A stretch of DNA of 64,000 bases from an uncultured Pseudomonadota bacterium (GTDB lineage: Bacteria > Pseudomonadota > Gammaproteobacteria > Steroidobacterales > Woeseiaceae): NCBI GenBank assembly GCA_913055625.1, contig CAJXJW010000004.1, forward strand, positions 62,001 to 126,000, in the 5' to 3' direction. The position numbers were made by a program, and so were the translations under genes. Under the pieces are notes generated by a model. It saw only the letters and a program-made list of their open reading frames with translations, made no database searches and was not told the origin of the DNA. Below are positions 1-64,000 of the stretch, in pieces (positions within the stretch are counted from its first letter, which is position 1; each line of letters opens with the position of its first letter).

Positions 1-259
1 GTCCGCGATGATGCTCGAGTACCTCGGCTGGACCGAGGCGTCCGCGCTGATCATGAAGGGCGTGGCGAACACGATCGCCGGCGGCGAGCTGACGTTTGAC
101 CTGGCGCGCCTGCGCGAGGCGATTCACCAGCCGAAGCGCAAGGAACGTCCGCACGGCAAGCAGGACGTCGAGCGCGAGCTTGCGCACCTCGTGCCCGGCG
201 CGAAGCTCGTCGGCACGCGCGGCTTCGGGGACGCGGTCATTCGCCACATGGACGACTGA
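1..259 (+). CDS. icd: isocitrate dehydrogenase (NADP), C-terminal end, partial
   Basis: Only the last 85 or so residues are present; the gene enters from the left edge in the frame that reads S-A-M-M-L-E-Y-L-G-W-T-E-A. This tail resembles the C-terminus of bacterial NADP-isocitrate dehydrogenase: the MMLEYLGWTEAS start, the later TFDLARL stretch, and the GTRGFGDAVIRHM ending correspond to the family's closing helices, which end in E-F-G-D-A-I-I. The enzyme would oxidise isocitrate to 2-oxoglutarate in the TCA cycle. No catalytic residues lie in this fragment, so the call rests on tail similarity alone. It stops four bases before the likely start of the next gene. Confidence 0.85.
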   Translation, partial: SAMMLEYLGWTEASALIMKGVANTIAGGELTFDLARLREAIHQPKRKERPHGKQDVERELAHLVPGAKLVGTRGFGDAVIRHMDD

Positions 260-263
260 GGCC

Positions 264-902
264 TTGCCGGACGCGCGCGTATTCGACGCGGGCTGCCGGG
301 ACTGCCCGCGGCTCGCGACGTTCCTCGACGACGTACAGGGGCGCTACCCGGACTACTACTGCCGGCCGGTTCCCCCGTTCGGCGATGCCGACGCGCGTTT
401 CCTGGTCGTTGGCCTCGCGCCCGGGATGCACGGCGCGAACCGCACGGGCCGCCCGTTCACGGGCGACCATGCGGGCATCCTGTTGTACCGCATGCTGCAC
501 GAGTACGGCTTCAGCAGCGCACCCGAGTCCGTCGCGCCGGATGACGGCCTGGAGCTCACGGGCGGCCGCATCACGAACGCGGTGAAGTGCCTGCCGCCCG
601 ACAACAAGCCGGTCGGTGCCGAAATCAACACCTGCAATCGCTTTCTCGCGGCCGAGCTGGCCACGCTGCCGGCCGGGGCGGTCGTGCTCGCGCTGGGTGG
701 CATCGCGCACCGCGCTATTATCAAGGCGGTTGGCGGGCGCCAGGCGGATTTCAAATTCGCGCACGGGGCCGTTCACGCGCTATCCGGTTTCCGGCTGCTC
801 GACTCCTATCACTGCAGCCGCTACAACACGAATACGGGGCGCCTGACCGAGGCGATGTTCGCCGAAGTCTTCGACCAGGCCCGCCTGATGCTGGAGCCGT
901 GA
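264..902 (+). CDS. uracil-DNA glycosylase, family 5 (UDGb-like)
   Basis: The product is about 212 residues. The segment GLAPGMHGANRTGRPFTGDH is the motif of family 4/5 uracil-DNA glycosylases, and the NRTGR-FTGD form points to family 5 (UDGb), which removes uracil and some other deaminated bases. A CRDCP pair and the later C-L-P-P/C-N-R residues could be iron-sulfur ligands as in that family. A second motif, DSYHCSRYNTNTGRL, matches the family HCSRYN signature near the C-terminus. The TTG at 264 is the only plausible start after the icd stop. The stop overlaps the uvrC start by GTGA, so the two DNA-repair genes are probably translated together. Confidence 0.85.
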   Translation: MPDARVFDAGCRDCPRLATFLDDVQGRYPDYYCRPVPPFGDADARFLVVGLAPGMHGANRTGRPFTGDHAGILLYRMLHEYGFSSAPESVAPDDGLELTGGRITNAVKCLPPDNKPVGAEINTCNRFLAAELATLPAGAVVLALGGIAHRAIIKAVGGRQADFKFAHGAVHALSGFRLLDSYHCSRYNTNTGRLTEAMFAEVFDQARLMLEP

Positions 903-2725
903 GCGACCGACCGACCTTCGATGCGAAAGACTTCCTGCGCCGGCTGACGCACCGCCCGGGCGTCTACCGCATGCTGAATGCCGCGCACGAGATCATCTAC
1001 GTCGGCAAGGCGCGCGACCTGCGCAAGCGCGTATCGAGCTATTTCACGCGCTCGCAGCAGGCACCGAAGACGGCGGTGATGCTCGCACAGGTGGCCAACG
1101 TCGAGGTCACGGTGACGAACACCGAGGCCGAAGCCCTGCTGCTCGAGAACTCGCTGATCAAGCAGCACCGGCCACGGTTCAACATCCTGCTGCGGGACGA
1201 CAAGAGCTACCCCTATATTTACGCGTCGACCGATCACGCGTTTCCGCGGCTGCGCTTCCATCGCGGACCACGCAAGGGGCCCGGCCGGTACTTCGGGCCG
1301 TACCCGGGGACGACGGCGGTCCGGCAGACGCTGAACGAGCTGCAGAAACTGTTCCTCATCCGCCCGTGCAAGGACAGCTTTTTCCGCAATCGCTCGCGAC
1401 CGTGCCTGCAGTACCAGATCAAGCGCTGCACTGCGCCCTGCGTGGGCCTGATCAGTGAAGAGGACTACGCGCAGGACTTCCAGGCGGCGCTGCAGTTCCT
1501 CGAGGGCCGCAGCGCGGACGTGATCGACCGGTTCGTCAGGCGCATGGAGGCGGCTTCGGCCGACCAGGCTTACGAGCAGGCGGCGCGCTACCGCGACCAG
1601 ATCGCGAAACTGAAGGAGGTGGCGGCGCGCCAGCTCGTGTCGCGCGACCGCGGCCAGGACCTGGACGTGCTCGGCTTCGCGGGCAACGGCGCCGTCACCT
1701 GTATCACGGTGCTGTTCGTGCGCAATGGCACCGTCATGGGCAGTCGGGACTATTTCCCGCGGACGGCCGGCGAGCGGGAGCCGGCCGACATCCTGAACAG
1801 CTTCGTCGCCCAGTACTACCTCGGGCGCGATGCGCCGAACGAGATCGTCGTCGGCTTCGAGATCGAGGACGCGGAACTCCTGTCCGCGACGCTGAGCGAG
1901 AAGAACGGCCGGAAGGTCGAGGTGCGTCATCGCGTGCGCGGCGACCGGCAGCGCTGGCGCGCGCTCGCCGACACGAACGCCGAGAACGGGCTGAACGTGC
2001 GCCTGGCCAGCAACGTGACGCTGAAGCGGCAGTTTCGGGCACTCGCGGAGGTCTTCGAGCTGGAGGATCCGCCCGATCGGCTCGAGTGCTTCGACGTCAG
2101 CCACACGGGCGGCGAGGCGACCGTCGCGTCCTGCGTCGTGTTCAACCAGGCGGGGCCGCTGAAAAGCGACTACCGCCGCTTCAACCTGAAGCCCGAGGCC
2201 GCGGGCGACGACTACGCGGCGCTGGCGGAAGCACTGCGCCGGCGTTACGCGCGGGTGCAGAAAGGCGAAGTGCCGATGCCGGACATCCTGTTCGTCGACG
2301 GAGGGCGCGGGCAGCTCGGCGAGGCGATGACCGTGCTCGCGGACCTCGAGCTGGCGTGGCTGCGGGTCGTGGCGGTGGCGAAGGGGCGCTCGCGCAAGCC
2401 CGGCATGGAGCAGCTGTTCCTGCCGGGACGAACGACCGCGCTGCGACTGCCGCCGGATTCGCCGGCGCTGCTGCTGATCCAGCAGATCCGGGACGAAGCG
2501 CATCGCTTCGCGATCACCGGCCACCGGCAGCGCCGCGGCAAGGCACGGCGTACATCACGCCTGGAAAGCATCCCGGGGCTCGGTCCCGCCCGGCGCCGCG
2601 AACTGCTGCGACAGTTCGGCGGTCTGCAGGGCGTGATGAATGCCGGCGTGGACGATCTCGTCAAGGTGCGCGGCATAGGGCGAACCCTTGCCGAAACCAT
2701 ATACAATGAACTTCACATCGAATAA
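899..2725 (+). CDS. uvrC: UvrABC system protein C (excinuclease subunit)
   Basis: UvrC makes both incisions in nucleotide excision repair after UvrAB has found the lesion. The product is about 608 residues, close to the usual 610. The N-terminal GIY-YIG nuclease is visible as GVYRMLN followed by IIYVGKARDLRKRV. A cysteine cluster (PC-K, RPCLQYQIKRCTAPCVG) follows, then a UVR-like region, the RNase H-like nuclease (ECFDVSH, DILFVDGGRGQL) and the C-terminal helix-hairpin-helix pair (SIPGLGPARRRELL, VRGIGRTLAE). The frame is open much further upstream, but GTG 899 fits the family N-terminus and overlaps the glycosylase stop. The gene is followed by pgsA, as in E. coli. Confidence 0.97.
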   Translation: MSDRPTFDAKDFLRRLTHRPGVYRMLNAAHEIIYVGKARDLRKRVSSYFTRSQQAPKTAVMLAQVANVEVTVTNTEAEALLLENSLIKQHRPRFNILLRDDKSYPYIYASTDHAFPRLRFHRGPRKGPGRYFGPYPGTTAVRQTLNELQKLFLIRPCKDSFFRNRSRPCLQYQIKRCTAPCVGLISEEDYAQDFQAALQFLEGRSADVIDRFVRRMEAASADQAYEQAARYRDQIAKLKEVAARQLVSRDRGQDLDVLGFAGNGAVTCITVLFVRNGTVMGSRDYFPRTAGEREPADILNSFVAQYYLGRDAPNEIVVGFEIEDAELLSATLSEKNGRKVEVRHRVRGDRQRWRALADTNAENGLNVRLASNVTLKRQFRALAEVFELEDPPDRLECFDVSHTGGEATVASCVVFNQAGPLKSDYRRFNLKPEAAGDDYAALAEALRRRYARVQKGEVPMPDILFVDGGRGQLGEAMTVLADLELAWLRVVAVAKGRSRKPGMEQLFLPGRTTALRLPPDSPALLLIQQIRDEAHRFAITGHRQRRGKARRTSRLESIPGLGPARRRELLRQFGGLQGVMNAGVDDLVKVRGIGRTLAETIYNELHIE

Positions 2726-2746
2726 GAACCCTCCAGCGGCAGTCCC

Positions 2747-3316
2747 TTGAAACTCAATCTCGCGACCATTCTCACGTTGTTCCGTATCGCGGCGATCCCG
2801 GTCGTCGTGATTTGTTTCTACAGCTCGATTCCGCACGCGCGGCCGATCGCGGCGATCCTCTTCGGTATCGCGGCCATCACCGATATGATCGACGGTTGGG
2901 TTGCGCGCCGCTACGGGCAGCAGTCCCGCTTCGGCGAGTTCCTCGACCCGGTCGCCGACAAGCTGATGGTCGTGATCGTGCTCGTGATGCTGGTCCAGGC
3001 CCAGTCGAGTCTGTGGGAAGACATCATTGCCATGATCATCATCGGCCGGGAGATCACGATCTCGGCGTTGCGCGAGTGGATGGCGACCGTCGGTGAGCGC
3101 GCGAACGTGCGGGTCGCGCTATCCGGCAAGATCAAGACGACGCTGCAGATGTTCGGTATCGCGTTCATGGTGTGGCAGGAACCGCTGTTTGGCATCGATA
3201 TCTACAAGCTCGGCTACGGGCTGCTGATCGTTGCCGCGGTGATGACGATCTATTCGATGTTCGTCTACCTGCGGGCCGCCTGGCCATCGATGAAACGCGA
3301 TGTGGGCGAGCCCTGA
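2747..3316 (+). CDS. pgsA: CDP-diacylglycerol--glycerol-3-phosphate 3-phosphatidyltransferase
   Basis: PgsA makes phosphatidylglycerol phosphate from CDP-diacylglycerol and glycerol 3-phosphate in the inner membrane. The product has 189 residues, normal for the family. The CDP-alcohol phosphatidyltransferase signature DG-x2-AR-x8-G-x3-D-x3-D is intact (DGWVARR, then GEFLDPVADK). Several hydrophobic spans follow. The start is TTG at 2747 and gives the typical opening MKLNLATILTLFRI. The next gene is on the opposite strand and converges, with nine bases between them. Confidence 0.96.
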   Translation: MKLNLATILTLFRIAAIPVVVICFYSSIPHARPIAAILFGIAAITDMIDGWVARRYGQQSRFGEFLDPVADKLMVVIVLVMLVQAQSSLWEDIIAMIIIGREITISALREWMATVGERANVRVALSGKIKTTLQMFGIAFMVWQEPLFGIDIYKLGYGLLIVAAVMTIYSMFVYLRAAWPSMKRDVGEP

Positions 3317-3325
3317 CGGCGACCG

Positions 3326-5644
3326 TCAGCGCTCGAGGCTCGCGAGCAGTTCATCGTCTTCCGTCCGCCAGGCCTCGCCGGCACGCTGTCGAAGCTCCCG
3401 CAGGATGCCCGCTGCACGGTCCCGGTCCCCGGTGGCCGCGGCCAGCCGGGCGTCCAGCCGCAGGAAATCCAGTTCCCTCCCGGCCAGCGGCCGCAGTTCC
3501 TCGACGTAGCCCGTCGCCGCGTCGAGGCGGCCGTCCTCGATGGCCATGCTCGCCAGGCTGCCGGCTGCCTGCGCCAACGTTCGACGATCGTTGCTGGCTC
3601 GCCCGTAGGCAAGCGCCTCGCCGTACAGCTCGCGCGCCCGCTCCGCATCTCCGCGGACTTCGGCGATCTTGCCGGCCAGCCAACGGGCGCGGGCTTCCGA
3701 CGCCGCATCCTGGTTCGCCACCGCCGCGGCAAGCAGCCCGGCCGCGAGTTGCTCGGCAAGCCCGACATCCCCGTTGTTCAGGGCGGCCTGCGCCAGGCCC
3801 AGGCGCGCGCCGCGCAGTCCGTCGGCATCATCGATGCCCGCGAAGATGGCCTCGGCCGCGGCGAACTCGGTGCGTGCGGCCGCATTATTGCCGAGGTCGA
3901 CGTCGACGAACGCGCGTTGCATGTGGCTGTCCGCGATCAGCAGCGGGTCTCCGTAGTCTTCAGCCGCGGCCGCAACGTCGTCGGCCTGCCGGCTTGCGCG
4001 CGTCAGGTCGCCGCGCTCGCGATAAACACCGGTCAGCGCGCTCATGGCGCTCAAGGCACCGCCGGGGTTGTCCAGGTCGCGGTAGATTTCAAGTGCCTGC
4101 TCGTGGCGCGCAAGTGCGCCGTCGAGATCGCCCATCCGCCGCAGGATCTTGCCGAGGCGGTTCAGCGAGGGCGCCTCGTAGCGTCGCTGGCCGTGCAGCC
4201 GGAAGTACTCGATGGCGCGCTCGGAATACAGGCGGGCCGCGTCGAGATCGCCGGCATGCATCAGCAGCCCGGCAAAGTTGTTGAGCAATTGGCCGGAGGG
4301 CGGAAGTTTCGCGTCGTCCAGCTCGGCGAGGGCCTGCTCGTAGTTCGCTTTCGCGGCCTCGACGCGCCCGTAGCGTGAATTGATGAGTGCCAGGTTCGTG
4401 AGAATCGTGGCACGGTCTTCCGCGTCTCCGCGTTCCGCGGCGACCTCGAAAGCCGCGTTGAAATCGGCCTCGGCCGCGGCGTAGTCGTTGCGGATGAGGT
4501 GCATCACGCCGCGGCTGTTCAGCGTGACGATGAGGGCGCGCGGATCCGCGCCGGAGCGCGCGTCCTCGTGCAGCTCGAGGAACAGCCGCTCGGCCTCTTC
4601 CCACTCCCTGAGGTCACGCGTGCAGAGCGCGATCTCATAACGCAGCCAGAACAATTCCGGCTGCTCCGCGCTTGCGAGCCGGAACATGTCCCGGGCGGCG
4701 GCGAGGTCGCCCTGTAGTTCGAGGTTCAGCGCACGCGCGTAGAGCTCGTTAACGAACGGGTCCGTCGAAACCTTGGCGAACCGTTCCTCGTCGGGCGGCG
4801 GTTGCGCGCCCTGCAGCAGCTCGCCGAGGACGTTGGCGAGGTCGGCTGCCAGCGCGGCGGGCGCGTCGCCGACGATGATGCGACGGACCTGGCGGCCGTC
4901 GGGCCCGGTCAGCACCGCCTCGATGCGGTCCAGACCATTGCGCCGGTCGAGCACGGTATACAGCACGGAGTCCGCATCGGCGCGCTGCCGCAGACGTTGA
5001 ACCAGGTCGGCATCGGGCGGCGCATCGAGCGGATTGCTGCCGATCGTCGCGAGTACCGGCCGCTCCTCGGCCACGCGCACGCCCTGTTCCTCGAGCATGC
5101 GTGCGAGAAGGCTCATGATCCCGACCCGCGCCCAGTCGAGCTCGGCATCCCCGGTGTGGTTCGTCACCGGCAGCACGGCGACCATGCCGGGGTCGGCGGG
5201 GGACGCCGAGTGTTGCAGCCACCAACCGAGGACGCCCGCGATCAGCAGGGTGGCCGCCGCGGCCGGCAACCAGCGTGCCGCGGACAGGCGGGTCGGCGCC
5301 GGCGGGTCCGCGATGGCGCTCGGCGCGGCCGAACCGTTCCCGACGAGATCGGCGGTGAAGCGATAGCCATGGCCGTGCAGCGTGCGAATGATCGCCTGGC
5401 TGTCCGCGTCGTCGCCCACGGAGCGGCGGGCCTTCATCACGCAACGGCTGAGGGCGGTCTCGGTGACGACCTGGCGGGGCCAGACGGCGTTCAGGAGCTC
5501 GTCCTTGCTGACCGCGCGGTCCCGGTGCTGCACCAGGTACAGCAACAGCTCGAACGCCTTCGGCTCGGTGTCGACCAACGCGCCGTCGCGGCGCAGTTCC
5601 CGGGCGGAATCGTCGAGCGCGTAGGCGCCGAATCGGTAGATCAC
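3326..5644 (-). CDS. CadC/ToxR-like membrane transcriptional regulator with TPR repeats
   Basis: The product has 772 residues. Residues 1-100 form an OmpR/CadC-type winged helix (FELLLYLVQHRDRAVSKDEL, ending HGHGYRFTADL). A single membrane span follows at about 124-143 (AARWLPAAAATLLIAGVLGW). A TolB-like segment and then many TPR-like helices (for example LNSRGVMHLIRNDYAAAEAD) fill the rest, which would lie in the periplasm. Such proteins read a periplasmic or protein-contact signal and bind DNA from the membrane. The start is GTG. It is divergent from the MddA-like gene at 5776 and could control it; that link is inferred from position only. Confidence 0.85.
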   Translation of the reverse strand: MIYRFGAYALDDSARELRRDGALVDTEPKAFELLLYLVQHRDRAVSKDELLNAVWPRQVVTETALSRCVMKARRSVGDDADSQAIIRTLHGHGYRFTADLVGNGSAAPSAIADPPAPTRLSAARWLPAAAATLLIAGVLGWWLQHSASPADPGMVAVLPVTNHTGDAELDWARVGIMSLLARMLEEQGVRVAEERPVLATIGSNPLDAPPDADLVQRLRQRADADSVLYTVLDRRNGLDRIEAVLTGPDGRQVRRIIVGDAPAALAADLANVLGELLQGAQPPPDEERFAKVSTDPFVNELYARALNLELQGDLAAARDMFRLASAEQPELFWLRYEIALCTRDLREWEEAERLFLELHEDARSGADPRALIVTLNSRGVMHLIRNDYAAAEADFNAAFEVAAERGDAEDRATILTNLALINSRYGRVEAAKANYEQALAELDDAKLPPSGQLLNNFAGLLMHAGDLDAARLYSERAIEYFRLHGQRRYEAPSLNRLGKILRRMGDLDGALARHEQALEIYRDLDNPGGALSAMSALTGVYRERGDLTRASRQADDVAAAAEDYGDPLLIADSHMQRAFVDVDLGNNAAARTEFAAAEAIFAGIDDADGLRGARLGLAQAALNNGDVGLAEQLAAGLLAAAVANQDAASEARARWLAGKIAEVRGDAERARELYGEALAYGRASNDRRTLAQAAGSLASMAIEDGRLDAATGYVEELRPLAGRELDFLRLDARLAAATGDRDRAAGILRELRQRAGEAWRTEDDELLASLER

Positions 5645-5775
5645 GCGCCGCAGCCCTCCGTCAGCAAATGGTCACGAATTCGTCCGTCCCCGGTCAGGAC
5701 TTAGCGCGCAGTGTACGACGAGAATGCAGGGCAGGCCACAAGGCCCCTGCAAACAAAGACTTACCGGAGACCACC

Positions 5776-6534
5776 ATGAAACGCACACTGATCTTTCTGT
5801 ACGGCGTCGCGAGCTATGCCCTGTTTTTCGGCTGCTTTCTCTACGCCATCGGCTTCATCGGCAACATCGGCGTACCGAAGGCGATCGACTCGGCGCCGCT
5901 CGCACCTCTCGGCACATCACTCGCCATCAACCTGGCGTTGCTCACGCTCTTTGCGGTGCAGCACAGCGGAATGGCGCGCCCCGCGTTCAAGCGCTGGCTG
6001 ACGCGCTTCATCCCGCCCCAGGCGGAACGCAGCACCTACGTGTTGCTGTCCACGCTGTGCCTCGGACTGCTGATGTGGCAGTGGGCGCCGCTCGGCGGCG
6101 TGATCTGGAACGTGACCACGAACTGGCTGGCGATCACCCTGACGGCGCTGTACTTCGCGAGCTGGGCGCTGTTGTTGTACGCGACGTTTCTCCTCGACCA
6201 TTTCGAGCTGTTCGGGCTGCGGCAGTCGCTGCACGCACTGATCGATCGTCCGATGGCGGCCATGGCGTTCAGGACCCCCGCGCTGTACCGGATCGTGCGC
6301 CACCCGATCTACGTCGGCTGGCTCGGCATCTTCTGGTTTACACCGACGATGACGGTGACGCACCTCGTCTTCGCCGTGGTGGCCTCGCTGTACATCCTGG
6401 TCGGCATCAAGCTCGAGGAGCGCGACCTGGAGGCCGCCCACCCGGAGTACCGCCAGTACAAGCGGAAAGTGCCGGCGCTGCTGCCGTCGTTCCGCCGCCG
6501 CCTGGCCGGCGGTGCCCGCGTGGAAACGGCCTGA
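5776..6534 (+). CDS. MddA-like methanethiol S-methyltransferase (NnrU/ICMT-type membrane protein)
   Basis: The 252-residue product has about six hydrophobic spans. Its C-terminal half carries YRIVRHPIYVGWLG and later LEERDLEAAHPEYRQYKRKV, the pattern of isoprenylcysteine-methyltransferase-fold enzymes. The VQHSGMARPAFKRWL segment is typical of the MddA/NnrU branch. MddA methylates methanethiol to dimethyl sulfide with S-adenosylmethionine. The frame is open upstream, but ATG 5776 sits behind a purine-rich ACCGGAGA and gives a clean membrane start. The nearest alternative is an uncharacterised NnrU-like methyltransferase; substrate cannot be read from sequence. Confidence 0.65.
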   Translation: MKRTLIFLYGVASYALFFGCFLYAIGFIGNIGVPKAIDSAPLAPLGTSLAINLALLTLFAVQHSGMARPAFKRWLTRFIPPQAERSTYVLLSTLCLGLLMWQWAPLGGVIWNVTTNWLAITLTALYFASWALLLYATFLLDHFELFGLRQSLHALIDRPMAAMAFRTPALYRIVRHPIYVGWLGIFWFTPTMTVTHLVFAVVASLYILVGIKLEERDLEAAHPEYRQYKRKVPALLPSFRRRLAGGARVETA

Positions 6535-6593
6535 TGGCCGGGCCCCGGCCGCGGGCCGGGGCCATTCCTCGAACCCGCTCAAGGAGACCTTTC

Positions 6594-6722
6594 ATGAACC
6601 TGTTTACCGACGCGCAGCGCCTTGCGTTACTGCGCCGGATCGGCACCGCTGCCTTCCTGTTCTTCCTGGTCAAGGGACTGTTGTGGCTTGCGGCGCCGTT
6701 CGTGTTCCTGCTGGCCATCTGA
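6594..6722 (+). CDS. small hydrophobic protein, 42 residues
   Basis: This small gene follows the MddA-like gene by 59 bases and has a strong ribosome binding site (AAGGAGA, six to seven bases before ATG). The product has a short charged head (MNLFTDAQRLALLRRI) and a single hydrophobic span to the end (TAAFLFFLVKGLLWLAAPF), so it should sit in the inner membrane. Its stop lies two bases before the tRNA-Gly promoter. No family is recognised. Confidence 0.6.
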   Translation: MNLFTDAQRLALLRRIGTAAFLFFLVKGLLWLAAPFVFLLAI

Positions 6723-6723
6723 C

Positions 6724-6751
6724 TTGACAGAGGCCGATTAGCGACTAGAAT
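6724..6751 (+). promoter_or_regulatory. sigma-70 promoter of tRNA-Gly
   Basis: A perfect -35 TTGACA (6724-6729) is separated by 16 bases from TAGAAT (6746-6751). Transcription would begin near 6758, eight bases before the tRNA. The tRNA is closed by its own terminator, so tRNA-Gly is an independent unit here. Confidence 0.8.
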
Positions 6752-6765
6752 TGCCGATCCTTTCC

Positions 6766-6841
6766 GCGGGAATAGCTCAGTTGGTAGAGCGCAACCTTGC
6801 CAAGGTTGAGGTCGCGAGTTCGAGCCTCGTTTCCCGCTCCA
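6766..6841 (+). tRNA. glyW: tRNA-Gly (GCC)
   Basis: A complete cloverleaf with encoded CCA: acceptor GCGGGAA pairs with TTCCCGC, the D arm is TAGCTCAGTTGGTAGAGC, and the anticodon stem CAACC/GGTTG carries loop TTGCCAA with anticodon GCC at 6799-6801. The T arm contains GTTCGAG. It corresponds by order to glyW of the E. coli uvrC-pgsA-glyW-cysT-leuZ locus. Confidence 0.98.
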
Positions 6842-6848
6842 GGTACCG

Positions 6849-6877
6849 AAACGCCCCTCTAGAGGGGCGTTTTTTTT
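6849..6877 (+). terminator. Rho-independent terminator after tRNA-Gly
   Basis: ACGCCCCTCT (6851-6860) is followed directly by its exact complement AGAGGGGCGT, then a run of eight T residues. It ends the tRNA-Gly unit; by symmetry it may also help stop the reverse-strand methyltransferase gene that ends at 6894. Confidence 0.93.
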
Positions 6878-6893
6878 GGTCCCGCGTCGCCCG

Positions 6894-7652
6894 TCAGGGC
6901 TTCCGGAAAAGCAGCGTGAAGCGGTCCGTGTTGCCCGTCACCGTGTGCCGGCCGACCTCGTACACCAACTCGTCGTCTGGCCGGTAGTGCAGGTCGGAAT
7001 AGCCCACGAACTCGAACCCCGCGTCGAGCATTTCCTTGATGACCAGCACCGGATCCAGGCGCCGGCGATTCTCGCTGTAGTCGGCCTGCATGTGGCGCCG
7101 GGTGTGATCCACCACGCCGTACAGGCCGCCTTGCTTCAAGGACCGGAAGACCGCGTCGTTCATCTTCTTGCGCGACTCCGCGTTGAAGTTGTGCAGGTTG
7201 CGGAACGTCAGCACCATGTCGAGATTCGTGAGCCCGAAATCGACGGCGTCGACCACGTAGAGGCCGATCGTATCGTCGCGACGCATGTTGTCGCCCGCGT
7301 CGACGACGGTGACCTTTCCGAAGCCCGGCTCCTTCAGGACACCCTCGCTGACGCGCCCGGTCCCCATCGAGACGTACAGCTTGCCGTTGTCGGCGAGGAC
7401 AGGGGCGAGAATGCGGGTGTACCAGCCGCCACCGGGAATCAGTTCCAGCACGCGCATGTCGTCTTCGAGGCCGAAGAACGACAGGGTCTCGAGCGGTCGG
7501 CGGTTCGCGTCACGGTCACGGTCGGCCTGCGGACGCGCCTCGGCCGCCATCGCCGCCTGCACCTTTGCGTCGATCGGGCCGGCACTGGCCGCGTGGGCCG
7601 CGACGAGGAGCAGGCTGGTGGCGACGAGTCGTGCCATCTTCGTTGCAGTCAT
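6894..7652 (-). CDS. exported class I SAM-methyltransferase-like protein
   Basis: The 252-residue product starts with a clear Sec signal peptide (MARLVATSLLLVAAHAASA). The mature part has a Rossmann methyltransferase motif I in the form VLELIPGGGWYTRILAP, followed by the expected acidic loops and a motif resembling DMVLTFRNLHNF. ATG 7652 is preferred to an ATG six codons upstream because GGAG lies seven bases before it. Exported proteins of this kind recur in proteobacteria but their substrate is unknown, and SAM is not normally available in the periplasm. It is the last gene of a reverse-strand trio with the 79-residue protein and the sialidase-like gene. Confidence 0.8.
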   Translation of the reverse strand: MTATKMARLVATSLLLVAAHAASAGPIDAKVQAAMAAEARPQADRDRDANRRPLETLSFFGLEDDMRVLELIPGGGWYTRILAPVLADNGKLYVSMGTGRVSEGVLKEPGFGKVTVVDAGDNMRRDDTIGLYVVDAVDFGLTNLDMVLTFRNLHNFNAESRKKMNDAVFRSLKQGGLYGVVDHTRRHMQADYSENRRRLDPVLVIKEMLDAGFEFVGYSDLHYRPDDELVYEVGRHTVTGNTDRFTLLFRKP

Positions 7653-7676
7653 TCGGAATCTCCGGTGCATGGAATG

Positions 7677-7916
7677 TCAGTTTGTCAGGACGCGCAGCGC
7701 GTCCGCGATCTCGGCAAGCAATGCGGCGCAATCTTCGGCGCCGGCAGGCCGGGACATGCCTTCCGTGGTGGCTATCTGGCGTTTCTCGACCTGGTCCTCC
7801 CAACTGCGCAGGATGTTGCGCTGTTGCTCGACGTCGAAACTGCTGTCGAGCACGTCGCGCGGGCGGTCGAAGACGTCGGCCGGATCCCCCATCGCATTGT
7901 CGTAGTCGTCGCACAT
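7677..7916 (-). CDS. small acidic protein, 79 residues, unknown function
   Basis: The sequence opens MCDDYDNAMGDPADVFDRP and is followed by a predicted helix-rich segment (VEQQRNILRSWEDQVEKRQI). The pattern of a P-x-D-V-(F/L) segment then Q-R-x-I-L-R-x-W is one I have seen in short proteobacterial proteins of unknown function, but I cannot name a family. There is no signal peptide or membrane span. It lies 80 bases after the sialidase-like gene and 24 bases before the methyltransferase, so it is probably co-transcribed. Confidence 0.7.
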   Translation of the reverse strand: MCDDYDNAMGDPADVFDRPRDVLDSSFDVEQQRNILRSWEDQVEKRQIATTEGMSRPAGAEDCAALLAEIADALRVLTN

Positions 7917-7996
7917 CAGCTACATCCGCAGGCGTATCAGGTTGCGTCCAATACTGACCGTCCACCCCGCGGATCGCAAGGCGCCGCGCCCGGCCA

Positions 7997-9223
7997 TCAT
8001 GGTTTGCGCGACACGATCGGTACGCGGACGACGCGGACCCCGGGCGCATCGTCGGCGCTGTCGGTCCACGCGAGAATGAGGCTTTCGTCGCGGTATTCCA
8101 TCTGCGGCACGACGCGGCCAAGCGACGTTGCGCCCACGGTCACGACCTCGCCGAGCTTGCCGCCGGTCGTCATTCCACGCAGCCGTACCGCGTAGCCGTC
8201 GGCCTCCGGTTCGACCCAGGTCACGGCGAATTGCGCCGCGTCGAGCCACGCGATGTCCACGTAGCCCTGGACCCGGCCGGATGCAATGTCTACCGGACTC
8301 GAAAAACTCTGGCCCCCGTCACGCGACACGGCCGCGCGAATGCGCGGCACGTCGCCGGCGGCCGTGAACCAGGCGACTCCGACCAGCGAACCGGACGCCG
8401 CGAGGGCAGGGCCGTTGACCGGGCACGCGGCAATTTGCCAGCCGTCGTCGGCGACAGCCTTTCCGGGGCTCCACTTGCCGTTCGTGAATCGGCTGACGTA
8501 GATGTCTCGGATCTCGTCGGCCGTCCGGTCTCGGTAAGCGACGAGGATGCCACTACTGGTCACCACTGCCGCCGTGCTGCAGCAGTCGCAGACGAAATCG
8601 TCGATAACGTGTTCGCCGGAGAGGGAGCCGTCGCCCGCGATCGTCGCTGCACGCAAGGTCATCCCGGTTGCGGCGAGCTCGGGCCCCGCATTACCGGCGG
8701 TCTTGCGACCGTCGAGCCAGATCAGCCCGACACCGCCCGGCGCACGGAACTTCGACACAAAGCCGTGTTCGGTGGGGGTGCCGTCCGTGTGCGGGGTGAC
8801 GGCGCCCGACCACGATGCGCCCCGGTCGTCTGACGCGCTGACGCGCACGTCGTAGGCATACGGCACGTCCCCGCTCTTGCTGAGCCAGTGTGCGACCCAG
8901 CGGGACTGGCCCTGCGCTTTTCGTTCGAGCGCGAGCACCGAGGGCGTGTCCGCCCAGTTGACGAACATGCGGGGGTCGGACACCACGTCGACGGGCGCGT
9001 TCCAGGCGCTGCCGCTCCAGTCCGCGACCCGCAGGGTGCCGCCGTGCTCGGTGGGTTCCATCCAACTCAGCAGCAGCTGCCGGCCACCGCCAGTGGTCAG
9101 CCGCGGGCCAAGGCTGCCGAGGTTGCCCGGGAAGGCCACCGGTTCGGCCGGCCCAGAGACCGGCGGTGCAGGGCCAGTACAGGCGGCCTGAAGGGCAAGC
9201 AGCAGCAGGAACGCGGTTCGCAC
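7997..9223 (-). CDS. sialidase-like beta-propeller protein, exported
   Basis: The 408-residue product begins with a hydrophobic signal (MRTAFLLLLALQAACTG); a cysteine follows at a possible lipoprotein site, though the lipobox is imperfect. The body has Asp-box-like repeats of sialidase/BNR propellers: SASDDRGASWSG and SRDGGQSFSSP. A D-F-V-C-D-C-C segment is characteristic of this bacterial propeller group. Whether it cleaves sialic acid is unknown, as the catalytic Arg triad cannot be assigned by eye. The start is GTG with GGAG ten bases upstream. It heads the reverse-strand block between tRNA-Gly and tRNA-Cys. Confidence 0.75.
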   Translation of the reverse strand: MRTAFLLLLALQAACTGPAPPVSGPAEPVAFPGNLGSLGPRLTTGGGRQLLLSWMEPTEHGGTLRVADWSGSAWNAPVDVVSDPRMFVNWADTPSVLALERKAQGQSRWVAHWLSKSGDVPYAYDVRVSASDDRGASWSGAVTPHTDGTPTEHGFVSKFRAPGGVGLIWLDGRKTAGNAGPELAATGMTLRAATIAGDGSLSGEHVIDDFVCDCCSTAAVVTSSGILVAYRDRTADEIRDIYVSRFTNGKWSPGKAVADDGWQIAACPVNGPALAASGSLVGVAWFTAAGDVPRIRAAVSRDGGQSFSSPVDIASGRVQGYVDIAWLDAAQFAVTWVEPEADGYAVRLRGMTTGGKLGEVVTVGATSLGRVVPQMEYRDESLILAWTDSADDAPGVRVVRVPIVSRKP

Positions 9224-9300
9224 GAGGTGGACACTCCGTCAACGCCGGGCAAGTGGCGCTGGCGCCCACATTTGACACCCGGGAACGGGCGGTTGGCAAA

Positions 9301-9328
9301 TTGACCCCCGGCAGCAGGTCGGTATACT
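9301..9328 (+). promoter_or_regulatory. sigma-70 promoter of the tRNA-Cys/tRNA-Leu unit
   Basis: TTGACC (9301-9306) and TATACT (9323-9328) are spaced 16 bases apart, 24 bases before tRNA-Cys. It replaces the promoter that would have served a joint glyW-cysT-leuZ transcript. Confidence 0.75.
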
Positions 9329-9352
9329 GCGTCGCCTGCGAAGTGGCACCCT

Positions 9353-9426
9353 GGCTAGGTGGCAGAGTGGTTATGCAGCGGCCTGCAAAGCCGTGGACGC
9401 CGGTTCGATTCCGACCCTAGCCTCCA
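9353..9426 (+). tRNA. cysT: tRNA-Cys (GCA)
   Basis: Complete cloverleaf with encoded CCA: acceptor GGCTAGG/CCTAGCC, anticodon loop CTGCAAA with anticodon GCA at 9385-9387, and T arm with GGTTCGATTCC. It stands immediately before tRNA-Leu, as cysT stands before leuZ in E. coli. Confidence 0.97.
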
Positions 9427-9479
9427 TTTTCACAAGCATCAGTTCGCCGGCAAGCGGGGTTTTTTCGTGCCACAAGGCA

Positions 9480-9566
9480 GCCCGGGTGGCGGAATTGGTA
9501 GACGCTGCGGACTTAAAATCCGCTGTCCGCAAGGACGTGCGGGTTCGAGTCCCGCCCTGGGCACCA
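9480..9566 (+). tRNA. leuZ: tRNA-Leu (TAA), integration target of the island
   Basis: An 87-base type II tRNA with long variable arm and encoded CCA. The anticodon stem GCGGA/TCCGC holds loop CTTAAAA with anticodon TAA at 9514-9516. The acceptor GCCCGGG pairs with CCTGGGC, leaving one G-T wobble. The 3' half from the anticodon onward forms attL of the integrated element; the displaced original 3' half lies at 19263-19320 and would pair perfectly with this 5' end. The current 3' half was therefore probably supplied by the element and restores a working tRNA. Confidence 0.97.
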
Positions 9567-9567
9567 A
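9510..9567 (+). repeat. attL
   Basis: The block begins with 16 bases (GACTTAAAATCCGCTG) identical to 19263-19278, followed by 15 divergent variable-arm bases, then GGGTTCGAGTCCC and GGGCACCAA, which are also shared with attR at the same spacing. The identical 16 bases span the anticodon loop and are the likely crossover region. Confidence 0.9.
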
Positions 9568-9624
9568 AGAATTCAAATAGTTACGATCGCGGCATAGCCT
9601 GCCATTCCCAGCGTCGTTGACAAT

Positions 9625-9642
9625 TGGTCCACGAATGGTCCA
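9625..9642 (+). repeat. TGGTCCA direct repeats, possible integrase arm sites
   Basis: TGGTCCA occurs at 9625-9631 and 9636-9642, one helical turn apart, just inside attL. A third copy (19115-19121) lies inside attR. Placement at both ends suggests arm-type sites for the integrase; this is inference from position and repetition. Confidence 0.45.
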
Positions 9643-9677
9643 ATCGCTGAGCACCCATCAGCAACGGGCAGGTGAAT

Positions 9678-10754
9678 ATGGCAACGATAACCGAGCGGGC
9701 AGGGGTCAGCGGGGCGAAAGTCTGGCGCGTCAGGATTCGGCGATCCGGATACCCCGACCAAACCGCTACCTTCAAATCGAAATCGGACGCGAAGCGCTGG
9801 GCCACGACGACCGAGGCGGCCATTCTCGAGGGCCGGCATTTCGTGTCGCAGAAATCGAAGAAGCACTCGCTTGCCGACGCGATCGACCGTTACCTCGACG
9901 ACCAGCTGCTTGCACTCTCGGAGAGCGAGCAGCGGAATCGGAAGCGCCACCTCGAGTTCTGGCGGAAGCACCTAGGCAAGATGACGTTGGCGCAGCTCTG
10001 TAATGACGCCGAGCCGATTCGGGAGACCATGGCTTTGCTGCGGCGCTCGAAGACGAAACGGGGCGGTTTGCGGTCCGCAGGCACGACGAACCGCTACTTC
10101 GCGTCGCTCTCGAAGCTGTTTACTTCGGCGATGCGCTGGGGCTGGGCCAGCTCGAATCCGATGCGCCTGGTCGACAAGCTTCCGGAACCGGCGGGCCGGG
10201 ATCGCTTCCTCTCCGACGATGAGCTGCACCGGTTGCTCGAAGCCACGGCGGCCAGCACGGATCCCTACCTCGATATCGTGGTGAAGCTGGCGCTAACCAC
10301 CGGCGGCCGATATGCCGAAATCATGGGGCTGACTTGGAGCGATGTCTCGCTGGACCGGCAGACCGTGACGTTCCGCAAAACCAAGAACCGGGATGTCCGT
10401 ACCGTGCCGCTCGTTGAGCCGGCTCTGGGCGCCGTGACAGCGTTGAGCGAGAGGAAGCGCGCCGACACCGATCTGCTCTTTGCGTGGTCCCGGCCCGATC
10501 TCCCCAAGAACATTCAGGCCGGGTGGAAGAGGGCACTCAAGGAGGCCGGGATCACTGATTTCAGGTTCCACGACCTCAGGCATAGCTGCGCAAGCTTTCT
10601 TGCGATGAACGGCGCGCGTCCCAGCGAACTGGCCGCGGTACTGGGGCACAAGACGCTGTCGATGGTGAAAAGGTATTCGCACGTCAGCGAGGCGCACACG
10701 GCCGATCTGGTGCGTTCCATGGCCGAGCGCAGGTTCGGGGGAGGAAAGTCGTGA
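9678..10754 (+). CDS. int: tyrosine-family site-specific integrase
   Basis: The 358-residue product carries the full catalytic set: Arg211 (TTGGRYAEIMGL), His298/Arg301 (FHDLRHS), His324 (LGHKTL) and the nucleophile Tyr333 (VKRYSHVS). An N-terminal core-binding region precedes it (about 60-165). It would join the element's attP to the tRNA-Leu anticodon region and, with an excisionase, reverse that. ATG 9678 is preferred to GTG 9672; a weak CAGG precedes it. The gene reads away from the tRNA, and its stop overlaps the next start by GTGA. Confidence 0.95.
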   Translation: MATITERAGVSGAKVWRVRIRRSGYPDQTATFKSKSDAKRWATTTEAAILEGRHFVSQKSKKHSLADAIDRYLDDQLLALSESEQRNRKRHLEFWRKHLGKMTLAQLCNDAEPIRETMALLRRSKTKRGGLRSAGTTNRYFASLSKLFTSAMRWGWASSNPMRLVDKLPEPAGRDRFLSDDELHRLLEATAASTDPYLDIVVKLALTTGGRYAEIMGLTWSDVSLDRQTVTFRKTKNRDVRTVPLVEPALGAVTALSERKRADTDLLFAWSRPDLPKNIQAGWKRALKEAGITDFRFHDLRHSCASFLAMNGARPSELAAVLGHKTLSMVKRYSHVSEAHTADLVRSMAERRFGGGKS

Positions 10755-11281
10755 GCGTGACGCGCACGCCGGATCCTTCGGGTCTGCTAGATGACAAGGT
10801 GGAGATTGACCCGTCTGACCCGACCCCTGAGGATCGGGTGGCTTTTGTCGAGATGTTCGAATACAGCCTTCCCTGGTTTCGCGTAGAGCGGCTTCGCCGG
10901 CACGAAAGCCTTTCGGAAAAAGCTGACGCACTATTAGAGTTGCTCAAAGCTAGTGGCAACCTCAAGGTTCCGGATTCGGTGCTGGGTCAACCGCTAAAGA
11001 TTTGCAGTTCCGACTACAAGTTGCCCGATGCGCTGGAACTTCAGCTGCTGAAAGTCGAGCACTATGCTCGCTATCTTGATACGTGCGACGCGATGATCGA
11101 AAAGAAGAAGCGGGATGCTGCGAAGCGAAAGCACAGCAATGCCGAGATCGATGCCGCACTCCATCAACACAATGGCAATCGAACCAAGGCTGGGAAGTCG
11201 TTGAAGCCTACCATGACGCCACGTGGCATCAACATGCGAATCAGGGATGAAGACGAACTCGCGCACTGGCGGAAGTCGTAA
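10751..11281 (+). CDS. Fis-type helix-turn-helix protein, unknown N-terminal part
   Basis: The 176-residue product ends in a segment (IDAALHQHNGNRTKAGKSL) that looks like the Fis/NtrC helix-turn-helix, whose consensus has A-L-x-x-H-x-G-N-R-T-x-A-A. The degenerate continuation (KPTMTPRGINMRI) matches the recognition helix region. The first 120 residues are acidic and not recognised. The start GTG overlaps the integrase stop, so expression is coupled. Small Fis-like regulators next to an integrase are known from phage satellites, which fits the rest of this element. Confidence 0.7.
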   Translation: MSVTRTPDPSGLLDDKVEIDPSDPTPEDRVAFVEMFEYSLPWFRVERLRRHESLSEKADALLELLKASGNLKVPDSVLGQPLKICSSDYKLPDALELQLLKVEHYARYLDTCDAMIEKKKRDAAKRKHSNAEIDAALHQHNGNRTKAGKSLKPTMTPRGINMRIRDEDELAHWRKS

Positions 11282-11344
11282 GTCTTCCCGGGGAAAACTT
11301 ACGACTTCCTATTACATCGCTGCTGCCGCCTCGGTAAGTATCTA

Positions 11345-11366
11345 GCCTCCGAAAAAGGAGGCAGCC
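11345..11366 (+). promoter_or_regulatory. hairpin sequestering the ribosome binding site of the 11367 gene
   Basis: GCCTCC (11345-11350) and GGAGGC (11357-11362) form a perfect six-pair stem with loop GAAAAA. The Shine-Dalgarno GGAGG (11357-11361) is inside the 3' arm, five bases before the ATG at 11367. In RNA this would hide the ribosome binding site unless opened by a protein, RNA or upstream translation. Confidence 0.6.
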
Positions 11367-11654
11367 ATGAACACCCCCCAAAACCGTCCAGCACCGGCTT
11401 CGCGCAGGTACGTTCCACTTTCGAGGTGGCCCAATTTTCATCCGTGGCCGAGTGTCCTTGGACTGAGGAGCATGAAGCATCGGGCCGGTGCCGTGGTTGC
11501 CCAGGCCGACCGCGGCGCGGTTGTTGACGAGGAAGAGCTGCGGCGAGCTCGTGACCTACTGGCCTGCTTCGTTGAGACGTACGGCCGCGTTTTGATCGAC
11601 GAACCAGCCTTTCTCGCCCTAATCGCCGCCGGCCGACTTGGTACGCCCGCGTGA
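11367..11654 (+). CDS. excisionase/AlpA-like small DNA-binding protein (putative)
   Basis: The 95-residue product has YVPLSRWPNFHPWPSVLGLR, a tryptophan-rich segment followed by a basic stretch, and ends near RVLIDEPAFLALIAAG. This layout (a W-P-x-x-H-P-W-P turn, a G-x-L-R motif, then R-V-L-I-D-E-x-x-F) recurs in small integrative-element proteins placed near integrases, which I read as winged-helix excisionase/AlpA relatives. It may direct excision or switch the element on. Its ribosome site is buried in a hairpin. The stop overlaps the next start by GTGA. Confidence 0.6.
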   Translation: MNTPQNRPAPASRRYVPLSRWPNFHPWPSVLGLRSMKHRAGAVVAQADRGAVVDEEELRRARDLLACFVETYGRVLIDEPAFLALIAAGRLGTPA

Positions 11655-11839
11655 CTGCGGCCTCCAGATCGTGTGCCCGGTGTACGCGGAAATTTGTTCC
11701 TGCCCGCGATTTTCATCGCTTGTGCCGCTCGTGCCGCCACACGTTACGGCAGCTGGCGGCGTGGGGTCGCCTGCAGGAGCGGTCGGCGCTGCAGCGCAAG
11801 CGCGGCAATCCGGCCGCCGACAGGGCGTTTTGCTCGTGA
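11651..11839 (+). CDS. small zinc-ribbon-like protein
   Basis: The 62-residue product contains C-A-R-C near residue 8 and C-R-S-C near residue 25 (CARCTRKFVPARDFHRLCRSC is the full span), a C-x2-C ... C-x2-C metal site. The rest is basic. Such short zinc-finger proteins are frequent in satellites and integrative elements. It starts with GTG on the previous stop and its own stop overlaps the next GTG, so three genes are chained. Confidence 0.7.
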   Translation: MTAASRSCARCTRKFVPARDFHRLCRSCRHTLRQLAAWGRLQERSALQRKRGNPAADRAFCS

Positions 11840-12150
11840 CCCCGCAGCCTCCTGGCGCCCGTGAGTGGCTCGACGCCCCCGTCGCCCCCATGGTCGTTCT
11901 CATGGGCAGCGGCGCAGAAGAGCAAGCAAATCTGTCCGAAATTCCGGTGCTCTGGCTTCTGCCTGGTCGCGACCCACGAATTTATCGTTGGCCCGCAGCC
12001 GCGTACCCGGCGATCGTCCTCGAGGTTGGCTGTGCCGATCGAGCAGATTCGATTTGGCTGGCGAATCAGCTATTGCGCGACGGAGCCGCTCACGTCGTTG
12101 TACGCAAATTCTCGAAGCCGGCCGATGGATGTTTGGATGCCGGCTTTTAG
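11836..12150 (+). CDS. hypothetical protein, 104 residues
   Basis: It begins with GTG at 11836, overlapping the zinc-ribbon stop. The body alternates hydrophobic strands (APMVVLMGSG, EIPVLWLLPG, YPAIVLEVGC) with a final helix and strand (ANQLLRDGAAHVVVRKF). It looks like a small alpha/beta domain. I do not recognise a named family. The overlap chain and the orderly strand pattern support it as a real gene; the much longer open frame upstream (from 11638) is an out-of-frame shadow of the previous genes. Confidence 0.6.
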   Translation: MTPQPPGAREWLDAPVAPMVVLMGSGAEEQANLSEIPVLWLLPGRDPRIYRWPAAAYPAIVLEVGCADRADSIWLANQLLRDGAAHVVVRKFSKPADGCLDAGF

Positions 12151-12207
12151 TCGTTTTCAACGGTTCTCTCGCGGCTTTGTAGGCGCGAGCCTGCCCGGCA
12201 GACAGTC

Positions 12208-12900
12208 ATGAGCATCCGGGAGCGCAGATTCCTCCGGGTCGCCGATTGGAACCAGTTTCAATACGGCGACCTTCGCAAAAAACCTAAAGCACCTTGGGCT
12301 TGGTGCAGGCTGCCAAGGATACTTCTCGCTAATCCAGATTTTCAGGCTCTCACGATGCCGCAACGAGGAGCATTCCTTTGTTTCCTGATGCTCGCTTCCG
12401 AAACCGGCAACTTGATTCCCGCCGACCCGAAGTACATTCGAAGTCGCGCGCAAGTCGATCCGAGATTGACTCAAAGTCTCACCAAAGTCGGGCTTATTGA
12501 GGAAATAGCGTTGGACTCGGATTCGCAAGAAGTCAAAGAGTTACGTCGAATTTTCTCCGGAGGTCGTCCGCCCCCAGAGGAAGAGGGGAGAACAGAATCA
12601 GAAAAGAGGGTATCCCCGCCTGAAAGACTGTGTCGACTTACTCCTGCCAGACCGCAAACTCAGTCGGAAGCAAGGCACGTCACCGACGTGCTCTGCGATA
12701 CCACCGTTCCGCCTGGAGTTCGTCGGATCGGCAGGCAACCTGAATTCGATCTGTTGCTGAAGGCATGTCTCGAGGCCCGCGTAACCGGCTCTGATTGGAA
12801 TGGCCAGACGGATGTGGTCCGTCAGCAATTTGGCTTCGTCCTGTCTGACCGCCAGCACCAGCAGCTTGAGCGGCAACTGAACGACAGAGCGCACCGATGA
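12208..12900 (+). CDS. replication-initiator-like winged-helix protein (putative)
   Basis: The 230-residue product starts with a region like the N-terminus of phage replication proteins of the DnaT/lambda-O type: VADWNQFQYGDLRKK, then PWAWCRLPRILLANPDFQAL, then GNLIPADPKYIRSR with a helix-turn-helix-like VDPRLTQSLTKVGLIEE. The middle is charged and low in structure. The C-terminal 60 residues form a second, smaller domain. I infer a role in replicating the excised element; no helicase or primase motif is seen. The alternative is a transcription factor. Confidence 0.55.
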   Translation: MSIRERRFLRVADWNQFQYGDLRKKPKAPWAWCRLPRILLANPDFQALTMPQRGAFLCFLMLASETGNLIPADPKYIRSRAQVDPRLTQSLTKVGLIEEIALDSDSQEVKELRRIFSGGRPPPEEEGRTESEKRVSPPERLCRLTPARPQTQSEARHVTDVLCDTTVPPGVRRIGRQPEFDLLLKACLEARVTGSDWNGQTDVVRQQFGFVLSDRQHQQLERQLNDRAHR

Positions 12901-13029
12901 CTCGCTTTGCGCCGACAGTCCGCGGGCAACGGGTCCCTCTCCCCGGGTGCCCCTACCGCGGGCGCGCTAGCGCGTGGATTTCGAGACTTTTTAGGACCAC
13001 ATAGGGTTTCGTTTCGCTTTGGTTTTTCG

Positions 13030-13353
13030 GTGACCAATCAAGGGGATAACGACCGTGACGCCGCGACGGGCCGCAGAGTCCGGGCTGCGCTCGACCGTGG
13101 CCGCGAACTGGCCAACGCCGCGAAGCGCCGGCGCCACGAGGCGCTGCTCGAATTGGTTCGCGTCGAGGCCGACGCTGACAAGGCCCGTGGCTATCGTGTC
13201 CATGGGCGCGCGCAGCGAATCGCGACAACGCTGGCGGCATACGCGAGCAGGTCGACGATTTATCGACTCCACGCCGAAATTTCTCGAACCGTCCTGTGTG
13301 AGACGCGCGGCGTGATTAACTCGACGCGGGTACGCAATGGAGGACGAAAATGA
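13030..13353 (+). CDS. small basic helix-turn-helix-like protein
   Basis: The 107-residue product is rich in Arg and Ala and has a putative helix-turn-helix near AAYASRSTIYRLHAEI. GTG 13030 is the chosen start because the frame further upstream lacks normal composition; no good ribosome binding site is visible, so the start is uncertain (TTG 12907 is possible). The stop overlaps the capsid ATG by ATGA. It may regulate capsid expression; that is inference from position. Confidence 0.5.
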   Translation: MTNQGDNDRDAATGRRVRAALDRGRELANAAKRRRHEALLELVRVEADADKARGYRVHGRAQRIATTLAAYASRSTIYRLHAEISRTVLCETRGVINSTRVRNGGRK

Positions 13354-14498
13354 GTAGATCGGCAGTTCTCGAGCGAGACCGCGCTGCGACGATTATTCAA
13401 CTCGGCGCGCAGTTCGGGCTTGGCCAGCTTGCACTTGAGGCAGTCCGCCGCGGAACCACGATCACGGAGTTCCAAGCGCAGGCCGCGCAGCGAGCGGTCG
13501 CCGACCGCTCTGGCTTCAGCTTCGCCGGCGCGCTTCGGGCAATGTTCGAAGACCCTCGTACCCCCAAGCTCGGCGGCATCGAGGGCGACCTTTTGAGGGA
13601 ATACGCCGGTGGGGAAGGCTTCGATCCGCTCACGTGGCAGATTCCATGGTCTGCGTTGGTGACCCGAGATCTCAATGTCGGCGCCGGCTCTGCGGGCGGC
13701 TTCCTGGTCGGGGATCAACGCATCACGGCACGCGACTTGCTGCGCCCGCATTCCGTCGTCGTTTCTGGCGGGATCGAGATCGTCGATAACGTGTCCGAAG
13801 GTGCGGCCGTTCCGGTCGGCAGTACAACCACGTCGATCGCTTGGCTGGCGTCCGAGACTGATTCAGCTTCTCCGTCGACGCCAGCAATGTTGCAGATAGC
13901 AGCCGCTCCAAAAATTGCGGTGGGGCTACTGCAGTTCTCGCGCCGCCTGCTGCAGCAAGCTTCGATTGAATCCTTCGTCCGTCGCGAGCTAATCAAGACA
14001 GCGGCGACAGCTGTCGATGCCGCGGCGCTTGGCGGCTCGGGCACCTCGGGCGAGCCGCTCGGCATCGTCAATGTCGCCGGAGCAAACGCTGTTGACGGGA
14101 GCAGCTTCTCGCACGCCAAGGCGGTTGCGATGAAGGGCGCATGCGCCAACGCAAACGCCCCAGACTCAGAAATCACCTTCGCGGCGCCGCCCGCCGTTCG
14201 CGAGTTGCTCGAGCTACGCGAACTGACATCCGGCTCCGGTCAGTTCGTCTGGAAGAATGACCGAGTCGCCGATCGGACCGCCACAGTTTCGACATCGATG
14301 CCGGCCGCGACTTTGACTGCAGGTGCATGGTCGACAGCGACTTTGCTCCTGTATGGGCGTAGAGGAGTCCAGCTCGACTTCAACAGATTCGATTCGGCGT
14401 TGTTCCGAGCCGGAATCCTCCAGTGCCGCGTCCTGGTGGCCTGCGACGTGCTATTTCCGCAACCCGCCGCGTTCAGCGTTGCGAGTAGCATTTCATGA
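13350..14498 (+). CDS. HK97-family phage major capsid protein
   Basis: The 382-residue product has landmarks of HK97-fold capsids: a helical N-terminal delta-like region (about 1-60, IIQLGAQFGLGQLALEAV), SRRLLQQASIESFVRREL at 198-214, GGSGTSGEPLGIV at 228-240, and a C-terminal P-domain end (GRRGVQLDFNRFDSALFRAG). The N-terminal part resembles the linker that joins a fused prohead protease to the capsid in some phages, but no protease is encoded in front of it. Assembly therefore probably needs a helper phage, or the protein is used to redirect one. Confidence 0.9.
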   Translation: MSRSAVLERDRAATIIQLGAQFGLGQLALEAVRRGTTITEFQAQAAQRAVADRSGFSFAGALRAMFEDPRTPKLGGIEGDLLREYAGGEGFDPLTWQIPWSALVTRDLNVGAGSAGGFLVGDQRITARDLLRPHSVVVSGGIEIVDNVSEGAAVPVGSTTTSIAWLASETDSASPSTPAMLQIAAAPKIAVGLLQFSRRLLQQASIESFVRRELIKTAATAVDAAALGGSGTSGEPLGIVNVAGANAVDGSSFSHAKAVAMKGACANANAPDSEITFAAPPAVRELLELRELTSGSGQFVWKNDRVADRTATVSTSMPAATLTAGAWSTATLLLYGRRGVQLDFNRFDSALFRAGILQCRVLVACDVLFPQPAAFSVASSIS

Positions 14499-14683
14499 CC
14501 GTCGTCGACGATCTGCGGGCGCATCTGAGTCGGAAGCCCACGCCGACGCGGCGCATTCGTCGCACTGGCCGCGCCTTCCGACACCAAGGCCGCATTATCG
14601 AAGTGGGCGAGATTGTAACGGTCGACGAGGATGTCGCTCGCTCATTGGTTCTAATTCAGGCTAAGGCTGAATTTTGCGATTAA
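14495..14683 (+). CDS. small basic protein coupled to the capsid gene
   Basis: The 62-residue product overlaps the capsid stop by ATGA. It reads as a compact beta-rich protein (RTGRAFRHQGRIIEVGEIV followed by DEDVARSLVLIQAKAEF), a pattern of small proteins seen next to capsid genes where a G-x-x-V-x-x-G-D/E-x-V segment precedes an alanine-rich tail. A head-decoration or connector role is possible but unproven. Confidence 0.6.
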   Translation: MTVVDDLRAHLSRKPTPTRRIRRTGRAFRHQGRIIEVGEIVTVDEDVARSLVLIQAKAEFCD

Positions 14684-14744
14684 CCCGGCCGCGCGATGCT
14701 ATGCATCCGCGGCGCCCCGCACTGGATTGCCTCGGGGGTTGTGC

Positions 14745-14790
14745 AAAAAAGGCGCCAGCGCTCGCGGCCGGTCAACTCCAGTGCTGGCGC
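14745..14790 (-). terminator. Rho-independent terminator for reverse-strand transcription
   Basis: GCGCCAGC (14752-14759) and GCTGGCGC (14783-14790) form a perfect eight-pair stem. On the reverse strand it is followed by a six-T run (14745-14750). It therefore stops a transcript coming from the right, where a reverse-strand reading frame ends at 14800. Confidence 0.75.
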
Positions 14791-14799
14791 GGCGGGCCG

Positions 14800-14904
14800 C
14801 TACCGCTGCGTGACGGCGGGCGTTCTCTCGAACGTGGCCGGCGCCGATGGTGCAACATCCATCGTCGTCGGCCGAATCTTTATATGGTCATTCTGTATCG
14901 TCAC
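14800..14904 (-). CDS. possible 34-residue protein on the reverse strand
   Basis: A GTG at 14904 opens a short frame (VTIQNDHIKIRPTTMDVAPS and on) with GAAGG about eight bases upstream, ending ten bases before the reverse-strand terminator. All other genes of the element read the other way. It may be a real short protein or part of a non-coding RNA between the capsid module and the cargo. Confidence is low because the frame is too short to judge by composition. Confidence 0.3.
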   Translation of the reverse strand: MTIQNDHIKIRPTTMDVAPSAPATFERTPAVTQR

Positions 14905-14965
14905 GTGATAGCCTTCGACCAGCGTCGAGCACCGTGTTGCTGCGGACAATGGAATTGGGGACTCC

Positions 14966-15787
14966 GTGATAGCCAATCGACAACTGGGTACTCCCAAACT
15001 GCAGCCAATCTTGAAATGGGCGGGTGGCAAGAGGTGGTTCGTCACCAACCATTCAGAACACTTGAACATTGATTTTGACCGGTATATCGAGCCATTCGCC
15101 GGCAGCTGCGCTGTGTATTTTCACTGCCAACCAGACAAAGCAATCTTGGCAGATGCCAATCCAGAGCTAATTAATGTGTACAACACGCTTCGCTCCGATT
15201 GGAAAAAAGTCTACGCGAAGCTGGTCGAGCACAATAGACGCCATTCAAAACAGTACTACTATCATATAAGGGCAAGCCGGCCGAGAACGAAACACACTCA
15301 GGCCGCTCGCTTTATTTACTTGAATCGCACTTGCTGGAATGGGCTTTATCGAGTCAATAGAAACGGGCAATTCAACGTTCCAATAGGCACCAAGAGCTCA
15401 GCTATACTTGATACGGACGACTTCGAATCCGTTCATCATTTGCTTCAAAGTGCAGATATCCGCTGTGCGGATTTTCGTGAAACGATTTTCGAAGCTCGAC
15501 GCGGCGATCTACTCTTCGTGGATCCTCCGTATACGGTTCGTCACAACCTAAACGGGTTCGTAAAGTACAACGAAACTCTGTTTTCTTGGGCGGACCAGGT
15601 CGACCTTTGTGCAGCGGTCAAGGCTGCCAAGTCTCGTGGAGCCACCCTCTTGATGACCAATGCGAATCACCCATCGATCAAAGAGCTATATGGCGACGAA
15701 TTCGAGATTGATGTCGTCTCCCGGTACAGCTCTATTTCCTCAAGTAACCAGTCGCGTTCGAGTTTTGAAGAGCTCATTATCCGATAG
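14966..15787 (+). CDS. Dam-family DNA adenine N6-methyltransferase
   Basis: The 273-residue product has the D12-class order of motifs: motif X/I PILKWAGGKRW (14-24), IEPFAGSCAVYF (41-52), the CWNGLYRVNRNGQFNVP segment (123-139) and catalytic motif IV VDPPY (185-189) followed by FVKYNETLFSW. It is close in length to E. coli Dam (278), so it may methylate adenine in GATC, though specificity cannot be read safely. The start is GTG 14966 behind TTGGGGA. It opens the AT-rich cargo. No restriction endonuclease is seen nearby, so it is a solitary methylase or part of the unknown cargo system. Confidence 0.9.
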   Translation: MIANRQLGTPKLQPILKWAGGKRWFVTNHSEHLNIDFDRYIEPFAGSCAVYFHCQPDKAILADANPELINVYNTLRSDWKKVYAKLVEHNRRHSKQYYYHIRASRPRTKHTQAARFIYLNRTCWNGLYRVNRNGQFNVPIGTKSSAILDTDDFESVHHLLQSADIRCADFRETIFEARRGDLLFVDPPYTVRHNLNGFVKYNETLFSWADQVDLCAAVKAAKSRGATLLMTNANHPSIKELYGDEFEIDVVSRYSSISSSNQSRSSFEELIIR

Positions 15788-15841
15788 AAGTTGTCCTGCC
15801 CGTCTCTCGGCCAAGCAGTCAGCGACAGGCTGGTATCAGTA

Positions 15842-16387
15842 ATGGGTATTAGTCTCGCCCTCACCGGATTGGTCGCGATTGTGTTTCTGATAATGCTTCT
15901 GCATCAGGGGGCAAGCAGAACTCACTGGCTTCATGCAGCCGGACAGATATTGTTCATCTGGGTATTAAGCAACATTCCACTAGGCTTCTTGCTTATAGAT
16001 TCAAGCCTAGACCCTTCGAGCAAATCCATATTCGATTCGATCCGACAGCAAGTCCGAATGGGCGAAGCCGTCGTGTACTTGGCGGCAATTTTGGCGCCAG
16101 TCCTCTTCACTTTGCTGATGAACTACAGTGTTTCTGCCAAAGTGTACGTAATGACGAATATTGTAGGCGTCATTTTGTGTGTTGGATGTGCATCGTATAT
16201 TTACGCACTCCATATTAGACAGGCTCCTGCTGATACAGATACGCTTTTCATCATTACCGGTACGCTGTATGCGCTTTGCGTTCTAATTTGGTACTTCTCA
16301 GTTGTTTACGAATTGATCGTTACGAATCCGGACCCTGGAAAATCCTCTAAAGATAGAGCGACTGAGATTGAGGACAGCCTCCCGTGA
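15842..16387 (+). CDS. multi-span membrane protein of the cargo module
   Basis: The 181-residue product has five likely membrane spans (about 2-20, 28-50, 74-96, 103-124, 132-155) and a short charged cytoplasmic tail (NPDPGKSSKDRATEIEDSLP). No family is recognised. Its start is uncertain: ATG 15842 gives a clean first span, but a TTG at 15791, three bases after the Dam stop, is in frame. The stop overlaps the DGQHR gene start by GTGA, so the two proteins are made in step. Counted GC in this gene is as low as 38% in a 60-base line. It could be the membrane effector of a two- or three-gene defence unit. Confidence 0.7.
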   Translation: MGISLALTGLVAIVFLIMLLHQGASRTHWLHAAGQILFIWVLSNIPLGFLLIDSSLDPSSKSIFDSIRQQVRMGEAVVYLAAILAPVLFTLLMNYSVSAKVYVMTNIVGVILCVGCASYIYALHIRQAPADTDTLFIITGTLYALCVLIWYFSVVYELIVTNPDPGKSSKDRATEIEDSLP

Positions 16388-17499
16388 CCAAGTCAATTGA
16401 GATCCCATGCATAAAGATCGATCAGCCAATCGGGCAGTTCTACGTTGGCGTCATTAGTCATTCTGATTTGCTCAAGATTTGTTTCGTAGATCAGCGAGAA
16501 TTGAATTCTGAACTTGATGATTTCATTGGTATTCAAAGGCAGCTATCTCGCTCACGCGTTCGGAAAATTGAGGAATACGTTAGAAACGTTGATGCGACGT
16601 TTCCAACTTCAATAATTATTTCGATCCGAGACGCGAATTGTTCGTGGGACGGCAGACGGCGCACTCTGAAAATTCATGAGTCGAAGGCCACCAAGTTCGA
16701 TGACATCGCCAAGATTCTAGATGGGCAGCATCGCGTCGAAGGCTTGAAGGTCTTGGATCCGAGCGATACATTCGAACTCAATGTAACAATCTTTGTTGAA
16801 GTGGATGTTGCAACTCAGGCGAACATATTCGCTACTGTGAATTTGGCTCAAACAAAGGTGAACAGAAGTCTTGTTTACGACTTGTTTTCCTATGAGCGAG
16901 TTCGGAGTCCGCAGAAGTCCTGTCACGAGATAGTTGTCGCGCTTAATAACTCCAAGTCAAGCCCATTCCATGATCGAATTAAGAGGCTGGGAGTTGCGAC
17001 GCCAGGAGTCGAAAACGAAACGCTCACACAGGCGGCATTTGTCGAGTCGCTAATGAATTTCGTATCGAAAAAGCCGACAGAGGACAGGAACAGTTTCTTG
17101 CGCAAACTTCGACTTCAGGGCCCAACTCTGGAGGAATTGCAGGCGTTGCCTTTCCGAGGTTTGTGGCTAGCGGCCAAGGAAGACGACATAGCAAGAATAC
17201 TTTTTAATTACTTCAGTGCTGTAGTTCAGAAGTGGCCGAACTCATGGCAAAACGTCAAGAGAAAGGGCAACGTGCTACCGAAGACCAACGGGTTCAAGGC
17301 GCTAATGAGATTCTTGAAGCCCGTATACTTGGATATTGTTGGTGATAATTTTGGAGAGATTCCGAGCACGATAAAGTTCGCAAAGTATCTGTCGCCGGTC
17401 ACCTTGCGAGACAAGGACTTTAATGTTGAGACTTTCCCGCCTGGAACGAGCGGTGAATCTATTTTGTACAAAGAGTTGATGAGGTCGGTGTTTAAGTAG
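16384..17499 (+). CDS. DGQHR-domain protein (DndB-like family)
   Basis: The 371-residue product has the hallmark DGQHR at 113-117 (KILDGQHRVEGL), preceded by a ParB-like fold region (VDQREL, RQLSRSRVRKIEEY) and followed by the expected IFATVNLAQTKVNRSLVYDL segment at about 148-167. DGQHR proteins include DndB, a regulator of phosphorothioate DNA modification, but none of the other dnd genes is here. It is coupled to the membrane protein through GTGA and follows a Dam methylase. I infer a DNA- or nucleotide-sensing partner; enzymatic activity is unknown. Confidence 0.85.
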   Translation: MTKSIEIPCIKIDQPIGQFYVGVISHSDLLKICFVDQRELNSELDDFIGIQRQLSRSRVRKIEEYVRNVDATFPTSIIISIRDANCSWDGRRRTLKIHESKATKFDDIAKILDGQHRVEGLKVLDPSDTFELNVTIFVEVDVATQANIFATVNLAQTKVNRSLVYDLFSYERVRSPQKSCHEIVVALNNSKSSPFHDRIKRLGVATPGVENETLTQAAFVESLMNFVSKKPTEDRNSFLRKLRLQGPTLEELQALPFRGLWLAAKEDDIARILFNYFSAVVQKWPNSWQNVKRKGNVLPKTNGFKALMRFLKPVYLDIVGDNFGEIPSTIKFAKYLSPVTLRDKDFNVETFPPGTSGESILYKELMRSVFK

Positions 17500-17790
17500 G
17501 GGCTTTCGGCCAATCTGTGGCACCCCTAGTTCGAATCTTGATACTTGGAATGCTAAGGCGTAATTGAAGCTTCATCGGCTTTTAGGCCCTCCAAGTGATT
17601 GCGCCGAATCTCTATTTGTCGGCCGACTTGGACTGCGCGATTTCTTTTCGAGGCTAGACTTAGTTGCGACGCGCTTTCTAAGCCTATGGGTGGGAGTCTG
17701 TTTGGGCTCCGGAACTTGCGCCAAGCATCGTGCCTTGCGTCAGTGGGCCTTCCATACACACCGCCAAGATACTTGAGGAAGTGTGCGTCG
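17500..17790. other. cargo intergenic stretch without a convincing gene
   Basis: These 291 bases separate the DGQHR gene from the next cargo gene. Forward frames lack a good start. A 68-codon reverse frame (17553-17759) exists, but it has no ribosome binding site or recognisable domain. The stretch may hold a promoter for the 17791 gene or the remains of a deleted gene. Confidence 0.4.
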
Positions 17791-18495
17791 ATGCTTGAGC
17801 GAAGTGTCCGTTTTGTTGTCGCAAATTCGAGCGGTCAGCGGGCGGCTACTTGGAAGTGCTGGACGTCGCCTAACTTCCCCGATGTCTATGTTGCGTGTCG
17901 CGAAGTCGGCAGCGCGGTCAAGGCTAGCTTGCATAGGTCAGGCGATTGGCGACTTGCCTACATCGAAGGCTTCTATAGCCGCGCGTTCTCAGCGCCGCGG
18001 CAGGCAGAGCACAGTCGCCTCATCCAACGTTGGCCACGACCTTCGGAGTTGGCGCCTGGTGTCACTCTGGCGCTCCAAATCTACACACCATTGGCCGCTG
18101 TGGCTTCTCCAATCGAGCGCTTCGGCAAGCGAATAGTCCATATCCCGGCGCCGCAACCGGCCGCGTCGATCGAGACCAGTCTATTCATACTGACTGGCGA
18201 CGCTGTCAGTTGCCGGTGCCCCGGTGCGACTTCTATGGGCACGCGGTTGGTTGGGTCCATGCGCCTAGTAAACGGGGACAAGGTAGCGGTGGTCTATCGA
18301 GAATGTGCGTTCCCCGAAGTGCTGCGCGGGCCGGTCAAAGGTCATTTTCTTGAGGGCGTGGATCGCAAATCGATCAAATCCGAGTACCTTCGGATGCTTG
18401 TATTCGGCGACAAGCTCGATGGCACGCGCTGCTTATTCGAAATGATCGTCCGACCAAGCGACGGCAGAGGTTTGACCGATCGGCTCGTGCGATAA
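17791..18495 (+). CDS. hypothetical cargo protein, 234 residues
   Basis: ATG 17791 opens a protein beginning MLERSVRFVVANSSGQRAAT. It contains DVYVACREVGSAVKASLHRS followed by GDWRLAYIEGFYSR, then a mixed strand pattern and a hydrophilic C-terminus. I recall the D-V-Y-x-x-x-R-x-x-G ... K-x-S-L-H-x-S-G-x-W-R-x-A pattern from uncharacterised proteins of integrative elements, but no function is known. It lies 11 bases before the next gene and is probably co-transcribed with it. Confidence 0.65.
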   Translation: MLERSVRFVVANSSGQRAATWKCWTSPNFPDVYVACREVGSAVKASLHRSGDWRLAYIEGFYSRAFSAPRQAEHSRLIQRWPRPSELAPGVTLALQIYTPLAAVASPIERFGKRIVHIPAPQPAASIETSLFILTGDAVSCRCPGATSMGTRLVGSMRLVNGDKVAVVYRECAFPEVLRGPVKGHFLEGVDRKSIKSEYLRMLVFGDKLDGTRCLFEMIVRPSDGRGLTDRLVR

Positions 18496-18506
18496 TCGGG
18501 CCAGAG

Positions 18507-19094
18507 ATGGCCTACGATCCCCTCAAATATCTGCCTCTGCTCGACGACTATACGTCGAGATCTGCTGACCGACTGCGTCGGAATGCCAGCCTGGTCGCGT
18601 TTACGGTCATTGTGATCGACCTATTTGACGTCTCTCTGGCGGGTATCTCGATCGCGGGGGTGCCTATTATTGCCGGCAAGGAATGTCTGGCGGGCTCAGT
18701 CGCCGCCGTTGTCCTCGTCTTTTGGTCTGTGGCGTTCGCCGTCCGCTATTGCGCCGATGTCGGACGTCGCCGGGAGAACATCCGGCTCTTCAAGTCCATA
18801 ATTGACCCAATAAAGAGGCAGATTCAGAAGGTCGAGGAAAGAATCAGCGGTGACCCGCATCGAGCTATTCCGGCTTCGCATCCGCAAAACAAGGCAGTTG
18901 TGAAGGCTTACGAATCGCAGGTGAGGCGCACCAAAGTGGCCAGAGGCCTGCTTTTTGCGTCCCGGTTGTTCGAATGGCTGCCAGCGGCGATTGTTATCGT
19001 CTGGGCCGCGTACATTCTCGCTGGGTATCTGTTCGGAGAGGCCTCGACCTATTGCTCTTGCCGCGGCTCTGAAGCCCTCGTCGGCTGCGTCTAA
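18507..19094 (+). CDS. cargo membrane protein with three spans
   Basis: The 195-residue product has two membrane spans near the N-terminus (about 26-48 and 62-82), a charged central cytoplasmic region with a likely coiled helix (RRRENIRLFKSIIDPIKRQI) and a third span near 154-176. It ends CSCRGSEALVGCV. No family is recognised. With the preceding gene it forms a second two-gene unit at the right end of the element, a place where defence or fitness genes are often carried. Confidence 0.65.
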   Translation: MAYDPLKYLPLLDDYTSRSADRLRRNASLVAFTVIVIDLFDVSLAGISIAGVPIIAGKECLAGSVAAVVLVFWSVAFAVRYCADVGRRRENIRLFKSIIDPIKRQIQKVEERISGDPHRAIPASHPQNKAVVKAYESQVRRTKVARGLLFASRLFEWLPAAIVIVWAAYILAGYLFGEASTYCSCRGSEALVGCV

Positions 19095-19262
19095 TCGGGT
19101 CCGCACCGCAGATTTGGTCCAATTTTGGGCCACGCATCGCCAGAAACGCCCCGAAACAGGCTGAATTGACCAGCATCGGAAAATCGGAGTTTTCCCCGCA
19201 GAGTCGTGGCCTTACGGCACAATTCAGCACCGGTGAGAACCACTGAAAACCTGCGCAACCAC

Positions 19263-19320
19263 GACTTAAAATCCGCTGGGAGTAATCCCTTGTGGGTTCG
19301 AGTCCCACCCCGGGCACCAA
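19263..19320 (+). repeat. attR, displaced 3' end of tRNA-Leu
   Basis: Sixteen bases (19263-19278) equal the attL anticodon region; a different variable arm of equal length (stem GGGA/TCCC) follows, then a T arm GTGGG/CCCAC and acceptor CCCGGGC with CCA. This 3' half would pair perfectly with the tRNA-Leu 5' end GCCCGGG, so it is most likely the tRNA's original 3' half before insertion. TGGTCCA at 19115-19121 lies just inside it. Confidence 0.9.
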
Positions 19321-19330
19321 GCCCTCAGGA

Positions 19331-19513
19331 TCAGTCTTCGTCGGGCTGCGCCGGAGCGCACTCACGGTCCGGCCGACCGCCCGGCCCGAGGCGCTTCATA
19401 ACACGTTCGTAATGCTGCATCAGTCGCGCGCCGCGCTCTTCGTCGCTCTCGCCATCCATGGGCTTCACGGCCGGTATCCATACGTTTGATTTCACGGCGC
19501 GGGAGTTTATCAT
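19331..19513 (-). CDS. small hypothetical protein, 60 residues
   Basis: The frame starts MINSRAVKSNVWIPAVKPMD, has a helical middle (SDEERGARLMQHYERVMKRL) and stops 11 bases outside attR, so it belongs to the chromosome. The codon pattern is like its GC-rich neighbours. The start is uncertain: a GAGG sits right against the ATG, and the frame is open further upstream. It faces away from the next small gene, with about six bases between their starts. Confidence 0.5.
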   Translation of the reverse strand: MINSRAVKSNVWIPAVKPMDGESDEERGARLMQHYERVMKRLGPGGRPDRECAPAQPDED

Positions 19514-19519
19514 CCTCGC

Positions 19520-19705
19520 ATGACCGAACAAGAATTCGAACGAAGGTCTGCCGTCCTCAGAGCCCAGGTCGATGCCGCCCATGCCGGTTGGCTGCGTCAC
19601 CCGGCGAGCTCCGAGCGGCTAGCGCGCTACGAGCATGCACTCGTTCAATACGATCGGGATCGCGAGCGACTGTTGCTCGAGTACTTCCACGTCACCCCCG
19701 TCTAG
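19520..19705 (+). CDS. small helical protein, 61 residues
   Basis: The product (MTEQEFERRSAVLRAQVDAA and on) is highly charged and should form two long helices. There is no membrane span. The composition fits coding sequence, but the start is only six bases from that of the opposite-strand frame, so promoters must overlap coding sequence. No family is recognised. Confidence 0.5.
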   Translation: MTEQEFERRSAVLRAQVDAAHAGWLRHPASSERLARYEHALVQYDRDRERLLLEYFHVTPV

Positions 19706-19835
19706 TTCCGAAACCGGAACCGCATCACAGCCGAAACCTCGACTGGTTAACACTTTTGACACGCCGACGCGGCCTGTCATTCGTGGATCACTCGCCACAC
19801 CTCAGAATCGTCTCTCAACTTCGTGGGAGACCGAC

Positions 19836-20057
19836 ATGGCCACGGTCGTTCAGGACAACGTTGACTATCGCTTGCTGAACAATCTCAGCAACCTCGTCAT
19901 TTGCAGCCAATGCCTGCGAAACGGTCGCGTCACGCCGGTGCCGCAGATCATTTCGGCGGACCGCAAGGTGCGCAATGTCTGCAGCGACTGCCGGCACGGC
20001 GCCTTGCCTGCCAGCCGGCGGCGCGTAACGGGCAAGCTGCTCCCGTTCCGGCGGTAG
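19836..20057 (+). CDS. small zinc-ribbon protein, 73 residues
   Basis: ATG 19836 (preceded by GGGAGA) opens a protein with C-S-Q-C near residue 24 and C-S-D-C near 49, a likely zinc ribbon, then a basic tail ([14 protein letters not shown]). It has the look of small RNA- or DNA-binding proteins of unknown role. It lies 46 bases before tdk. Confidence 0.6.
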
Positions 20058-20103
20058 CTCGCCCGGCAGTGATTCCGCGGCCCCATGGTGCGAGAATGGC
20101 GCC

Positions 20104-20685
20104 ATGGCGAAACTCTACTTCTACTACTCGTCGATGAACGCAGGTAAGTCGACGGCGCTACTGCAGTCGAGCTACAACTACCGCGAACGGGGCATGCGCA
20201 CGGTCGTGCTCACGCCCGAACTCGACAACCGCTACGGCGTCGGCAAGGTTACGTCGCGGATCGGGATCGAATCCGACGCCGTCGTGTTCCGCCCCGACGA
20301 CAATCTGCACGAGATCGTCGCGCGGGAATTGGCATCGGGACCCCTGCATTGCGTGCTCATCGACGAGGCGCAGTTCCTCAGCCGAGAGCAGGTGTTTCAG
20401 CTCAGCGATGTCACGGACGAACTGAACGTCCCGGTGCTGGCGTACGGGCTGCGCACCGACTTTCGCGGCGAGCCTTTCGAGGGCAGCAAGTACCTGCTCG
20501 CCTGGGCGGACGTCCTCAACGAGCTCAAGGCGATCTGCGAATGCGGCCGGAAGGCGACGATGGTCCTGAGGCTGGACGCCGAGGGCAAGGCGATCCGGGA
20601 AGGCTCACAGATCGAAATCGGTGGAAACGATCGCTACCTGTCGATGTGCCGCCGGCATTTCAAGGAACACTTCTACCGGCGCTGA
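20104..20685 (+). CDS. tdk: thymidine kinase, type II
   Basis: Thymidine kinase phosphorylates thymidine to dTMP in the salvage pathway. The 193-residue product has the Walker A loop SSMNAGKST (9-17), the Walker B-like LIDEAQFL, the lid/substrate region [15 protein letters not shown] and a zinc site (C-E-C ... M-C-R-R-H) as in bacterial type II enzymes. Length and motif order are those of E. coli Tdk. It stands alone, convergent with the AAA/FHA gene. Confidence 0.97.
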
Positions 20686-20697
20686 CACCCGTTGCGA

Positions 20698-21981
20698 TCA
20701 CGCGCCGAGCGTCGGCTCGTTCTCACTCGGCACCGGCAGGATTGCCGTGTTCTCCCGGGCAAGCAGGGATCGCATGTCCGCAAGCGTCTTCATGACCGCC
20801 GTTTCGACGAACTCGCTGCCTTCGACCGAGCCGCGCCGGGTGGCGTGGGGGTCGGAATATTTCAACCGGTGATGCCCTACGCTGATGACGTCGTCATGGA
20901 TGAGGACATGATTCGACACGCGTTTCGAATTGACGAAGGTGCCGTTGGTGCTGTTGAGGTCCATCAGGATCGTCGATCCGCCGTTGCGTACCAGCAGCAG
21001 GTGGTGCCGGCTGACGAATCGGCTTTCGACGGCGATGTCGTTGTGTTCGGAGCGCCCGATCAACAGGCGCTGCGACGTGAGTTCGACGGTCTGCAGGAGC
21101 TTGCCGTCGTGCGAGACGAGCAGCGTCGGTGGCGGTGTCGGCTCATCGGTCGGTGCATCAATCCGCGTCTCCGCCACGTCTTCCCAGGTGCCGCGAGGGA
21201 TGGTGGGGCGCTCGATGCAGTCGATCGATACCGGCAGTGCCTGCGCTTTGGCCAGCGCCAGGAGCGCAACGCGGTCCAGTACGCCCGGCCAGCCGCCGGT
21301 TGCTCGCCACAGTTCGTTGCACACGGATTGCGGGAAGACGTACTCGGGCGTCATGTTGCCGGCTGCACGCAATTTCGCGTGCAGGTAGCCCGACGTTTCG
21401 TCCATCGCCAGCGGGCGCAGGTGTATGTCGCCCGCGATGCGCAGGCAGCTGCCTTCGAACTCGGGTGACGCGGGCAGATCCGCAAGGGAGCGATCGCCGG
21501 CCAGCACGAGCCGAACCGCGGTGAAATGTCGAACCTTCAACGCCGCGAGCTGGCCGATGGCGCGACGGGCGCTTCGGTTCAGCGCATGCGCGTTCTCGAC
21601 GATGATGACCGGTGGCGAATGCGTCGCGGTCTGGTGCAGCACGAACATGCGCAGCATCGCGAAGAGTTCTTCCGGGGAATCGAATTCGATGGTATAGCCG
21701 AATTGCCGGAGCAGGGATTCGAGCAGGTTTTGCCGGTCGAGGCCGGCGCCGTTCAGCAGGGCGGCGGACACATCATCGGGAAGCGCCCCGAGATACTTGC
21801 GGATCAGCGTCGACTTTCCGGACAGGGGCGGCCCCTGGAGCAGGGTGATGCCCATTGGCGCCCGGCGGGCCCGCTCCAGCGCGGACAGCGCTGCACGGAA
21901 GCTCGAGTATGGGACAAGCGTCGCCGGCTTTCCGTGGGTACGGAAAGGTTGGTCGCGCAGGCCGGCGGACGCCAGATCCAT
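20698..21981 (-). CDS. ExeA/GspA-type AAA ATPase fused to an FHA domain
   Basis: The 427-residue product has an AAA ATPase module at about 1-260, with Walker A GPPLSGKST (50-58), Walker B-like VIIVENAHAL and the GspA/ExeA-like opening LRDQPFRTHGKPATLVP. A linker follows, then a forkhead-associated domain at about 300-360 (LLIGRSEHNDIAV, SRHHLLLV, DLNSTNGTFVNS), which binds phosphothreonine. GspA-type ATPases usually carry a peptidoglycan-binding domain instead. The pair may be under Ser/Thr kinase control or signal to a secretion or membrane assembly. No kinase is near. Confidence 0.85.
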   Translation of the reverse strand: MDLASAGLRDQPFRTHGKPATLVPYSSFRAALSALERARRAPMGITLLQGPPLSGKSTLIRKYLGALPDDVSAALLNGAGLDRQNLLESLLRQFGYTIEFDSPEELFAMLRMFVLHQTATHSPPVIIVENAHALNRSARRAIGQLAALKVRHFTAVRLVLAGDRSLADLPASPEFEGSCLRIAGDIHLRPLAMDETSGYLHAKLRAAGNMTPEYVFPQSVCNELWRATGGWPGVLDRVALLALAKAQALPVSIDCIERPTIPRGTWEDVAETRIDAPTDEPTPPPTLLVSHDGKLLQTVELTSQRLLIGRSEHNDIAVESRFVSRHHLLLVRNGGSTILMDLNSTNGTFVNSKRVSNHVLIHDDVISVGHHRLKYSDPHATRRGSVEGSEFVETAVMKTLADMRSLLARENTAILPVPSENEPTLGA

Positions 21982-22251
21982 AACTTCGATGCCGCTCCAG
22001 GCTGCTAGTTGCAGGATTCGTTATTGTTGATGACCCGGCCTTTTGTTATGTACAAATTCGGCCCGGTCAGTCAGTCTACGTGCGCCTTTCGCCCGGTTCA
22101 ATTGTTTGCCAATCGGTAGGATCGAGCGCGGCGGGACCAAGGAGCACAGGCCTTGAATAAGGTTTAAGAATAATATGCAAGCGATTGTTTTAATAATGGT
22201 TAATGGCGAAGTTGCGGGAAGGTTTCGAGGGCCGGTGCGGGTGCATTCCAC
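21982..22251. promoter_or_regulatory. divergent regulatory region before ccmA
   Basis: The region is markedly AT-rich near 22150-22205. A nine-base inverted repeat with one mismatch lies at 22032-22040 and 22060-22068. It would hold the promoters of the AAA/FHA gene (leftward) and the ccm operon (rightward). I cannot place a convincing -35/-10 pair. Confidence 0.4.
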
Positions 22252-22866
22252 TTGAGCGCACAACTGCTCGCGGACAACCTCATGCTGGTCCGTGGCGAGC
22301 GTTGCCTGTTCGCCAATCTCGGGTTCTCGGTGTCGTCCGGCGAATTGCTGGTGCTCGAGGGTCGCAACGGGTCCGGCAAGACGAGCCTGTTGAAGACCAT
22401 CGTCGGCATCCTCGAACCGGACGACGGTGAGCTCCGCTGGAACGGGCAGCCCGTGCGCCGCCATCGCCAGGCGTTCCTCGCGTCCGCCGCCTGGCTGTCG
22501 CACCGCACCGGGCTCAAGCCGGACCTCACGGCCATCGAGAACCTGCGCTTCGAATCGGCACTGCGCCCGACACGCGTCCGCGACCTGGAAGAGGCCCTCG
22601 AACGCCTCGGCGTGCTGCGACTGAGGAAGCTGCCGGTGCGGGCGTTGTCCGCCGGCCAGCAACGCCGGGTGTCTTTGGCGCGGATGCTGCTCGCGTCGGC
22701 GCCGCTGTGGCTGATGGACGAGCCGTTCACGAACCTGGACCGGGAAGGCCGCGCCCTCGTCGAGGAACTGGTCTGCGAACACGTCGGCAGCGGCGGTCTC
22801 TGCATCATGGCCGCCCACCAGGACGTGTCGATCGACGTGCCGACGACGCGGCTGAGGCTGCAATGA
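22252..22866 (+). CDS. ccmA: heme exporter ATP-binding protein CcmA
   Basis: CcmA is the ABC ATPase of the CcmABCD complex that releases heme-loaded CcmE. The 204-residue product has Walker A EGRNGSGKTSLLK, signature LSAGQQRRVSLARML and Walker B LWLMDEPFTNLD. TTG 22252 gives the normal N-terminus (L-S-A-Q-L-L-A-D-N-L); the stop overlaps ccmB by ATGA. It opens a nine-gene operon. Confidence 0.95.
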   Translation: MSAQLLADNLMLVRGERCLFANLGFSVSSGELLVLEGRNGSGKTSLLKTIVGILEPDDGELRWNGQPVRRHRQAFLASAAWLSHRTGLKPDLTAIENLRFESALRPTRVRDLEEALERLGVLRLRKLPVRALSAGQQRRVSLARMLLASAPLWLMDEPFTNLDREGRALVEELVCEHVGSGGLCIMAAHQDVSIDVPTTRLRLQ

Positions 22867-23561
22867 AGAACGGCTCCGCCAGGACTCCGGGGCTGCTGGA
22901 CGGGTTCGTCGCAACGCTGCGGCGGGACCTGTTGCTGGCCTGGAAGCGGCCGGGCGACGTCCTCAATCCACTGTTTTTCTTCGCAATGGTGTGCACGCTG
23001 TTTCCGCTGGCGACGGGGCCGAGCGTCCAGCAGCTGCAGTTTGCGGCGCCGGGCGTGTTGTGGGTCGCGGCGTTGCTCGCGATGCTGTTGTCGCTGAACA
23101 GCCTGTTCCTGGCGGATCACGAGGACGGAAGCCTCGAACAGTTGCTCGTCAGCCCGCAACCGCTCGTCGTGCTGGCGCTCGGCAAGACGTTCGCACACTG
23201 GCTCACGAACGGCCTGCCACTGGTGGTGCTGAGCCCGCTGGTGGCCGTCGCATTCAGGCTGCCGGGCGCCACGATCCAGGTGCTGATGCTGACGCTGCTG
23301 CTCGGCACGATCAGCCTGAGCCTCATCGGCTCGATCGGCGCCGCGCTCACCGTGGGGCTGCACCGCGGCACCGCGCTGCTGAGCCTCCTGGTCCTGCCGC
23401 TGGCGATGCCCGTGTTGATCTTCGGCACGCGGACGGTGTCACTCGCCGCGGCCGGCGACGGCTATGCGGCCGGCGTGCTGGCGCTGGCAGCGTATGCGCT
23501 CGGCGCACTCAGCCTTGCGCCGTACGCAACTGCCGCCGCCCTCCGGGTCAGTAACGAGTAG
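22863..23561 (+). CDS. ccmB: heme exporter membrane protein CcmB
   Basis: The 232-residue product has six hydrophobic spans and the typical opening of a CcmB permease (RRDLLLAWKRPGDVLNPLFF). A conserved DHEDGSLEQLLVSPQPL segment follows the second span. It is the permease partner of CcmA. Start overlaps ccmA; ccmC begins 11 bases after its stop. Confidence 0.95.
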   Translation: MKNGSARTPGLLDGFVATLRRDLLLAWKRPGDVLNPLFFFAMVCTLFPLATGPSVQQLQFAAPGVLWVAALLAMLLSLNSLFLADHEDGSLEQLLVSPQPLVVLALGKTFAHWLTNGLPLVVLSPLVAVAFRLPGATIQVLMLTLLLGTISLSLIGSIGAALTVGLHRGTALLSLLVLPLAMPVLIFGTRTVSLAAAGDGYAAGVLALAAYALGALSLAPYATAAALRVSNE

Positions 23562-23572
23562 AATAGCCCCCT

Positions 23573-24325
23573 ATGTGGAAATGGTTTCATCAGCTGGCAT
23601 CACCGCCGCATTTCTTCCGTCTCGCGTCCGTGTTGATTCCCTGGCTCGCCTGGCCGGGCTACGCGCTCATCGCCTACGGCACGTTCGCCGGCCTGTTCGT
23701 GGCACCGCCGGACTACCAGCAGAGCGATGCATTTCGCATCATCTACGTGCACGTGCCGGCGGCGTACCTGTCCATGATGGCGTACATGATCATGGCGATC
23801 GCCGGCGGCATCGGCCTGATCTGGCGCATGAAACTCGCCCACGCGGTTGCCGCCAGCGCGGCGCCGATCGGCGCGTCCTTTACGTTCCTGGCGCTCGCGT
23901 CGGGATCGGTGTGGGGACGGCCGATGTGGGGCACCTGGTGGGAATGGGGCGACCCGCGCCTGATGTCGGAGCTGCTCATGCTGTTCCTGTACATCGGCTA
24001 CATGGCATTGCGCAGCGCCATCGACGACACCACGAAGGCGGACAAGGCGAGCGCGGTGCTGGCGCTCGTCGGGGCGGTCAACGTGCCCGTCATTCATTAT
24101 TCGGTCGAGTGGTGGAGTTCCCTGCACCAGGGCGCCACGCTGATCCGCGAGGGCGGCCCGGCGATGGACGCGGCCATGCTGTATCCGCTGCTCGCGAACA
24201 TTCTCGGCTTCTCGCTGGTGTTCGGCGCTCTGCTGTTGCGGCGCGTCCGCTCCGAGGTGCTGCGTCGTGAAGGCCGTACCCGCTGGGTCCGGGAGCTCGT
24301 GCTGGCGCCGGGAGACAGCGCATGA
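23573..24325 (+). CDS. ccmC: heme handling protein CcmC
   Basis: CcmC loads heme onto CcmE in the periplasm. The 250-residue product has six spans, conserved histidines near the membrane surface (IYVHVPAAYLSMMAY) and the WWD-type motif (MWGTWWEWGDPRLMSELLM) that binds heme. ATG 23573 fits the family length. The stop overlaps ccmD by ATGA. Confidence 0.96.
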   Translation: MWKWFHQLASPPHFFRLASVLIPWLAWPGYALIAYGTFAGLFVAPPDYQQSDAFRIIYVHVPAAYLSMMAYMIMAIAGGIGLIWRMKLAHAVAASAAPIGASFTFLALASGSVWGRPMWGTWWEWGDPRLMSELLMLFLYIGYMALRSAIDDTTKADKASAVLALVGAVNVPVIHYSVEWWSSLHQGATLIREGGPAMDAAMLYPLLANILGFSLVFGALLLRRVRSEVLRREGRTRWVRELVLAPGDSA

Positions 24326-24486
24326 CGGAAACGCTCGGGATGAGCGGTTACGGAATATACGTGTGGAGTACGTTCGCACTCACCGCTACCGTTCTGGTCT
24401 ATAACGAATGGGCGGCGCGCCGTCGGTTCCGGAGTGTCTACCGGGACATCGAGGTGCGCATCAAGGCATTGGAGAATCGATCGTGA
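24322..24486 (+). CDS. ccmD: heme exporter small protein CcmD
   Basis: The 54-residue protein starts at ATG 24322, overlapping ccmC, and ends at 24486, overlapping ccmE by GTGA. It has one membrane span (IYVWSTFALTATVLVYN) followed by a basic tail, the standard CcmD plan. It completes the CcmABCD complex. The gene is short and easily missed; position and topology make the call firm. Confidence 0.93.
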   Translation: MTETLGMSGYGIYVWSTFALTATVLVYNEWAARRRFRSVYRDIEVRIKALENRS

Positions 24487-24956
24487 AACCCCGACAGCAA
24501 CGGATGCTGGCCGTCGGCCTCGCGGTGGCGGGACTCGCCGTCGCGGCGGCGCTGACCCTGAAGGCGTTCCGCGAGAATATGATGTTTTTTGTGAGCGTGT
24601 CCGACGTCGTGGCCGGAAACTACCCGTCGGAGCGCAACTTCCGCGTCGGCGGCCTGGTCCTCGACGGCAGCATCGAACGCGAGGAAGGCTCGCTCGACGT
24701 CCGCTTCGTCGTGACCGACCTGCGGTGCGAGTTGCCCGTGATGTACACGGGCGTCCTGCCGGACCTGTTCCGCGAAGGGCAGGGCGTCGTGGCACACGGG
24801 CGGATGCGTTCCGACGTGTTTGTCGCCGACGAGGTTCTTGCGAAACACGACGAGAACTACATGGCGCCCGAGGTCGCGGAATCGATGGCCTCGCACGTCG
24901 AAGAGCAGACCGCGACACTGCGCGAGAACGGCGCGGACTGCGAGGTGGCGGGATGA
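24483..24956 (+). CDS. ccmE: cytochrome c-type biogenesis heme chaperone CcmE
   Basis: CcmE carries heme covalently bound to a histidine and passes it to CcmF. The 157-residue product has an N-terminal membrane anchor, an OB-fold body (NFRVGGLVLDGSI, DLFREGQGVVAHGR) and the heme-binding motif LAKHDENYMAPE with His122 and Tyr126. GTG 24483 overlaps ccmD and the stop overlaps ccmF. Confidence 0.97.
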   Translation: MKPRQQRMLAVGLAVAGLAVAAALTLKAFRENMMFFVSVSDVVAGNYPSERNFRVGGLVLDGSIEREEGSLDVRFVVTDLRCELPVMYTGVLPDLFREGQGVVAHGRMRSDVFVADEVLAKHDENYMAPEVAESMASHVEEQTATLRENGADCEVAG

Positions 24957-26917
24957 CCCCGGAAGTCGGCCATTTCGCGCTGATCCTCGCGCTGTCGCTG
25001 GCCTTGTGCCAGGCGATCCTGCCGATGCTCGGCGTGGCCCGGTCGAACGAGGGCATGATGAACGTCGGCCGGACGGCGGCCACCGGGCAGTTCGTGTTCG
25101 TCGCGGTGGCCTTCGCGTGCCTCGTTGCCTCCTTCCTGGGCGACGACTTCTCCGTGCTCTATGTCGCGAGGAATTCCCAGCTAGCGTTGCCGACGCTTTA
25201 CAAGGTGTCCGCAACCTGGGCGGCACACGAGGGCTCCGTGCTGCTGTGGCTGCTCATTCTCGCGGGCTGGACCGTTGCCGTGGCGTTCTTCAGCCGACAG
25301 CTCGACGACCGGTTTCGCGCGCTCGTGCTGGGCGTGCTCGGGTGGCTGTCGATCGGATTTCTCACGTTCATCCTGTTCACGTCGAACCCGTTCGAGCGGC
25401 TTAGCCCGGCCGCGGTCGATGGCGGTGACCTGAATCCGCTGCTGCAGGACCCGGGCCTCGCGATGCATCCGCCGATCCTGTACATCGGCTACGTCGGGTT
25501 TTCCGTGGCGTTCGCGTTTGCCGTGGCCGCGATGCTGAGCGGCGACCTGGACCGGCGCTGGGCGCGCTGGACGCGACCGTGGACGACGGTGGCCTGGCTG
25601 TTCCTGACCGTTGGTATCGCGCTCGGCAGCTGGTGGGCCTACTACGAACTCGGCTGGGGCGGCTGGTGGTTCTGGGACCCGGTCGAGAACGCGTCCTTCA
25701 TGCCGTGGCTCGTCGGCACGGCATTGATTCATTCGCTCGCGGTCACCGAGAAACGCGGCCTGTTCAAGAGCTGGACGCTGTTGCTGGCGATCGCCGCGTT
25801 CGCGCTGAGCCTGCTCGGCACGTTTCTCGTCCGCTCGGGCATCATCGTGTCCGTGCACGCGTTTGCCAGCGACCCGACGCGCGGCTATTTCATTCTCGCG
25901 TTTCTGGGCATCGTGGTCCTGGCGGCATTGCTGCTGTATGCGTTTCGCGCGCCAAAGCTGGACTCGGAAGCCGGGTTTCACCCGCTGTCGCGGGAAACCT
26001 TCCTGCTGCTGAACAACGTGCTGCTCGTGATCGCGGCGGCACTGGTGTTCCTCGGGACACTCGCGCCGCTCATCGCCGACGTCATCGGCGCCGGTAAAAT
26101 TTCGGTCGGTGCGCCGTGGTTCAACATTGCCTTCTCCATCCCGATGATTCCGCTGCTGCTCCTGATCGGCATCGGCATGCATGCCGCGTGGCGTTCACAG
26201 CCGTGGGCTGCGCTCAGCGGCATGCTGCGCATCCCGGCGGCCGTGGCACTTGTCATCGGCGTTGCGCTGCCGTGGGTCGCCTATGGCACGTCGGGGCTCC
26301 TGCTCACCGTGGGTGTGGTCGCCGCGTTCTGGATCATGGCCAGCTCGCTGATCCTGCCGCTACGGTCATGGCGGCGCGCCGCGGGCAGTGCCGGTATCAC
26401 CCGCGCGACGCTCGGAATGTGCGTTGCGCATTTCGGCGTGGGCGTCTTCGTGCTCGGCGTCGCCGTCGTCTCGACGTTCAGTATCGAGACGGACCGCGCG
26501 CTCGCGCCGGGACAATCCATCGATGCCGGCCGCTACACGTTCCAGATGCGCGAGGTCATCGACGTGCAGGGCCCGAACTACACCGCGCGTGAGGCCGCGG
26601 TCGACGTGCGCCGCGGCGGCGAGTTCATCGCGCAGCTCCGTCCGCAGAAACGGCAGTACCTGGTGCAGCAGAGCCCGCTGACGGAAGCCGGCATTTTGCC
26701 CGGCTGGAACCGCGACCTGCTCATTTCACTGGGCGACCCTCTCGGCGGCGACGCCTGGAGCGTGCGCGTGCAGTACAAGCCGCTCGTGCGCTTCATCTGG
26801 CTCGGAGCGCTCATCATGGCATTCGGCGGATTGCTGGCGGTCAGCGACCGGCGCTACCGTGCCCCGGCCGCGGCGCGTGCGCCTGCGGCCGCCGCGGTGG
26901 CGGCGGAGCGCGCATGA
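24953..26917 (+). CDS. ccmF: cytochrome c heme lyase subunit CcmF
   Basis: CcmF, with CcmH and CcmI, attaches heme to apocytochrome c. The 654-residue product has about fifteen spans and the WWD heme motif (LGWGGWWFWDPVENASFMPW), with conserved histidines in flanking loops. ATG 24953 overlaps ccmE by ATGA; the stop overlaps ccmG by ATGA. A long Ala-rich C-terminal tail (RAPAAAAVAAERA) is lineage-specific. Confidence 0.97.
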   Translation: MTPEVGHFALILALSLALCQAILPMLGVARSNEGMMNVGRTAATGQFVFVAVAFACLVASFLGDDFSVLYVARNSQLALPTLYKVSATWAAHEGSVLLWLLILAGWTVAVAFFSRQLDDRFRALVLGVLGWLSIGFLTFILFTSNPFERLSPAAVDGGDLNPLLQDPGLAMHPPILYIGYVGFSVAFAFAVAAMLSGDLDRRWARWTRPWTTVAWLFLTVGIALGSWWAYYELGWGGWWFWDPVENASFMPWLVGTALIHSLAVTEKRGLFKSWTLLLAIAAFALSLLGTFLVRSGIIVSVHAFASDPTRGYFILAFLGIVVLAALLLYAFRAPKLDSEAGFHPLSRETFLLLNNVLLVIAAALVFLGTLAPLIADVIGAGKISVGAPWFNIAFSIPMIPLLLLIGIGMHAAWRSQPWAALSGMLRIPAAVALVIGVALPWVAYGTSGLLLTVGVVAAFWIMASSLILPLRSWRRAAGSAGITRATLGMCVAHFGVGVFVLGVAVVSTFSIETDRALAPGQSIDAGRYTFQMREVIDVQGPNYTAREAAVDVRRGGEFIAQLRPQKRQYLVQQSPLTEAGILPGWNRDLLISLGDPLGGDAWSVRVQYKPLVRFIWLGALIMAFGGLLAVSDRRYRAPAAARAPAAAAVAAERA

Positions 26918-27447
26918 TGTTGCGTTACATACTGCTGATTGCCGCGTTCATCGGGCTGATGGCGGTCTTTTCGATGGGACTTCAGCGCGACCCGGGCGAG
27001 CTGCCGTCCACGTACCTGGACAAGCAGGCACCGCGCGTGGATCTCCCGGCGCTGAAGAACCCGGAGGAGCGTCTGGACAATGCACGACTGCGTGGCCAAC
27101 AGTCGCTGGTGAACGTGTGGGCAACGTGGTGCGTCGGTTGCCGCGAAGAGCATCCGTTCCTCATGGCCCTTGCCGCACGCGACGTCATCCCGATCTACGG
27201 CATCAACTGGCGCGACCAGCGCGACGACGCGTTGCGCTGGCTCGATCAGTACGGCGATCCGTACGTGATTTCCGGGTTCGACGGCGACGGCCGTACCGGC
27301 ATCGACTGGGGCGTGTACGGCGCGCCGGAGACGTTCCTGATCGACGCCGACGGGACGGTGCTGCACAAGCACCTCGGCCCGTTGACGGACGCCATCTGGC
27401 AGCGCGACTTCGTGCCACTGCTTGCCGGAGGAGCGGCTGCACCATGA
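26914..27447 (+). CDS. ccmG: thiol:disulfide interchange protein CcmG/DsbE
   Basis: The 177-residue product has an N-terminal anchor and a thioredoxin fold with active site WATWCVGCREEH (Cys73, Cys76). It keeps the apocytochrome CXXCH cysteines reduced. The GVYGAPETFLIDADG loop with cis-proline region is typical of DsbE. It is coupled to ccmF by ATGA and to ccmH by ATGA. Confidence 0.96.
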   Translation: MMLRYILLIAAFIGLMAVFSMGLQRDPGELPSTYLDKQAPRVDLPALKNPEERLDNARLRGQQSLVNVWATWCVGCREEHPFLMALAARDVIPIYGINWRDQRDDALRWLDQYGDPYVISGFDGDGRTGIDWGVYGAPETFLIDADGTVLHKHLGPLTDAIWQRDFVPLLAGGAAAP

Positions 27448-27857
27448 AGAAGTTCGTCGCAATTGCGAACCTGCTGCTGTTGTCCGTGCCGGCGGCGGCC
27501 ATCGACACGGACAAGGCGTTCGAGGACCCGGAGCTGCAGGCACGCTATGAGCACATCATTGAAGAGGTGCGTTGCCTCAAGTGCCAGAACCAGTCGATCC
27601 GTGATTCGAACGCGTTCCTGGCGGCGGACCTCCGCCGCGAAATCCGCAGGATGCTCGACGATGGAATGACGGATGCCGAGATTTACGACTTCCTGGTGGA
27701 ACGCTACGGCGAGTTCGCGTTGTACCGCCCCCGTGCGTCGGGCAAGACACTCATCCTGTGGCTGGCGCCGGGACTCCTGTTGCTCGCCGGGCTCGTGACC
27801 CTGGTCATGGTACTGCGGCGCCGCATGGCAATGCCGATCGACAGCGACGGGAGCTGA
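27444..27857 (+). CDS. ccmH: cytochrome c-type biogenesis protein CcmH
   Basis: The 137-residue product has a signal peptide (NLLLLSVPAAA), the redox motif EVRCLKCQNQSIRDSNA (Cys44, Cys47) and a C-terminal membrane span (LILWLAPGLLLLAGLVTLVM). It is the short form; the TPR part is encoded separately as ccmI. ATG 27444 overlaps ccmG. Confidence 0.96.
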   Translation: MKKFVAIANLLLLSVPAAAIDTDKAFEDPELQARYEHIIEEVRCLKCQNQSIRDSNAFLAADLRREIRRMLDDGMTDAEIYDFLVERYGEFALYRPRASGKTLILWLAPGLLLLAGLVTLVMVLRRRMAMPIDSDGS

Positions 27858-27862
27858 GTCCG

Positions 27863-28885
27863 ATGTTCTGGTTGATAGCCGGTTTGATGAGCCTCGCCGC
27901 GGCCGCCGCGGCCACCTGGCCGATGCTGCGCGGACAGGCGCGTTCGACCGCTGCCGCCATGCTCACCATCGTGGCGGTGATCGGGCTCGCGGCGGGGATC
28001 TATGCGGCGAACGGGCGTCCGGATGTTCCGTCCGGGCGCAGCATGGCAATGGATGCCGGCAGCATGGACATCGATGCGATGGTCGCGTCGCTTGCCGCGC
28101 GTCTCGAGCAGCAGCCGGACGACCTCGAAGGCTGGAAGATGCTCGGCCGTTCGTACCTGAACCTCGGTCGTTTCGACGAAGCTTCGGCCGCGTTCGAGCG
28201 TGCGATCGCGCTCGAGGACGCCGCCAACGCCGATACGCTGATCGACTATGGCGTTGCGTTGGCGCAGTCCGGCGGACAGACGATTTCGCCGAAAGCCGTC
28301 GCGGCGTTCGAGAATGCCATCCGCCTCGCGCCGACGAACCCGAACGCGCTGTTCTGGTCCGGCATCGGCGCGGCGAATCGCGGCGACACGGCGCTCGCGG
28401 CGGATCGATGGGAGCAGCTTCTCGCCACGGACCCTCCCGCGGAAGTCCGCGGCATGCTGACGCAGCGCATCGCCGCATGGCGGGGCGAGCCGGTGCCGGC
28501 CCTCCCGGCGGCGCACCCGCCGATCGACGGCAACGCGCCCGCCGGTGAGATCGCGATCGACGTGAGTGTTGCCGACGGCGCGCGCCGCGCGCTCGGTGCC
28601 GGCACGACCGTCTTCGTGCTGGCCCGGACGCCGGGCGGGGGCGGCCCGCCGATCGCCGTGACGCGCAGAACGCTCGGCGAGTTGCCCGGCACGATCACGC
28701 TTTCCGACAAGGACTCGATGCTGCCGGGGCGCAACCTGTCCGCGTTCGAGGAGGTCGAGGTCGTGGTCCGCGCGTCGGCATCGGGTAATCCGACACCGAC
28801 GAAGGGAGACTGGTTCGGTTCGGCGGTGGTGCGGCCGGCGGAAGCGGGGCGCGTGGGTATCGCGATCGCGGAGGTGGTTCCCTAG
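27863..28885 (+). CDS. ccmI: cytochrome c maturation TPR protein CcmI
   Basis: The 340-residue product has two N-terminal spans (MFWLIAGLMSLAAAAAATWP and AMLTIVAVIGLAAGIYA), a TPR domain (WKMLGRSYLNLGRFDEASAA) and a C-terminal beta-rich domain (TVFVLARTPGGGGPPIAVTR). It binds apocytochrome c tails and delivers them to CcmFH. It begins five bases after ccmH and ends the operon; its stop overlaps the stop of a reverse-strand small gene. Confidence 0.92.
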   Translation: MFWLIAGLMSLAAAAAATWPMLRGQARSTAAAMLTIVAVIGLAAGIYAANGRPDVPSGRSMAMDAGSMDIDAMVASLAARLEQQPDDLEGWKMLGRSYLNLGRFDEASAAFERAIALEDAANADTLIDYGVALAQSGGQTISPKAVAAFENAIRLAPTNPNALFWSGIGAANRGDTALAADRWEQLLATDPPAEVRGMLTQRIAAWRGEPVPALPAAHPPIDGNAPAGEIAIDVSVADGARRALGAGTTVFVLARTPGGGGPPIAVTRRTLGELPGTITLSDKDSMLPGRNLSAFEEVEVVVRASASGNPTPTKGDWFGSAVVRPAEAGRVGIAIAEVVP

Positions 28886-29106
28886 TCGCTCATTTTCGGC
28901 GACGTGATCCGGACCGTCTCGCCGAGCTCGCTGCCGCCGGAGCGCTCGGCGATCTCCTCGTCGACGAGATTGCAGGTGTGGACGAGGCTCGCGTAGAGGC
29001 GACGCAATTGCACGTAGGACAGCGCCTTGACGTCCACCATCTTCAACGCATGGATGACGCCGAGCGCGAGGTCGTGCACACCGGTTTCGTGGTCGCTTCT
29101 GCCCAT
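28882..29106 (-). CDS. small hypothetical protein, 74 residues
   Basis: ATG 29106 gives MGRSDHETGVHDLALGVIHA, then a helical region (KALSYVQLRRLYASLVHTCN). No signal or span is seen. The gene converges with ccmI, and the two stop codons overlap. Composition fits real coding sequence but no family is recognised; an in-frame start 27 bases upstream is possible. Confidence 0.5.
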   Translation of the reverse strand: MGRSDHETGVHDLALGVIHALKMVDVKALSYVQLRRLYASLVHTCNLVDEEIAERSGGSELGETVRITSPKMSD

Positions 29107-29214
29107 GCCATCAAGTCTAGCAACGGGCCACAACGGGCAATGTGAAGCGCATCACGGCGCTGTGATAGCATGCGGCCGCAATTCCGGGCTGTTCCGGCGC
29201 CGGTAAGGAGCGCC

Positions 29215-30183
29215 ATGGCCATTCCCGACACGCTGAAGCCTTTCCTGCGCCTGCCGCTGATCGGTGCCCCGATGTTCATCGTCTCGGGGCCTGAACTGGT
29301 CATCGCGCAATGCTGCGCCGGCATCATCGGCGCCTTTCCGGCGCTGAACGCGCGGCCCGCCCGGCGCCTGGAGGAATGGATCGTTCGTATCCGCACGGCA
29401 CTGGACGAGTACCGCGATGCCCATCCCGGCGCACCGGTCGCGCCGTATGCCGTCAACCAGATCGTGCATGCCAGCAACGCACGCCTCGCGCACGACCTCG
29501 ATGTGTGCGTGCGCTACGAAGTGCCGATCATTATCACGAGCCTGCGCCCGCCGGCGGACGTCGTCGACGCCGTGCACGCGTACGGCGGGCTCGTCTTCCA
29601 TGACGTCATCAGCCTGCGTCACGCGCGCAAAGCCATCGAGCAGGGCGTCGATGGCATCATCGCGGTTACGGCCGGGGCCGGTGGGCATGCGGGCCCGCTG
29701 AGTCCGTTTGCGCTCGTCCGGGAGATTCGCCGGGAGTTCGACGGTACGCTGATCCTGTCAGGTGCCATGACGCACGGTGGGGACATCGTCGCCGCGCGGG
29801 CCATGGGGGCGGACATGGCGTACATGGGTACGCGCTTCATCGCATCCACGGAAGCCAACGCGATCGGGGAGTACAAGCAGATGATCGTCGATTCGACGGC
29901 CGCCGACATCGTCTACACGCCGTATTTCACCGGCGTCCACGGCAGCTACCTGCGTGGCAGCATCGAGCGCGCCGGGCTCGATCCCGATGACCTGGACCCG
30001 GCGCAGGCGAACACCATGGATTTCGCCAAACGCGACGCCGACGGCGCGAAGGCGTGGAAGGACATCTGGGGCGCAGGGCAGGGCGTCGGAACGATCGACG
30101 ACGTCTGGCCCGCGCGCGACATCGTTCTCGAGTTCGAGCGCGAATACCACGAGACCGCGCGCCGCGTCGGGGAGCCGTCATGA
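29215..30183 (+). CDS. nitronate monooxygenase (2-nitropropane dioxygenase family)
   Basis: The 322-residue product is a TIM-barrel FMN enzyme. Landmarks are the opening LPLIGAPMFIVSGPELVIA, the IIAVTAGAGGHAG phosphate/flavin loop and the following LILSGAMTHGGDIVAARAMG and ADMAYMGTRFIASTE segments. It would oxidise alkyl nitronates such as propionate 3-nitronate. AAGGAG lies four bases before ATG 29215, which settles the start. Its stop overlaps the fluoride channel gene by ATGA. Confidence 0.88.
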   Translation: MAIPDTLKPFLRLPLIGAPMFIVSGPELVIAQCCAGIIGAFPALNARPARRLEEWIVRIRTALDEYRDAHPGAPVAPYAVNQIVHASNARLAHDLDVCVRYEVPIIITSLRPPADVVDAVHAYGGLVFHDVISLRHARKAIEQGVDGIIAVTAGAGGHAGPLSPFALVREIRREFDGTLILSGAMTHGGDIVAARAMGADMAYMGTRFIASTEANAIGEYKQMIVDSTAADIVYTPYFTGVHGSYLRGSIERAGLDPDDLDPAQANTMDFAKRDADGAKAWKDIWGAGQGVGTIDDVWPARDIVLEFEREYHETARRVGEPS

Positions 30184-30602
30184 TCCAGTCCGTGCTGACG
30201 AGCTGTGCCCTGGTGGGTGTCGGTGGCGCGCTGGGTGCGCTCGCCCGGTTCGGCCTGCACGCGTGGCTGCAGACCGCGGACGCGTTCCCGCTCGGCACGT
30301 TGAGCGCAAACCTGCTCGGCTGCTTCGTAATCGGCGTGATCGCGTATTTCCTGTCGAGCGCCGAATCGTTGCACGAAAGCTTCCTGCTCCCCGAGCACTA
30401 CCGGCTGCTGTTCGCGGTGGGTTTTTGCGGCGGTTTCACGACCCTGTCGACGTTCGTGCTCGAGGTCACCGCGATGCTGCACCGGAACGAGGTCGTCACG
30501 CCGTTTCTGTATTTCACCGGGACCCTCGCGGGCGGATTCGGCTGCTTCTATGCCGGCCTGGCCCTCACGCGGGCGCTCGTCGGGCTGCTGACGCGAGGAT
30601 AG
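30180..30602 (+). CDS. crcB: fluoride ion channel FluC/CrcB
   Basis: The 140-residue product has four spans and the family marks GALARFGLHAW, GTLSANLLGCFVIGV (with the polar Asn) and GFCGGFTTLSTFVLE with the Phe-box. As a dual-topology dimer it exports fluoride. It overlaps the nitronate monooxygenase stop, so both are made from one message. No fluoride riboswitch is visible before the first gene. Its 3' end overlaps the converging decarboxylase gene by 38 bases. Confidence 0.93.
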   Translation: MIQSVLTSCALVGVGGALGALARFGLHAWLQTADAFPLGTLSANLLGCFVIGVIAYFLSSAESLHESFLLPEHYRLLFAVGFCGGFTTLSTFVLEVTAMLHRNEVVTPFLYFTGTLAGGFGCFYAGLALTRALVGLLTRG

Positions 30603-31914
30603 CAACGATCCGGTCGACCCAGTCGACCTGCTCGGGCTTCATCAGGACCGAACGCAGGCAGCTCACGGTCCCGGCGTCGGCGGCCATCCCCGGTTCGGCG
30701 CGCTGGACGAGCGCGATCGGCACGTCGATGAGGGCGAGGTGGAGGTCCTGTTCCGCGGCGTCGCGGAACACCGAGCGCGCCGCCGACGACGACGCGCTCG
30801 CGGTGTCGCGGCGCACCGCGTAGACCACGATATCGAGCTCGGGCGCCAGCAGCGGCCGGTACAGTTCCGTAGCGGCCAGCGCGGTGTGCATCGCCCGCGC
30901 GGCGTCGAGGCTGCGATCGAGGCGGGCAGCGAACTCGCCGTTTGGGAGCAGCGGGTACATCTGCATCGTCGCCCACAGGGCCACGGCGGCCGCGCCGGCC
31001 CGCGAGCACTCGAGGCTGATTTCGCCGAGATGGAGTTCCGCCGAGCTGAAGTAGGTGTAGGGCGAATCGTGTTTGTAGAGTGCGCCGACAGCCGGGTCCC
31101 GGAACAGGACGCAGCCGCAACCGTAGGGCTGCAGGCCGTGCTTGTGCGGGTCCACGACGATGGAGTCGACGTCGCCCAGGCGCTCGAAGGCCGCGCGGGT
31201 GCCGGGGCCCAGCGTCGAGGCCAGCCGGAAATAGCCACCGTAGGCCGCGTCGGCGTGCACCCGGGCGCCGGCGTCGCGCGCGAGATCGAGTATCGCGGGC
31301 AGCGGGTCGACTGCGCCAAAGCCGGTGGTGCCCATCGTCGCGACGACGGTTCCGACGTCGCCTTCGTCGAGCAGTTCCGCGAGGTGCGCGGTGTCCATGC
31401 GGCCGGCATCGTCGCTCCGCACCGGCGTGAACGGCAGGCCGAGCACAGCACTCAGCCGGCTATGCGTGTAATGCGCCTGGTCGGACGCGAGGATCCGCTT
31501 GCCCGGGTGCAGCGTCCCGGCTACCCAGAGCGCCTCGAGGTTCGCGACCGTGCCGCCGCCCGCCAGGTGCCCGAGCGGTGCCTCCCAGCCGAACAGTCGG
31601 CCGAGCCCGGCAACGCACTCCTTTTCCATCGCCGAGCTGGCCCGGCCGCCGTCGAGGGCGTGATTGTTCGGGTTCACCCACAGCGACAACGCGTAGGCGA
31701 TCCGCGCCACCGGGTCCGGCGGCTTCAGCATCTGGCCCGCGTACAACGGGTGATGGTACGGGTAGTTGTCCTGCATGCGCCGGGCGACGCGGTCGAGAAC
31801 CTCGGCCGCCCGGTCCGCGTCGAATTCCGCCTTGCAGGCCGGCAGGTGCGCGCTGCCCTCCGCAAGCCGCCCGAGCGCGTCGCGCAGCAGGCGCAATTCG
31901 TCGCCGTGAATCAT
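30565..31914 (-). CDS. pyridoxal-phosphate-dependent decarboxylase (group II)
   Basis: The 449-residue product has the group II PLP decarboxylase layout: GGGTVANLEALW phosphate loop, HADAAYGG with cofactor-binding Asp222, and the Schiff-base lysine in VDPHKHGLQPYG (Lys258). Related enzymes decarboxylate glutamate, aspartate, tyrosine or similar amino acids. The substrate is not clear from sequence. It overlaps crcB tail to tail and is divergent from the sterol-desaturase-like gene. Confidence 0.88.
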   Translation of the reverse strand: MIHGDELRLLRDALGRLAEGSAHLPACKAEFDADRAAEVLDRVARRMQDNYPYHHPLYAGQMLKPPDPVARIAYALSLWVNPNNHALDGGRASSAMEKECVAGLGRLFGWEAPLGHLAGGGTVANLEALWVAGTLHPGKRILASDQAHYTHSRLSAVLGLPFTPVRSDDAGRMDTAHLAELLDEGDVGTVVATMGTTGFGAVDPLPAILDLARDAGARVHADAAYGGYFRLASTLGPGTRAAFERLGDVDSIVVDPHKHGLQPYGCGCVLFRDPAVGALYKHDSPYTYFSSAELHLGEISLECSRAGAAAVALWATMQMYPLLPNGEFAARLDRSLDAARAMHTALAATELYRPLLAPELDIVVYAVRRDTASASSSAARSVFRDAAEQDLHLALIDVPIALVQRAEPGMAADAGTVSCLRSVLMKPEQVDWVDRIVAILASAARRAPA

Positions 31915-31970
31915 CGCCTCACCCCGAATTCGTGACGGCGGCAGCTTACCGCAGTGCTACCATGCCGGCC

Positions 31971-33236
31971 ATGGACCTGATTGCCCTGGCCGTGCCGTTC
32001 TTCCTGCTGGCGCTGCTCGCGGAACTCGCGATAGACCGCGTCCGCGGCACCGGCTACTACCGGGCCAACGATGCGATCAACAGCCTGAGCGCGGGCATCC
32101 TCAGCACGACGTTCGGCTATTTCACGCGCCTGTTGCCGCTCGTCGCCTGGGGGTTCGTGCTGCAACACCTCGCGCTGATCGACATGCCGCTCGACTGGTT
32201 CGATGCGTCGGCACGCGGCATTGCGCTGTGGGTCACGGCCGCGGTCGCATGGGACTTTTGTTACTACTGGTTCCATCGCATGAGCCACGAGGTATCGATC
32301 CTCTGGGCGGCACACGCGGTGCACCACCAGAGCGAGGACTACAACCTGTCGACGGCACTCCGGCAGACCAGCACCGGGTTCCTGTTCGGCTGGGTCTTCT
32401 ACCTGCCGCTGTTCCTGGTCGGGTTTCCGCTAGAGGTCCTGCTGACCGTCAACGCGGTCAACCTGATCTACCAGTTCTGGGTACACACGCAGGTCGTCCG
32501 GCGCATGGGCGTGCTGGACCGCTGGCTCGTCACGCCCTCGAATCACCGCGTTCACCACGCGCAGAACGAACGTTACATCGACCGGAATTACGGCGGGATG
32601 TTCATCGTCTGGGACCGTCTGTTCGGCACCTACGCGGACGAACGGGACGACGACCCGGTGGTCTTCGGTGTCCGGAAGCCGCTCTCGAACTGGAACCCGT
32701 TCTGGGCGAACTGCCAGGTGTACGACTACCTGCTGTTCGATGCGCGGCGGACGCGCCGATGGCGCGACAAGCTGGCCGTCTGGTTTCGCCGCACCGGGTG
32801 GCGCCCGGCGGACGTGGCCGCGCGATACCCGGCGCCCAAACAGCCGCTCGATGCTTTCCGGAAGTTCGACCCCGACGTGCCGCGGGCACAGCGCAACTAC
32901 GTCCTCGTCCAGTTTCTCGGCGCGACCGCGCTGACGTTGTTCATCGCCCGCTGGTTCACCGAGGCCGGCGCCAGCGCCGTCGTCGCGCCCTGCCTGCTGC
33001 TGTGGGCGTGGCTGTACGTCCTCGGCGGCCTGAACGAGGGCCGCGCGGAGAGCCGCCGAATGGAATGGCGCCGGCTCCTGGTCGTCAACCCGCTGCTGCT
33101 GGCGTGGATGGCGCTGGTCGGCGACGTCCCCGGCGCGGCCGCGTCCGCCGCCGGCCTGCTCGCGACACTGGCGTCAATCGCGCACTTCTTACACACAAAT
33201 AATGCATTAAAACAAAGACTCATAGAACAAACCTGA
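31971..33236 (+). CDS. sterol desaturase/fatty acid hydroxylase family membrane enzyme
   Basis: The 421-residue product has the diiron histidine boxes HRMSHE, HAVHHQSE and HRVHHAQ in the right order between membrane spans. Such enzymes hydroxylate or desaturate lipids, sterol-like molecules or alkylglycerols. Two ATGs compete (31962, 31971); neither has a clear ribosome site. A C-terminal membrane extension (about 300-405) follows the catalytic domain. The last 18 codons are strikingly AT-rich compared with the rest of the gene. Confidence 0.88.
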   Translation: MDLIALAVPFFLLALLAELAIDRVRGTGYYRANDAINSLSAGILSTTFGYFTRLLPLVAWGFVLQHLALIDMPLDWFDASARGIALWVTAAVAWDFCYYWFHRMSHEVSILWAAHAVHHQSEDYNLSTALRQTSTGFLFGWVFYLPLFLVGFPLEVLLTVNAVNLIYQFWVHTQVVRRMGVLDRWLVTPSNHRVHHAQNERYIDRNYGGMFIVWDRLFGTYADERDDDPVVFGVRKPLSNWNPFWANCQVYDYLLFDARRTRRWRDKLAVWFRRTGWRPADVAARYPAPKQPLDAFRKFDPDVPRAQRNYVLVQFLGATALTLFIARWFTEAGASAVVAPCLLLWAWLYVLGGLNEGRAESRRMEWRRLLVVNPLLLAWMALVGDVPGAAASAAGLLATLASIAHFLHTNNALKQRLIEQT

Positions 33237-33247
33237 GAAACTTTCTT

Positions 33248-34870
33248 ATGCAGAGACGGCACTTCCTGGCCGGCGTGCTCGGCAGCGCGTTGGCCCCATC
33301 ACCCGGCCGCGCCGACGATGCCGGTTGCCCGGCCTTCGAGCACGGCGTCGCGAGCGGCGACCCGTTGTCGGACCGCGTCGTCCTGTGGACGCGCGTGTCC
33401 GGGACGTCGGCCGCCGCGCTCGACCTGCGCTGGACCGTCGCCCGGGACCCCGATTTTGCCCGCGTCGTGGCGGCCGGCATCGAGCGCACCGGGCCCCACC
33501 GCGACTACACGGTCAAGGTCGATGCCACCGGCCTCCCGGTGGGCCAGTCGCTGTATTACCGCTTCGAGACCGACGCGCCGGACGGCCGCCCGGTGCGCTC
33601 GCCCGTCGGGCGGACGCGGACGCTGCCCGTCGGCCACGTCGACAGCGCGCGCTTCGCCGTGGCGTCCTGCGCGAACTACCCGTACGGCTACTTTCACGCG
33701 TACCGCGACATCGCGATGCAGGACGATCTGCTGGCGGTCGTACACCTCGGCGACTACCTCTACGAATACGGGCTCGGCGGGTACGCGACCGAGCGGGCAG
33801 AAGCACTCGGCAGGGTGCCGGAACCGCGCGGCGAGGCCGTGACGCTTGCCGACCTGCGCGCGCGTCACGCGCAGTACAAGCGCGACCCGGACCTGCAGGC
33901 CCTGCACGCGGCCCACCCGATGATCGCGGTGTGGGACGATCACGAAATCGCGAACGACGCCTGGCGCGGCGGTGCCCAGAATCACCAGCCCGGGGAGGGC
34001 GACTGGGGGACGCGGCGCGACGCCGCGCTGCAGGCCTGGCTCGAATGGATGCCGGTCCGGGTGGGGCACCGGCAGGGCGACACGGCAATCTACCGCCAGT
34101 TCCGCATCGGCGACCTGCTGACGCTGATCATGCTGGACACCCGGCTCGTCGGCCGCGACCAGCAGCCGGACGCGGCGCCGGGGGCGACGGCCGAATCCAT
34201 CGGGGCGGCGATGCGCGACCCGGACCGGCGGTTGCTCGGCGCCGCGCAGGAGCAATGGCTGCGCCAGGTACTGGGCGAAGCGAACGGCACGTGGCAGGTG
34301 ATCGGCCAGCAGGTGATGCTGACGCCGACGCTCTCGCCGGAACTCGAGCCCTTGCTCGACCGGACGCGCGACTCGATGCTGCCCCCGGAGCAACTGCAGT
34401 ACTACATCGACATGAGCCGCGGCAACCCGCCGATGCTGCTCGATACGTGGAACGGCTACCCGGTGGCCCGTCAGCAATTCCTGTCCGACCTCGCGGCGCT
34501 CGCAACGAACCCGGTGGTGCTGAGCGGCGACCTGCATACGTCGATGGCGGGCAACCTGTACCTGCCCGGGGAAGACTCCGCTGTCGCCGTGGAACTGATG
34601 ACGGGCTCGATCGCCTCGCCGGGCTTTGCGGAGTACCTGCCCGAGGCGCACCCGGGCGCGGTTCGCGATGCTACGCTCGCGGTGAATCCGCCGCTCGTGT
34701 ACATGGAAACGGACCGCCGCGGCTGGCTGGACGTACGCTTCGACCACGGCCGCTGCGACGCGCGGTGGCGCCTGCTGGACACGGTGCACGCCGAGGCGCA
34801 TCGCGTCACGGTGGACCGGCACCTGCGCGTGCTCGCCGGCCACGTCGGCGACGGGCTGCAGTCCGGCTGA
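33248..34870 (+). CDS. phoD: alkaline phosphatase D (PhoD)
   Basis: The 540-residue product opens with a Tat-type signal (MQRRHFLAGVLGSALAPSPG). The PhoD domain shows FEHGVASGDPLSDRVVLWTR, the metal-binding VVHLGDYLYEYG, AVWDDHEIANDAW and VVLSGDLHTSM. PhoD hydrolyses phosphodiesters and monoesters in the periplasm with Ca and Fe. It starts 11 bases after the desaturase-like gene, and the following DNA glycosylase begins four bases after it. Confidence 0.94.
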   Translation: MQRRHFLAGVLGSALAPSPGRADDAGCPAFEHGVASGDPLSDRVVLWTRVSGTSAAALDLRWTVARDPDFARVVAAGIERTGPHRDYTVKVDATGLPVGQSLYYRFETDAPDGRPVRSPVGRTRTLPVGHVDSARFAVASCANYPYGYFHAYRDIAMQDDLLAVVHLGDYLYEYGLGGYATERAEALGRVPEPRGEAVTLADLRARHAQYKRDPDLQALHAAHPMIAVWDDHEIANDAWRGGAQNHQPGEGDWGTRRDAALQAWLEWMPVRVGHRQGDTAIYRQFRIGDLLTLIMLDTRLVGRDQQPDAAPGATAESIGAAMRDPDRRLLGAAQEQWLRQVLGEANGTWQVIGQQVMLTPTLSPELEPLLDRTRDSMLPPEQLQYYIDMSRGNPPMLLDTWNGYPVARQQFLSDLAALATNPVVLSGDLHTSMAGNLYLPGEDSAVAVELMTGSIASPGFAEYLPEAHPGAVRDATLAVNPPLVYMETDRRGWLDVRFDHGRCDARWRLLDTVHAEAHRVTVDRHLRVLAGHVGDGLQSG

Positions 34871-34874
34871 CGCC

Positions 34875-36083
34875 GTGCGCCGGCGCGTGCGCATTTCCGC
34901 CGCGGAAGCGCGGCGCATCGCGCTTGCGGCGCAGGGCTTCGATCGTCCGCGCCCTGGCACCGCGCCCGATGCGCGGCACTTCAGCCGTGTTGTCGAGGGA
35001 CTCGGGCTGTTGCAACTCGATTTCGTCAACGTGCTGGTGCCCGCGCAATTCCTCGTCGTGTACTCGCGTCTCGGCCCGTACGACCGCGAGCGCTTCGAAC
35101 GCTACCTGTACCGCTCCGGCCGGCACACGGAACAATGGGCCCACGAGGCCTCCGTCGTGCCGGTCGACACGTGGCCATTGCTCGCGCACCGCCGCGACGC
35201 GTGGCGTCATTGGCGCCAGTCGCCGCTGAAACACCTCGGCGACGCGGAACCCTACCTGCAGCAAGTCCTGGAACAGGTCGCCAGCGGCGGCGCGCTGACG
35301 GCGGACGACCTGCCGGCGGTCGACGGCCCGAAGCGCAGGGCCGGCGAGTGGCACCGCTCCATGCGGCGCTGGGCGCTGGAGCACCATTTCGGCAGCGGTC
35401 GTCTCGCGGTCCGTGAGCGCAGGCCGAATTTTCAACGCGTCTACGATCTTCCGGAACGCACGATTCCGCGCGAACATCTCGAGCGCCGGCTTTCGCCCGA
35501 CGCGGCGAAGACTGAACTGCTGGAGCGCGCCGCGCGCGCGTATGGCATCGCCACGTTACAGGACCTTGCGGACTACTGGCGCATGTCGCCGCGTGATGCG
35601 GCGCCGCTCGTCGAGCGGCTGGCCGCGGCGGGGCGCCTGCGGGAGGTCGCGGTGGAAGGTTGGCCGCAGCCCGCATTTCTCTCGGCGACCGCGCGCTCTC
35701 CGCGACGCATCGACGGCGCGTCGCTCCTGTCGCCGTTCGACCCGGTCGTCTGGTACCGGCCGCGTGGCGAGCGCCTGTTCGGCTTTCACTACCGGATCGA
35801 GATCTATGTTCCGGCCGCGAAGCGCCGCTGGGGCTATTACGTGCTGCCGTTTCGTCTCGGCGACGAACTGCCCGCGCGCGTCGACCTGAAGGCCGATCGG
35901 CCGGCCCGCACGCTGCTGGTTCGCGCCGCGCACCTCGAGGACGGTGCCCGGGCGGACACCGTCGCGCCGGCGCTTGCCGGCGAACTCGCGACGCTGGCCG
36001 GCTGGCTGGATCTCGACGGCGTGCGGGTCACCTGCCGGCGATCGTTCGGCCGGAGACTCGCGCGCGAGTTCCGGGGCACCTGA
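34875..36083 (+). CDS. winged-helix DNA glycosylase of the YcaQ/AlkZ family
   Basis: The 402-residue product is of normal size for the family. The catalytic-type QxD motif appears in GLLQLDFVNV (Gln47, Asp49), as in E. coli YcaQ. The C-terminal marks SPFDPVVWYRPRGERLFGF and YRIEIYVPAAKRRWGYYVLP are typical. These enzymes remove alkylated bases or unhook interstrand crosslinks. The start is GTG 34875. It follows phoD closely and is probably co-transcribed. Confidence 0.88.
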   Translation: MRRRVRISAAEARRIALAAQGFDRPRPGTAPDARHFSRVVEGLGLLQLDFVNVLVPAQFLVVYSRLGPYDRERFERYLYRSGRHTEQWAHEASVVPVDTWPLLAHRRDAWRHWRQSPLKHLGDAEPYLQQVLEQVASGGALTADDLPAVDGPKRRAGEWHRSMRRWALEHHFGSGRLAVRERRPNFQRVYDLPERTIPREHLERRLSPDAAKTELLERAARAYGIATLQDLADYWRMSPRDAAPLVERLAAAGRLREVAVEGWPQPAFLSATARSPRRIDGASLLSPFDPVVWYRPRGERLFGFHYRIEIYVPAAKRRWGYYVLPFRLGDELPARVDLKADRPARTLLVRAAHLEDGARADTVAPALAGELATLAGWLDLDGVRVTCRRSFGRRLAREFRGT

Positions 36084-36089
36084 ACCGGT

Positions 36090-36590
36090 CTACTGTCCCT
36101 GCTGCCCGCGCTGCTCGCGCAAGCGGTCCCGCGCTTCGCGGCGCTGTTCCGGCGTCATCGATGCGCGCTTCTCCCGCATCTTCTGGCGCATCGCCTCGCG
36201 CTCCTCGGGCGTCATCGCGTCGCGGCGCGCCCGCATCTCTTCGCGCATGGCGGCCTGCTGTTCCGGCGTCAGCGATTCGCGGCGCTCGCGCAGTTCCTCG
36301 CGAAAAGCCTCGCGCTCGGCGTCGCTCATGGCGTTCCAGCGCTCGCGGACTTCCTCGCGCCGCTGCTGCATCATCGCGTTCAGCGCTTCCTTTTCCTCCG
36401 GCGACATCGCATCGCGGCGAGCCCGCCATTCGTCGATCTGCGCCACGCGCTCGTCTTCCGACAGTCCCGCCCACCAGGCCCGGCGCTGCTCGGGGTCGAG
36501 GCGCGTCAGTTCGTCATCCGCCTGTGCCGGCGGGGTGCCGAGCAGCAGCGCGGCCAGGAGTGTCGGTACGGTGAGTCGACTCGGCTTCAT
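36090..36590 (-). CDS. exported charged repeat protein (CpxP/DUF3106-like)
   Basis: The 166-residue product has a signal peptide (TVPTLLAALLLGTPPAQA) and then eight or so degenerate repeats of about 12-13 residues with the theme M-(S/T)-x-E-(E/Q)-R/K-x-A-(M/L)-(R/N)-x-x-(M/R), for example MTPEEREAMRQKMREKRA. It should be a long periplasmic helix array, like DUF3106 or CpxP-family sensors. It converges with the YcaQ-like gene. Function is unknown; envelope stress or metal sensing is a guess from the family look. Confidence 0.75.
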   Translation of the reverse strand: MKPSRLTVPTLLAALLLGTPPAQADDELTRLDPEQRRAWWAGLSEDERVAQIDEWRARRDAMSPEEKEALNAMMQQRREEVRERWNAMSDAEREAFREELRERRESLTPEQQAAMREEMRARRDAMTPEEREAMRQKMREKRASMTPEQRREARDRLREQRGQQGQ

Positions 36591-36733
36591 TCCAGGGTCT
36601 CCAGGTTCAGTTCCAGGGATAACGAGCCTTCCGCCCGTCCAGACACATCCAACGCGCCTGCCGTGCCGGCGTTGACGCTGTCACCGGTGAACGATTTTGT
36701 GTATTTTCCGGTCAATATTCCCGAGGTGGCAAC

Positions 36734-38311
36734 ATGAAGACATTGACCGCATTCACCCTCGCGGTGTTCCTGGCCACGAGCGGTGCCAGCATGGCCGCCG
36801 GCAGCGCGAAGGGCAAGACTGCCGATTCCGGCGCGGCGCCCGGCATCGACTGGTTCGACGGTACCGTCGACGAGGCCTTCGCGACAGCGGCGCGCGAACA
36901 CAAGCCGGTCTTCCTGTACTGGGGGGCGGTCTGGTGCCCGCCGTGCCACGCGATCAACAACACCGTGTTCAAGAGCCCGGCGTTCATCGAACGATCGCGC
37001 CTGTTCGTGCCGGTCTACCTCGACGGCGACACCCCGAATGCGCAATCGGCGGGAGAGCGCTTCGGTGTGCGTGGCTACCCGACGATGATCGTCTTTGACC
37101 CGCAGGGCGGCGAGTTGACGCGCATCCCGGGCGGCATCGACATCCAGGCCTACGCGAACGTCCTGGACCTTACGCTGGCCGATTCCGCCTCGGCGGCATC
37201 GATTGTCGTACGCATCCTGGGCGGGGAGACCCGGGTGTCGGCGAGCGAATGCACGCAACTCGCCTTTTACTCGTGGGGACAGGACACGACGATCCTGGCC
37301 GACCGCGACGAGGCGGCGGCGTTTCGCCGGATGTACGAGGCGTGCCCGGCCCCGCTCGAAAGTCCGCGTTCGATCCTGTACCTGAACTGGCTCGACGCGA
37401 GACTCGACGCCCTGGAATTCGCCGATGGCGACGACGCGCCGGCGACGCTGGGCGATGCCGAGAAGGAAGAGGCACGCCTCGTCATCAACCGGGTGATCGG
37501 CGATGCAAAGCTGACGCGCGACAACATCTTCGCCGTCCTGTTCGACGGCGCGCGGTTGACGGCTGCCGTGACCGAGAGCGGCTCGCCGGAACGCGCGCAA
37601 CTCACGCGTCGCTTTCTGGCGGCCTACGATGACCTGTACGCCGACGATACCGTGTACAAGCGAGAACGCCTTTACACGCTCGAAGGCCGCATCGGTTTCG
37701 CCCGGATCGACGATGAAGACGCCGAGTTGCCCGACGCGCTGAAGACCCGCATCGAGACGGCGGTGCAGTGGGCCGACGAGAGCACGCCGGATCCGAGCGA
37801 GCGACAGCCGATCATCAACGCGGCCGCCAACGTGCTCCATTCCGCCGGCATGGACGACGTCGCGAAGGCGCTGTTGTTGAAAGAGGTCGGGATCTCCAAC
37901 CAACCGTACTACTTCATGCCGGACATTGCGGACATCGAGCAGCGCGCGGGCAACTTCGACGCGGCAATCGACTGGCTGAGAAAGGGCTACGACACCTCCA
38001 CGGGCCCGGCGACGCGCTTCCAGTGGGGTTACATGTACCTCGTCGGCCTGCTGGAGATGGCGCCCGAGGACGTCGCGACGATCGAGGCGGTCACCGTCTC
38101 CCTGATCAGCGAAGTGCAGGCAGGCGGCGGCCTGTACAACCGGCCGAAAGCCCAGCTCGAGCGTCTCGAGGGCCGGCTGCGCACGTGGAGCGAGGAGTAC
38201 GGCGGCCCGCCGGCACTCGCCAGCATCCGCAGCGCCGTCGCGGCGCTCTGCGGCAAGGACCCCGAGGCCGCGTCGAGAGCGGCCTGCGAATCGTTCCTGG
38301 ACGCCGCCTGA
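36734..38311 (+). CDS. periplasmic thioredoxin-fold protein with long helical C-terminus
   Basis: The 525-residue product has a signal peptide (AFTLAVFLATSGASMA) and a thioredoxin domain with WGAVWCPPCHAINN (Cys68, Cys71) and the GVRGYPTMIVFDP cis-Pro loop. From about residue 160 to the end it is helical and TPR-like, with no recognised family. It could reduce or isomerise envelope proteins while the tail binds them. The lipoprotein gene begins two bases after its stop. Confidence 0.82.
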   Translation: MKTLTAFTLAVFLATSGASMAAGSAKGKTADSGAAPGIDWFDGTVDEAFATAAREHKPVFLYWGAVWCPPCHAINNTVFKSPAFIERSRLFVPVYLDGDTPNAQSAGERFGVRGYPTMIVFDPQGGELTRIPGGIDIQAYANVLDLTLADSASAASIVVRILGGETRVSASECTQLAFYSWGQDTTILADRDEAAAFRRMYEACPAPLESPRSILYLNWLDARLDALEFADGDDAPATLGDAEKEEARLVINRVIGDAKLTRDNIFAVLFDGARLTAAVTESGSPERAQLTRRFLAAYDDLYADDTVYKRERLYTLEGRIGFARIDDEDAELPDALKTRIETAVQWADESTPDPSERQPIINAAANVLHSAGMDDVAKALLLKEVGISNQPYYFMPDIADIEQRAGNFDAAIDWLRKGYDTSTGPATRFQWGYMYLVGLLEMAPEDVATIEAVTVSLISEVQAGGGLYNRPKAQLERLEGRLRTWSEEYGGPPALASIRSAVAALCGKDPEAASRAACESFLDAA

Positions 38312-38313
38312 TT

Positions 38314-38895
38314 GTGCCGGTCCGGGCACTGATTGCGGCGGCGGCCGCGGCATTCCTGCTGCTTTCGGCATGTTCCGCGCGCGAGGTGCTCGTACCTCGC
38401 AGCAAGACCGTGCCGGCGGGTATCGACCTGACGGGGCTCTGGCGGCTGCAAACGGAAGGCAGCAACGAGAAGCTCTCGGATGCCGAGTGGCGTGCGGCGA
38501 ACGACGGGGGCATCGCAATTCCGTCGGCGTCCCGCGAGCGTCGCTCGCAACCGCGCGCGAGCCGGGACTCTCTCGTGCACGTCTTCCTCGAGACCGGAGC
38601 GATGCTGAAGATCACTCAGACGGAGCACGGCCTGTTCATCAGCTTCGACCGCGCCATCGTCGAGGAATACCGTTACGGAGAGAACCGCGTGGTCAATGTC
38701 GGCCCGGTGGAAGCAGACCGCGTCTCCGGTTGGGACGGGGGCGACTACGTCATCGAGACGCTGGACATGGAGGGCAACAAGCTCGTGGAGCGCTACGCGC
38801 TGCAGGGCGACGGCACGGCCCTGGTACGGCGTGTGTCGATCTTCCGCAAGGGCGAGCTCGACCTGTCGGTCGTGCAGCGCTACGAGCGAACCTGA
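38314..38895 (+). CDS. outer-envelope lipoprotein, unknown function
   Basis: The 193-residue product starts at GTG 38314 with a lipoprotein signal (FLLLSACSA), so Cys about residue 20 would be lipidated. The body is a small beta-rich domain (IDLTGLWRLQTEG, FISFDRAIVEEYR, GGDYVIETLDMEGNKL). It follows the thioredoxin-fold gene by two bases, so the two are likely an envelope pair. Confidence 0.72.
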   Translation: MPVRALIAAAAAAFLLLSACSAREVLVPRSKTVPAGIDLTGLWRLQTEGSNEKLSDAEWRAANDGGIAIPSASRERRSQPRASRDSLVHVFLETGAMLKITQTEHGLFISFDRAIVEEYRYGENRVVNVGPVEADRVSGWDGGDYVIETLDMEGNKLVERYALQGDGTALVRRVSIFRKGELDLSVVQRYERT

Positions 38896-38977
38896 ACGCG
38901 CAAGTCCCGGACGGCGGTGAACCGGCAGACCCGGCGGGAAGGAAAGGCCCTCCGATCCGCCGCCGCCCGGGATGTTC

Positions 38978-39565
38978 TCAGCCGCGTTCCATCCGGAACG
39001 TAAACCGGTTGCGCAGGCCGTAGCTCGGCTGCGGCACGCCGTCGACCACGCGCGCCCTGAAGCGAAAGCGCAGTGCGGCATCGAGCGCCGCCTTCTCGAA
39101 CACGGCATGGCTCGACGCGATGACGCGGGGATTGACGACGGTGCCGGCCGCCGTCACGTCGAACTCAACGTCGACGTAGCCTTCCAGCCCCTGCACAGTG
39201 GCGCGCGACGGGTACACCGGCTGCGGCTTGATGACGGCGACAAGCGGTCCGTCGTAGGCGAGGCCGGATCTCGGGCGCTCGCGCCATTCCGGCACGCGCT
39301 GGGGCGGCAGGCCGACACGAGCCTGGCCCGGGTCCTCCCACTCGATGTTGCGCAGCGTCTGCAGCGGCGGCAATCGCTCGGGCGGCAGGCTGAGTTCGCA
39401 GATCTCGAGTGGCGAGTCGTCGATGTCGACCATGCTCAGCATCGTGGGCGTACGGGGCCGTTCCGGCGGCGTTGCGGCGCTGTTGCGGACCAGTGCCTGC
39501 ATGACGAAGAAGAGCGCCGCGGTGACGGTGCAGGCGACGAGCGCGGCTGTCGGGTATCGGGCCAT
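38978..39565 (-). CDS. TonB-family energy transducer protein
   Basis: The 195-residue product has one N-terminal membrane span (AALVACTVTAALFFVMQALV), a proline-rich middle (PPERPRTPT) and a C-terminal TonB fold (KPQPVYPSRATVQGLEGYV, VDVEFDVTAAGTV). It transmits proton motive force to outer-membrane receptors or plays a related scaffold role. ATG 39565 is chosen because the TM segment starts there. It is divergent from padR, with an array of inverted half-sites between them. Confidence 0.85.
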   Translation of the reverse strand: MARYPTAALVACTVTAALFFVMQALVRNSAATPPERPRTPTMLSMVDIDDSPLEICELSLPPERLPPLQTLRNIEWEDPGQARVGLPPQRVPEWRERPRSGLAYDGPLVAVIKPQPVYPSRATVQGLEGYVDVEFDVTAAGTVVNPRVIASSHAVFEKAALDAALRFRFRARVVDGVPQPSYGLRNRFTFRMERG

Positions 39566-39601
39566 GGGTCTGTCCTCGAGTACGGTTCCCGCCGCGGCGG
39601 T

Positions 39602-39678
39602 ATGCCTTGGATTCAAGGTATAGTCTACATACCTAGAACCAAAAAGTAAGTCTTGGCATACCTTTTCGTTCAAGGTAT
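39602..39678. promoter_or_regulatory. PadR-type operator array (five AAGGTAT-like half-sites)
   Basis: Half-sites are ATGCCTT (39602), AAGGTAT (39615), ATACCTA (39629), ATACCTT (39658) and AAGGTAT (39672). The last two form a perfect seven-base inverted repeat with seven-base spacer, set inside the padR promoter. TTCAAGGTATA occurs twice (39612, 39669). The regulator could repress both divergent genes. Confidence 0.72.
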
Positions 39679-39681
39679 AAT
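39653..39681 (+). promoter_or_regulatory. padR promoter
   Basis: TTGGCA (39653-39658) and a perfect TATAAT (39676-39681) are 17 bases apart. The inverted repeat 39658-39678 fills the spacer, so a bound PadR would block RNA polymerase. AAGGAGG precedes the GTG start at 39705. Confidence 0.75.
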
Positions 39682-39704
39682 CCGCCGCTTCAAGGAGGAC
39701 ACGC

Positions 39705-40049
39705 GTGGCCCAGACCAACCCCCCGTTCATGAGCGGCGTCCCGGAGCTCCTGCTCCTGCGACTGCTCGATCAGCGCGAGATGTACGGCTACGAACTCGTG
39801 CGTTCGGTGCGGGAGGTCACCGGCGAGGCGATTTCGCTGGGTGAGGGCGTCATCTATCCGGCGTTGCACGCCCTGGAACGCAACGGTTCCCTGAAATCGC
39901 GGCGCAAGGCCGTGGGCGGACGCACCCGCGTCTATTACTCGGTGACGTCGCGCGGGCAGGCTCGCCTCGGGAAGCTCGCGGACGAATGGCGCCGCGTCCG
40001 GGCGGGCGTGGACGTCGCCCTCGAGGAACCGGTCGGTGCCGGCGCCTGA
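39705..40049 (+). CDS. PadR-family transcriptional regulator
   Basis: The 114-residue product is a PadR winged helix: LLLLRLLDQREMYGYELVRS, then ISLGEGVIYPALHALERNG and the wing GGRTRVYYSVTSRG. PadR proteins repress neighbouring genes until they bind a ligand or drug. The gene is autoregulated by the look of the operator in its promoter. It overlaps the next gene by 14 bases, the usual PadR plus membrane-protein pair. Confidence 0.93.
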   Translation: MAQTNPPFMSGVPELLLLRLLDQREMYGYELVRSVREVTGEAISLGEGVIYPALHALERNGSLKSRRKAVGGRTRVYYSVTSRGQARLGKLADEWRRVRAGVDVALEEPVGAGA

Positions 40050-40461
40050 TTTCGGCGCCCTGGAACAACGCCTGCTCCTCGCGGGCACGGCGCCGGCCGT
40101 TGCGTCGCGCATGCGCGAGGAACTCGAGGACCACTACGCGGACCTCGTCGATGCCGGGTGCGCGGAAGGGCAGTCGGCCGAATCCGCGCGTCATGCCGCG
40201 GCGGCGCTGCTCGGGGACCTGGAGCTCCTGGTGCAGGTTGCGGGCGGGCGTCCGGAGCTGAAGAGCTGGGCGTGGCGCTGGCCGCGCCTTGCGAGCACGG
40301 TCTACCCCGTCGCGTTCGTGCTGGCCCTGCCGGTCGTGCCGATTGCCGCCGGGGTGGCACACGCGCCGGCCATTTTTCGCTGGGCCGGCTGCGCGCTGGC
40401 CGGTGCACTGGTGACCGCGGCGATCTTTCTCGGCCTGCAGCTCGCGATACTGTTCAGTTGA
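40036..40461 (+). CDS. membrane protein with permease-prefix/HAAS-like domain, PadR partner
   Basis: The 141-residue product begins with a soluble helical part (LEQRLLLAGTAPAVASRMRE and ELEDHYADLVDAG), like the HAAS/DUF1700 domain that often follows PadR genes, and ends in two or three spans (YPVAFVLALPVVPIAAGVAH). It starts at GTG inside the padR 3' end. Such proteins are thought to work with PadR in an envelope response. Confidence 0.78.
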   Translation: MPAPDFGALEQRLLLAGTAPAVASRMREELEDHYADLVDAGCAEGQSAESARHAAAALLGDLELLVQVAGGRPELKSWAWRWPRLASTVYPVAFVLALPVVPIAAGVAHAPAIFRWAGCALAGALVTAAIFLGLQLAILFS

Positions 40462-41215
40462 CCTGTGCGGCCGCGGGTTGCTGCACCGACTCCGGCACGT
40501 AGCGCTCGAGCGTCGCGCGCATCTTGAGCTTGCCCTTGCGGTGCTGCTCGATGATCGCCGGCAGGTAGTCCAGCTCCGGAACACACCACAGCGTCGTCAC
40601 CCGCGAAGATCCTTCCGCCTGGTGGCGAATGCCGATGGCCGTATAACGCCCGGCCGGCACCTCCACTTCCTTCGTGCCGATACGGGTGATCTGCAGCGTC
40701 TTGAACTTGTCGATATCGAACAGAAGGTAGCTGTCGTCGGCCGCGCCGACAATCATGTCGCGCATCATCGCGTACTGGATCGAGATCCGGTCGTGTGCGC
40801 GTCCGTCGAAATCGATTGTCACGGGGGAGCCGTTGACGACGCCGGTGATAGAGCGCGCCACCCAGTCGAACTGAAAATCCGCGTCCGTCTTGTCCTTGGT
40901 CATCGTGTCGCGAGACTGGTAGCGCAGCGGGCGGACGCCGCTTTCGTCCACCGCAAAGCCCGATGTCTCCTCAATCTCGCCATTCACCAGCATGCGCGCC
41001 ATGCCGGTCGGCGTGACCTTGTGCACCGCGACGTAACCGTCGCCGGTTTCGATCAGGCGAGCCGTGAGCTGTCCGCTCAGTACGCTGATCTTGATCTTGT
41101 ATTCCGCGGAATACGGTACGAGCCCGGTGGGCGCCGCCTGCACGGCACCGAAGGCCAGCAGCACGAGGGCGGCCAGCGCCGGGAGAAATCTAGTGGGTCG
41201 ATTTGCCGACAGCAT
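40454..41215 (-). CDS. DUF3108 periplasmic protein
   Basis: The 253-residue product has a signal peptide (LPALAALVLLAFGAVQA) and a beta-rich body beginning LVPYSAEYKIKISVLSG, the DUF3108 opening, with QSRDTMTKDKTDADFQFDW and LDYLPAIIEQHRKGKLKM later. DUF3108 proteins are outer-membrane or periplasmic factors of unknown role, often near lipid genes. Its start lies inside the 3' end of the acyltransferase gene, so the two are an operon. Confidence 0.82.
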   Translation of the reverse strand: MLSANRPTRFLPALAALVLLAFGAVQAAPTGLVPYSAEYKIKISVLSGQLTARLIETGDGYVAVHKVTPTGMARMLVNGEIEETSGFAVDESGVRPLRYQSRDTMTKDKTDADFQFDWVARSITGVVNGSPVTIDFDGRAHDRISIQYAMMRDMIVGAADDSYLLFDIDKFKTLQITRIGTKEVEVPAGRYTAIGIRHQAEGSSRVTTLWCVPELDYLPAIIEQHRKGKLKMRATLERYVPESVQQPAAAQVN

Positions 41216-41873
41216 GCTCACAGTCTCGCATGACGGACATGACTGCTTCCTGAACGCGGGCGCGGTACGGCTCGATGGCGTCGAGCGGTGCGCTGCGCGG
41301 TATCTCCTGCGGTGCACCGACGCCGACGCTGACGCGCGCGAAGGGCTTCGGGATCATGAACGCGTCCCAGCGATCGAGATACCAGGCCCGGTCGGCGGCG
41401 CAGCCCATCGGCAATATCGGCACGCCGGCGATGCGGGCCATCAACACCGTCCCTGCCTTGAATTCGTAGCGCGGGCCGCGCGGCCCGTCGGCCGTCGTCA
41501 CGATGGAATGCCCGGCCTTCATCATCGCCTGCATGTCGCGCAGCGCGAGGGCGCCGCTCTGATTCGCCGAACCCCGAATGACCTCGGCGCCCCAGGCGCG
41601 GGCGATGCGCGATGGCACTTCGCCGTCGACCGAACCGGACACCAGGAAACAGGGCTTGAAGCCGCGCACGATCCAGCGCCGTACCTGCGTCGAACACAAC
41701 ACATGCTGCTGGTGCCAGTAGGCGGGCGCGCAGACACGCTTGCCGTCCACATAGGGTTCGATGTGCTCCGCGCCAATGAGCGGCTCGAACCGGTAGGTTG
41801 CGGTCAGGACGCGAATGATGCCGCGCAGGATCGGCAGCCCGATCGCGTAGTAGATCCTGCGCCCGGTGCTCAT
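41190..41873 (-). CDS. lysophospholipid acyltransferase-like protein, DUF374
   Basis: The 227-residue product has the DUF374 acyltransferase segments: YWHQQHVLCS instead of the usual H-x4-D box, LVSGSVDGEVPSRIARAWG, and ADGPRGPRYEFKAG (the best mark of this family). These enzymes acylate lipid A or lysophospholipids. It is divergent from the P450 gene by about 200 bases and precedes the DUF3108 gene. It could supply or modify a lipid made next door, but that is inference. Confidence 0.82.
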   Translation of the reverse strand: MSTGRRIYYAIGLPILRGIIRVLTATYRFEPLIGAEHIEPYVDGKRVCAPAYWHQQHVLCSTQVRRWIVRGFKPCFLVSGSVDGEVPSRIARAWGAEVIRGSANQSGALALRDMQAMMKAGHSIVTTADGPRGPRYEFKAGTVLMARIAGVPILPMGCAADRAWYLDRWDAFMIPKPFARVSVGVGAPQEIPRSAPLDAIEPYRARVQEAVMSVMRDCEHAVGKSTH

Positions 41874-42071
41874 GCGGCGCTTCGACGCGCTGCTGCGCCG
41901 GGACTCGACGGAATTGTAGTCCACGGTTTCGCGGGATTCGTCTGTCGCTCGTTGTGCCAAGGGGATTTCGGGGTCGACGTGGTGCCTGCAGTTTGCGGTA
42001 TCGGTGCCGAGCCGGTCAATGTAGAATCCGGCGGCACAGTTCGCGATCCAGCCGACAATTCCCCGCAACCC

Positions 42072-43382
42072 ATGCCCGACACCGAATCCGTTACCCGGCG
42101 CCCTCCGGGGCCCGACGAGCCCGTTGCGTTGGGTATCGATCCCGAAACACTGGCAACACTGACCGGACTTCGGGACCGCTACGGCGACATGGTGTCGATG
42201 ACGAAACCCGGCGGGCGCGAGGCCTGGTTCGTCAACGATCCCGCCGAAGTGCGGCGCATCCTCGTCCGGCGGCACGCGAAATACCACAAGGGACCGGGCT
42301 TCGAGCGAGTCAAGATGCTCCTCGGCAACGGCCTGATCGTCAGCGACGGCGACGTGTGGCGACGGTCGCGCACGATGATCCAGCCGGCGTTCAAGGTGCA
42401 GAACGTGCACCGGCTGATGAGCGTCATGGTGGACTGCACGGCGCACCGAGAGCGCGAATGGCGGCGGGCCGCGGAGGCGGGCGAACCCATCAATATCACG
42501 TCGCAGACCAGCGACTTCGCGCTCGAGCTGATACTGCGCTGCATCTTCGGCAGCGACTACGAAACGGAGCTCGCCGCAGACGGCGACAACCCGTTCGATT
42601 TTCTCAGCAAGGATTCGACGCGCGACCTCGGCGTGGTCATGAAGGTGCGCGAGCTTCGCCAGCGTCTGCTCGCGCTGATCGCCGCGCGCCGCGCACGCGA
42701 CGAAGACACGTTCGACTTTCTGTCGATGTACCTGCAAGCCACCGACAAGCAGGGCACGCCGTTCAGCGACGACGAGTTGCTGGACGAACTGATGACGCTG
42801 ATCGTCGCGGGTTTCGAAACCTCGGCCAACACGCTGAACTGGGTGTGGTACCTGCTGGCCGGTCACGCTGACGTCGAGCGCCGCATGATCGAGGAGGCAC
42901 GGGCCTGCCTCCCCGACGACGGCGTGCCGACGCCGGAGCATACGACCGCCATGACCTGGACGCAGCAGGTACTGGAGGAAACACTGCGCCTGTACCCGCC
43001 GGTCTGGCTGTACACGCGGCGGTCGATCGCGGACGACGAACTCGAGGACTACGACGTCGAACCCGGCACCGACATCTACCTGTCGCCCTACATCCTGCAC
43101 CGCACGGAGCGCCACTGGCCGGATCCCGGCCGTTTCGACCCGGAGCGCTTCGCGGCCGATGGCACCGCGCGCAAGGAGCGTCCGTACTTTCCATTTTCAC
43201 TCGGCCCGCGTCGCTGCCTGGGCGAGTACTTCTCGTTTCTCGAGATGAAGATACACCTGGGCCGATTGCTGCCTGCCTTTCATCTTCGCCGCGTCAGCGC
43301 GGAAGACCCTGGGCTGGAACTGGGCATCAATCTGCGCTCGGCCCGGGACATTTTTCTGCAGCCCGAACTTCGCCAGGCATGA
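42072..43382 (+). CDS. cytochrome P450
   Basis: The 436-residue product has the P450 core: I-helix VAGFETSANTLNW (A-G-x-E-T), EETLRLYPP (ExxR), and the heme loop FSLGPRRCLGEYF with ligand Cys382. A PERF-like FDPERFAADG precedes it. It looks soluble, so it would need a separate redox partner, none of which is nearby. It is followed by an acyl ligase/carrier and a FabH-type enzyme; the carrier suggests it oxidises an acyl chain held as a thioester. Confidence 0.93.
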   Translation: MPDTESVTRRPPGPDEPVALGIDPETLATLTGLRDRYGDMVSMTKPGGREAWFVNDPAEVRRILVRRHAKYHKGPGFERVKMLLGNGLIVSDGDVWRRSRTMIQPAFKVQNVHRLMSVMVDCTAHREREWRRAAEAGEPINITSQTSDFALELILRCIFGSDYETELAADGDNPFDFLSKDSTRDLGVVMKVRELRQRLLALIAARRARDEDTFDFLSMYLQATDKQGTPFSDDELLDELMTLIVAGFETSANTLNWVWYLLAGHADVERRMIEEARACLPDDGVPTPEHTTAMTWTQQVLEETLRLYPPVWLYTRRSIADDELEDYDVEPGTDIYLSPYILHRTERHWPDPGRFDPERFAADGTARKERPYFPFSLGPRRCLGEYFSFLEMKIHLGRLLPAFHLRRVSAEDPGLELGINLRSARDIFLQPELRQA

Positions 43383-43383
43383 C

Positions 43384-45327
43384 ATGAAGCTATACGACAC
43401 GATGATCGAGTTGCTGGCGGATGCCCGCCGCCGCGACCGGGAAATACGCTTTATCGACGGCGAGAAGGACGAGTCCACGCTGACGTTCGCCGGGCTCTGG
43501 GATCGGGCGATTGCGCGGCTCGGCGCGCTGCAGGCGCTCGGCATGCGGCAGGGCGATGAACTCGTCATCTTCACGACGAAGAACGAGAGCTTCGTCGTCG
43601 CGTTCTGGGCGGCGATCCTGGGCGGGATCACGCCGGTGCCCGTCGCGGTCGGCATCAGTGACGAGCACCGCTTCAAGCTGTTCCGTATCCTAAGCCAGCT
43701 CGAACGTGGCCGCCTGTACACCGAGGCCGCGCTCAGCGAGCGCTTGCTGGCGTTCGCAAGCGAGCGGGACCTGGCCGATGTCACGAAACGGCTGCGCGAA
43801 CGCACGATCCTGAGCGACGATACCGTGCCATCGTCCCCCGGCGAACTCGCGACCGTGTCGCCGTCGGACCTCGCGTTCATCCAGTACTCGTCCGGGTCGA
43901 CCAGCGACCCGAAGGGCGTGTGCCTCACACACGCCAACCTGTGCCACAACATTCGTGCGATCGTCGAAGGCGCGGACTGGCAGGACGCCGACCGCAGCCT
44001 GTCGTGGATGCCGCTCACCCACGACATGGGCCTGATCGGTTACCACCTGAGCGTGCTCGCCGCGGGCATGCAGCACGCGGTCATGGACACGAACGTGTTC
44101 GTGCGCCGCCCGCTGCTGTGGCTGCAGAAAGCCGACGAACTGCGCGCGACGCAGCTGTGTTCGCCGAACTTCGGCTACAAGCATTTCCTGAAACTGTTCG
44201 AGCGCAAGGGCTTGCCGGACGGCACTGACCTTTCGTGCGTACGACTGATCCTGAACGGTGCGGAACCCATTTCCTGGGAACTCTGCGAAGCGTTTCTCGA
44301 CGCGCTCGCGCCGCTCGGCTTGCGGCGTGCCGCAATGTTCCCGGTATACGGCCTCGCGGAAGCGACCGTCGGCGTTACGTTCGGCCGGCCGGGTGACGAG
44401 CCGTCGCGCATCGTCGTTGACCGTCACGCGCTGCGCATCGGGGACGCGATCACGCCGGTCGACAACGCGCACCCGGACGCCTTGAGTTTCGTGCGCTGCG
44501 GCGCGCCGATACGGGACGTCGAGCTGCGGATTACGGACGATCACGACGCCGTGTTGCCGGAGGAGCGCGTCGGCAACATCCAGCTCCGCGGCGCCAGCGT
44601 CACCGCCCGGATCTACGGCGACCCGGACGCCACCCGCGACCTGTTCACGGCCGACGGCTGGCTGCGCACCGGGGATTGCGGCGTCATCGTCCATGGTCAG
44701 CTCGCAATCACGGGCCGCCAGAAAGACCTCATCATCGTCAACGGCCAGAACTACTACCCGCACGACATCGAGGAAATCGTGGCCCGCATCGACGAACTGG
44801 ACCTGGGCAAGGTCGTCGTCGCCGGCGCCGCGCCCGCCGGCAGCGGCAGCGAGGAACTGCTCGTGTTCATTCTGTACCGGCAGGACATCGATGGCTTCGC
44901 ACCGCTTGCTGCGCGTGTTCGCGACTGCATCGGCGAGCACGTCGGTCTCGAGGTCGACCACGTGATCCCGGTCGGGCGTATTCCGAAGACGACGAGCGGC
45001 AAGGTACAACGTGCGCACCTCGTTCGCGACTACCGCGCGGGTGGCTTCGACGACGTGCTGCGCCAGCTCGCGCCGACCGGCGCCGACGGCGTGGATGGCG
45101 CGTCGGACCCGCTGGTCGCGGAGCTCGTGACCCTTTGCCGGGAGTTCGCGAAGGAACGCGCCATCGGGCCCGACGACAACCTGTTCGAAGTCGGGGTCAG
45201 TTCCCTGACGCTGACCGAGATCGTGCTCGCAATCGACGAGCGCTATCCCGGCAAGCTGGACATCAGCGACCTGTTCGACGTCCCGACGCTGCGTGAAATC
45301 GCCGACTTCCTGCGCCCGCACACCTGA
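43384..45327 (+). CDS. acyl-AMP ligase fused to a C-terminal acyl carrier domain
   Basis: The 647-residue product starts with an ANL adenylation domain: YSSGSTSDPKGVCL (P-loop), WMPLTHDMGL, VYGLAEATVG, DGWLRTGDCG and the hinge with GRQKDLIIVNG and KTTSGKVQR. About residue 560-647 is a carrier domain with FEVGVSSLTLTE, where Ser607 would take phosphopantetheine. It activates a fatty acid as acyl-AMP and loads it onto its own carrier. It starts one base after the P450 stop. Confidence 0.9.
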   Translation: MKLYDTMIELLADARRRDREIRFIDGEKDESTLTFAGLWDRAIARLGALQALGMRQGDELVIFTTKNESFVVAFWAAILGGITPVPVAVGISDEHRFKLFRILSQLERGRLYTEAALSERLLAFASERDLADVTKRLRERTILSDDTVPSSPGELATVSPSDLAFIQYSSGSTSDPKGVCLTHANLCHNIRAIVEGADWQDADRSLSWMPLTHDMGLIGYHLSVLAAGMQHAVMDTNVFVRRPLLWLQKADELRATQLCSPNFGYKHFLKLFERKGLPDGTDLSCVRLILNGAEPISWELCEAFLDALAPLGLRRAAMFPVYGLAEATVGVTFGRPGDEPSRIVVDRHALRIGDAITPVDNAHPDALSFVRCGAPIRDVELRITDDHDAVLPEERVGNIQLRGASVTARIYGDPDATRDLFTADGWLRTGDCGVIVHGQLAITGRQKDLIIVNGQNYYPHDIEEIVARIDELDLGKVVVAGAAPAGSGSEELLVFILYRQDIDGFAPLAARVRDCIGEHVGLEVDHVIPVGRIPKTTSGKVQRAHLVRDYRAGGFDDVLRQLAPTGADGVDGASDPLVAELVTLCREFAKERAIGPDDNLFEVGVSSLTLTEIVLAIDERYPGKLDISDLFDVPTLREIADFLRPHT

Positions 45328-45348
45328 TACGAACCTCGGAGCCTCCGC

Positions 45349-46317
45349 ATGATCCGCACCCGAATCGCTGGTACCGGCAGCTACCTGCCGGAGAAGGTCG
45401 TAACGAACCAAGACCTCGAGAAGCGGATCGACACGTCCGACGAGTGGATCCGCGAGCGCACCGGCATCCGGCGCCGGCACGTGGCGGCGGAGGGCGAGAC
45501 CACGTCGGACATGGCGGTACAGGCGGCGCGCCGCGCGATGGATGCAGCGGGTGTTTCGGCTGACGACCTCGACCTGGTCGTGGTTGCGACGACGACGCCG
45601 GACAAAGTGTTCCCGGCGACCGCCTGCATCGTGCAGCGCAAGCTCGGCATGGCCGGCGGCGCGGCCTACGACATCCAGGCCGTGTGTTCGGGCTTCGTCT
45701 ACGCCCTGGACGCGGCGGACCGCTATATCCGAACCGGCGGCGGCCGAAACGTCCTCGTCATCGGTGCGGAAACGATGTCGCGCATCCTCGATTGGGACGA
45801 TCGCTCGACGGCCGTGCTGTTCGGCGACGGTGCCGGCGCGGTCGTCCTGCAGGCCAGCGACACGGAAGGCATCATCTCGACGCACATTCATTCGGACGGC
45901 AGCCTCGAGGAGACGCTGCACGTCCCGTACGGGGTGTCGACCGGCTACGATACGCTGTGTGGCGGCAAGGCGTTCATCGTCATGCAGGGCAACGCGGTGT
46001 TTCGCAAGGCCGTGAGCATGCTGGGCGAGATTGCCCACGAGACGCTGGACGGTAACGGCATCAAGAAGAAGGAACTGGACTGGCTGGTCCCGCACCAGGC
46101 GAACATGCGCATCATCACCGCGGCGGCGAAGAAGTTCGGCCTGCCGATGGACCGGGTCGTGGTCACGGTGGACGAGCACGCGAACACGTCCGCGGCGTCC
46201 ATCCCGCTGGCCCTCGACATCGCCGTGCGTGACGGGCGGATCAAACGCGGCGAGCTGCTGCTACTGGAAGCCTTCGGCGCGGGCCTGACCTGGGCGTCGG
46301 CGCTGATTCGTTACTGA
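45349..46317 (+). CDS. fabH: 3-oxoacyl-ACP synthase III (FabH-type)
   Basis: The 322-residue product has the KAS III triad: Cys113 (DIQAVCSGF), His249 (VPHQANMRI) and Asn279 (HANTSAAS). The opening IAGTGSYLPEKVVTN and the end GAGLTWASALIRY are FabH-like. It would condense an acyl-CoA or acyl carrier with malonyl carrier. Canonical fabH sits among plsX/fabD/fabG; here it follows a P450 and an acyl ligase with carrier, so it is probably part of a special lipid pathway. Gap to the ligase gene is 21 bases. Confidence 0.9.
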   Translation: MIRTRIAGTGSYLPEKVVTNQDLEKRIDTSDEWIRERTGIRRRHVAAEGETTSDMAVQAARRAMDAAGVSADDLDLVVVATTTPDKVFPATACIVQRKLGMAGGAAYDIQAVCSGFVYALDAADRYIRTGGGRNVLVIGAETMSRILDWDDRSTAVLFGDGAGAVVLQASDTEGIISTHIHSDGSLEETLHVPYGVSTGYDTLCGGKAFIVMQGNAVFRKAVSMLGEIAHETLDGNGIKKKELDWLVPHQANMRIITAAAKKFGLPMDRVVVTVDEHANTSAASIPLALDIAVRDGRIKRGELLLLEAFGAGLTWASALIRY

Positions 46318-46472
46318 GCGGATCCCGGGCGTCGAACTGGACATAATCCCGGCCATTCGGCGATTTTCGGCGCTTTTGCTGTGACATGGTTCACACTTTT
46401 GCCCTTTGCCGCTCCCTATACTGGCCCCAAGAACTGTCGCCAAACGGAGACAGTGCCCGCCAGAGACAGGAA

Positions 46473-46643
46473 ATGGACGACGCCTACAAGGACACCCCGT
46501 TGGCCGCATCGAGCGTGACGCTGCAGCTCGAGCAGATCCAGCGCCGTTGCAGCCAGTTGCTCGACGAGCCCGACGGGCTGGAATTGTCTCTCGAAGAACC
46601 GGCTCCGGCCGTCGACGACGGCAATCCGTACAATCGCGGCTGA
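46473..46643 (+). CDS. small acidic protein, 56 residues
   Basis: ATG 46473 opens MDDAYKDTPLAASSVTLQLE, then a helix (QIQRRCSQLLDEPDG) and an acidic tail (VDDGNPYNRG). A purine-rich AGAGACAGGAA precedes the start. It lies between the fabH-type gene and the molybdenum hydroxylase. Composition fits a gene; no family is recognised. Confidence 0.5.
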   Translation: MDDAYKDTPLAASSVTLQLEQIQRRCSQLLDEPDGLELSLEEPAPAVDDGNPYNRG

Positions 46644-46730
46644 GGGCGCTCCCGCGTAACGCCCCGCTTCCCGACAGGTGCTAGACTCGGTGCGCGCGCT
46701 GCGCACCGGACGGGCATTGGGGAGACGGGA

Positions 46731-47185
46731 ATGGCGATTACTCTGACGATCAACGGCACCGAGCGCACGCTCGAGGCGGAACCGGACATGCCGCTCCTGT
46801 GGGCGCTTCGCGACCTCGCGGGGCTCACCGGCACCAAGTTCGGCTGTGGCAAGGCCCTGTGCGGCGCCTGCACCGTCCATGTCGACGGCGAACCCGTGCG
46901 CTCCTGCTCGTTCCCGGTCTCTGCCGCGGACGGCCGCGATATCACGACGATCGAGGGTCTGTCGGCCGACGGCAGCCACCCGGTCCAGGTGGCCTGGCGC
47001 GAGTTGAACGTCCCCCAGTGCGGTTATTGCCAGTCCGGCCAGATCATGAGCGCAGCGGCACTGCTCGCCCGCAATCCAGCGCCGAGCGACGCCGAAATCG
47101 CGACGGCCATGAGCGGCAACATCTGCCGCTGCGGCACCTACACGCGCATCCGCGCGGCGATACATCGCGCCGCCGGAGAATCGTC

Positions 47186-47189
<4 letters not shown>
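46731..47189 (+). CDS. molybdenum hydroxylase small subunit (2Fe-2S), IorA-like
   Basis: The 152-residue product has a plant-type cluster motif [19 protein letters not shown] with a later Cys and a second cluster motif [10 protein letters not shown] ... [10 protein letters not shown], as in isoquinoline 1-oxidoreductase and related aldehyde or purine oxidases. It passes electrons from the molybdenum subunit, whose gene starts on its stop (GTGA). Confidence 0.93.
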
Positions 47190-49456
<2,267 letters not shown>

Positions 49457-49471
49457 CGCCGGCGCGGCGCT

Positions 49472-50914
49472 TCAGCGCGCGCGTTCGGTCGCTTCGCGGC
49501 CGAGCCAGCGGATCGCGTCTTCGATCCTTTCGTTCCACGGGTGGCCGTTGCTGAGGCGCAGGAAATGGCCGTAGCGGTTGCACGGCGAGAAGATGCGCCC
49601 CGGCGCGATGCTGATGCCGGCGGCGATCGCGTCGTCGAACAACTGCACGGCATCGACGCTCTCCGGCATCTCTATCCACAGTATCGAGCCGCCCATCGGC
49701 TTCGACGTCCGGGTCCGCGCCGGGAAGTGCTCGGCGACAAGCGCACCCATCCGTTCGGCATTGCACTGCAGGACGGGCCGCAGGCCTTTCAGGTGGCGCG
49801 CGTAGTCGCCCGTCGCCAGAAATTCGGCCAGCGTGAGTTGCTGCAGCAGCCCCGACGAACAGGAGAACGCGCGCTTCAGCGCGGCAACGCGGTCGATGTC
49901 CGGCCCGGCGACGACCCAGCCGATGCGGTAGCCCGGCGCGACGGTCTTGGAAAACGAGCCGCAGGTGAGCACCTTCGCGCCGCCGCCGGCAAACTGTGCC
50001 GGCGTGGGCCTCACGCCGTCGTAGCGCAGGTCTCCGTACACGTCGTCTTCGATCAGAACCACGCCGTGCCGCGCGAGCACGTCGAGCAGCCGCACCCGGT
50101 CGCCGTCCGGCATGCTGACGCCGAGCGGATTGCCGAGCGTCGTCGAGAAGACGCACGCGGCAACGTCGTGCTCGCTCAGCGTGCGATCCACCTCGTCGAC
50201 GACGACGCCTTCCTCGGGACAGGTCTCCACCTCGACGGCCAGCATGCCGAGGCTGTCAATCAACTCGAGGACTCCGTGATAAGTCGGTGTTTCTACAGCG
50301 ATAATATCGCCAGGCCTTGCGACCGCGCGCAGCGCGAGAAGCAGGGCTTCCTGCCCGCCGTTCGTGATGCAGATCGCGTCCGGGTCGACCCGCGCACCGA
50401 CGGTGTCGAAGTAGTGAAACGCGATCTGGCGGCGCAGCGACGGCTCGCCGAGCGTGCTGGCGTAGCCGAGGCTGCGGTCCTCGGCGCGGGCCATCACGCG
50501 CTTCATGGCGCGGTGCAGGGATTTCGCGGCCGGTCGCGCCATCGTCGGGTTCGCGATTCCGAGCGGCACGAGGTCGGGATGGTTGATGCCGTCGTAGACC
50601 CGCTGCATCAAGGAACGGTCGTCCAGCATCACCGGCCGGTTCTTCCGGAACGTCGTCGGCCGCACGATGTCGTTCCCGGCGCGGTGGCGCAGGTAGAAGC
50701 CGGACTGGGGCCGGGATTCGATGCGTCGTTGCCGCTCGAGTTCGATATAGGCCTGGCGCACCGTCGGCACACTGACGCCGGTGCGCTGGCTCATCTTGCG
50801 CAGTGACGGCAGGCGGTCGCCGGGTCGCAGGGCGCCGGTTTCCACGCTTTCGTTAATGAGTTCAATGACCTGCCGGTAAAGGTAGGTGCCGGCATCGCGG
50901 GCCAGTTCGGGCAT
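49472..50914 (-). CDS. MocR-type regulator: GntR helix-turn-helix plus PLP aminotransferase-like domain
   Basis: ATG 50914 gives about 480 residues. A GntR winged helix comes first (YLYRQVIELINESVETGAL, then SVPTVRQAYIELERQRR), followed by a class I aminotransferase-fold domain with the PLP lysine region in SFSKTVAPGYRIGWV. MocR proteins sense vitamers or amino acids. A GTG at 50959 is in frame, but a strong promoter overlaps it, so the ATG is preferred. It is divergent from a small gene and a DMT transporter, a usual MocR target. Confidence 0.92.
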   Translation of the reverse strand: MPELARDAGTYLYRQVIELINESVETGALRPGDRLPSLRKMSQRTGVSVPTVRQAYIELERQRRIESRPQSGFYLRHRAGNDIVRPTTFRKNRPVMLDDRSLMQRVYDGINHPDLVPLGIANPTMARPAAKSLHRAMKRVMARAEDRSLGYASTLGEPSLRRQIAFHYFDTVGARVDPDAICITNGGQEALLLALRAVARPGDIIAVETPTYHGVLELIDSLGMLAVEVETCPEEGVVVDEVDRTLSEHDVAACVFSTTLGNPLGVSMPDGDRVRLLDVLARHGVVLIEDDVYGDLRYDGVRPTPAQFAGGGAKVLTCGSFSKTVAPGYRIGWVVAGPDIDRVAALKRAFSCSSGLLQQLTLAEFLATGDYARHLKGLRPVLQCNAERMGALVAEHFPARTRTSKPMGGSILWIEMPESVDAVQLFDDAIAAGISIAPGRIFSPCNRYGHFLRLSNGHPWNERIEDAIRWLGREATERAR

Positions 50915-50949
50915 ACTGTTAAGGTCGCATTTGTCGAAAACTGTATCTG

Positions 50950-50978
50950 TTATAGGCACAGACCCGGCGTATAGTCAA
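50950..50978 (-). promoter_or_regulatory. promoter of the MocR gene
   Basis: On the reverse strand TTGACT (50978-50973) is followed after 17 bases by CTATAA (50955-50950). Transcription would start near 50943, inside the longer in-frame version of the gene, which supports the ATG at 50914 as the true start. Confidence 0.7.
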
Positions 50979-51013
50979 CTGCCGTGTGCCAACCCCAACC
51001 CGAGGATCCGCCC

Positions 51014-51238
51014 ATGTCGAACTGCTGCCCCCACCCGACGAGCGTCGCGGCCCGCGGCGCATGGCGTAGCGGCGACGCCGCGCGTTTTCCCGACCTGCAC
51101 AACCTGCCGAAGATGACCTGGCGACGGGCGTTCGACGGTTTGCTCGGGCCCGCCCTGCGGATGCACCATTACCGGAACCTTCGCGGCGCGCTGATTGCGA
51201 ACGCAATGCGCCGCAACGACTGCGGGACGGAAGAATGA
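51014..51238 (+). CDS. small protein, 74 residues, coupled to the DMT transporter
   Basis: ATG 51014 (GAGG upstream) opens MSNCCPHPTSVAARGAWRSG with two adjacent cysteines near the start. The rest is basic with aromatic residues (MTWRRAFDGLLGPALRMHHY). No family is recognised. It overlaps the next gene by ATGA. The position suggests a shared MocR-controlled transcript. Confidence 0.55.
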   Translation: MSNCCPHPTSVAARGAWRSGDAARFPDLHNLPKMTWRRAFDGLLGPALRMHHYRNLRGALIANAMRRNDCGTEE

Positions 51239-52158
51239 GCAACGCGCTGCTGTACACGATCACGGTCCTGATCTGGGGCTCGACGTGGTTCGCGATCGAG
51301 TTCCAGCTCGGTGTCGTGGAGCCCGAGATTTCCATCGTGTACCGCTACGGCATCGCGTCGTTCCTGCTGTTCGCCTGGTGCCTGGTGCGCGGGCGATCGC
51401 TGCGCTTCAACCTGCGCGCGCACGCGTGGTTTGCAGTCCTCGGGCTGTTCCTGTTCGGCCTGAACTACATCCTCGCGTACCGCGCGCAGATCTTCATCAC
51501 GTCCGCGATGTGTGCCATCGCGTTCTCGACCATCGTCTGGATGAACATCCTGCTGGCCCGCGTTTTCTTCGGCGTGCGCGCCGGCTGGCGCGTGCTGCTC
51601 GGGGCCGGCTTCGGCATCGTGGGCATCGTCGTCCTCTTTGCGCCGCGCATCGTCGACGTGTCGCTGACGGACTCCGTGCTGTTCGGATCGCTGCTCGCGG
51701 TGCTGGGCGCGCTGGCGGCATCCTTCGGCAACATGGCTTCGCAGCGCGCACAGGCGCTGAGGCTCCCGATCGTACAGTCGAATGCGTGGGGCATGTTCTA
51801 CGGCGCGTGCATGACGGGGCTCGTCAGCCTGATCGAAGGCCATCCGTTCACGTTCGAAGCCACCCCGGGCTACGTGATCTCGCTCGCCTACCTCAGCATC
51901 TTCGGTTCAATCGTCGCGTTCGGCGCCTACCTGACGTTGCTCGGCCGTATCGGCGCCCACCGTGCCGGTTATGCGCTCGTCATGTTCCCGGTCGTGGCAC
52001 TGATCCTGTCGATGGCCTTCGAGGGCCTGGAGCTCGACGGCTGGATCGTCGCCGGCACGATCCTCGTGCTGACCGGCAACGTCTTCGTGCTCGAGGGCAA
52101 GTCGAAGGCGCCGCCGGCGGCGGCACCGTCAACCATTGTTCTCAAGGGCTCGGACTGA
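51235..52158 (+). CDS. EamA/DMT-superfamily transporter
   Basis: The 307-residue product has ten hydrophobic spans in two EamA halves, opening IWGSTWFAIEFQLG, the typical first span of such exporters. Family members export amino acids, metabolites or toxic analogues. Divergent pairing with a MocR regulator suggests the substrate is an amino acid or vitamin B6-related compound. Its stop overlaps the converging esterase gene by 17 bases. Confidence 0.9.
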   Translation: MSNALLYTITVLIWGSTWFAIEFQLGVVEPEISIVYRYGIASFLLFAWCLVRGRSLRFNLRAHAWFAVLGLFLFGLNYILAYRAQIFITSAMCAIAFSTIVWMNILLARVFFGVRAGWRVLLGAGFGIVGIVVLFAPRIVDVSLTDSVLFGSLLAVLGALAASFGNMASQRAQALRLPIVQSNAWGMFYGACMTGLVSLIEGHPFTFEATPGYVISLAYLSIFGSIVAFGAYLTLLGRIGAHRAGYALVMFPVVALILSMAFEGLELDGWIVAGTILVLTGNVFVLEGKSKAPPAAAPSTIVLKGSD

Positions 52159-53161
52159 CCGGCGGCTCCTGCGCGACGTCGCCCGCGGCGTCGTTCCAGA
52201 GCCAGCGCAGCGCGTCCGGCAACAGGGCCCCGCCGTCCGAATCCGTGTGCCGGCCCTCGGTCCAGACGGCGCGCACGCGATAGCGCGGACCCGGCTCCGC
52301 GGCCTCGTCCGCCCGGCGGTTCGCGTACTGCAACGCGGCGAGCATCTGCTGATTGGCGAGAAACCAGTTGCCCCATTCGTTATCGAGGTCGTTGCTGCCG
52401 TCCTGCAGGAACACGGCGATGGGCCGGATCGCCGACCGCCGGATCAGGGCCGGGTAGTCCTGGCCGCCCAGCTGCACTGGCGTCTCGTCCGGCCGGAAGC
52501 CAATCGACACGTAGCTCCCGATCAGGCTGACAACCTTCCGGAATGCATCGGGCCGGTGCCACGCTACCGTGAACGCGGCGATCGCACCGCTGCTGGTGCC
52601 GCCGATGGCGCGCTGCTCCGGGTCGGCGGTCAGGCGGTAGCGCTCACCGACGTGCGGCAACAGTTCCTCGATGAGGAAACGCGCATAACGGTCGTTGACG
52701 GCATCGTATTCCTCGGCGCGATGGTTCGGGTTGCTCATGCCGAGATCGTCGGGGTACGCCTGCGCCGTGTGCCCCGGCGTGACGAAAATGCCGATCGTGA
52801 CCGGCATCTCGCCGCGCGCGATCAGGTTTTCCATGACCTGGTGGACGCGCAGCGGGCCAACCGGGTTCGTGGCACGCTGGCCGTCGTGGAAAACGAGCAC
52901 CGAGGCCGGGGCAGTGGCGTCGTACTGCGCAGGCACGAACAGCCAGTAGCGTCGCGCGGTGCCCGAAAAAATCTCGCTGTGGAATTCAAACGGCCCCTCG
53001 AGGGAGCCGGCCGGCGCCTCCGGCTGCCGGAAATGATCGTCGGTCAATGCCCACGGGCCCGGATCGATCGCCGGCTGTTGCGCGTGGCCCGGGGAGACGG
53101 CCGCTGCGGTGAGCAGCGCGGCCGCGAGCGCCGGGCGAAGGTTTGAGATTCGTGCCTGCAT
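52142..53161 (-). CDS. exported alpha/beta-hydrolase, enterochelin-esterase-like
   Basis: ATG 53161 gives 339 residues with a signal peptide (RPALAAALLTAAAVSPGHA). The esterase fold shows RYWLFVPAQYDATAPASVLV, HDGQRATNP, the nucleophile elbow GGTSSGAIAAF and a late His (EGRHTDSDG). Relatives cleave enterobactin, feruloyl or acetyl esters. It would act in the periplasm. The neighbours give no substrate hint. Confidence 0.85.
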   Translation of the reverse strand: MQARISNLRPALAAALLTAAAVSPGHAQQPAIDPGPWALTDDHFRQPEAPAGSLEGPFEFHSEIFSGTARRYWLFVPAQYDATAPASVLVFHDGQRATNPVGPLRVHQVMENLIARGEMPVTIGIFVTPGHTAQAYPDDLGMSNPNHRAEEYDAVNDRYARFLIEELLPHVGERYRLTADPEQRAIGGTSSGAIAAFTVAWHRPDAFRKVVSLIGSYVSIGFRPDETPVQLGGQDYPALIRRSAIRPIAVFLQDGSNDLDNEWGNWFLANQQMLAALQYANRRADEAAEPGPRYRVRAVWTEGRHTDSDGGALLPDALRWLWNDAAGDVAQEPPVSPSP

Positions 53162-53260
53162 CGACGTCGACCCCGCTGTTCGCCGGCGGCTGTTCGTGCC
53201 GCCGGTCGTGTGACAGCATACCGCAGAGACGACCGCGGCAATTGCGCGAGGAGTACGACG

Positions 53261-53767
53261 ATGTCCATTGACCTGCGGCCCGCCCGGGAAGCGGATGCCG
53301 GCGCCATCAGCCGCATCTACAACCACTACGTCCGCGACACCATCATCACGTTCGAAACCGAGGAGGTTTCCGCGGACGACATCGCCCAGCGCATGGCCGA
53401 AACGGCGCAATTCGGGCTGCCCTGGCTCGCCGTGGACGCGGACGGCGCCGTGGCCGGCTACGCGTATGCATCGCGCTGGAAGGGCCGTTGCGCGTACCGA
53501 TACTCGGTCGAATCGACGATCTATCTCGACCCGGCACACACCGGCCGCGGCCTGGGACGGCCGCTGTATGCCGCGCTGCTGGACGCCATCCGCGACACGG
53601 GCATGCACGCCGTCATCGGCGGTATCTCCTTGCCGAACGCCGCGAGCATCGGGCTGCACGAAGCCCTGGGCTTTCGCGCCGTCGGTCGCTTCGCGGAAGT
53701 GGGCTACAAGTTCGATCGCTGGATCGACGTGGGCTACTGGCAGAAGGTGTTCGACGACGACGCCTGA
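53261..53767 (+). CDS. GNAT N-acetyltransferase, phosphinothricin-acetyltransferase-like
   Basis: The 168-residue product matches the Pat/YwnH branch of GNAT: IRP-like start SIDLRPAREADAGAISRIYN, AYRYSVESTIYLDP, and acetyl-CoA loop HTGRGLGRPLY (R-G-x-G-x). The late GFRAVGRFAEVGYKFDRW is characteristic. It would acetylate phosphinothricin, methionine sulfoximine or amino acids. ATG 53261 follows GCGAGGAG. Confidence 0.9.
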   Translation: MSIDLRPAREADAGAISRIYNHYVRDTIITFETEEVSADDIAQRMAETAQFGLPWLAVDADGAVAGYAYASRWKGRCAYRYSVESTIYLDPAHTGRGLGRPLYAALLDAIRDTGMHAVIGGISLPNAASIGLHEALGFRAVGRFAEVGYKFDRWIDVGYWQKVFDDDA

Positions 53768-53867
53768 CGCGGCTTGCGCACCCCGCCGGCCTGCGGCACA
53801 GTCGGTGCGCCGCGGCCGGAAAGTGCGGCGCTGGTGCAGGCACGCGCCGGCACGAAAAGGGGCAGAC

Positions 53868-55202
53868 ATGGGACGAGTGGTCTGGTGGTCGATCGCGGTC
53901 GCGATGGGCGGATTCCTGTTCGGTTTCGACACCGCGGTGATTTCGGGTGCGGACCAGCCGTTGCAGCGACTGTGGCAAACCTCGGACCTCGTCCACGGCG
54001 CGCTGGTGATGTCGTCGGCGCTGTGGGGAACGGTGCTGGGCGCGCTCTCCGGACACCTGCCGTGTGACGCGTTCGGGCGCCGCCGCACGCTGGTACTGAT
54101 CGGCGTCCTGTACCTCTTGTCGGCAATCGGCTCGGCACTTGCGACGGACCCGACTTTCTTCGCGGTAATGCGCTTCGTCGGCGGTCTCGGCGTCGGCGTT
54201 TCGTCGATCGTCGTTCCGGCGTATATCTCGGAGATCGCGCCCGCCTCGGTGCGCGGGCGACTCGTGGCGCTGTACCAGTTTCAGCTCGTGTTCGGCATCC
54301 TCGTCGCGTACCTGTCGAACTTCCTCCTCGCCGGTGCCGGTTTCGACTGGCGCTGGATGCTGGGGATCGAGGCCATTCCCGCGGCGATCTTCCTGTTCCT
54401 CGTCCTGCGTGTGCCCGAGAGCCCGCGCTGGCTCCTGTTGTGCCGTGGCGACGAGGCCGGCGCTGCCGCGGTGCTGAATTCGATAGACCCGGACGCCGTC
54501 ACGCGAGTGCTCGGCGAGATCCGCGAGACCGCGGCGCACGCGGCACGGGACCGCCTGTTCTCCCTGCAATTCGCGTTCCCGGCGCTGCTGGTGTTCCTGC
54601 TGGCACTGTTCAACCAGCTGTCCGGCATCAACTTCATCATTTATTTCGCACCGCGCGTATTCGAGGTCGCCGGCCTGGATGCAAGTTCGGCGTTGCTGTC
54701 CACGGCGGGCATCGGGGTCGTGAACCTGCTCGGCACGATGCTGGGCCTGTACCTGATCGATCGCAGCGGCCGCCGTTTCCTGATGCTCGCGGGGTCGGTC
54801 GGTTATATCGTGTCGCTGTGCGCGGTGGCCTGGGCGTTCGCATCGGGCGCGGGCGGCATGGTCGTCGTGGGCTTCGTGTTCCTGTTCATCGTCTCGCACG
54901 CGATCGGGCAGGGGGCCGTCATCTGGGTCTTCATCGCGGAAGTCTTCCCGAACAGCATCCGCACGAAAGGGCAATCGCTCGGCTGCGGCACGCACTGGGT
55001 CGCCGCGGCAATGATCGCGCTGCTGATGCCGTTCTTCCTGAACCGCTTCCCGGCGTCCGGCATCTTCGCGTTCTTCGCCGCGATGATGTTCCTGCAGCTT
55101 CTCTACGTCATTTTCCTGATGCCGGAAACAAAGGGCCGGAGCGTCGAGTCACTCGGCGAGGACATTGCGGCCCATGGCCGGACGGTGGCCGACAATGCCT
55201 GA
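53868..55202 (+). CDS. sugar porter family MFS transporter
   Basis: The 444-residue product has twelve spans and sugar-porter signatures: GFLFGFDTAVISGA at the start, D-A-F-G-R-R-R in the second loop, VPESPRWLL in the middle, FNQLSGINFIIYFAPRVF and PETKGRSVE at the end. It imports a hexose or related sugar with protons. Its 3' end overlaps the ROK kinase gene by eight bases, so it may feed that kinase. Confidence 0.93.
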   Translation: MGRVVWWSIAVAMGGFLFGFDTAVISGADQPLQRLWQTSDLVHGALVMSSALWGTVLGALSGHLPCDAFGRRRTLVLIGVLYLLSAIGSALATDPTFFAVMRFVGGLGVGVSSIVVPAYISEIAPASVRGRLVALYQFQLVFGILVAYLSNFLLAGAGFDWRWMLGIEAIPAAIFLFLVLRVPESPRWLLLCRGDEAGAAAVLNSIDPDAVTRVLGEIRETAAHAARDRLFSLQFAFPALLVFLLALFNQLSGINFIIYFAPRVFEVAGLDASSALLSTAGIGVVNLLGTMLGLYLIDRSGRRFLMLAGSVGYIVSLCAVAWAFASGAGGMVVVGFVFLFIVSHAIGQGAVIWVFIAEVFPNSIRTKGQSLGCGTHWVAAAMIALLMPFFLNRFPASGIFAFFAAMMFLQLLYVIFLMPETKGRSVESLGEDIAAHGRTVADNA

Positions 55203-56091
55203 GGCCCGCTATTACGGCGGCATCGAGGCAGGCGGCACGAAGTTCGTCTGTGCGGTCGGCGACGCCGACGGCAAGCTGTTCGCGACGACGGAGTTCCCGA
55301 CCCGGGACCCGGCCGCGACGTTGGATGACGCCATTGCCTTCTTCCGGCACGAGGCGGGCGCAGGACGGCCTTGCGCCGCGATCGGCATCGGGTCATTCGG
55401 CCCGGTCGAAGTGGACCCGCGCTCGCCGCGCTACGGCGAGTTGCTGAACACGCCGAAAGCCGGCTGGAGCGGCTTCAATATTGCCAGCGCTGTGCGTGAG
55501 ACGCTGGGCCTCCCGGCGCGTATCGACACCGACGTCAACGCCGCCGGCCTCGCCGAGCACCGCTGGGGTTGTGCGCGCGACCTGGAAACGGCGCTGTACG
55601 TGACCGTGGGGACCGGGATCGGGGTCGGTGCGGTCCAGCGGGGGCGCATCTACCGGGGTGCGTCGCACCCCGAAATGGGGCACATGTACGTGCCGCGAAG
55701 CGAGGCCGACCAGCCGGAGTTCGGCGGGGTCTGCCCGTACCACGGGAGCTGCATCGAAGGTCTGGCCTCCGGCCCGGCGATCGTCGCGCGCTACAACCAG
55801 AAGTTGTCGGCGCTCGCGGACGACCATCCCGCGTGGGAGATCGAAACCGACTACCTCGCGACGTTTCTCGCGAACCTGACGTTCGCCTTCCAGCCGGACC
55901 GCATCGTGGTTGGTGGCGGCGTCAGCAACGCGCGCCTGCTCGAGCGCGTTCGCGTTCGCCTGCGAGCACGCCTTGCCGGTTACCGCCCGTCACTCGAGGC
56001 AACGCAGGCGCTGGAGGACTACCTCATGCTACCGGCGCTGGGCTCCCGCGCGGGCGTGCTCGGCGCGATCCTGCTGGCCGCCGAACACTAG
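55195..56091 (+). CDS. ROK-family fructokinase-like sugar kinase
   Basis: The 298-residue product has the ATP motif GGIEAGGTKFVCAV, VTVGTGIGVGAV and the ROK zinc motif GVCPYHGSCIEGLASG. The layout is that of bacterial fructokinases (Mak/ScrK-like). Together with the overlapping sugar porter this makes an uptake-phosphorylation pair. It ends 40 bases before the converging cydB. Confidence 0.9.
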   Translation: MPEARYYGGIEAGGTKFVCAVGDADGKLFATTEFPTRDPAATLDDAIAFFRHEAGAGRPCAAIGIGSFGPVEVDPRSPRYGELLNTPKAGWSGFNIASAVRETLGLPARIDTDVNAAGLAEHRWGCARDLETALYVTVGTGIGVGAVQRGRIYRGASHPEMGHMYVPRSEADQPEFGGVCPYHGSCIEGLASGPAIVARYNQKLSALADDHPAWEIETDYLATFLANLTFAFQPDRIVVGGGVSNARLLERVRVRLRARLAGYRPSLEATQALEDYLMLPALGSRAGVLGAILLAAEH

Positions 56092-56131
56092 CCCACGTCG
56101 GCGTTTGCTATCGTGGCCGAGCGATGCCCGA

Positions 56132-57166
56132 TCAGTAGTACGTCAGCTCGCGCGTCTTGCCTCGGAACACGCGGTACGCATAGATCGTGTACCCGACATT
56201 GACCGGCAGCACGAGCAGCGTGCCGACTAGGATGAACATCAACGACTCCGGTGCCGCTGCGGCTTCCCAGATCGTCATCCGGTTCAACACGATGTAGGGA
56301 AACAGGCTGTAGGCCAGGCCGTGGAAGGCCATGCCGAAGATGCCGATGGTCGTGGCGAACGGCACCCAGTCGCCATAGTTGTTGTCGTTGTCGAGGCGCA
56401 GCGGCAGCCGCCGCAGCGCGCGGTAGGCGATAAAGAAGAACACGCCGGTCATCACCGGTATCGGCCACAGAACAATCAGGTTCTGCAACCCGAACCACTT
56501 TTCGAAGATCTCGCGGCTGACCAGCGGCGTCGCCGCGGAGACCGCCGCGACACCGAGCGCCAGCAGCAGCACGGAGCGGCGCGCCCAGGCGATGGCGCGG
56601 CGTTGCAGGCCGCCGTCAGTCTTCAGCACCAGCCAGGTCGCACCGAGCATCGCGTAACCGGACGCCAGGCAGACGGCAATCAGGGCCGCGAATGCGCGGC
56701 TCCAGCCATCATCGTCGAAGCCCGTCACGAGGCGGCCGAGCATGTAGCCCTGCGCGAGCGCGGCGAGAAGCGATCCGGCGACGAACGCTCGGTTCCAGAG
56801 AACCTTGTGATGCGCCTGCGCCTTGACGCGGAAGTCGAACGCCACGCCGCGCAGCGTGAGGCCGATCAGCATGACGGCCACGGGCAGGTACAGCGCGCCG
56901 AGCACCATGCCGTGGGCGTACGGGAACGCAACCAGCAGGATGCCGACACCCAGTACGAGCCAGGTCTCGTTCGCATCCCAGAACGGGCCGATCGACGCGA
57001 TCATCGTGTCCTTCTCCGCGTCGGTCGCCAGGGCGATCAGGAGGCCGACACCGAGGTCATAGCCGTCGAGAACGACGTACGCGAGGATCGCGAGGCCCAT
57101 GACGATCATGAACACCAGCGGGAGCCAGCCCGCAGCGGCACCGAGGTCCGGAATGAGATCAGCCAT
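56132..57166 (-). CDS. cydB: cytochrome bd ubiquinol oxidase subunit II
   Basis: The 344-residue product has eight to nine spans, with VLDGYDLGVGLLIAL and FWDANETWLVLGVG near the start, both standard in CydB. It pairs with CydA to reduce oxygen with quinol. ATG 57166 overlaps the cydA stop by eight bases. The gene is the last of the reverse-strand cluster. Confidence 0.95.
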   Translation of the reverse strand: MADLIPDLGAAAGWLPLVFMIVMGLAILAYVVLDGYDLGVGLLIALATDAEKDTMIASIGPFWDANETWLVLGVGILLVAFPYAHGMVLGALYLPVAVMLIGLTLRGVAFDFRVKAQAHHKVLWNRAFVAGSLLAALAQGYMLGRLVTGFDDDGWSRAFAALIAVCLASGYAMLGATWLVLKTDGGLQRRAIAWARRSVLLLALGVAAVSAATPLVSREIFEKWFGLQNLIVLWPIPVMTGVFFFIAYRALRRLPLRLDNDNNYGDWVPFATTIGIFGMAFHGLAYSLFPYIVLNRMTIWEAAAAPESLMFILVGTLLVLPVNVGYTIYAYRVFRGKTRELTYY

Positions 57167-58538
57167 GGGCGTGCTCCCCAGCGAGTTGTGACGGCAGGAC
57201 GGCAGGGCCATGCGCCTTGGGCTCGCCCCGTTTCGCATCCGCCGTGCTGGCCTGGCGCGCCAGGTGGAACACGACCGACACGTAGGCGATGATCAGGACG
57301 GCGTACAACACCAGGTAGCCCGCGAGCGTCACGGCAACGTTGCCGGCCGGGACCGTCGTCACCGCGTCGGCCGTGCGCAGGACACCCTGCACCAGGAACG
57401 GCTGGCGCCCGATCTCGGTCGTGTACCAGCCGGTCAGCACGCCGACCCAGCCGGAGAACGTCATCCACGTGAGCAACCGCCGCGTTGTTGCGCTGACGGA
57501 CCGCCGTCGCCGCAACTGCCACGCGGCGGCCCACGCGACGGCCAGCATCAGGAGGCCCGTGCCGACCATGATGCGAAACGCCCAGAACACCGGCGCGACC
57601 GGGGGCGCCGCGTCCGGGAAGCGGTCGATGCCGGATAGTTCGCCGTCGGGGTCGTGCCGGAGGATCAGGGCGGCGCCGTAGGGCACTTCCAGCGCAAACC
57701 GGTTTTCCCGCCTTTCATCATCGGGCAGCGCGAACAACACCAGGGGCGCGCCGGCCCGGCTTTCCCAAAGAGCTTCCATCGCGGCCACCTTTGCCGGCTG
57801 GTGCTCGAGCGTATTCAGTCCATGAAGGTCGCCGGCAGCGATCTGCAGCGGCGCAAAGACCGAGGCCATGATCACGCCCACGCGCAACGCAGAGCGCGCC
57901 GCCGGCGTCTCGTCGCCGCGCGAGATGCGGAATGCCGACAGGCCGGCCAGCAGGAAGGCGACCGTGAGGAACGACGCCAGCAAGGTGTGCACGAAACGGT
58001 ACGGGAACGAGGGGTTGAAGATGACGGCCCACCAGTCGACCGCGTGTGCCACTCCGTCCCGCATCTCGAAACCGGCCGGCGTGTGCATCCACGAGATGAG
58101 TGCCAGGATCCAGAACGCCGACAGGCTCGTGCCGATTGCAACCAGCAGCGTCGCTACCGTGTGCATGCGGTTGCTGACACGGTTGAAGCCGAACAGCATG
58201 ATGCCGAGAAACGTCGCTTCGAGGAAGAACGCGGTGAGGACTTCGTAGGCGAGCAGCGGCCCGGCGATGTTGCCGACGGTCTCCATGAATCCGGGCCAGT
58301 TCGTCCCGAACTGGAAGCTCATCGTGATGCCGCTGACCACGCCGAGCGCAAACGTGAGCGCGAACACCTTGACCCAGAGCCGGTAGGCCCCCATCCACCG
58401 CGGATCGCCGGTTCGGTTGTGGCGCCATTTAAAGAACAGCAGCACCCAGGCGAGCGCGATGGAGATCATCGGGAACAGGATGTGAAAGCTGATGTTGGCC
58501 GCGAATTGCAGTCGCGACAGCAGCAGGACGTCGTTCAT
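57159..58538 (-). CDS. cydA: cytochrome bd ubiquinol oxidase subunit I, short Q-loop type
   Basis: The 459-residue product has heme ligand His19 in RLQFAANISFHILFP and the GWYTTEIGRQPFLVQG motif. It lacks the long insertion in the Q-loop seen in E. coli CydA (522 residues), so it is of the short Q-loop/CIO type. Such oxidases tolerate cyanide and sulfide. It lies 26 bases after the DUF2892 gene. Confidence 0.95.
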   Translation of the reverse strand: MNDVLLLSRLQFAANISFHILFPMISIALAWVLLFFKWRHNRTGDPRWMGAYRLWVKVFALTFALGVVSGITMSFQFGTNWPGFMETVGNIAGPLLAYEVLTAFFLEATFLGIMLFGFNRVSNRMHTVATLLVAIGTSLSAFWILALISWMHTPAGFEMRDGVAHAVDWWAVIFNPSFPYRFVHTLLASFLTVAFLLAGLSAFRISRGDETPAARSALRVGVIMASVFAPLQIAAGDLHGLNTLEHQPAKVAAMEALWESRAGAPLVLFALPDDERRENRFALEVPYGAALILRHDPDGELSGIDRFPDAAPPVAPVFWAFRIMVGTGLLMLAVAWAAAWQLRRRRSVSATTRRLLTWMTFSGWVGVLTGWYTTEIGRQPFLVQGVLRTADAVTTVPAGNVAVTLAGYLVLYAVLIIAYVSVVFHLARQASTADAKRGEPKAHGPAVLPSQLAGEHAHG

Positions 58539-58564
58539 CGTTTTTATCCGGCCTCAGGACTCGT

Positions 58565-58786
58565 TCAGGCGGCACACTCCGCGGCGGGACGCAGGCCGAA
58601 GACCCTGCGCATCACGATGGCGGCCGGGCAGAAGCCGGTGAACGCCTGCTGGAAGAGGTTCGCGCCGACAAAGACCGTCAGCCATGCGAACCCGGGATGC
58701 ACGAACCAGGTCAGTGCGACAGACAACAGGACCATGAAGCCGGCAAAGGCTTCAACGGCGCGTTCGAGACTCATGGGTTTCTTCAT
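58565..58786 (-). CDS. DUF2892/YgaP-like small membrane protein
   Basis: The 73-residue product has two spans and the DUF2892 pattern (SLERAVEAFAGFMVLLSVAL, then FQQAFTGFCPAAIVMRR with the conserved F-x-x-A-x-T-G-F-C-P). In YgaP this segment anchors a rhodanese; here it stands alone. It sits between the barrel gene and cydA in a cluster with a sulfide-oxidation gene, a fitting place for a sulfur-transfer membrane partner. Confidence 0.85.
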   Translation of the reverse strand: MKKPMSLERAVEAFAGFMVLLSVALTWFVHPGFAWLTVFVGANLFQQAFTGFCPAAIVMRRVFGLRPAAECAA

Positions 58787-58795
58787 GGTGATACC

Positions 58796-60100
58796 TCAGT
58801 AATTGTAACGGATACGCAGGTAGACATTGCTGCCATCCTGCAACTGGCTGAAAAACGTCTGCGGCGCATCGCCGCCGAACAGGTTGCCGCCGGCGACGAA
58901 TTCCCAGTGGTCGTCGCGACGGAAACGGAACGACGGCCGCAGGTAGAAGTCCTCGTCGCTCGGCGACCAGAACGTGAACAAAGACAGCGTGTAGCGGTCG
59001 CGGCTCAGGCGCCACGTGAGCCTGTTCGTGAGCAGGTGCCGAATCTCGTCCGGCTCGAGCGACGGAAACGGGGAATTCTCAACGAGGTTTTCGTGATCCG
59101 CGATGCGCTCGACGTAGTACTGCAGGCCGACGGTCAGGTTCGGGATGGCCTCCCACTCGTAGCCCGCGAGAAACCGGATTTGGCTGTTCGGCACCAGCGG
59201 GTCCGTCCCGTCCCCGTCGTCGCGGGAGTCGTACCAGGCGAACTCGGCGGACAGGAGGCCCGGCCCCACGGGGCGACGCAGGCTCGCGCCGTACGCCGAC
59301 AGCGGCGCAAACGTTGGCTCGAATGATGCCGTGAGCGCCGTCGGCTGCTTGAAATAGCCGCGGTAGAGGTACGCGGCGTATTCCGTGCCGCCCACCGAGC
59401 GGAACAGGCGCACCGCGAACTCGCCGTTGCCGAAATCCTTGTCCGGCTCGATGGCATCCAGCGGCGGGTCCGGCGCAACGTTCCCGCCCGCGAGCGGCGA
59501 GAAGAACGAAAAGCGCTCGCCGGTCAGGTACGCGTCCGGCTCGAACACCGGCGTCCAGACGAAATCCACGTTGACGATGTCCGCGTAGTGCGTCACGCGT
59601 ACGGCGTTGCTCGGCGCCTTCAGGTATTCGTCGTCGCGGCCCGAAAAGAACGACGGGTAATCCTTCGGGAACAGGTCGTTCAGGAACAGCAGGTCGCCGA
59701 CGCCCCAGGTCTGCACCTGCCGCCCGGCCTTGATGTCCGTCTTGTCACCGGCGCGGAATGCCACGGCGAGCTCCCGCACGTCCGCGATGAACTCGCTCGT
59801 GACGCCGTCGTAGCCCAGGTCGCCGCGCAGCGAGAGCGTGAACCGGCCAGGCTGCCACTCTCGCTCGATGCGCCAACGGAATTCCTCCAGCGTGACGTTT
59901 CCGTCGAGCGCCGGGTCGTCGCGCAAGCGCCCGCCGGCGCCGGCCTCGACGAAACCGGTCCACGGCGCGGCCGCGCTGCCTTCGTCCTCCCAGTCATCCC
60001 AGGCGTCTTCACCCCACGGGTCGTCGTCGGGCGCGTCGACCTGCGCCATCGACAGCGGCGCGAGCGCAAGAAGCAGCAGCAGGGTGGCGAGCTTCGGCAT
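58796..60100 (-). CDS. outer-membrane beta-barrel protein (DUF1302-like)
   Basis: The 434-residue product has a signal peptide (LATLLLLLALAPLSMA), many alternating amphipathic strands and ends in an aromatic residue (RIRYNY), as outer-membrane barrels do. Segments such as DIKAGRQVQTWGVGDLLFLN recall DUF1302. It follows the LolA-like gene by four bases and is probably the outer-membrane member of an RND-linked system. Confidence 0.78.
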   Translation of the reverse strand: MPKLATLLLLLALAPLSMAQVDAPDDDPWGEDAWDDWEDEGSAAAPWTGFVEAGAGGRLRDDPALDGNVTLEEFRWRIEREWQPGRFTLSLRGDLGYDGVTSEFIADVRELAVAFRAGDKTDIKAGRQVQTWGVGDLLFLNDLFPKDYPSFFSGRDDEYLKAPSNAVRVTHYADIVNVDFVWTPVFEPDAYLTGERFSFFSPLAGGNVAPDPPLDAIEPDKDFGNGEFAVRLFRSVGGTEYAAYLYRGYFKQPTALTASFEPTFAPLSAYGASLRRPVGPGLLSAEFAWYDSRDDGDGTDPLVPNSQIRFLAGYEWEAIPNLTVGLQYYVERIADHENLVENSPFPSLEPDEIRHLLTNRLTWRLSRDRYTLSLFTFWSPSDEDFYLRPSFRFRRDDHWEFVAGGNLFGGDAPQTFFSQLQDGSNVYLRIRYNY

Positions 60101-60104
60101 GCGA

Positions 60105-60908
60105 TCAGTCCGCCGGACGCTCCAGCCACTCGCGCGGCGGATTCCGCAGCGAGCGTTCCGTGAACACGTCAGCAGGAATGCCGATGTCGTACGCGATATA
60201 GCGGAACTGCATGTCGGTCTTTCCGCCGCCGGCAAGGTCCGATACGCGGCTCTTCGTGACGGTCGGGTGCCCGTCGATCGTCTCGACCTCGAAGACCTCG
60301 ACGCGACGATAAACGTTGCCGGACGCATTGCGGTACTCGATCTTCATTGGCAGGAACGTGGCACGGTCGATCCAGGTCGTGTAGGCCGCAAACTCGACGC
60401 TGGCGGCGTCGCGGGGCGCGTGCTCCAGCACGTAGAACTCATCGGTGGTGTCCACAAGCCGATGCACGTCGTCGCCCGGTCGACGGCCGGAGACGTCCTC
60501 GTAGAAATAGTGCGCGCCGACGAAGCTGGTGCGCTTGTCGCCGGCGGAGATCCGCTTCACGAGGTCCAGGCCCGGCAGGTACAGCCAGCGGTCGTCGTCA
60601 CGGTCGATGTGCTTGTCGACTAGGAACACGGTGCCGCGGACGTCGGCCGGCTGGCTGAAGACGACCAGGAACTGCTGGTCGCCCGCATCGTCCACGTCGC
60701 GGCGCAGCACGGTGAACTGGCGCCGCTGCTGGCGGCCCTGTCCGTCCGTGATGATCATGCGTACTTCGGATCGGCCGTCGGCCCCGGCGTAGTAGGCGGC
60801 GAGGTTCGCGCGCTCCACGATCCTTTCGGCATCGGTGAGCGTCGTGTCCTCCGCCAACGCGGTCGCGGAGGCCAGCAACAAGAGCAGGATTGGTGTGATG
60901 GGTTTCAT
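60105..60908 (-). CDS. outer-membrane lipoprotein-sorting (LolA-like) protein
   Basis: The 267-residue product has a signal peptide (ITPILLLLLASATALA) and the COG2834 pattern: an AERIVERANLAAYYAG start, then DRWLYLPGLDLVKRISAGDK, AHYFYEDVSGRRPGD and MKIEYRNASGNVYRR. LolA-fold proteins carry acyl chains through the periplasm. It starts 17 bases after the RND exporter gene, a recurrent pairing. Confidence 0.88.
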   Translation of the reverse strand: MKPITPILLLLLASATALAEDTTLTDAERIVERANLAAYYAGADGRSEVRMIITDGQGRQQRRQFTVLRRDVDDAGDQQFLVVFSQPADVRGTVFLVDKHIDRDDDRWLYLPGLDLVKRISAGDKRTSFVGAHYFYEDVSGRRPGDDVHRLVDTTDEFYVLEHAPRDAASVEFAAYTTWIDRATFLPMKIEYRNASGNVYRRVEVFEVETIDGHPTVTKSRVSDLAGGGKTDMQFRYIAYDIGIPADVFTERSLRNPPREWLERPAD

Positions 60909-60924
60909 TCCATTTCTCCCGGTT

Positions 60925-63507
60925 TCATCCGGCGGCCTGCGGCGCGGCAAATGCGCCCGCGCGCCGTGCCGCCGGAAACAGGAACGGGCCCGCCCACGAC
61001 AACAATGCCGGCAGCAGCACCAGCGTGGTGACGGCGGACAGGGCCATGATCGCGGCCATGAAGGCGCCGACCGTGATGTACGGCACGAGCGGCGCGAAAA
61101 ACAACGGCGTGAAGCCGATCGCGATGACGATCGCGTTGCGCGCGATGGCGCGCGCCGGTTCCTCGAAGAGCCGGTCGATCGCCGCCGGGAAGTCCCCCGT
61201 ATCGCCCAGCAATGCGCGGCAGCGCTCGATGAAGTGGATCGCGAAATCGACAGACAGCCCCAGTGTCAGCGAGGACAGCACGGCGATCGGCATGTCGTAG
61301 TCTTTGCCGATCCAGCCGATGACGCCGTACACGCCGAGGATCGTGACGCTGAGCGGCACCATGGCCAGCACGCCGAGCCGCGGGCTGCGGAAGAGCAGGG
61401 CCATCATCACGAACACCACGACGAACGCGCCAGCGAGGCTGTACAGCATGCCCTTGACCATCGCGTCCTGCCAGACGACGTTGATGTAGGTCTTGCCGGC
61501 CCAGCGCAGCTCGATGCCGTCCGGCATCGGGTGCTCGGCGAGATACGAGTCCAGTGCCGCGATCACGCGCGACATGTCCTGGTTGTCGCCGCTTTTGAGC
61601 TGCAGCCAGATCGCCGTCGATGAGAAGTCCGGCGTCACCATGTGCCACAGGTCCTGGGGCCGGTGCGACGACTGGTACTGCAGCAGCGTCTGCGCGACGC
61701 CGTTCGCCGTGTCCGGAACGACGTAATCGGCCGCATCACCGCCGCGAAGCTCCCGGTTCACGACCTTGACCACGTCGGGCAGGGCGTTCGTCTTGCCCAC
61801 GTCCCCGGAGGCCATCAACGCGGCCTGCAAAGCCTCGATCTCCGCGAGCACCGCCGGCGCCTGGAACCTGCGCGTCGCGGACTGCGCCGACTCGGCGTCG
61901 GCCAGCAGCGTCTCGAGTTGCGCGATATCGGCGTCGTCTTCCGCATTGAACAGGGCATCGTCAATGACGGCGATCAGGCTCCCGAACCACGCGTTGGCGT
62001 CGTCGGTCGGCGCTGATAGCGCCTGCGTTACAGGTTCGCGGTACGGCGCGCCGAGTGAGCCTGCCGCTGACGTCGCATGCGTGCGGAACGCGTCGATCGT
62101 CGCCGTCGTGTCGGCCGTGAGCACGACGAACGCGTCGTACGTACCGGCGAAATGCTCGTTCAATGCGGTGTCCGCCACCCGCACCGGGTGGTTGGCCTTG
62201 AACCAGCGCACCGGGTTGTCGTTGATCTCGATCCGGACAATACCGGCGATGCTGAGCGCCACGAACAGCGCTGCGGCCACGGAGATGAGCTTGCCGCGCC
62301 GCAGGGCAACGCGGCCGGTGCGGCGCAGCAGGCGGGCCAGCGGCGTTTCGGTACGCGGCTTGCCGCTCGCCGCGACGATCTTCGCGAGCGACGCCGGCCG
62401 CATCCGCACGATGTAGGCCGGGATCAGCACGATCGTCACCAGGAATGCGAGCAGGATGCCGAACGCGACGAACGCGCCGAAGATCTGCACCGGCGGGATC
62501 GGGGTGAGGAGCAGCGACGCGAAACCGACGGCCGAGGTCAGCGACGTGAACAGCATCGGCGTGAACAGGTGTCCGAGGACGCCGCGAATCACCTGCTTCG
62601 GGTCCGCGCCGGGCCGGTACGTGTCCGCGAACTCGGACATGATATGCACCGAGTCGACGACCGCGATCGGCATGAGGAAGATCGGGATCATGGAACTCAT
62701 GATGTGCACGGTGAAACCAAGTCCGATCAGGAGCCCCATCGTGACGACGACCGTCGCCATGGCAACGAGCATGGGCGCGACGACGAGCGCGGCGCTGCGG
62801 AAGAAGTACAGCATCAAGAGGAAGATCATCAGCCCGGCGAGCGGCGCCGAGATCCCCATCTGCACGAACATGTCGTGGCCGAACGTGTCCTCGGCCACGG
62901 GCAGGCCGGTGATGTGCCAGGTGTCGTCGCCGGGGAGGGCGTCGGCCGCGTCGGCAATCTGCCGCGAGATCCCGTAGCTCAGGTCCTTGCTTTCGATCGG
63001 CACGTAGATCGCGGCCGCGCGGCCGTCGCCGGAGACCAGCGTATCCATCAACAAAGGCAGACGCGCCACCTTGTCACGTATCTCGAGCGCCTGTGCGTCC
63101 GTGACCGGGGCCTCCTTCATCATCCACTCGAAGCGTATCGTCCCGGGCCCCTCCTGGGAGAGATTGTCCGCCTCCGGCAAGGCCATCAGGTCAGGCGGGA
63201 TGACGCCGTCCATCGCCAGGATCGTCTTGCTCAGCGCATGCAGATTCCCGAGTGAAGCGGCGTTGAACACCCCGTTCGGGTGCGATTCATTGACGACGCC
63301 GACCACGATCGCATCGTGCAGCACGAAGCGATCCTCGACCCGGTTGTGAAAGACCCGGTCCGGCTGTTCGGCCGACAGCATGTTCTCGGGGTCCGTGTCG
63401 ATGTGAATCCGCGGCAGCATCGCGGCCGCGGCCAGCGTGGCCGCAAGGACGAGCGCGTACACCGTCCGTGGCCGCCGAATCGCCAGCCGCGTGAGCGCGT
63501 CTCTCAT
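60925..63507 (-). CDS. RND-superfamily (MMPL-type) exporter
   Basis: The 860-residue product has the RND two-half layout: an N-terminal span, a periplasmic loop, six spans around LMPIAVVDSVHIMSEFADTY, then a second loop and six spans with LTLGLSVDFAIHFIERCR. It is of the HAE2/HpnN-like lipid-exporter type. With the LolA-like and barrel proteins it would form a trans-envelope path for a lipid or hydrophobic molecule. ATG 63507 overlaps the preceding stop by ATGA. Confidence 0.92.
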   Translation of the reverse strand: MRDALTRLAIRRPRTVYALVLAATLAAAAMLPRIHIDTDPENMLSAEQPDRVFHNRVEDRFVLHDAIVVGVVNESHPNGVFNAASLGNLHALSKTILAMDGVIPPDLMALPEADNLSQEGPGTIRFEWMMKEAPVTDAQALEIRDKVARLPLLMDTLVSGDGRAAAIYVPIESKDLSYGISRQIADAADALPGDDTWHITGLPVAEDTFGHDMFVQMGISAPLAGLMIFLLMLYFFRSAALVVAPMLVAMATVVVTMGLLIGLGFTVHIMSSMIPIFLMPIAVVDSVHIMSEFADTYRPGADPKQVIRGVLGHLFTPMLFTSLTSAVGFASLLLTPIPPVQIFGAFVAFGILLAFLVTIVLIPAYIVRMRPASLAKIVAASGKPRTETPLARLLRRTGRVALRRGKLISVAAALFVALSIAGIVRIEINDNPVRWFKANHPVRVADTALNEHFAGTYDAFVVLTADTTATIDAFRTHATSAAGSLGAPYREPVTQALSAPTDDANAWFGSLIAVIDDALFNAEDDADIAQLETLLADAESAQSATRRFQAPAVLAEIEALQAALMASGDVGKTNALPDVVKVVNRELRGGDAADYVVPDTANGVAQTLLQYQSSHRPQDLWHMVTPDFSSTAIWLQLKSGDNQDMSRVIAALDSYLAEHPMPDGIELRWAGKTYINVVWQDAMVKGMLYSLAGAFVVVFVMMALLFRSPRLGVLAMVPLSVTILGVYGVIGWIGKDYDMPIAVLSSLTLGLSVDFAIHFIERCRALLGDTGDFPAAIDRLFEEPARAIARNAIVIAIGFTPLFFAPLVPYITVGAFMAAIMALSAVTTLVLLPALLSWAGPFLFPAARRAGAFAAPQAAG

Positions 63508-64000
63508 TGCGATGACTCCTTCAGCCGGGTCGCACCGAGCATCCCGAGTACCGCCTTCTCATAGTAGGGCTCGGTCTTGGCCGTGCGCACCTTGTGCAGG
63601 AAGTACTTCTCGTACGCGATCTTGGCCAGGTGCACCCACTTGCCGCTCGAGGCCCAGTTCGTATTGCGGGGCGGGATCTGGGGCAGGGCCACGAAGGCCA
63701 CGCCGCCGTCGCCGAAGTCCGCGAGACACACGGCGTTCCACGTGGCGCGGGTCGATGGCGACTTTCCGTCAATCGCATCGCGGATATTGTGCGTCGTCGC
63801 GGTGACCATCGACTCGATCATGTATCCGGTCTTCGGCGCACCCGTCGGTACGGGCGTCGGGCCGACCGGCGGGATTGCGACGCAGACGCCGACCGAGTAG
63901 ATGTTCGGGTAAGCGGGATTGCGCTGGTATTCGTCGATCAGGATGAACCCGCGCGGGTTGGTCAGACCCTCGATCCCGAACACGGCGTCGACACCCTTGA
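63504..64000 (-). CDS. sulfide:quinone oxidoreductase-like flavoprotein, C-terminal part, partial
   Basis: The gene runs off the right edge, leaving about 165 C-terminal residues. Conserved parts are GFILIDEYQRNPAYPNIYSV, AIPPVGPTPVPTGAPKTGYM and, near the end, FGDGGVAFVALPQIPPRN and KWVHLAKIAYEKYFL, as in SQR/flavocytochrome c-type enzymes. SQR oxidises sulfide and reduces quinone at the membrane. The active-site cysteines lie outside the window, so NADH-dehydrogenase-like relatives are not fully excluded. Confidence 0.72.
   Translation of the reverse strand, partial: KGVDAVFGIEGLTNPRGFILIDEYQRNPAYPNIYSVGVCVAIPPVGPTPVPTGAPKTGYMIESMVTATTHNIRDAIDGKSPSTRATWNAVCLADFGDGGVAFVALPQIPPRNTNWASSGKWVHLAKIAYEKYFLHKVRTAKTEPYYEKAVLGMLGATRLKESSQ

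Follow-up and report, generated by a model that had tools for sequence, protein, structure and literature searches.

No role has been assigned to many of the "orphan" Dam methylases found in prophages and islands, and the locus described here poses the question in a specific form: what does such an enzyme do when the genes that follow it encode a membrane protein and a DGQHR-domain protein? Throughout, the window is the whole 64,000-nucleotide stretch of DNA that was analyzed. Within it, three intact genes lie in a row on the plus strand between positions 14966 and 17499, and encode a D12 (Dam-type) methylase, a multi-span membrane protein, and a protein of the DGQHR/DndB family. The same gene order was found again across many phyla, more often than expected by chance; the cassette is apparently a widespread, undescribed module, the last two genes of which travel jointly and are combined with different DNA-marking systems.

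The three genes and the island that carries them

The initial annotation had reported the order Dam, membrane protein, DGQHR protein and a 4-base (GTGA) overlap between the last two genes, both of which are present in the sequence. It had also described the genes as AT-rich, at 38-45% G+C against 72% for the capsid gene; the direction of that difference is correct but the figures are not, the G+C contents being 48.5% (Dam), 46.5% (membrane gene), and 46.2% (DGQHR), as against 62.8% for the capsid gene and 65.5% for the window as a whole.

The trio is AT-rich cargo of a tRNA-Leu island that spans positions 9510-19320. The tRNA-Leu gene occupies 9480-9566, and the left end of the island is the 3' part of this tRNA-Leu(taa) (9510..9567, + strand), which forms a 58-nt direct repeat, at 81%, with a second copy of the tRNA-Leu end at the right boundary (19263..19320, + strand). 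The island encodes its own integrase, a tyrosine recombinase (9672..10754, + strand; PF00589, E 1.1e-32; phrog_1), and, outside the module, an HK97-type capsid protein (13350..14498, + strand; PF05065, E 1.8e-13; phrog_617). No terminase, portal, or tail family was detected beside the integrase and capsid genes among the ORFs scanned, and the island in tRNA-Leu has the appearance of a capsid-carrying, satellite-like element. Close to the right island end, at 18507-19094, a further small protein of 195 aa with hydrophobic stretches is encoded, for which Pfam has no family. The earlier statement that dnd and restriction genes are lacking agrees with our scan, as none was found among the island ORFs covered (10 with Pfam, 5 with PADLOC, 5 with NCBIfam, and 10 with PHROG).

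The first gene of the trio (14966..15787, + strand; 273 aa) encodes, as judged by family models and motifs, a D12-class (Dam/DpnM-like) N6-adenine DNA methylase. It matches PF02086 (E 1.6e-47, 162.8 bits, cut-off 22), the dam model TIGR00571 (231.6 bits, cut-off 114.85), and the DpnM structure 2dpm (E 9.7e-45). The motifs KWAGGK, DPPY, and NGLYRVN..GQFNVPIGTK are intact, and with models above their cut-offs and the catalytic DPPY accompanied by the KWxGGK region, the protein belongs to the D12/Dam family. Its recognition segment resembles that of DpnM; the residues that follow differ (GTK instead of GRYK). The genome of the window holds no second D12 match. GATC is neither depleted nor enriched, with 51 sites observed and 55.3 expected in the island and 404 observed and 415.3 expected in the whole window. 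No family of cognate restriction endonuclease was found among the island ORFs scanned, some of which match no family at all, and the locus is therefore not assigned to the Type II restriction-modification systems.

The membrane gene and the DGQHR gene form a constant pair

A seed alignment of 24 DGQHR relatives was used, and loci were gathered from bacterial genomes (80, the best 80 of 98 confirmed) and from viral contigs (22). Note that they were picked through the conserved peptides of this DGQHR clade and are thus not a sample of all DGQHR proteins; a few of them are near-copies, with 99 different among 106 tree rows. A locus was considered testable if at least 700 bases lay upstream, which held for 96 of the 103 loci, the window included, and a membrane neighbor was defined as an ORF of 150-320 aa with at least two predicted spans that abuts the DGQHR start. 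Such a gene was present in 93 of the 96 testable loci; the remaining genes of these loci that encode 200 aa or more served as the control, and 9 of 524 had a neighbor of this kind. The three exceptions look like ORF-calling artefacts: at L029 the DGQHR ORF is shortened and the membrane gene is still detectable upstream, L075 has an over-long ORF call with four spans, and L080 has a 117 aa ORF with three. The two genes overlap by 1-4 bases in 56 of 96 loci, a set that takes in cut loci with an upstream ORF and leaves out L029, L075, and L080.

Further evidence for the pair came from a profile of the membrane family, which found one strong copy per genome in all 46 genomes searched, together with one marginal match; four of the 46 positions were checked by coordinates, and all four lay at the DGQHR locus. 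Across 56 Dam-type loci, the pairwise distances of membrane and DGQHR proteins are correlated at r=0.82, a value reached by none of 2000 permutations, and those of Dam and DGQHR at 0.57. The partial correlations are 0.73 for membrane-DGQHR and 0.19 for Dam-DGQHR; shared ancestry is not fully removed from any of these values. Co-occurrence of homologues with DGQHR proteins had been proposed in the initial annotation as a check on its candidate module, and the counts above support it; the outcome that it named as fatal, a membrane protein found mostly without a DGQHR neighbor, was not what we found in samples drawn through DGQHR or Dam.

The membrane gene of the window (15842..16387, + strand) encodes a protein of 181 aa with about five spans, the start being taken as in database entry P0001. 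A longer start, TTG at 15791, is possible, and five hydrophobic spans were counted by simple hydropathy in the longer ORF (198 aa). The AlphaFold2 model is wholly helical (pLDDT 87.3). By single-linkage BLAST, the membrane proteins of 77 loci are one family, which takes in the window's own and dnd-linked, MT-A70-linked, and Dam-linked members, even at identities to the window protein of just 9-22%. A proline in the second helix (P46) and the series G74-E75-x3-Y79-x5-A85-P86 are conserved. The window protein has no Pfam match above cut-off and no NCBIfam, PADLOC, or PHROG match, and no Pfam or PADLOC model fits the family of 94 members, in which PADLOC gave three weak member matches, to two other models; NCBIfam likewise has no match for the membrane proteins of the window, L071, or L053. 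A protein search with the window sequence returned three relatives, itself included, and one with the 94-row alignment returned 29 among 7999 candidates scored; a viral scan with membrane alignment A2 gave no match. Identity as an MFS transporter was rejected at 16.7 bits to MFS_2 (cut-off 27), and the structural relatives were varied helical bundles, none of them convincing.

The 371 aa DGQHR protein (16384..17499, + strand) has a GTG start, in a 4-base overlap with the membrane gene's stop. It matches PF14072 (E 4.6e-14) and exceeds the cut-off of the domain model TIGR03187 (197 bits, cut-off 58.85); the DGQHR pentapeptide, at residues 113-117, is the same in all 24 rows of the alignment. 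The protein aligns with positions 1-379 of the 381 of TIGR04172 at 196.4 bits, below the 450-bit cut-off, as does the dnd-linked DGQHR protein of L071 (201.1 bits). It falls far short of DndB (TIGR03233; 25.3 bits, cut-off 328) and of DpdB (NF041060; 70.9 bits, cut-off 300), which gave the only PADLOC matches at E <= 0.1. Residues 14-160 are predicted to adopt a ParB/sulfiredoxin fold. PF14072 is the sole Pfam family at E <= 0.1, and no DUF1524/HNH nuclease domain was detected at that threshold. Phage records yielded two distant DGQHR matches, at 25%.

The DNA-marking partner varies

A DNA-modification enzyme is encoded in the fetched DNA of 93 of the 102 loci, which, together with the pairing in 93 of 96, bears out the proposal of a module. 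The enzyme is a D12 methylase in 73 loci, mostly directly upstream; the D12 gene is on the opposite strand in 13 tree rows, and in eight loci (L020, L052, L069, L073, L074, L076, L079, and L081) it is more than 1 kb from the DGQHR gene, either separated from it by other genes or located on its far side, the match at L081 being a mere fragment at the contig end. In two of these loci, L020 (3045-5321) and L069 (3078-5408), large proteins (758 and 776 aa), each with a DndB domain in its interior, lie between Dam and the pair, the one at L069 with a weak HEPN_Swt1 match; at L073 (2051-5342) the place is taken by a HerA-like ATPase (DUF87) and a 453 aa protein, possibly an extra nuclease arm.

Ten of the 102 loci contain a dnd cluster and eight an MT-A70 methylase; the other two of the 93 have an N6_N4 methylase (L046) and a DpnA-like methylase (L080), the latter near what looks like a fragment of a DpnII endonuclease, an enzyme confirmed in the near-copy L079. 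The dnd locus L071 was followed gene by gene: DptH, the membrane gene, and DGQHR are succeeded on the other strand by DndE, DndD, DndC, and DndB. The other nine were assigned by phmmer matches to the DndC and DndD of L071. A BglII-like endonuclease accompanies the methylase in five of the eight MT-A70 loci, as judged by phmmer against the L031 enzyme, which Pfam confirmed; overall, such an enzyme was found beside the pair at L031, L047, L050, L097, L098, L108, and L109, and confirmation was obtained for a DpnII endonuclease at L074, L076, and L079 and for a BglII-type enzyme at L108. Some copies of the pair lie within dnd clusters or next to DpnII- and BglII-type endonucleases, which was not foreseen in the initial annotation; Dam is therefore the exchangeable part.

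Independent samples gave the same picture. Within the phylum of the window, three of 398 genomes have the DGQHR protein at E <= 1e-40: the window's own, L105, which is Dam-membrane-DGQHR, and L106, in which the membrane gene has an upstream ATPase that resembles DptH by eye. Plasmids gave 38 records with a match, and in all eight that were inspected an ORF with predicted spans precedes DGQHR (L110 by eye). Their partners are Dam (L107), a BglII/BstYI endonuclease and Dam (L108), MT-A70 and a BglII/BstYI endonuclease (L109), and dnd genes (L113 and L114 as annotated, L110 by eye); the Firmicutes plasmids L111 and L112 have no marking enzyme within the annotated stretch. The membrane-family profile clearly matches L105, L107, L108, and L109, weakly matches L111, and does not match L106, L112, L113, or L114, and since these matches are weak or absent, the membrane proteins concerned may be of another family. 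On the Lactococcus and Lactiplantibacillus plasmids (L111:3012-4888 and L112:2933-4885), the protein encoded before DGQHR is soluble in its N-terminal part and has two spans at its C terminus.

The reverse search, with the window Dam alone, found 13 viral loci. Seven carry the membrane-DGQHR pair, four of them on contigs already in the sample. Five have, beside Dam, a different DGQHR protein (~500 aa) and a protein of ~445 aa that belongs to no known Pfam family (L125:2127-4992, L126:1-2863, L128:5795-8648 on the minus strand, L133:2109-4907, and L134:2192-5007). The thirteenth, L122, shows by eye pieces like the ~500 aa DGQHR type, interrupted by a transposon. On the basis of these 13 loci, this Dam subfamily seems to be associated with DGQHR proteins in general, the companions of which are of more than one kind.

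Exchange of partners and marks possibly made elsewhere

On a DGQHR tree built by a quick method, the dnd-linked rows make up one side of a branch with support 100. The MT-A70 label is clustered no more than by chance: it requires eight changes among nine rows, and 121 of 500 shuffles were as low. The partners differ between L060 (Dam) and L109 (MT-A70 with a BglII/BstYI endonuclease), the DGQHR proteins of which are 82.8% and the membrane proteins 65.9% identical; their methylases are dissimilar. Since partners swap and the membrane-DGQHR co-variation exceeds that of Dam, it is the pair that appears to be the core, and the marking enzyme the part that can be replaced.

Nine of the 102 loci (L003, L007, L009, L011, L012, L026, L028, L034, and L048) have no local enzyme, six of them being cut within 700 bases upstream; L007, L009, and L048 have the membrane-DGQHR pair without a local methylase. 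An enzyme was sought genome-wide for eight of the nine, all except L048. D12 matches were found in the genomes of L003, L028, and L034 (4/9 overall with the genome of L015 included in the search), scoring 368.8 bits to a module Dam, and thus close, for L003, and 39 and 49 bits for the other two. The L003 gene is at the start of another contig with a family membrane gene adjoining (L121), and L003 is on that account likely to be a usual Dam-membrane-DGQHR locus that was broken during assembly. MT-A70 matches occur in four of the eight genomes, at 289-300 bits to the enzyme of L109 in L007, L009, and L011 and at 98.5 bits in L003; two of the uncut enzyme-less loci, L007 and L009, thus have an MT-A70 methylase elsewhere in the genome. 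No BglII-like neighbor was found in the DNA fetched around the MT-A70 genes of L007, L009, and L011, one L011 flank ending at the contig end. For comparison, 17 of 200 genomes of the window's phylum gave an MT-A70 match and 72 of 200 a D12 match; L009 and L011 are of another phylum. The genomes of L012 and L026 have neither a D12 nor an MT-A70 match. At L115, L116, and L117, an MT-A70 gene has no BglII-like neighbor and the pair is elsewhere in the genome, where it might respond to a mark made in trans.

Proposed mode of action and its alternatives

Our preferred reading, in which our confidence is evenly balanced, is a restriction-modification-like defense module with a membrane effector in place of the restriction nuclease. 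The D12 methylase would, on strong sequence grounds, place N6-methyladenine on the DNA of its own cell as a mark, GATC or another site containing GAT being the probable target. The DGQHR protein, through its predicted NTP-binding ParB/sulfiredoxin fold, would survey DNA and change state on DNA without the mark; it would then act via its constant small membrane partner, a contact suggested by the pairing and co-variation. Once engaged, the membrane protein would act at the membrane and, most likely by opening that membrane, halt the infection, as in abortive infection. The core would be the membrane-DGQHR pair, and the exchangeable marking enzyme Dam, MT-A70, a DpnII- or BglII-type system, or Dnd.

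The most likely role of the module is defense against unmarked phage DNA, in which we infer both the defense and the membrane-effector step. Because the module methylates the DNA of its own cell, the mark most likely identifies self, as it does in restriction-modification and in Dnd; a type IV-like attack on methylated DNA was rejected because the module itself makes that methylation. With no nuclease family in DGQHR and a constant membrane partner, a modification-gated membrane response is the simplest design. The setting fits defense: 22 loci are on viral contigs, others on plasmids or in dnd and restriction-modification loci, and some are near phage tail genes and repressors, which we take to be P2-like.

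The idea that one GATC reader serves every member has its appeal, since the Dam, DpnII-type, and BglII/BstYI-type partners have a GATC core in common. It was nevertheless rejected in view of the DndC loops in the linked dnd clusters: TRS occurs in four of the ten, TRN in two, and TKS, TQQ, TQS, and NQT in one each. In the published assignment of loops to sites, TRS corresponds to GAAC/GTTC and NQT or TQN to GATC (PMC12193691), by which one of the ten clusters is of the GATC kind and five have no assignment.

The main rival is a Kiwa-like order, which we consider unlikely: the membrane protein would sense phage injection and DGQHR would be a DNA-binding effector that blocks phage DNA, methylation merely keeping it off the chromosome, and there would be no cell suicide. 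Sequence cannot tell sensor from effector. Kiwa (KwaA and KwaB) is also a two-gene pair of a membrane protein and a DNA-binding protein, the latter predicted here, and is described as a membrane tetramer with a non-cleaving DNA-binding protein (PMC12904381); a pair that stays fixed while the marking enzyme varies suits this order as well. PADLOC includes Kiwa models, but neither KwaA nor KwaB was matched by the window's membrane or DGQHR protein, the former having no match and the latter only DpdB and DndB (E <= 0.1), and the three weak matches among the 94 membrane proteins were to two other models. To our knowledge, Kiwa has no tie to a DNA-marking enzyme.

It is rather improbable that DGQHR, as a regulator of the DndB kind, adjusts how strongly the modification genes are expressed, with the membrane protein having an unrelated job and Dam regulating the mobile element. 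In favor of this, DndB is described as a regulator of the dnd operon (PMC4507180, PMC12704722), and L071 holds both DndB and this DGQHR protein; but the hypothesis leaves unexplained the abutting membrane gene in 93 of 96 loci, the strong co-variation, and the pair without a local methylase at L007, L009, and L048. Least probable of all is selfish cargo, in which Dam would protect its carrier, island or prophage, against restriction by the host, and the pair would serve for superinfection exclusion or addiction with no wider defense. The carriers (the island here, the 22 viral contigs, and plasmids) would allow this, but the pair is also present within dnd clusters and next to endonucleases of the DpnII and BglII types, where marking-based defense already exists.

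Comparison with known systems

A near likeness to the trio is seen in Dnd clusters with TIGR04172 ("DNA phosphorothioation-associated DGQHR protein 1"): L071 has the order DptH, membrane gene, DGQHR, and the window DGQHR aligns over nearly the whole model. The window differs in its score below the TIGR04172 cut-off, in having no dnd family in the scanned island ORFs, and in adenine methylation rather than sulfur. DpnII- and BglII/BstYI-type systems share the methylase classes and have an endonuclease beside some copies of the pair, whereas no restriction endonuclease was found in the window island. SspE, BrxU, and GmrSD, ParB/Srx-fold modification readers, have a DGQxR motif in common with the DGQHR protein and may resemble it in the N-terminal fold, as predicted (PMC4619093); the DGQHR protein differs in having a membrane partner and no detected DUF1524/HNH nuclease. 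PD-lambda-5 is likewise a prophage-borne system with a methylase, described as a compact "RM+Abi" system (PMC9519451), but the window methylase matches PD-Lambda-5_B weakly (34 bits) and the other two proteins have no PADLOC match to this system.

A DGQHR protein linked to dnd genes was noticed in 2011 (PMC3226654) and has a family name. No description of the membrane partner, the pair, or the Dam-linked trio was found in the literature searched, which lay mostly outside subscription papers.

Implications

A broader principle can be proposed tentatively, and we think it somewhat more doubtful than the defense reading itself: a constant two-gene core, made up of a DNA surveyor with the ParB fold and a membrane effector, may turn whichever mark is resident in the DNA (m6A from Dam or MT-A70, sulfur from Dnd) into a membrane-acting, nuclease-free "restriction", even when the methylase acts in trans. 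If the defense reading is true, the Dam subfamily with NGLYRVN..FNVPIGTK would be the immunity half of a defense system that has a membrane protein as its weapon, and DGQHR protein 1 of dnd clusters, so far unexplained, may do the same job. Modification-based defense would then be linked with membrane-acting abortive infection.
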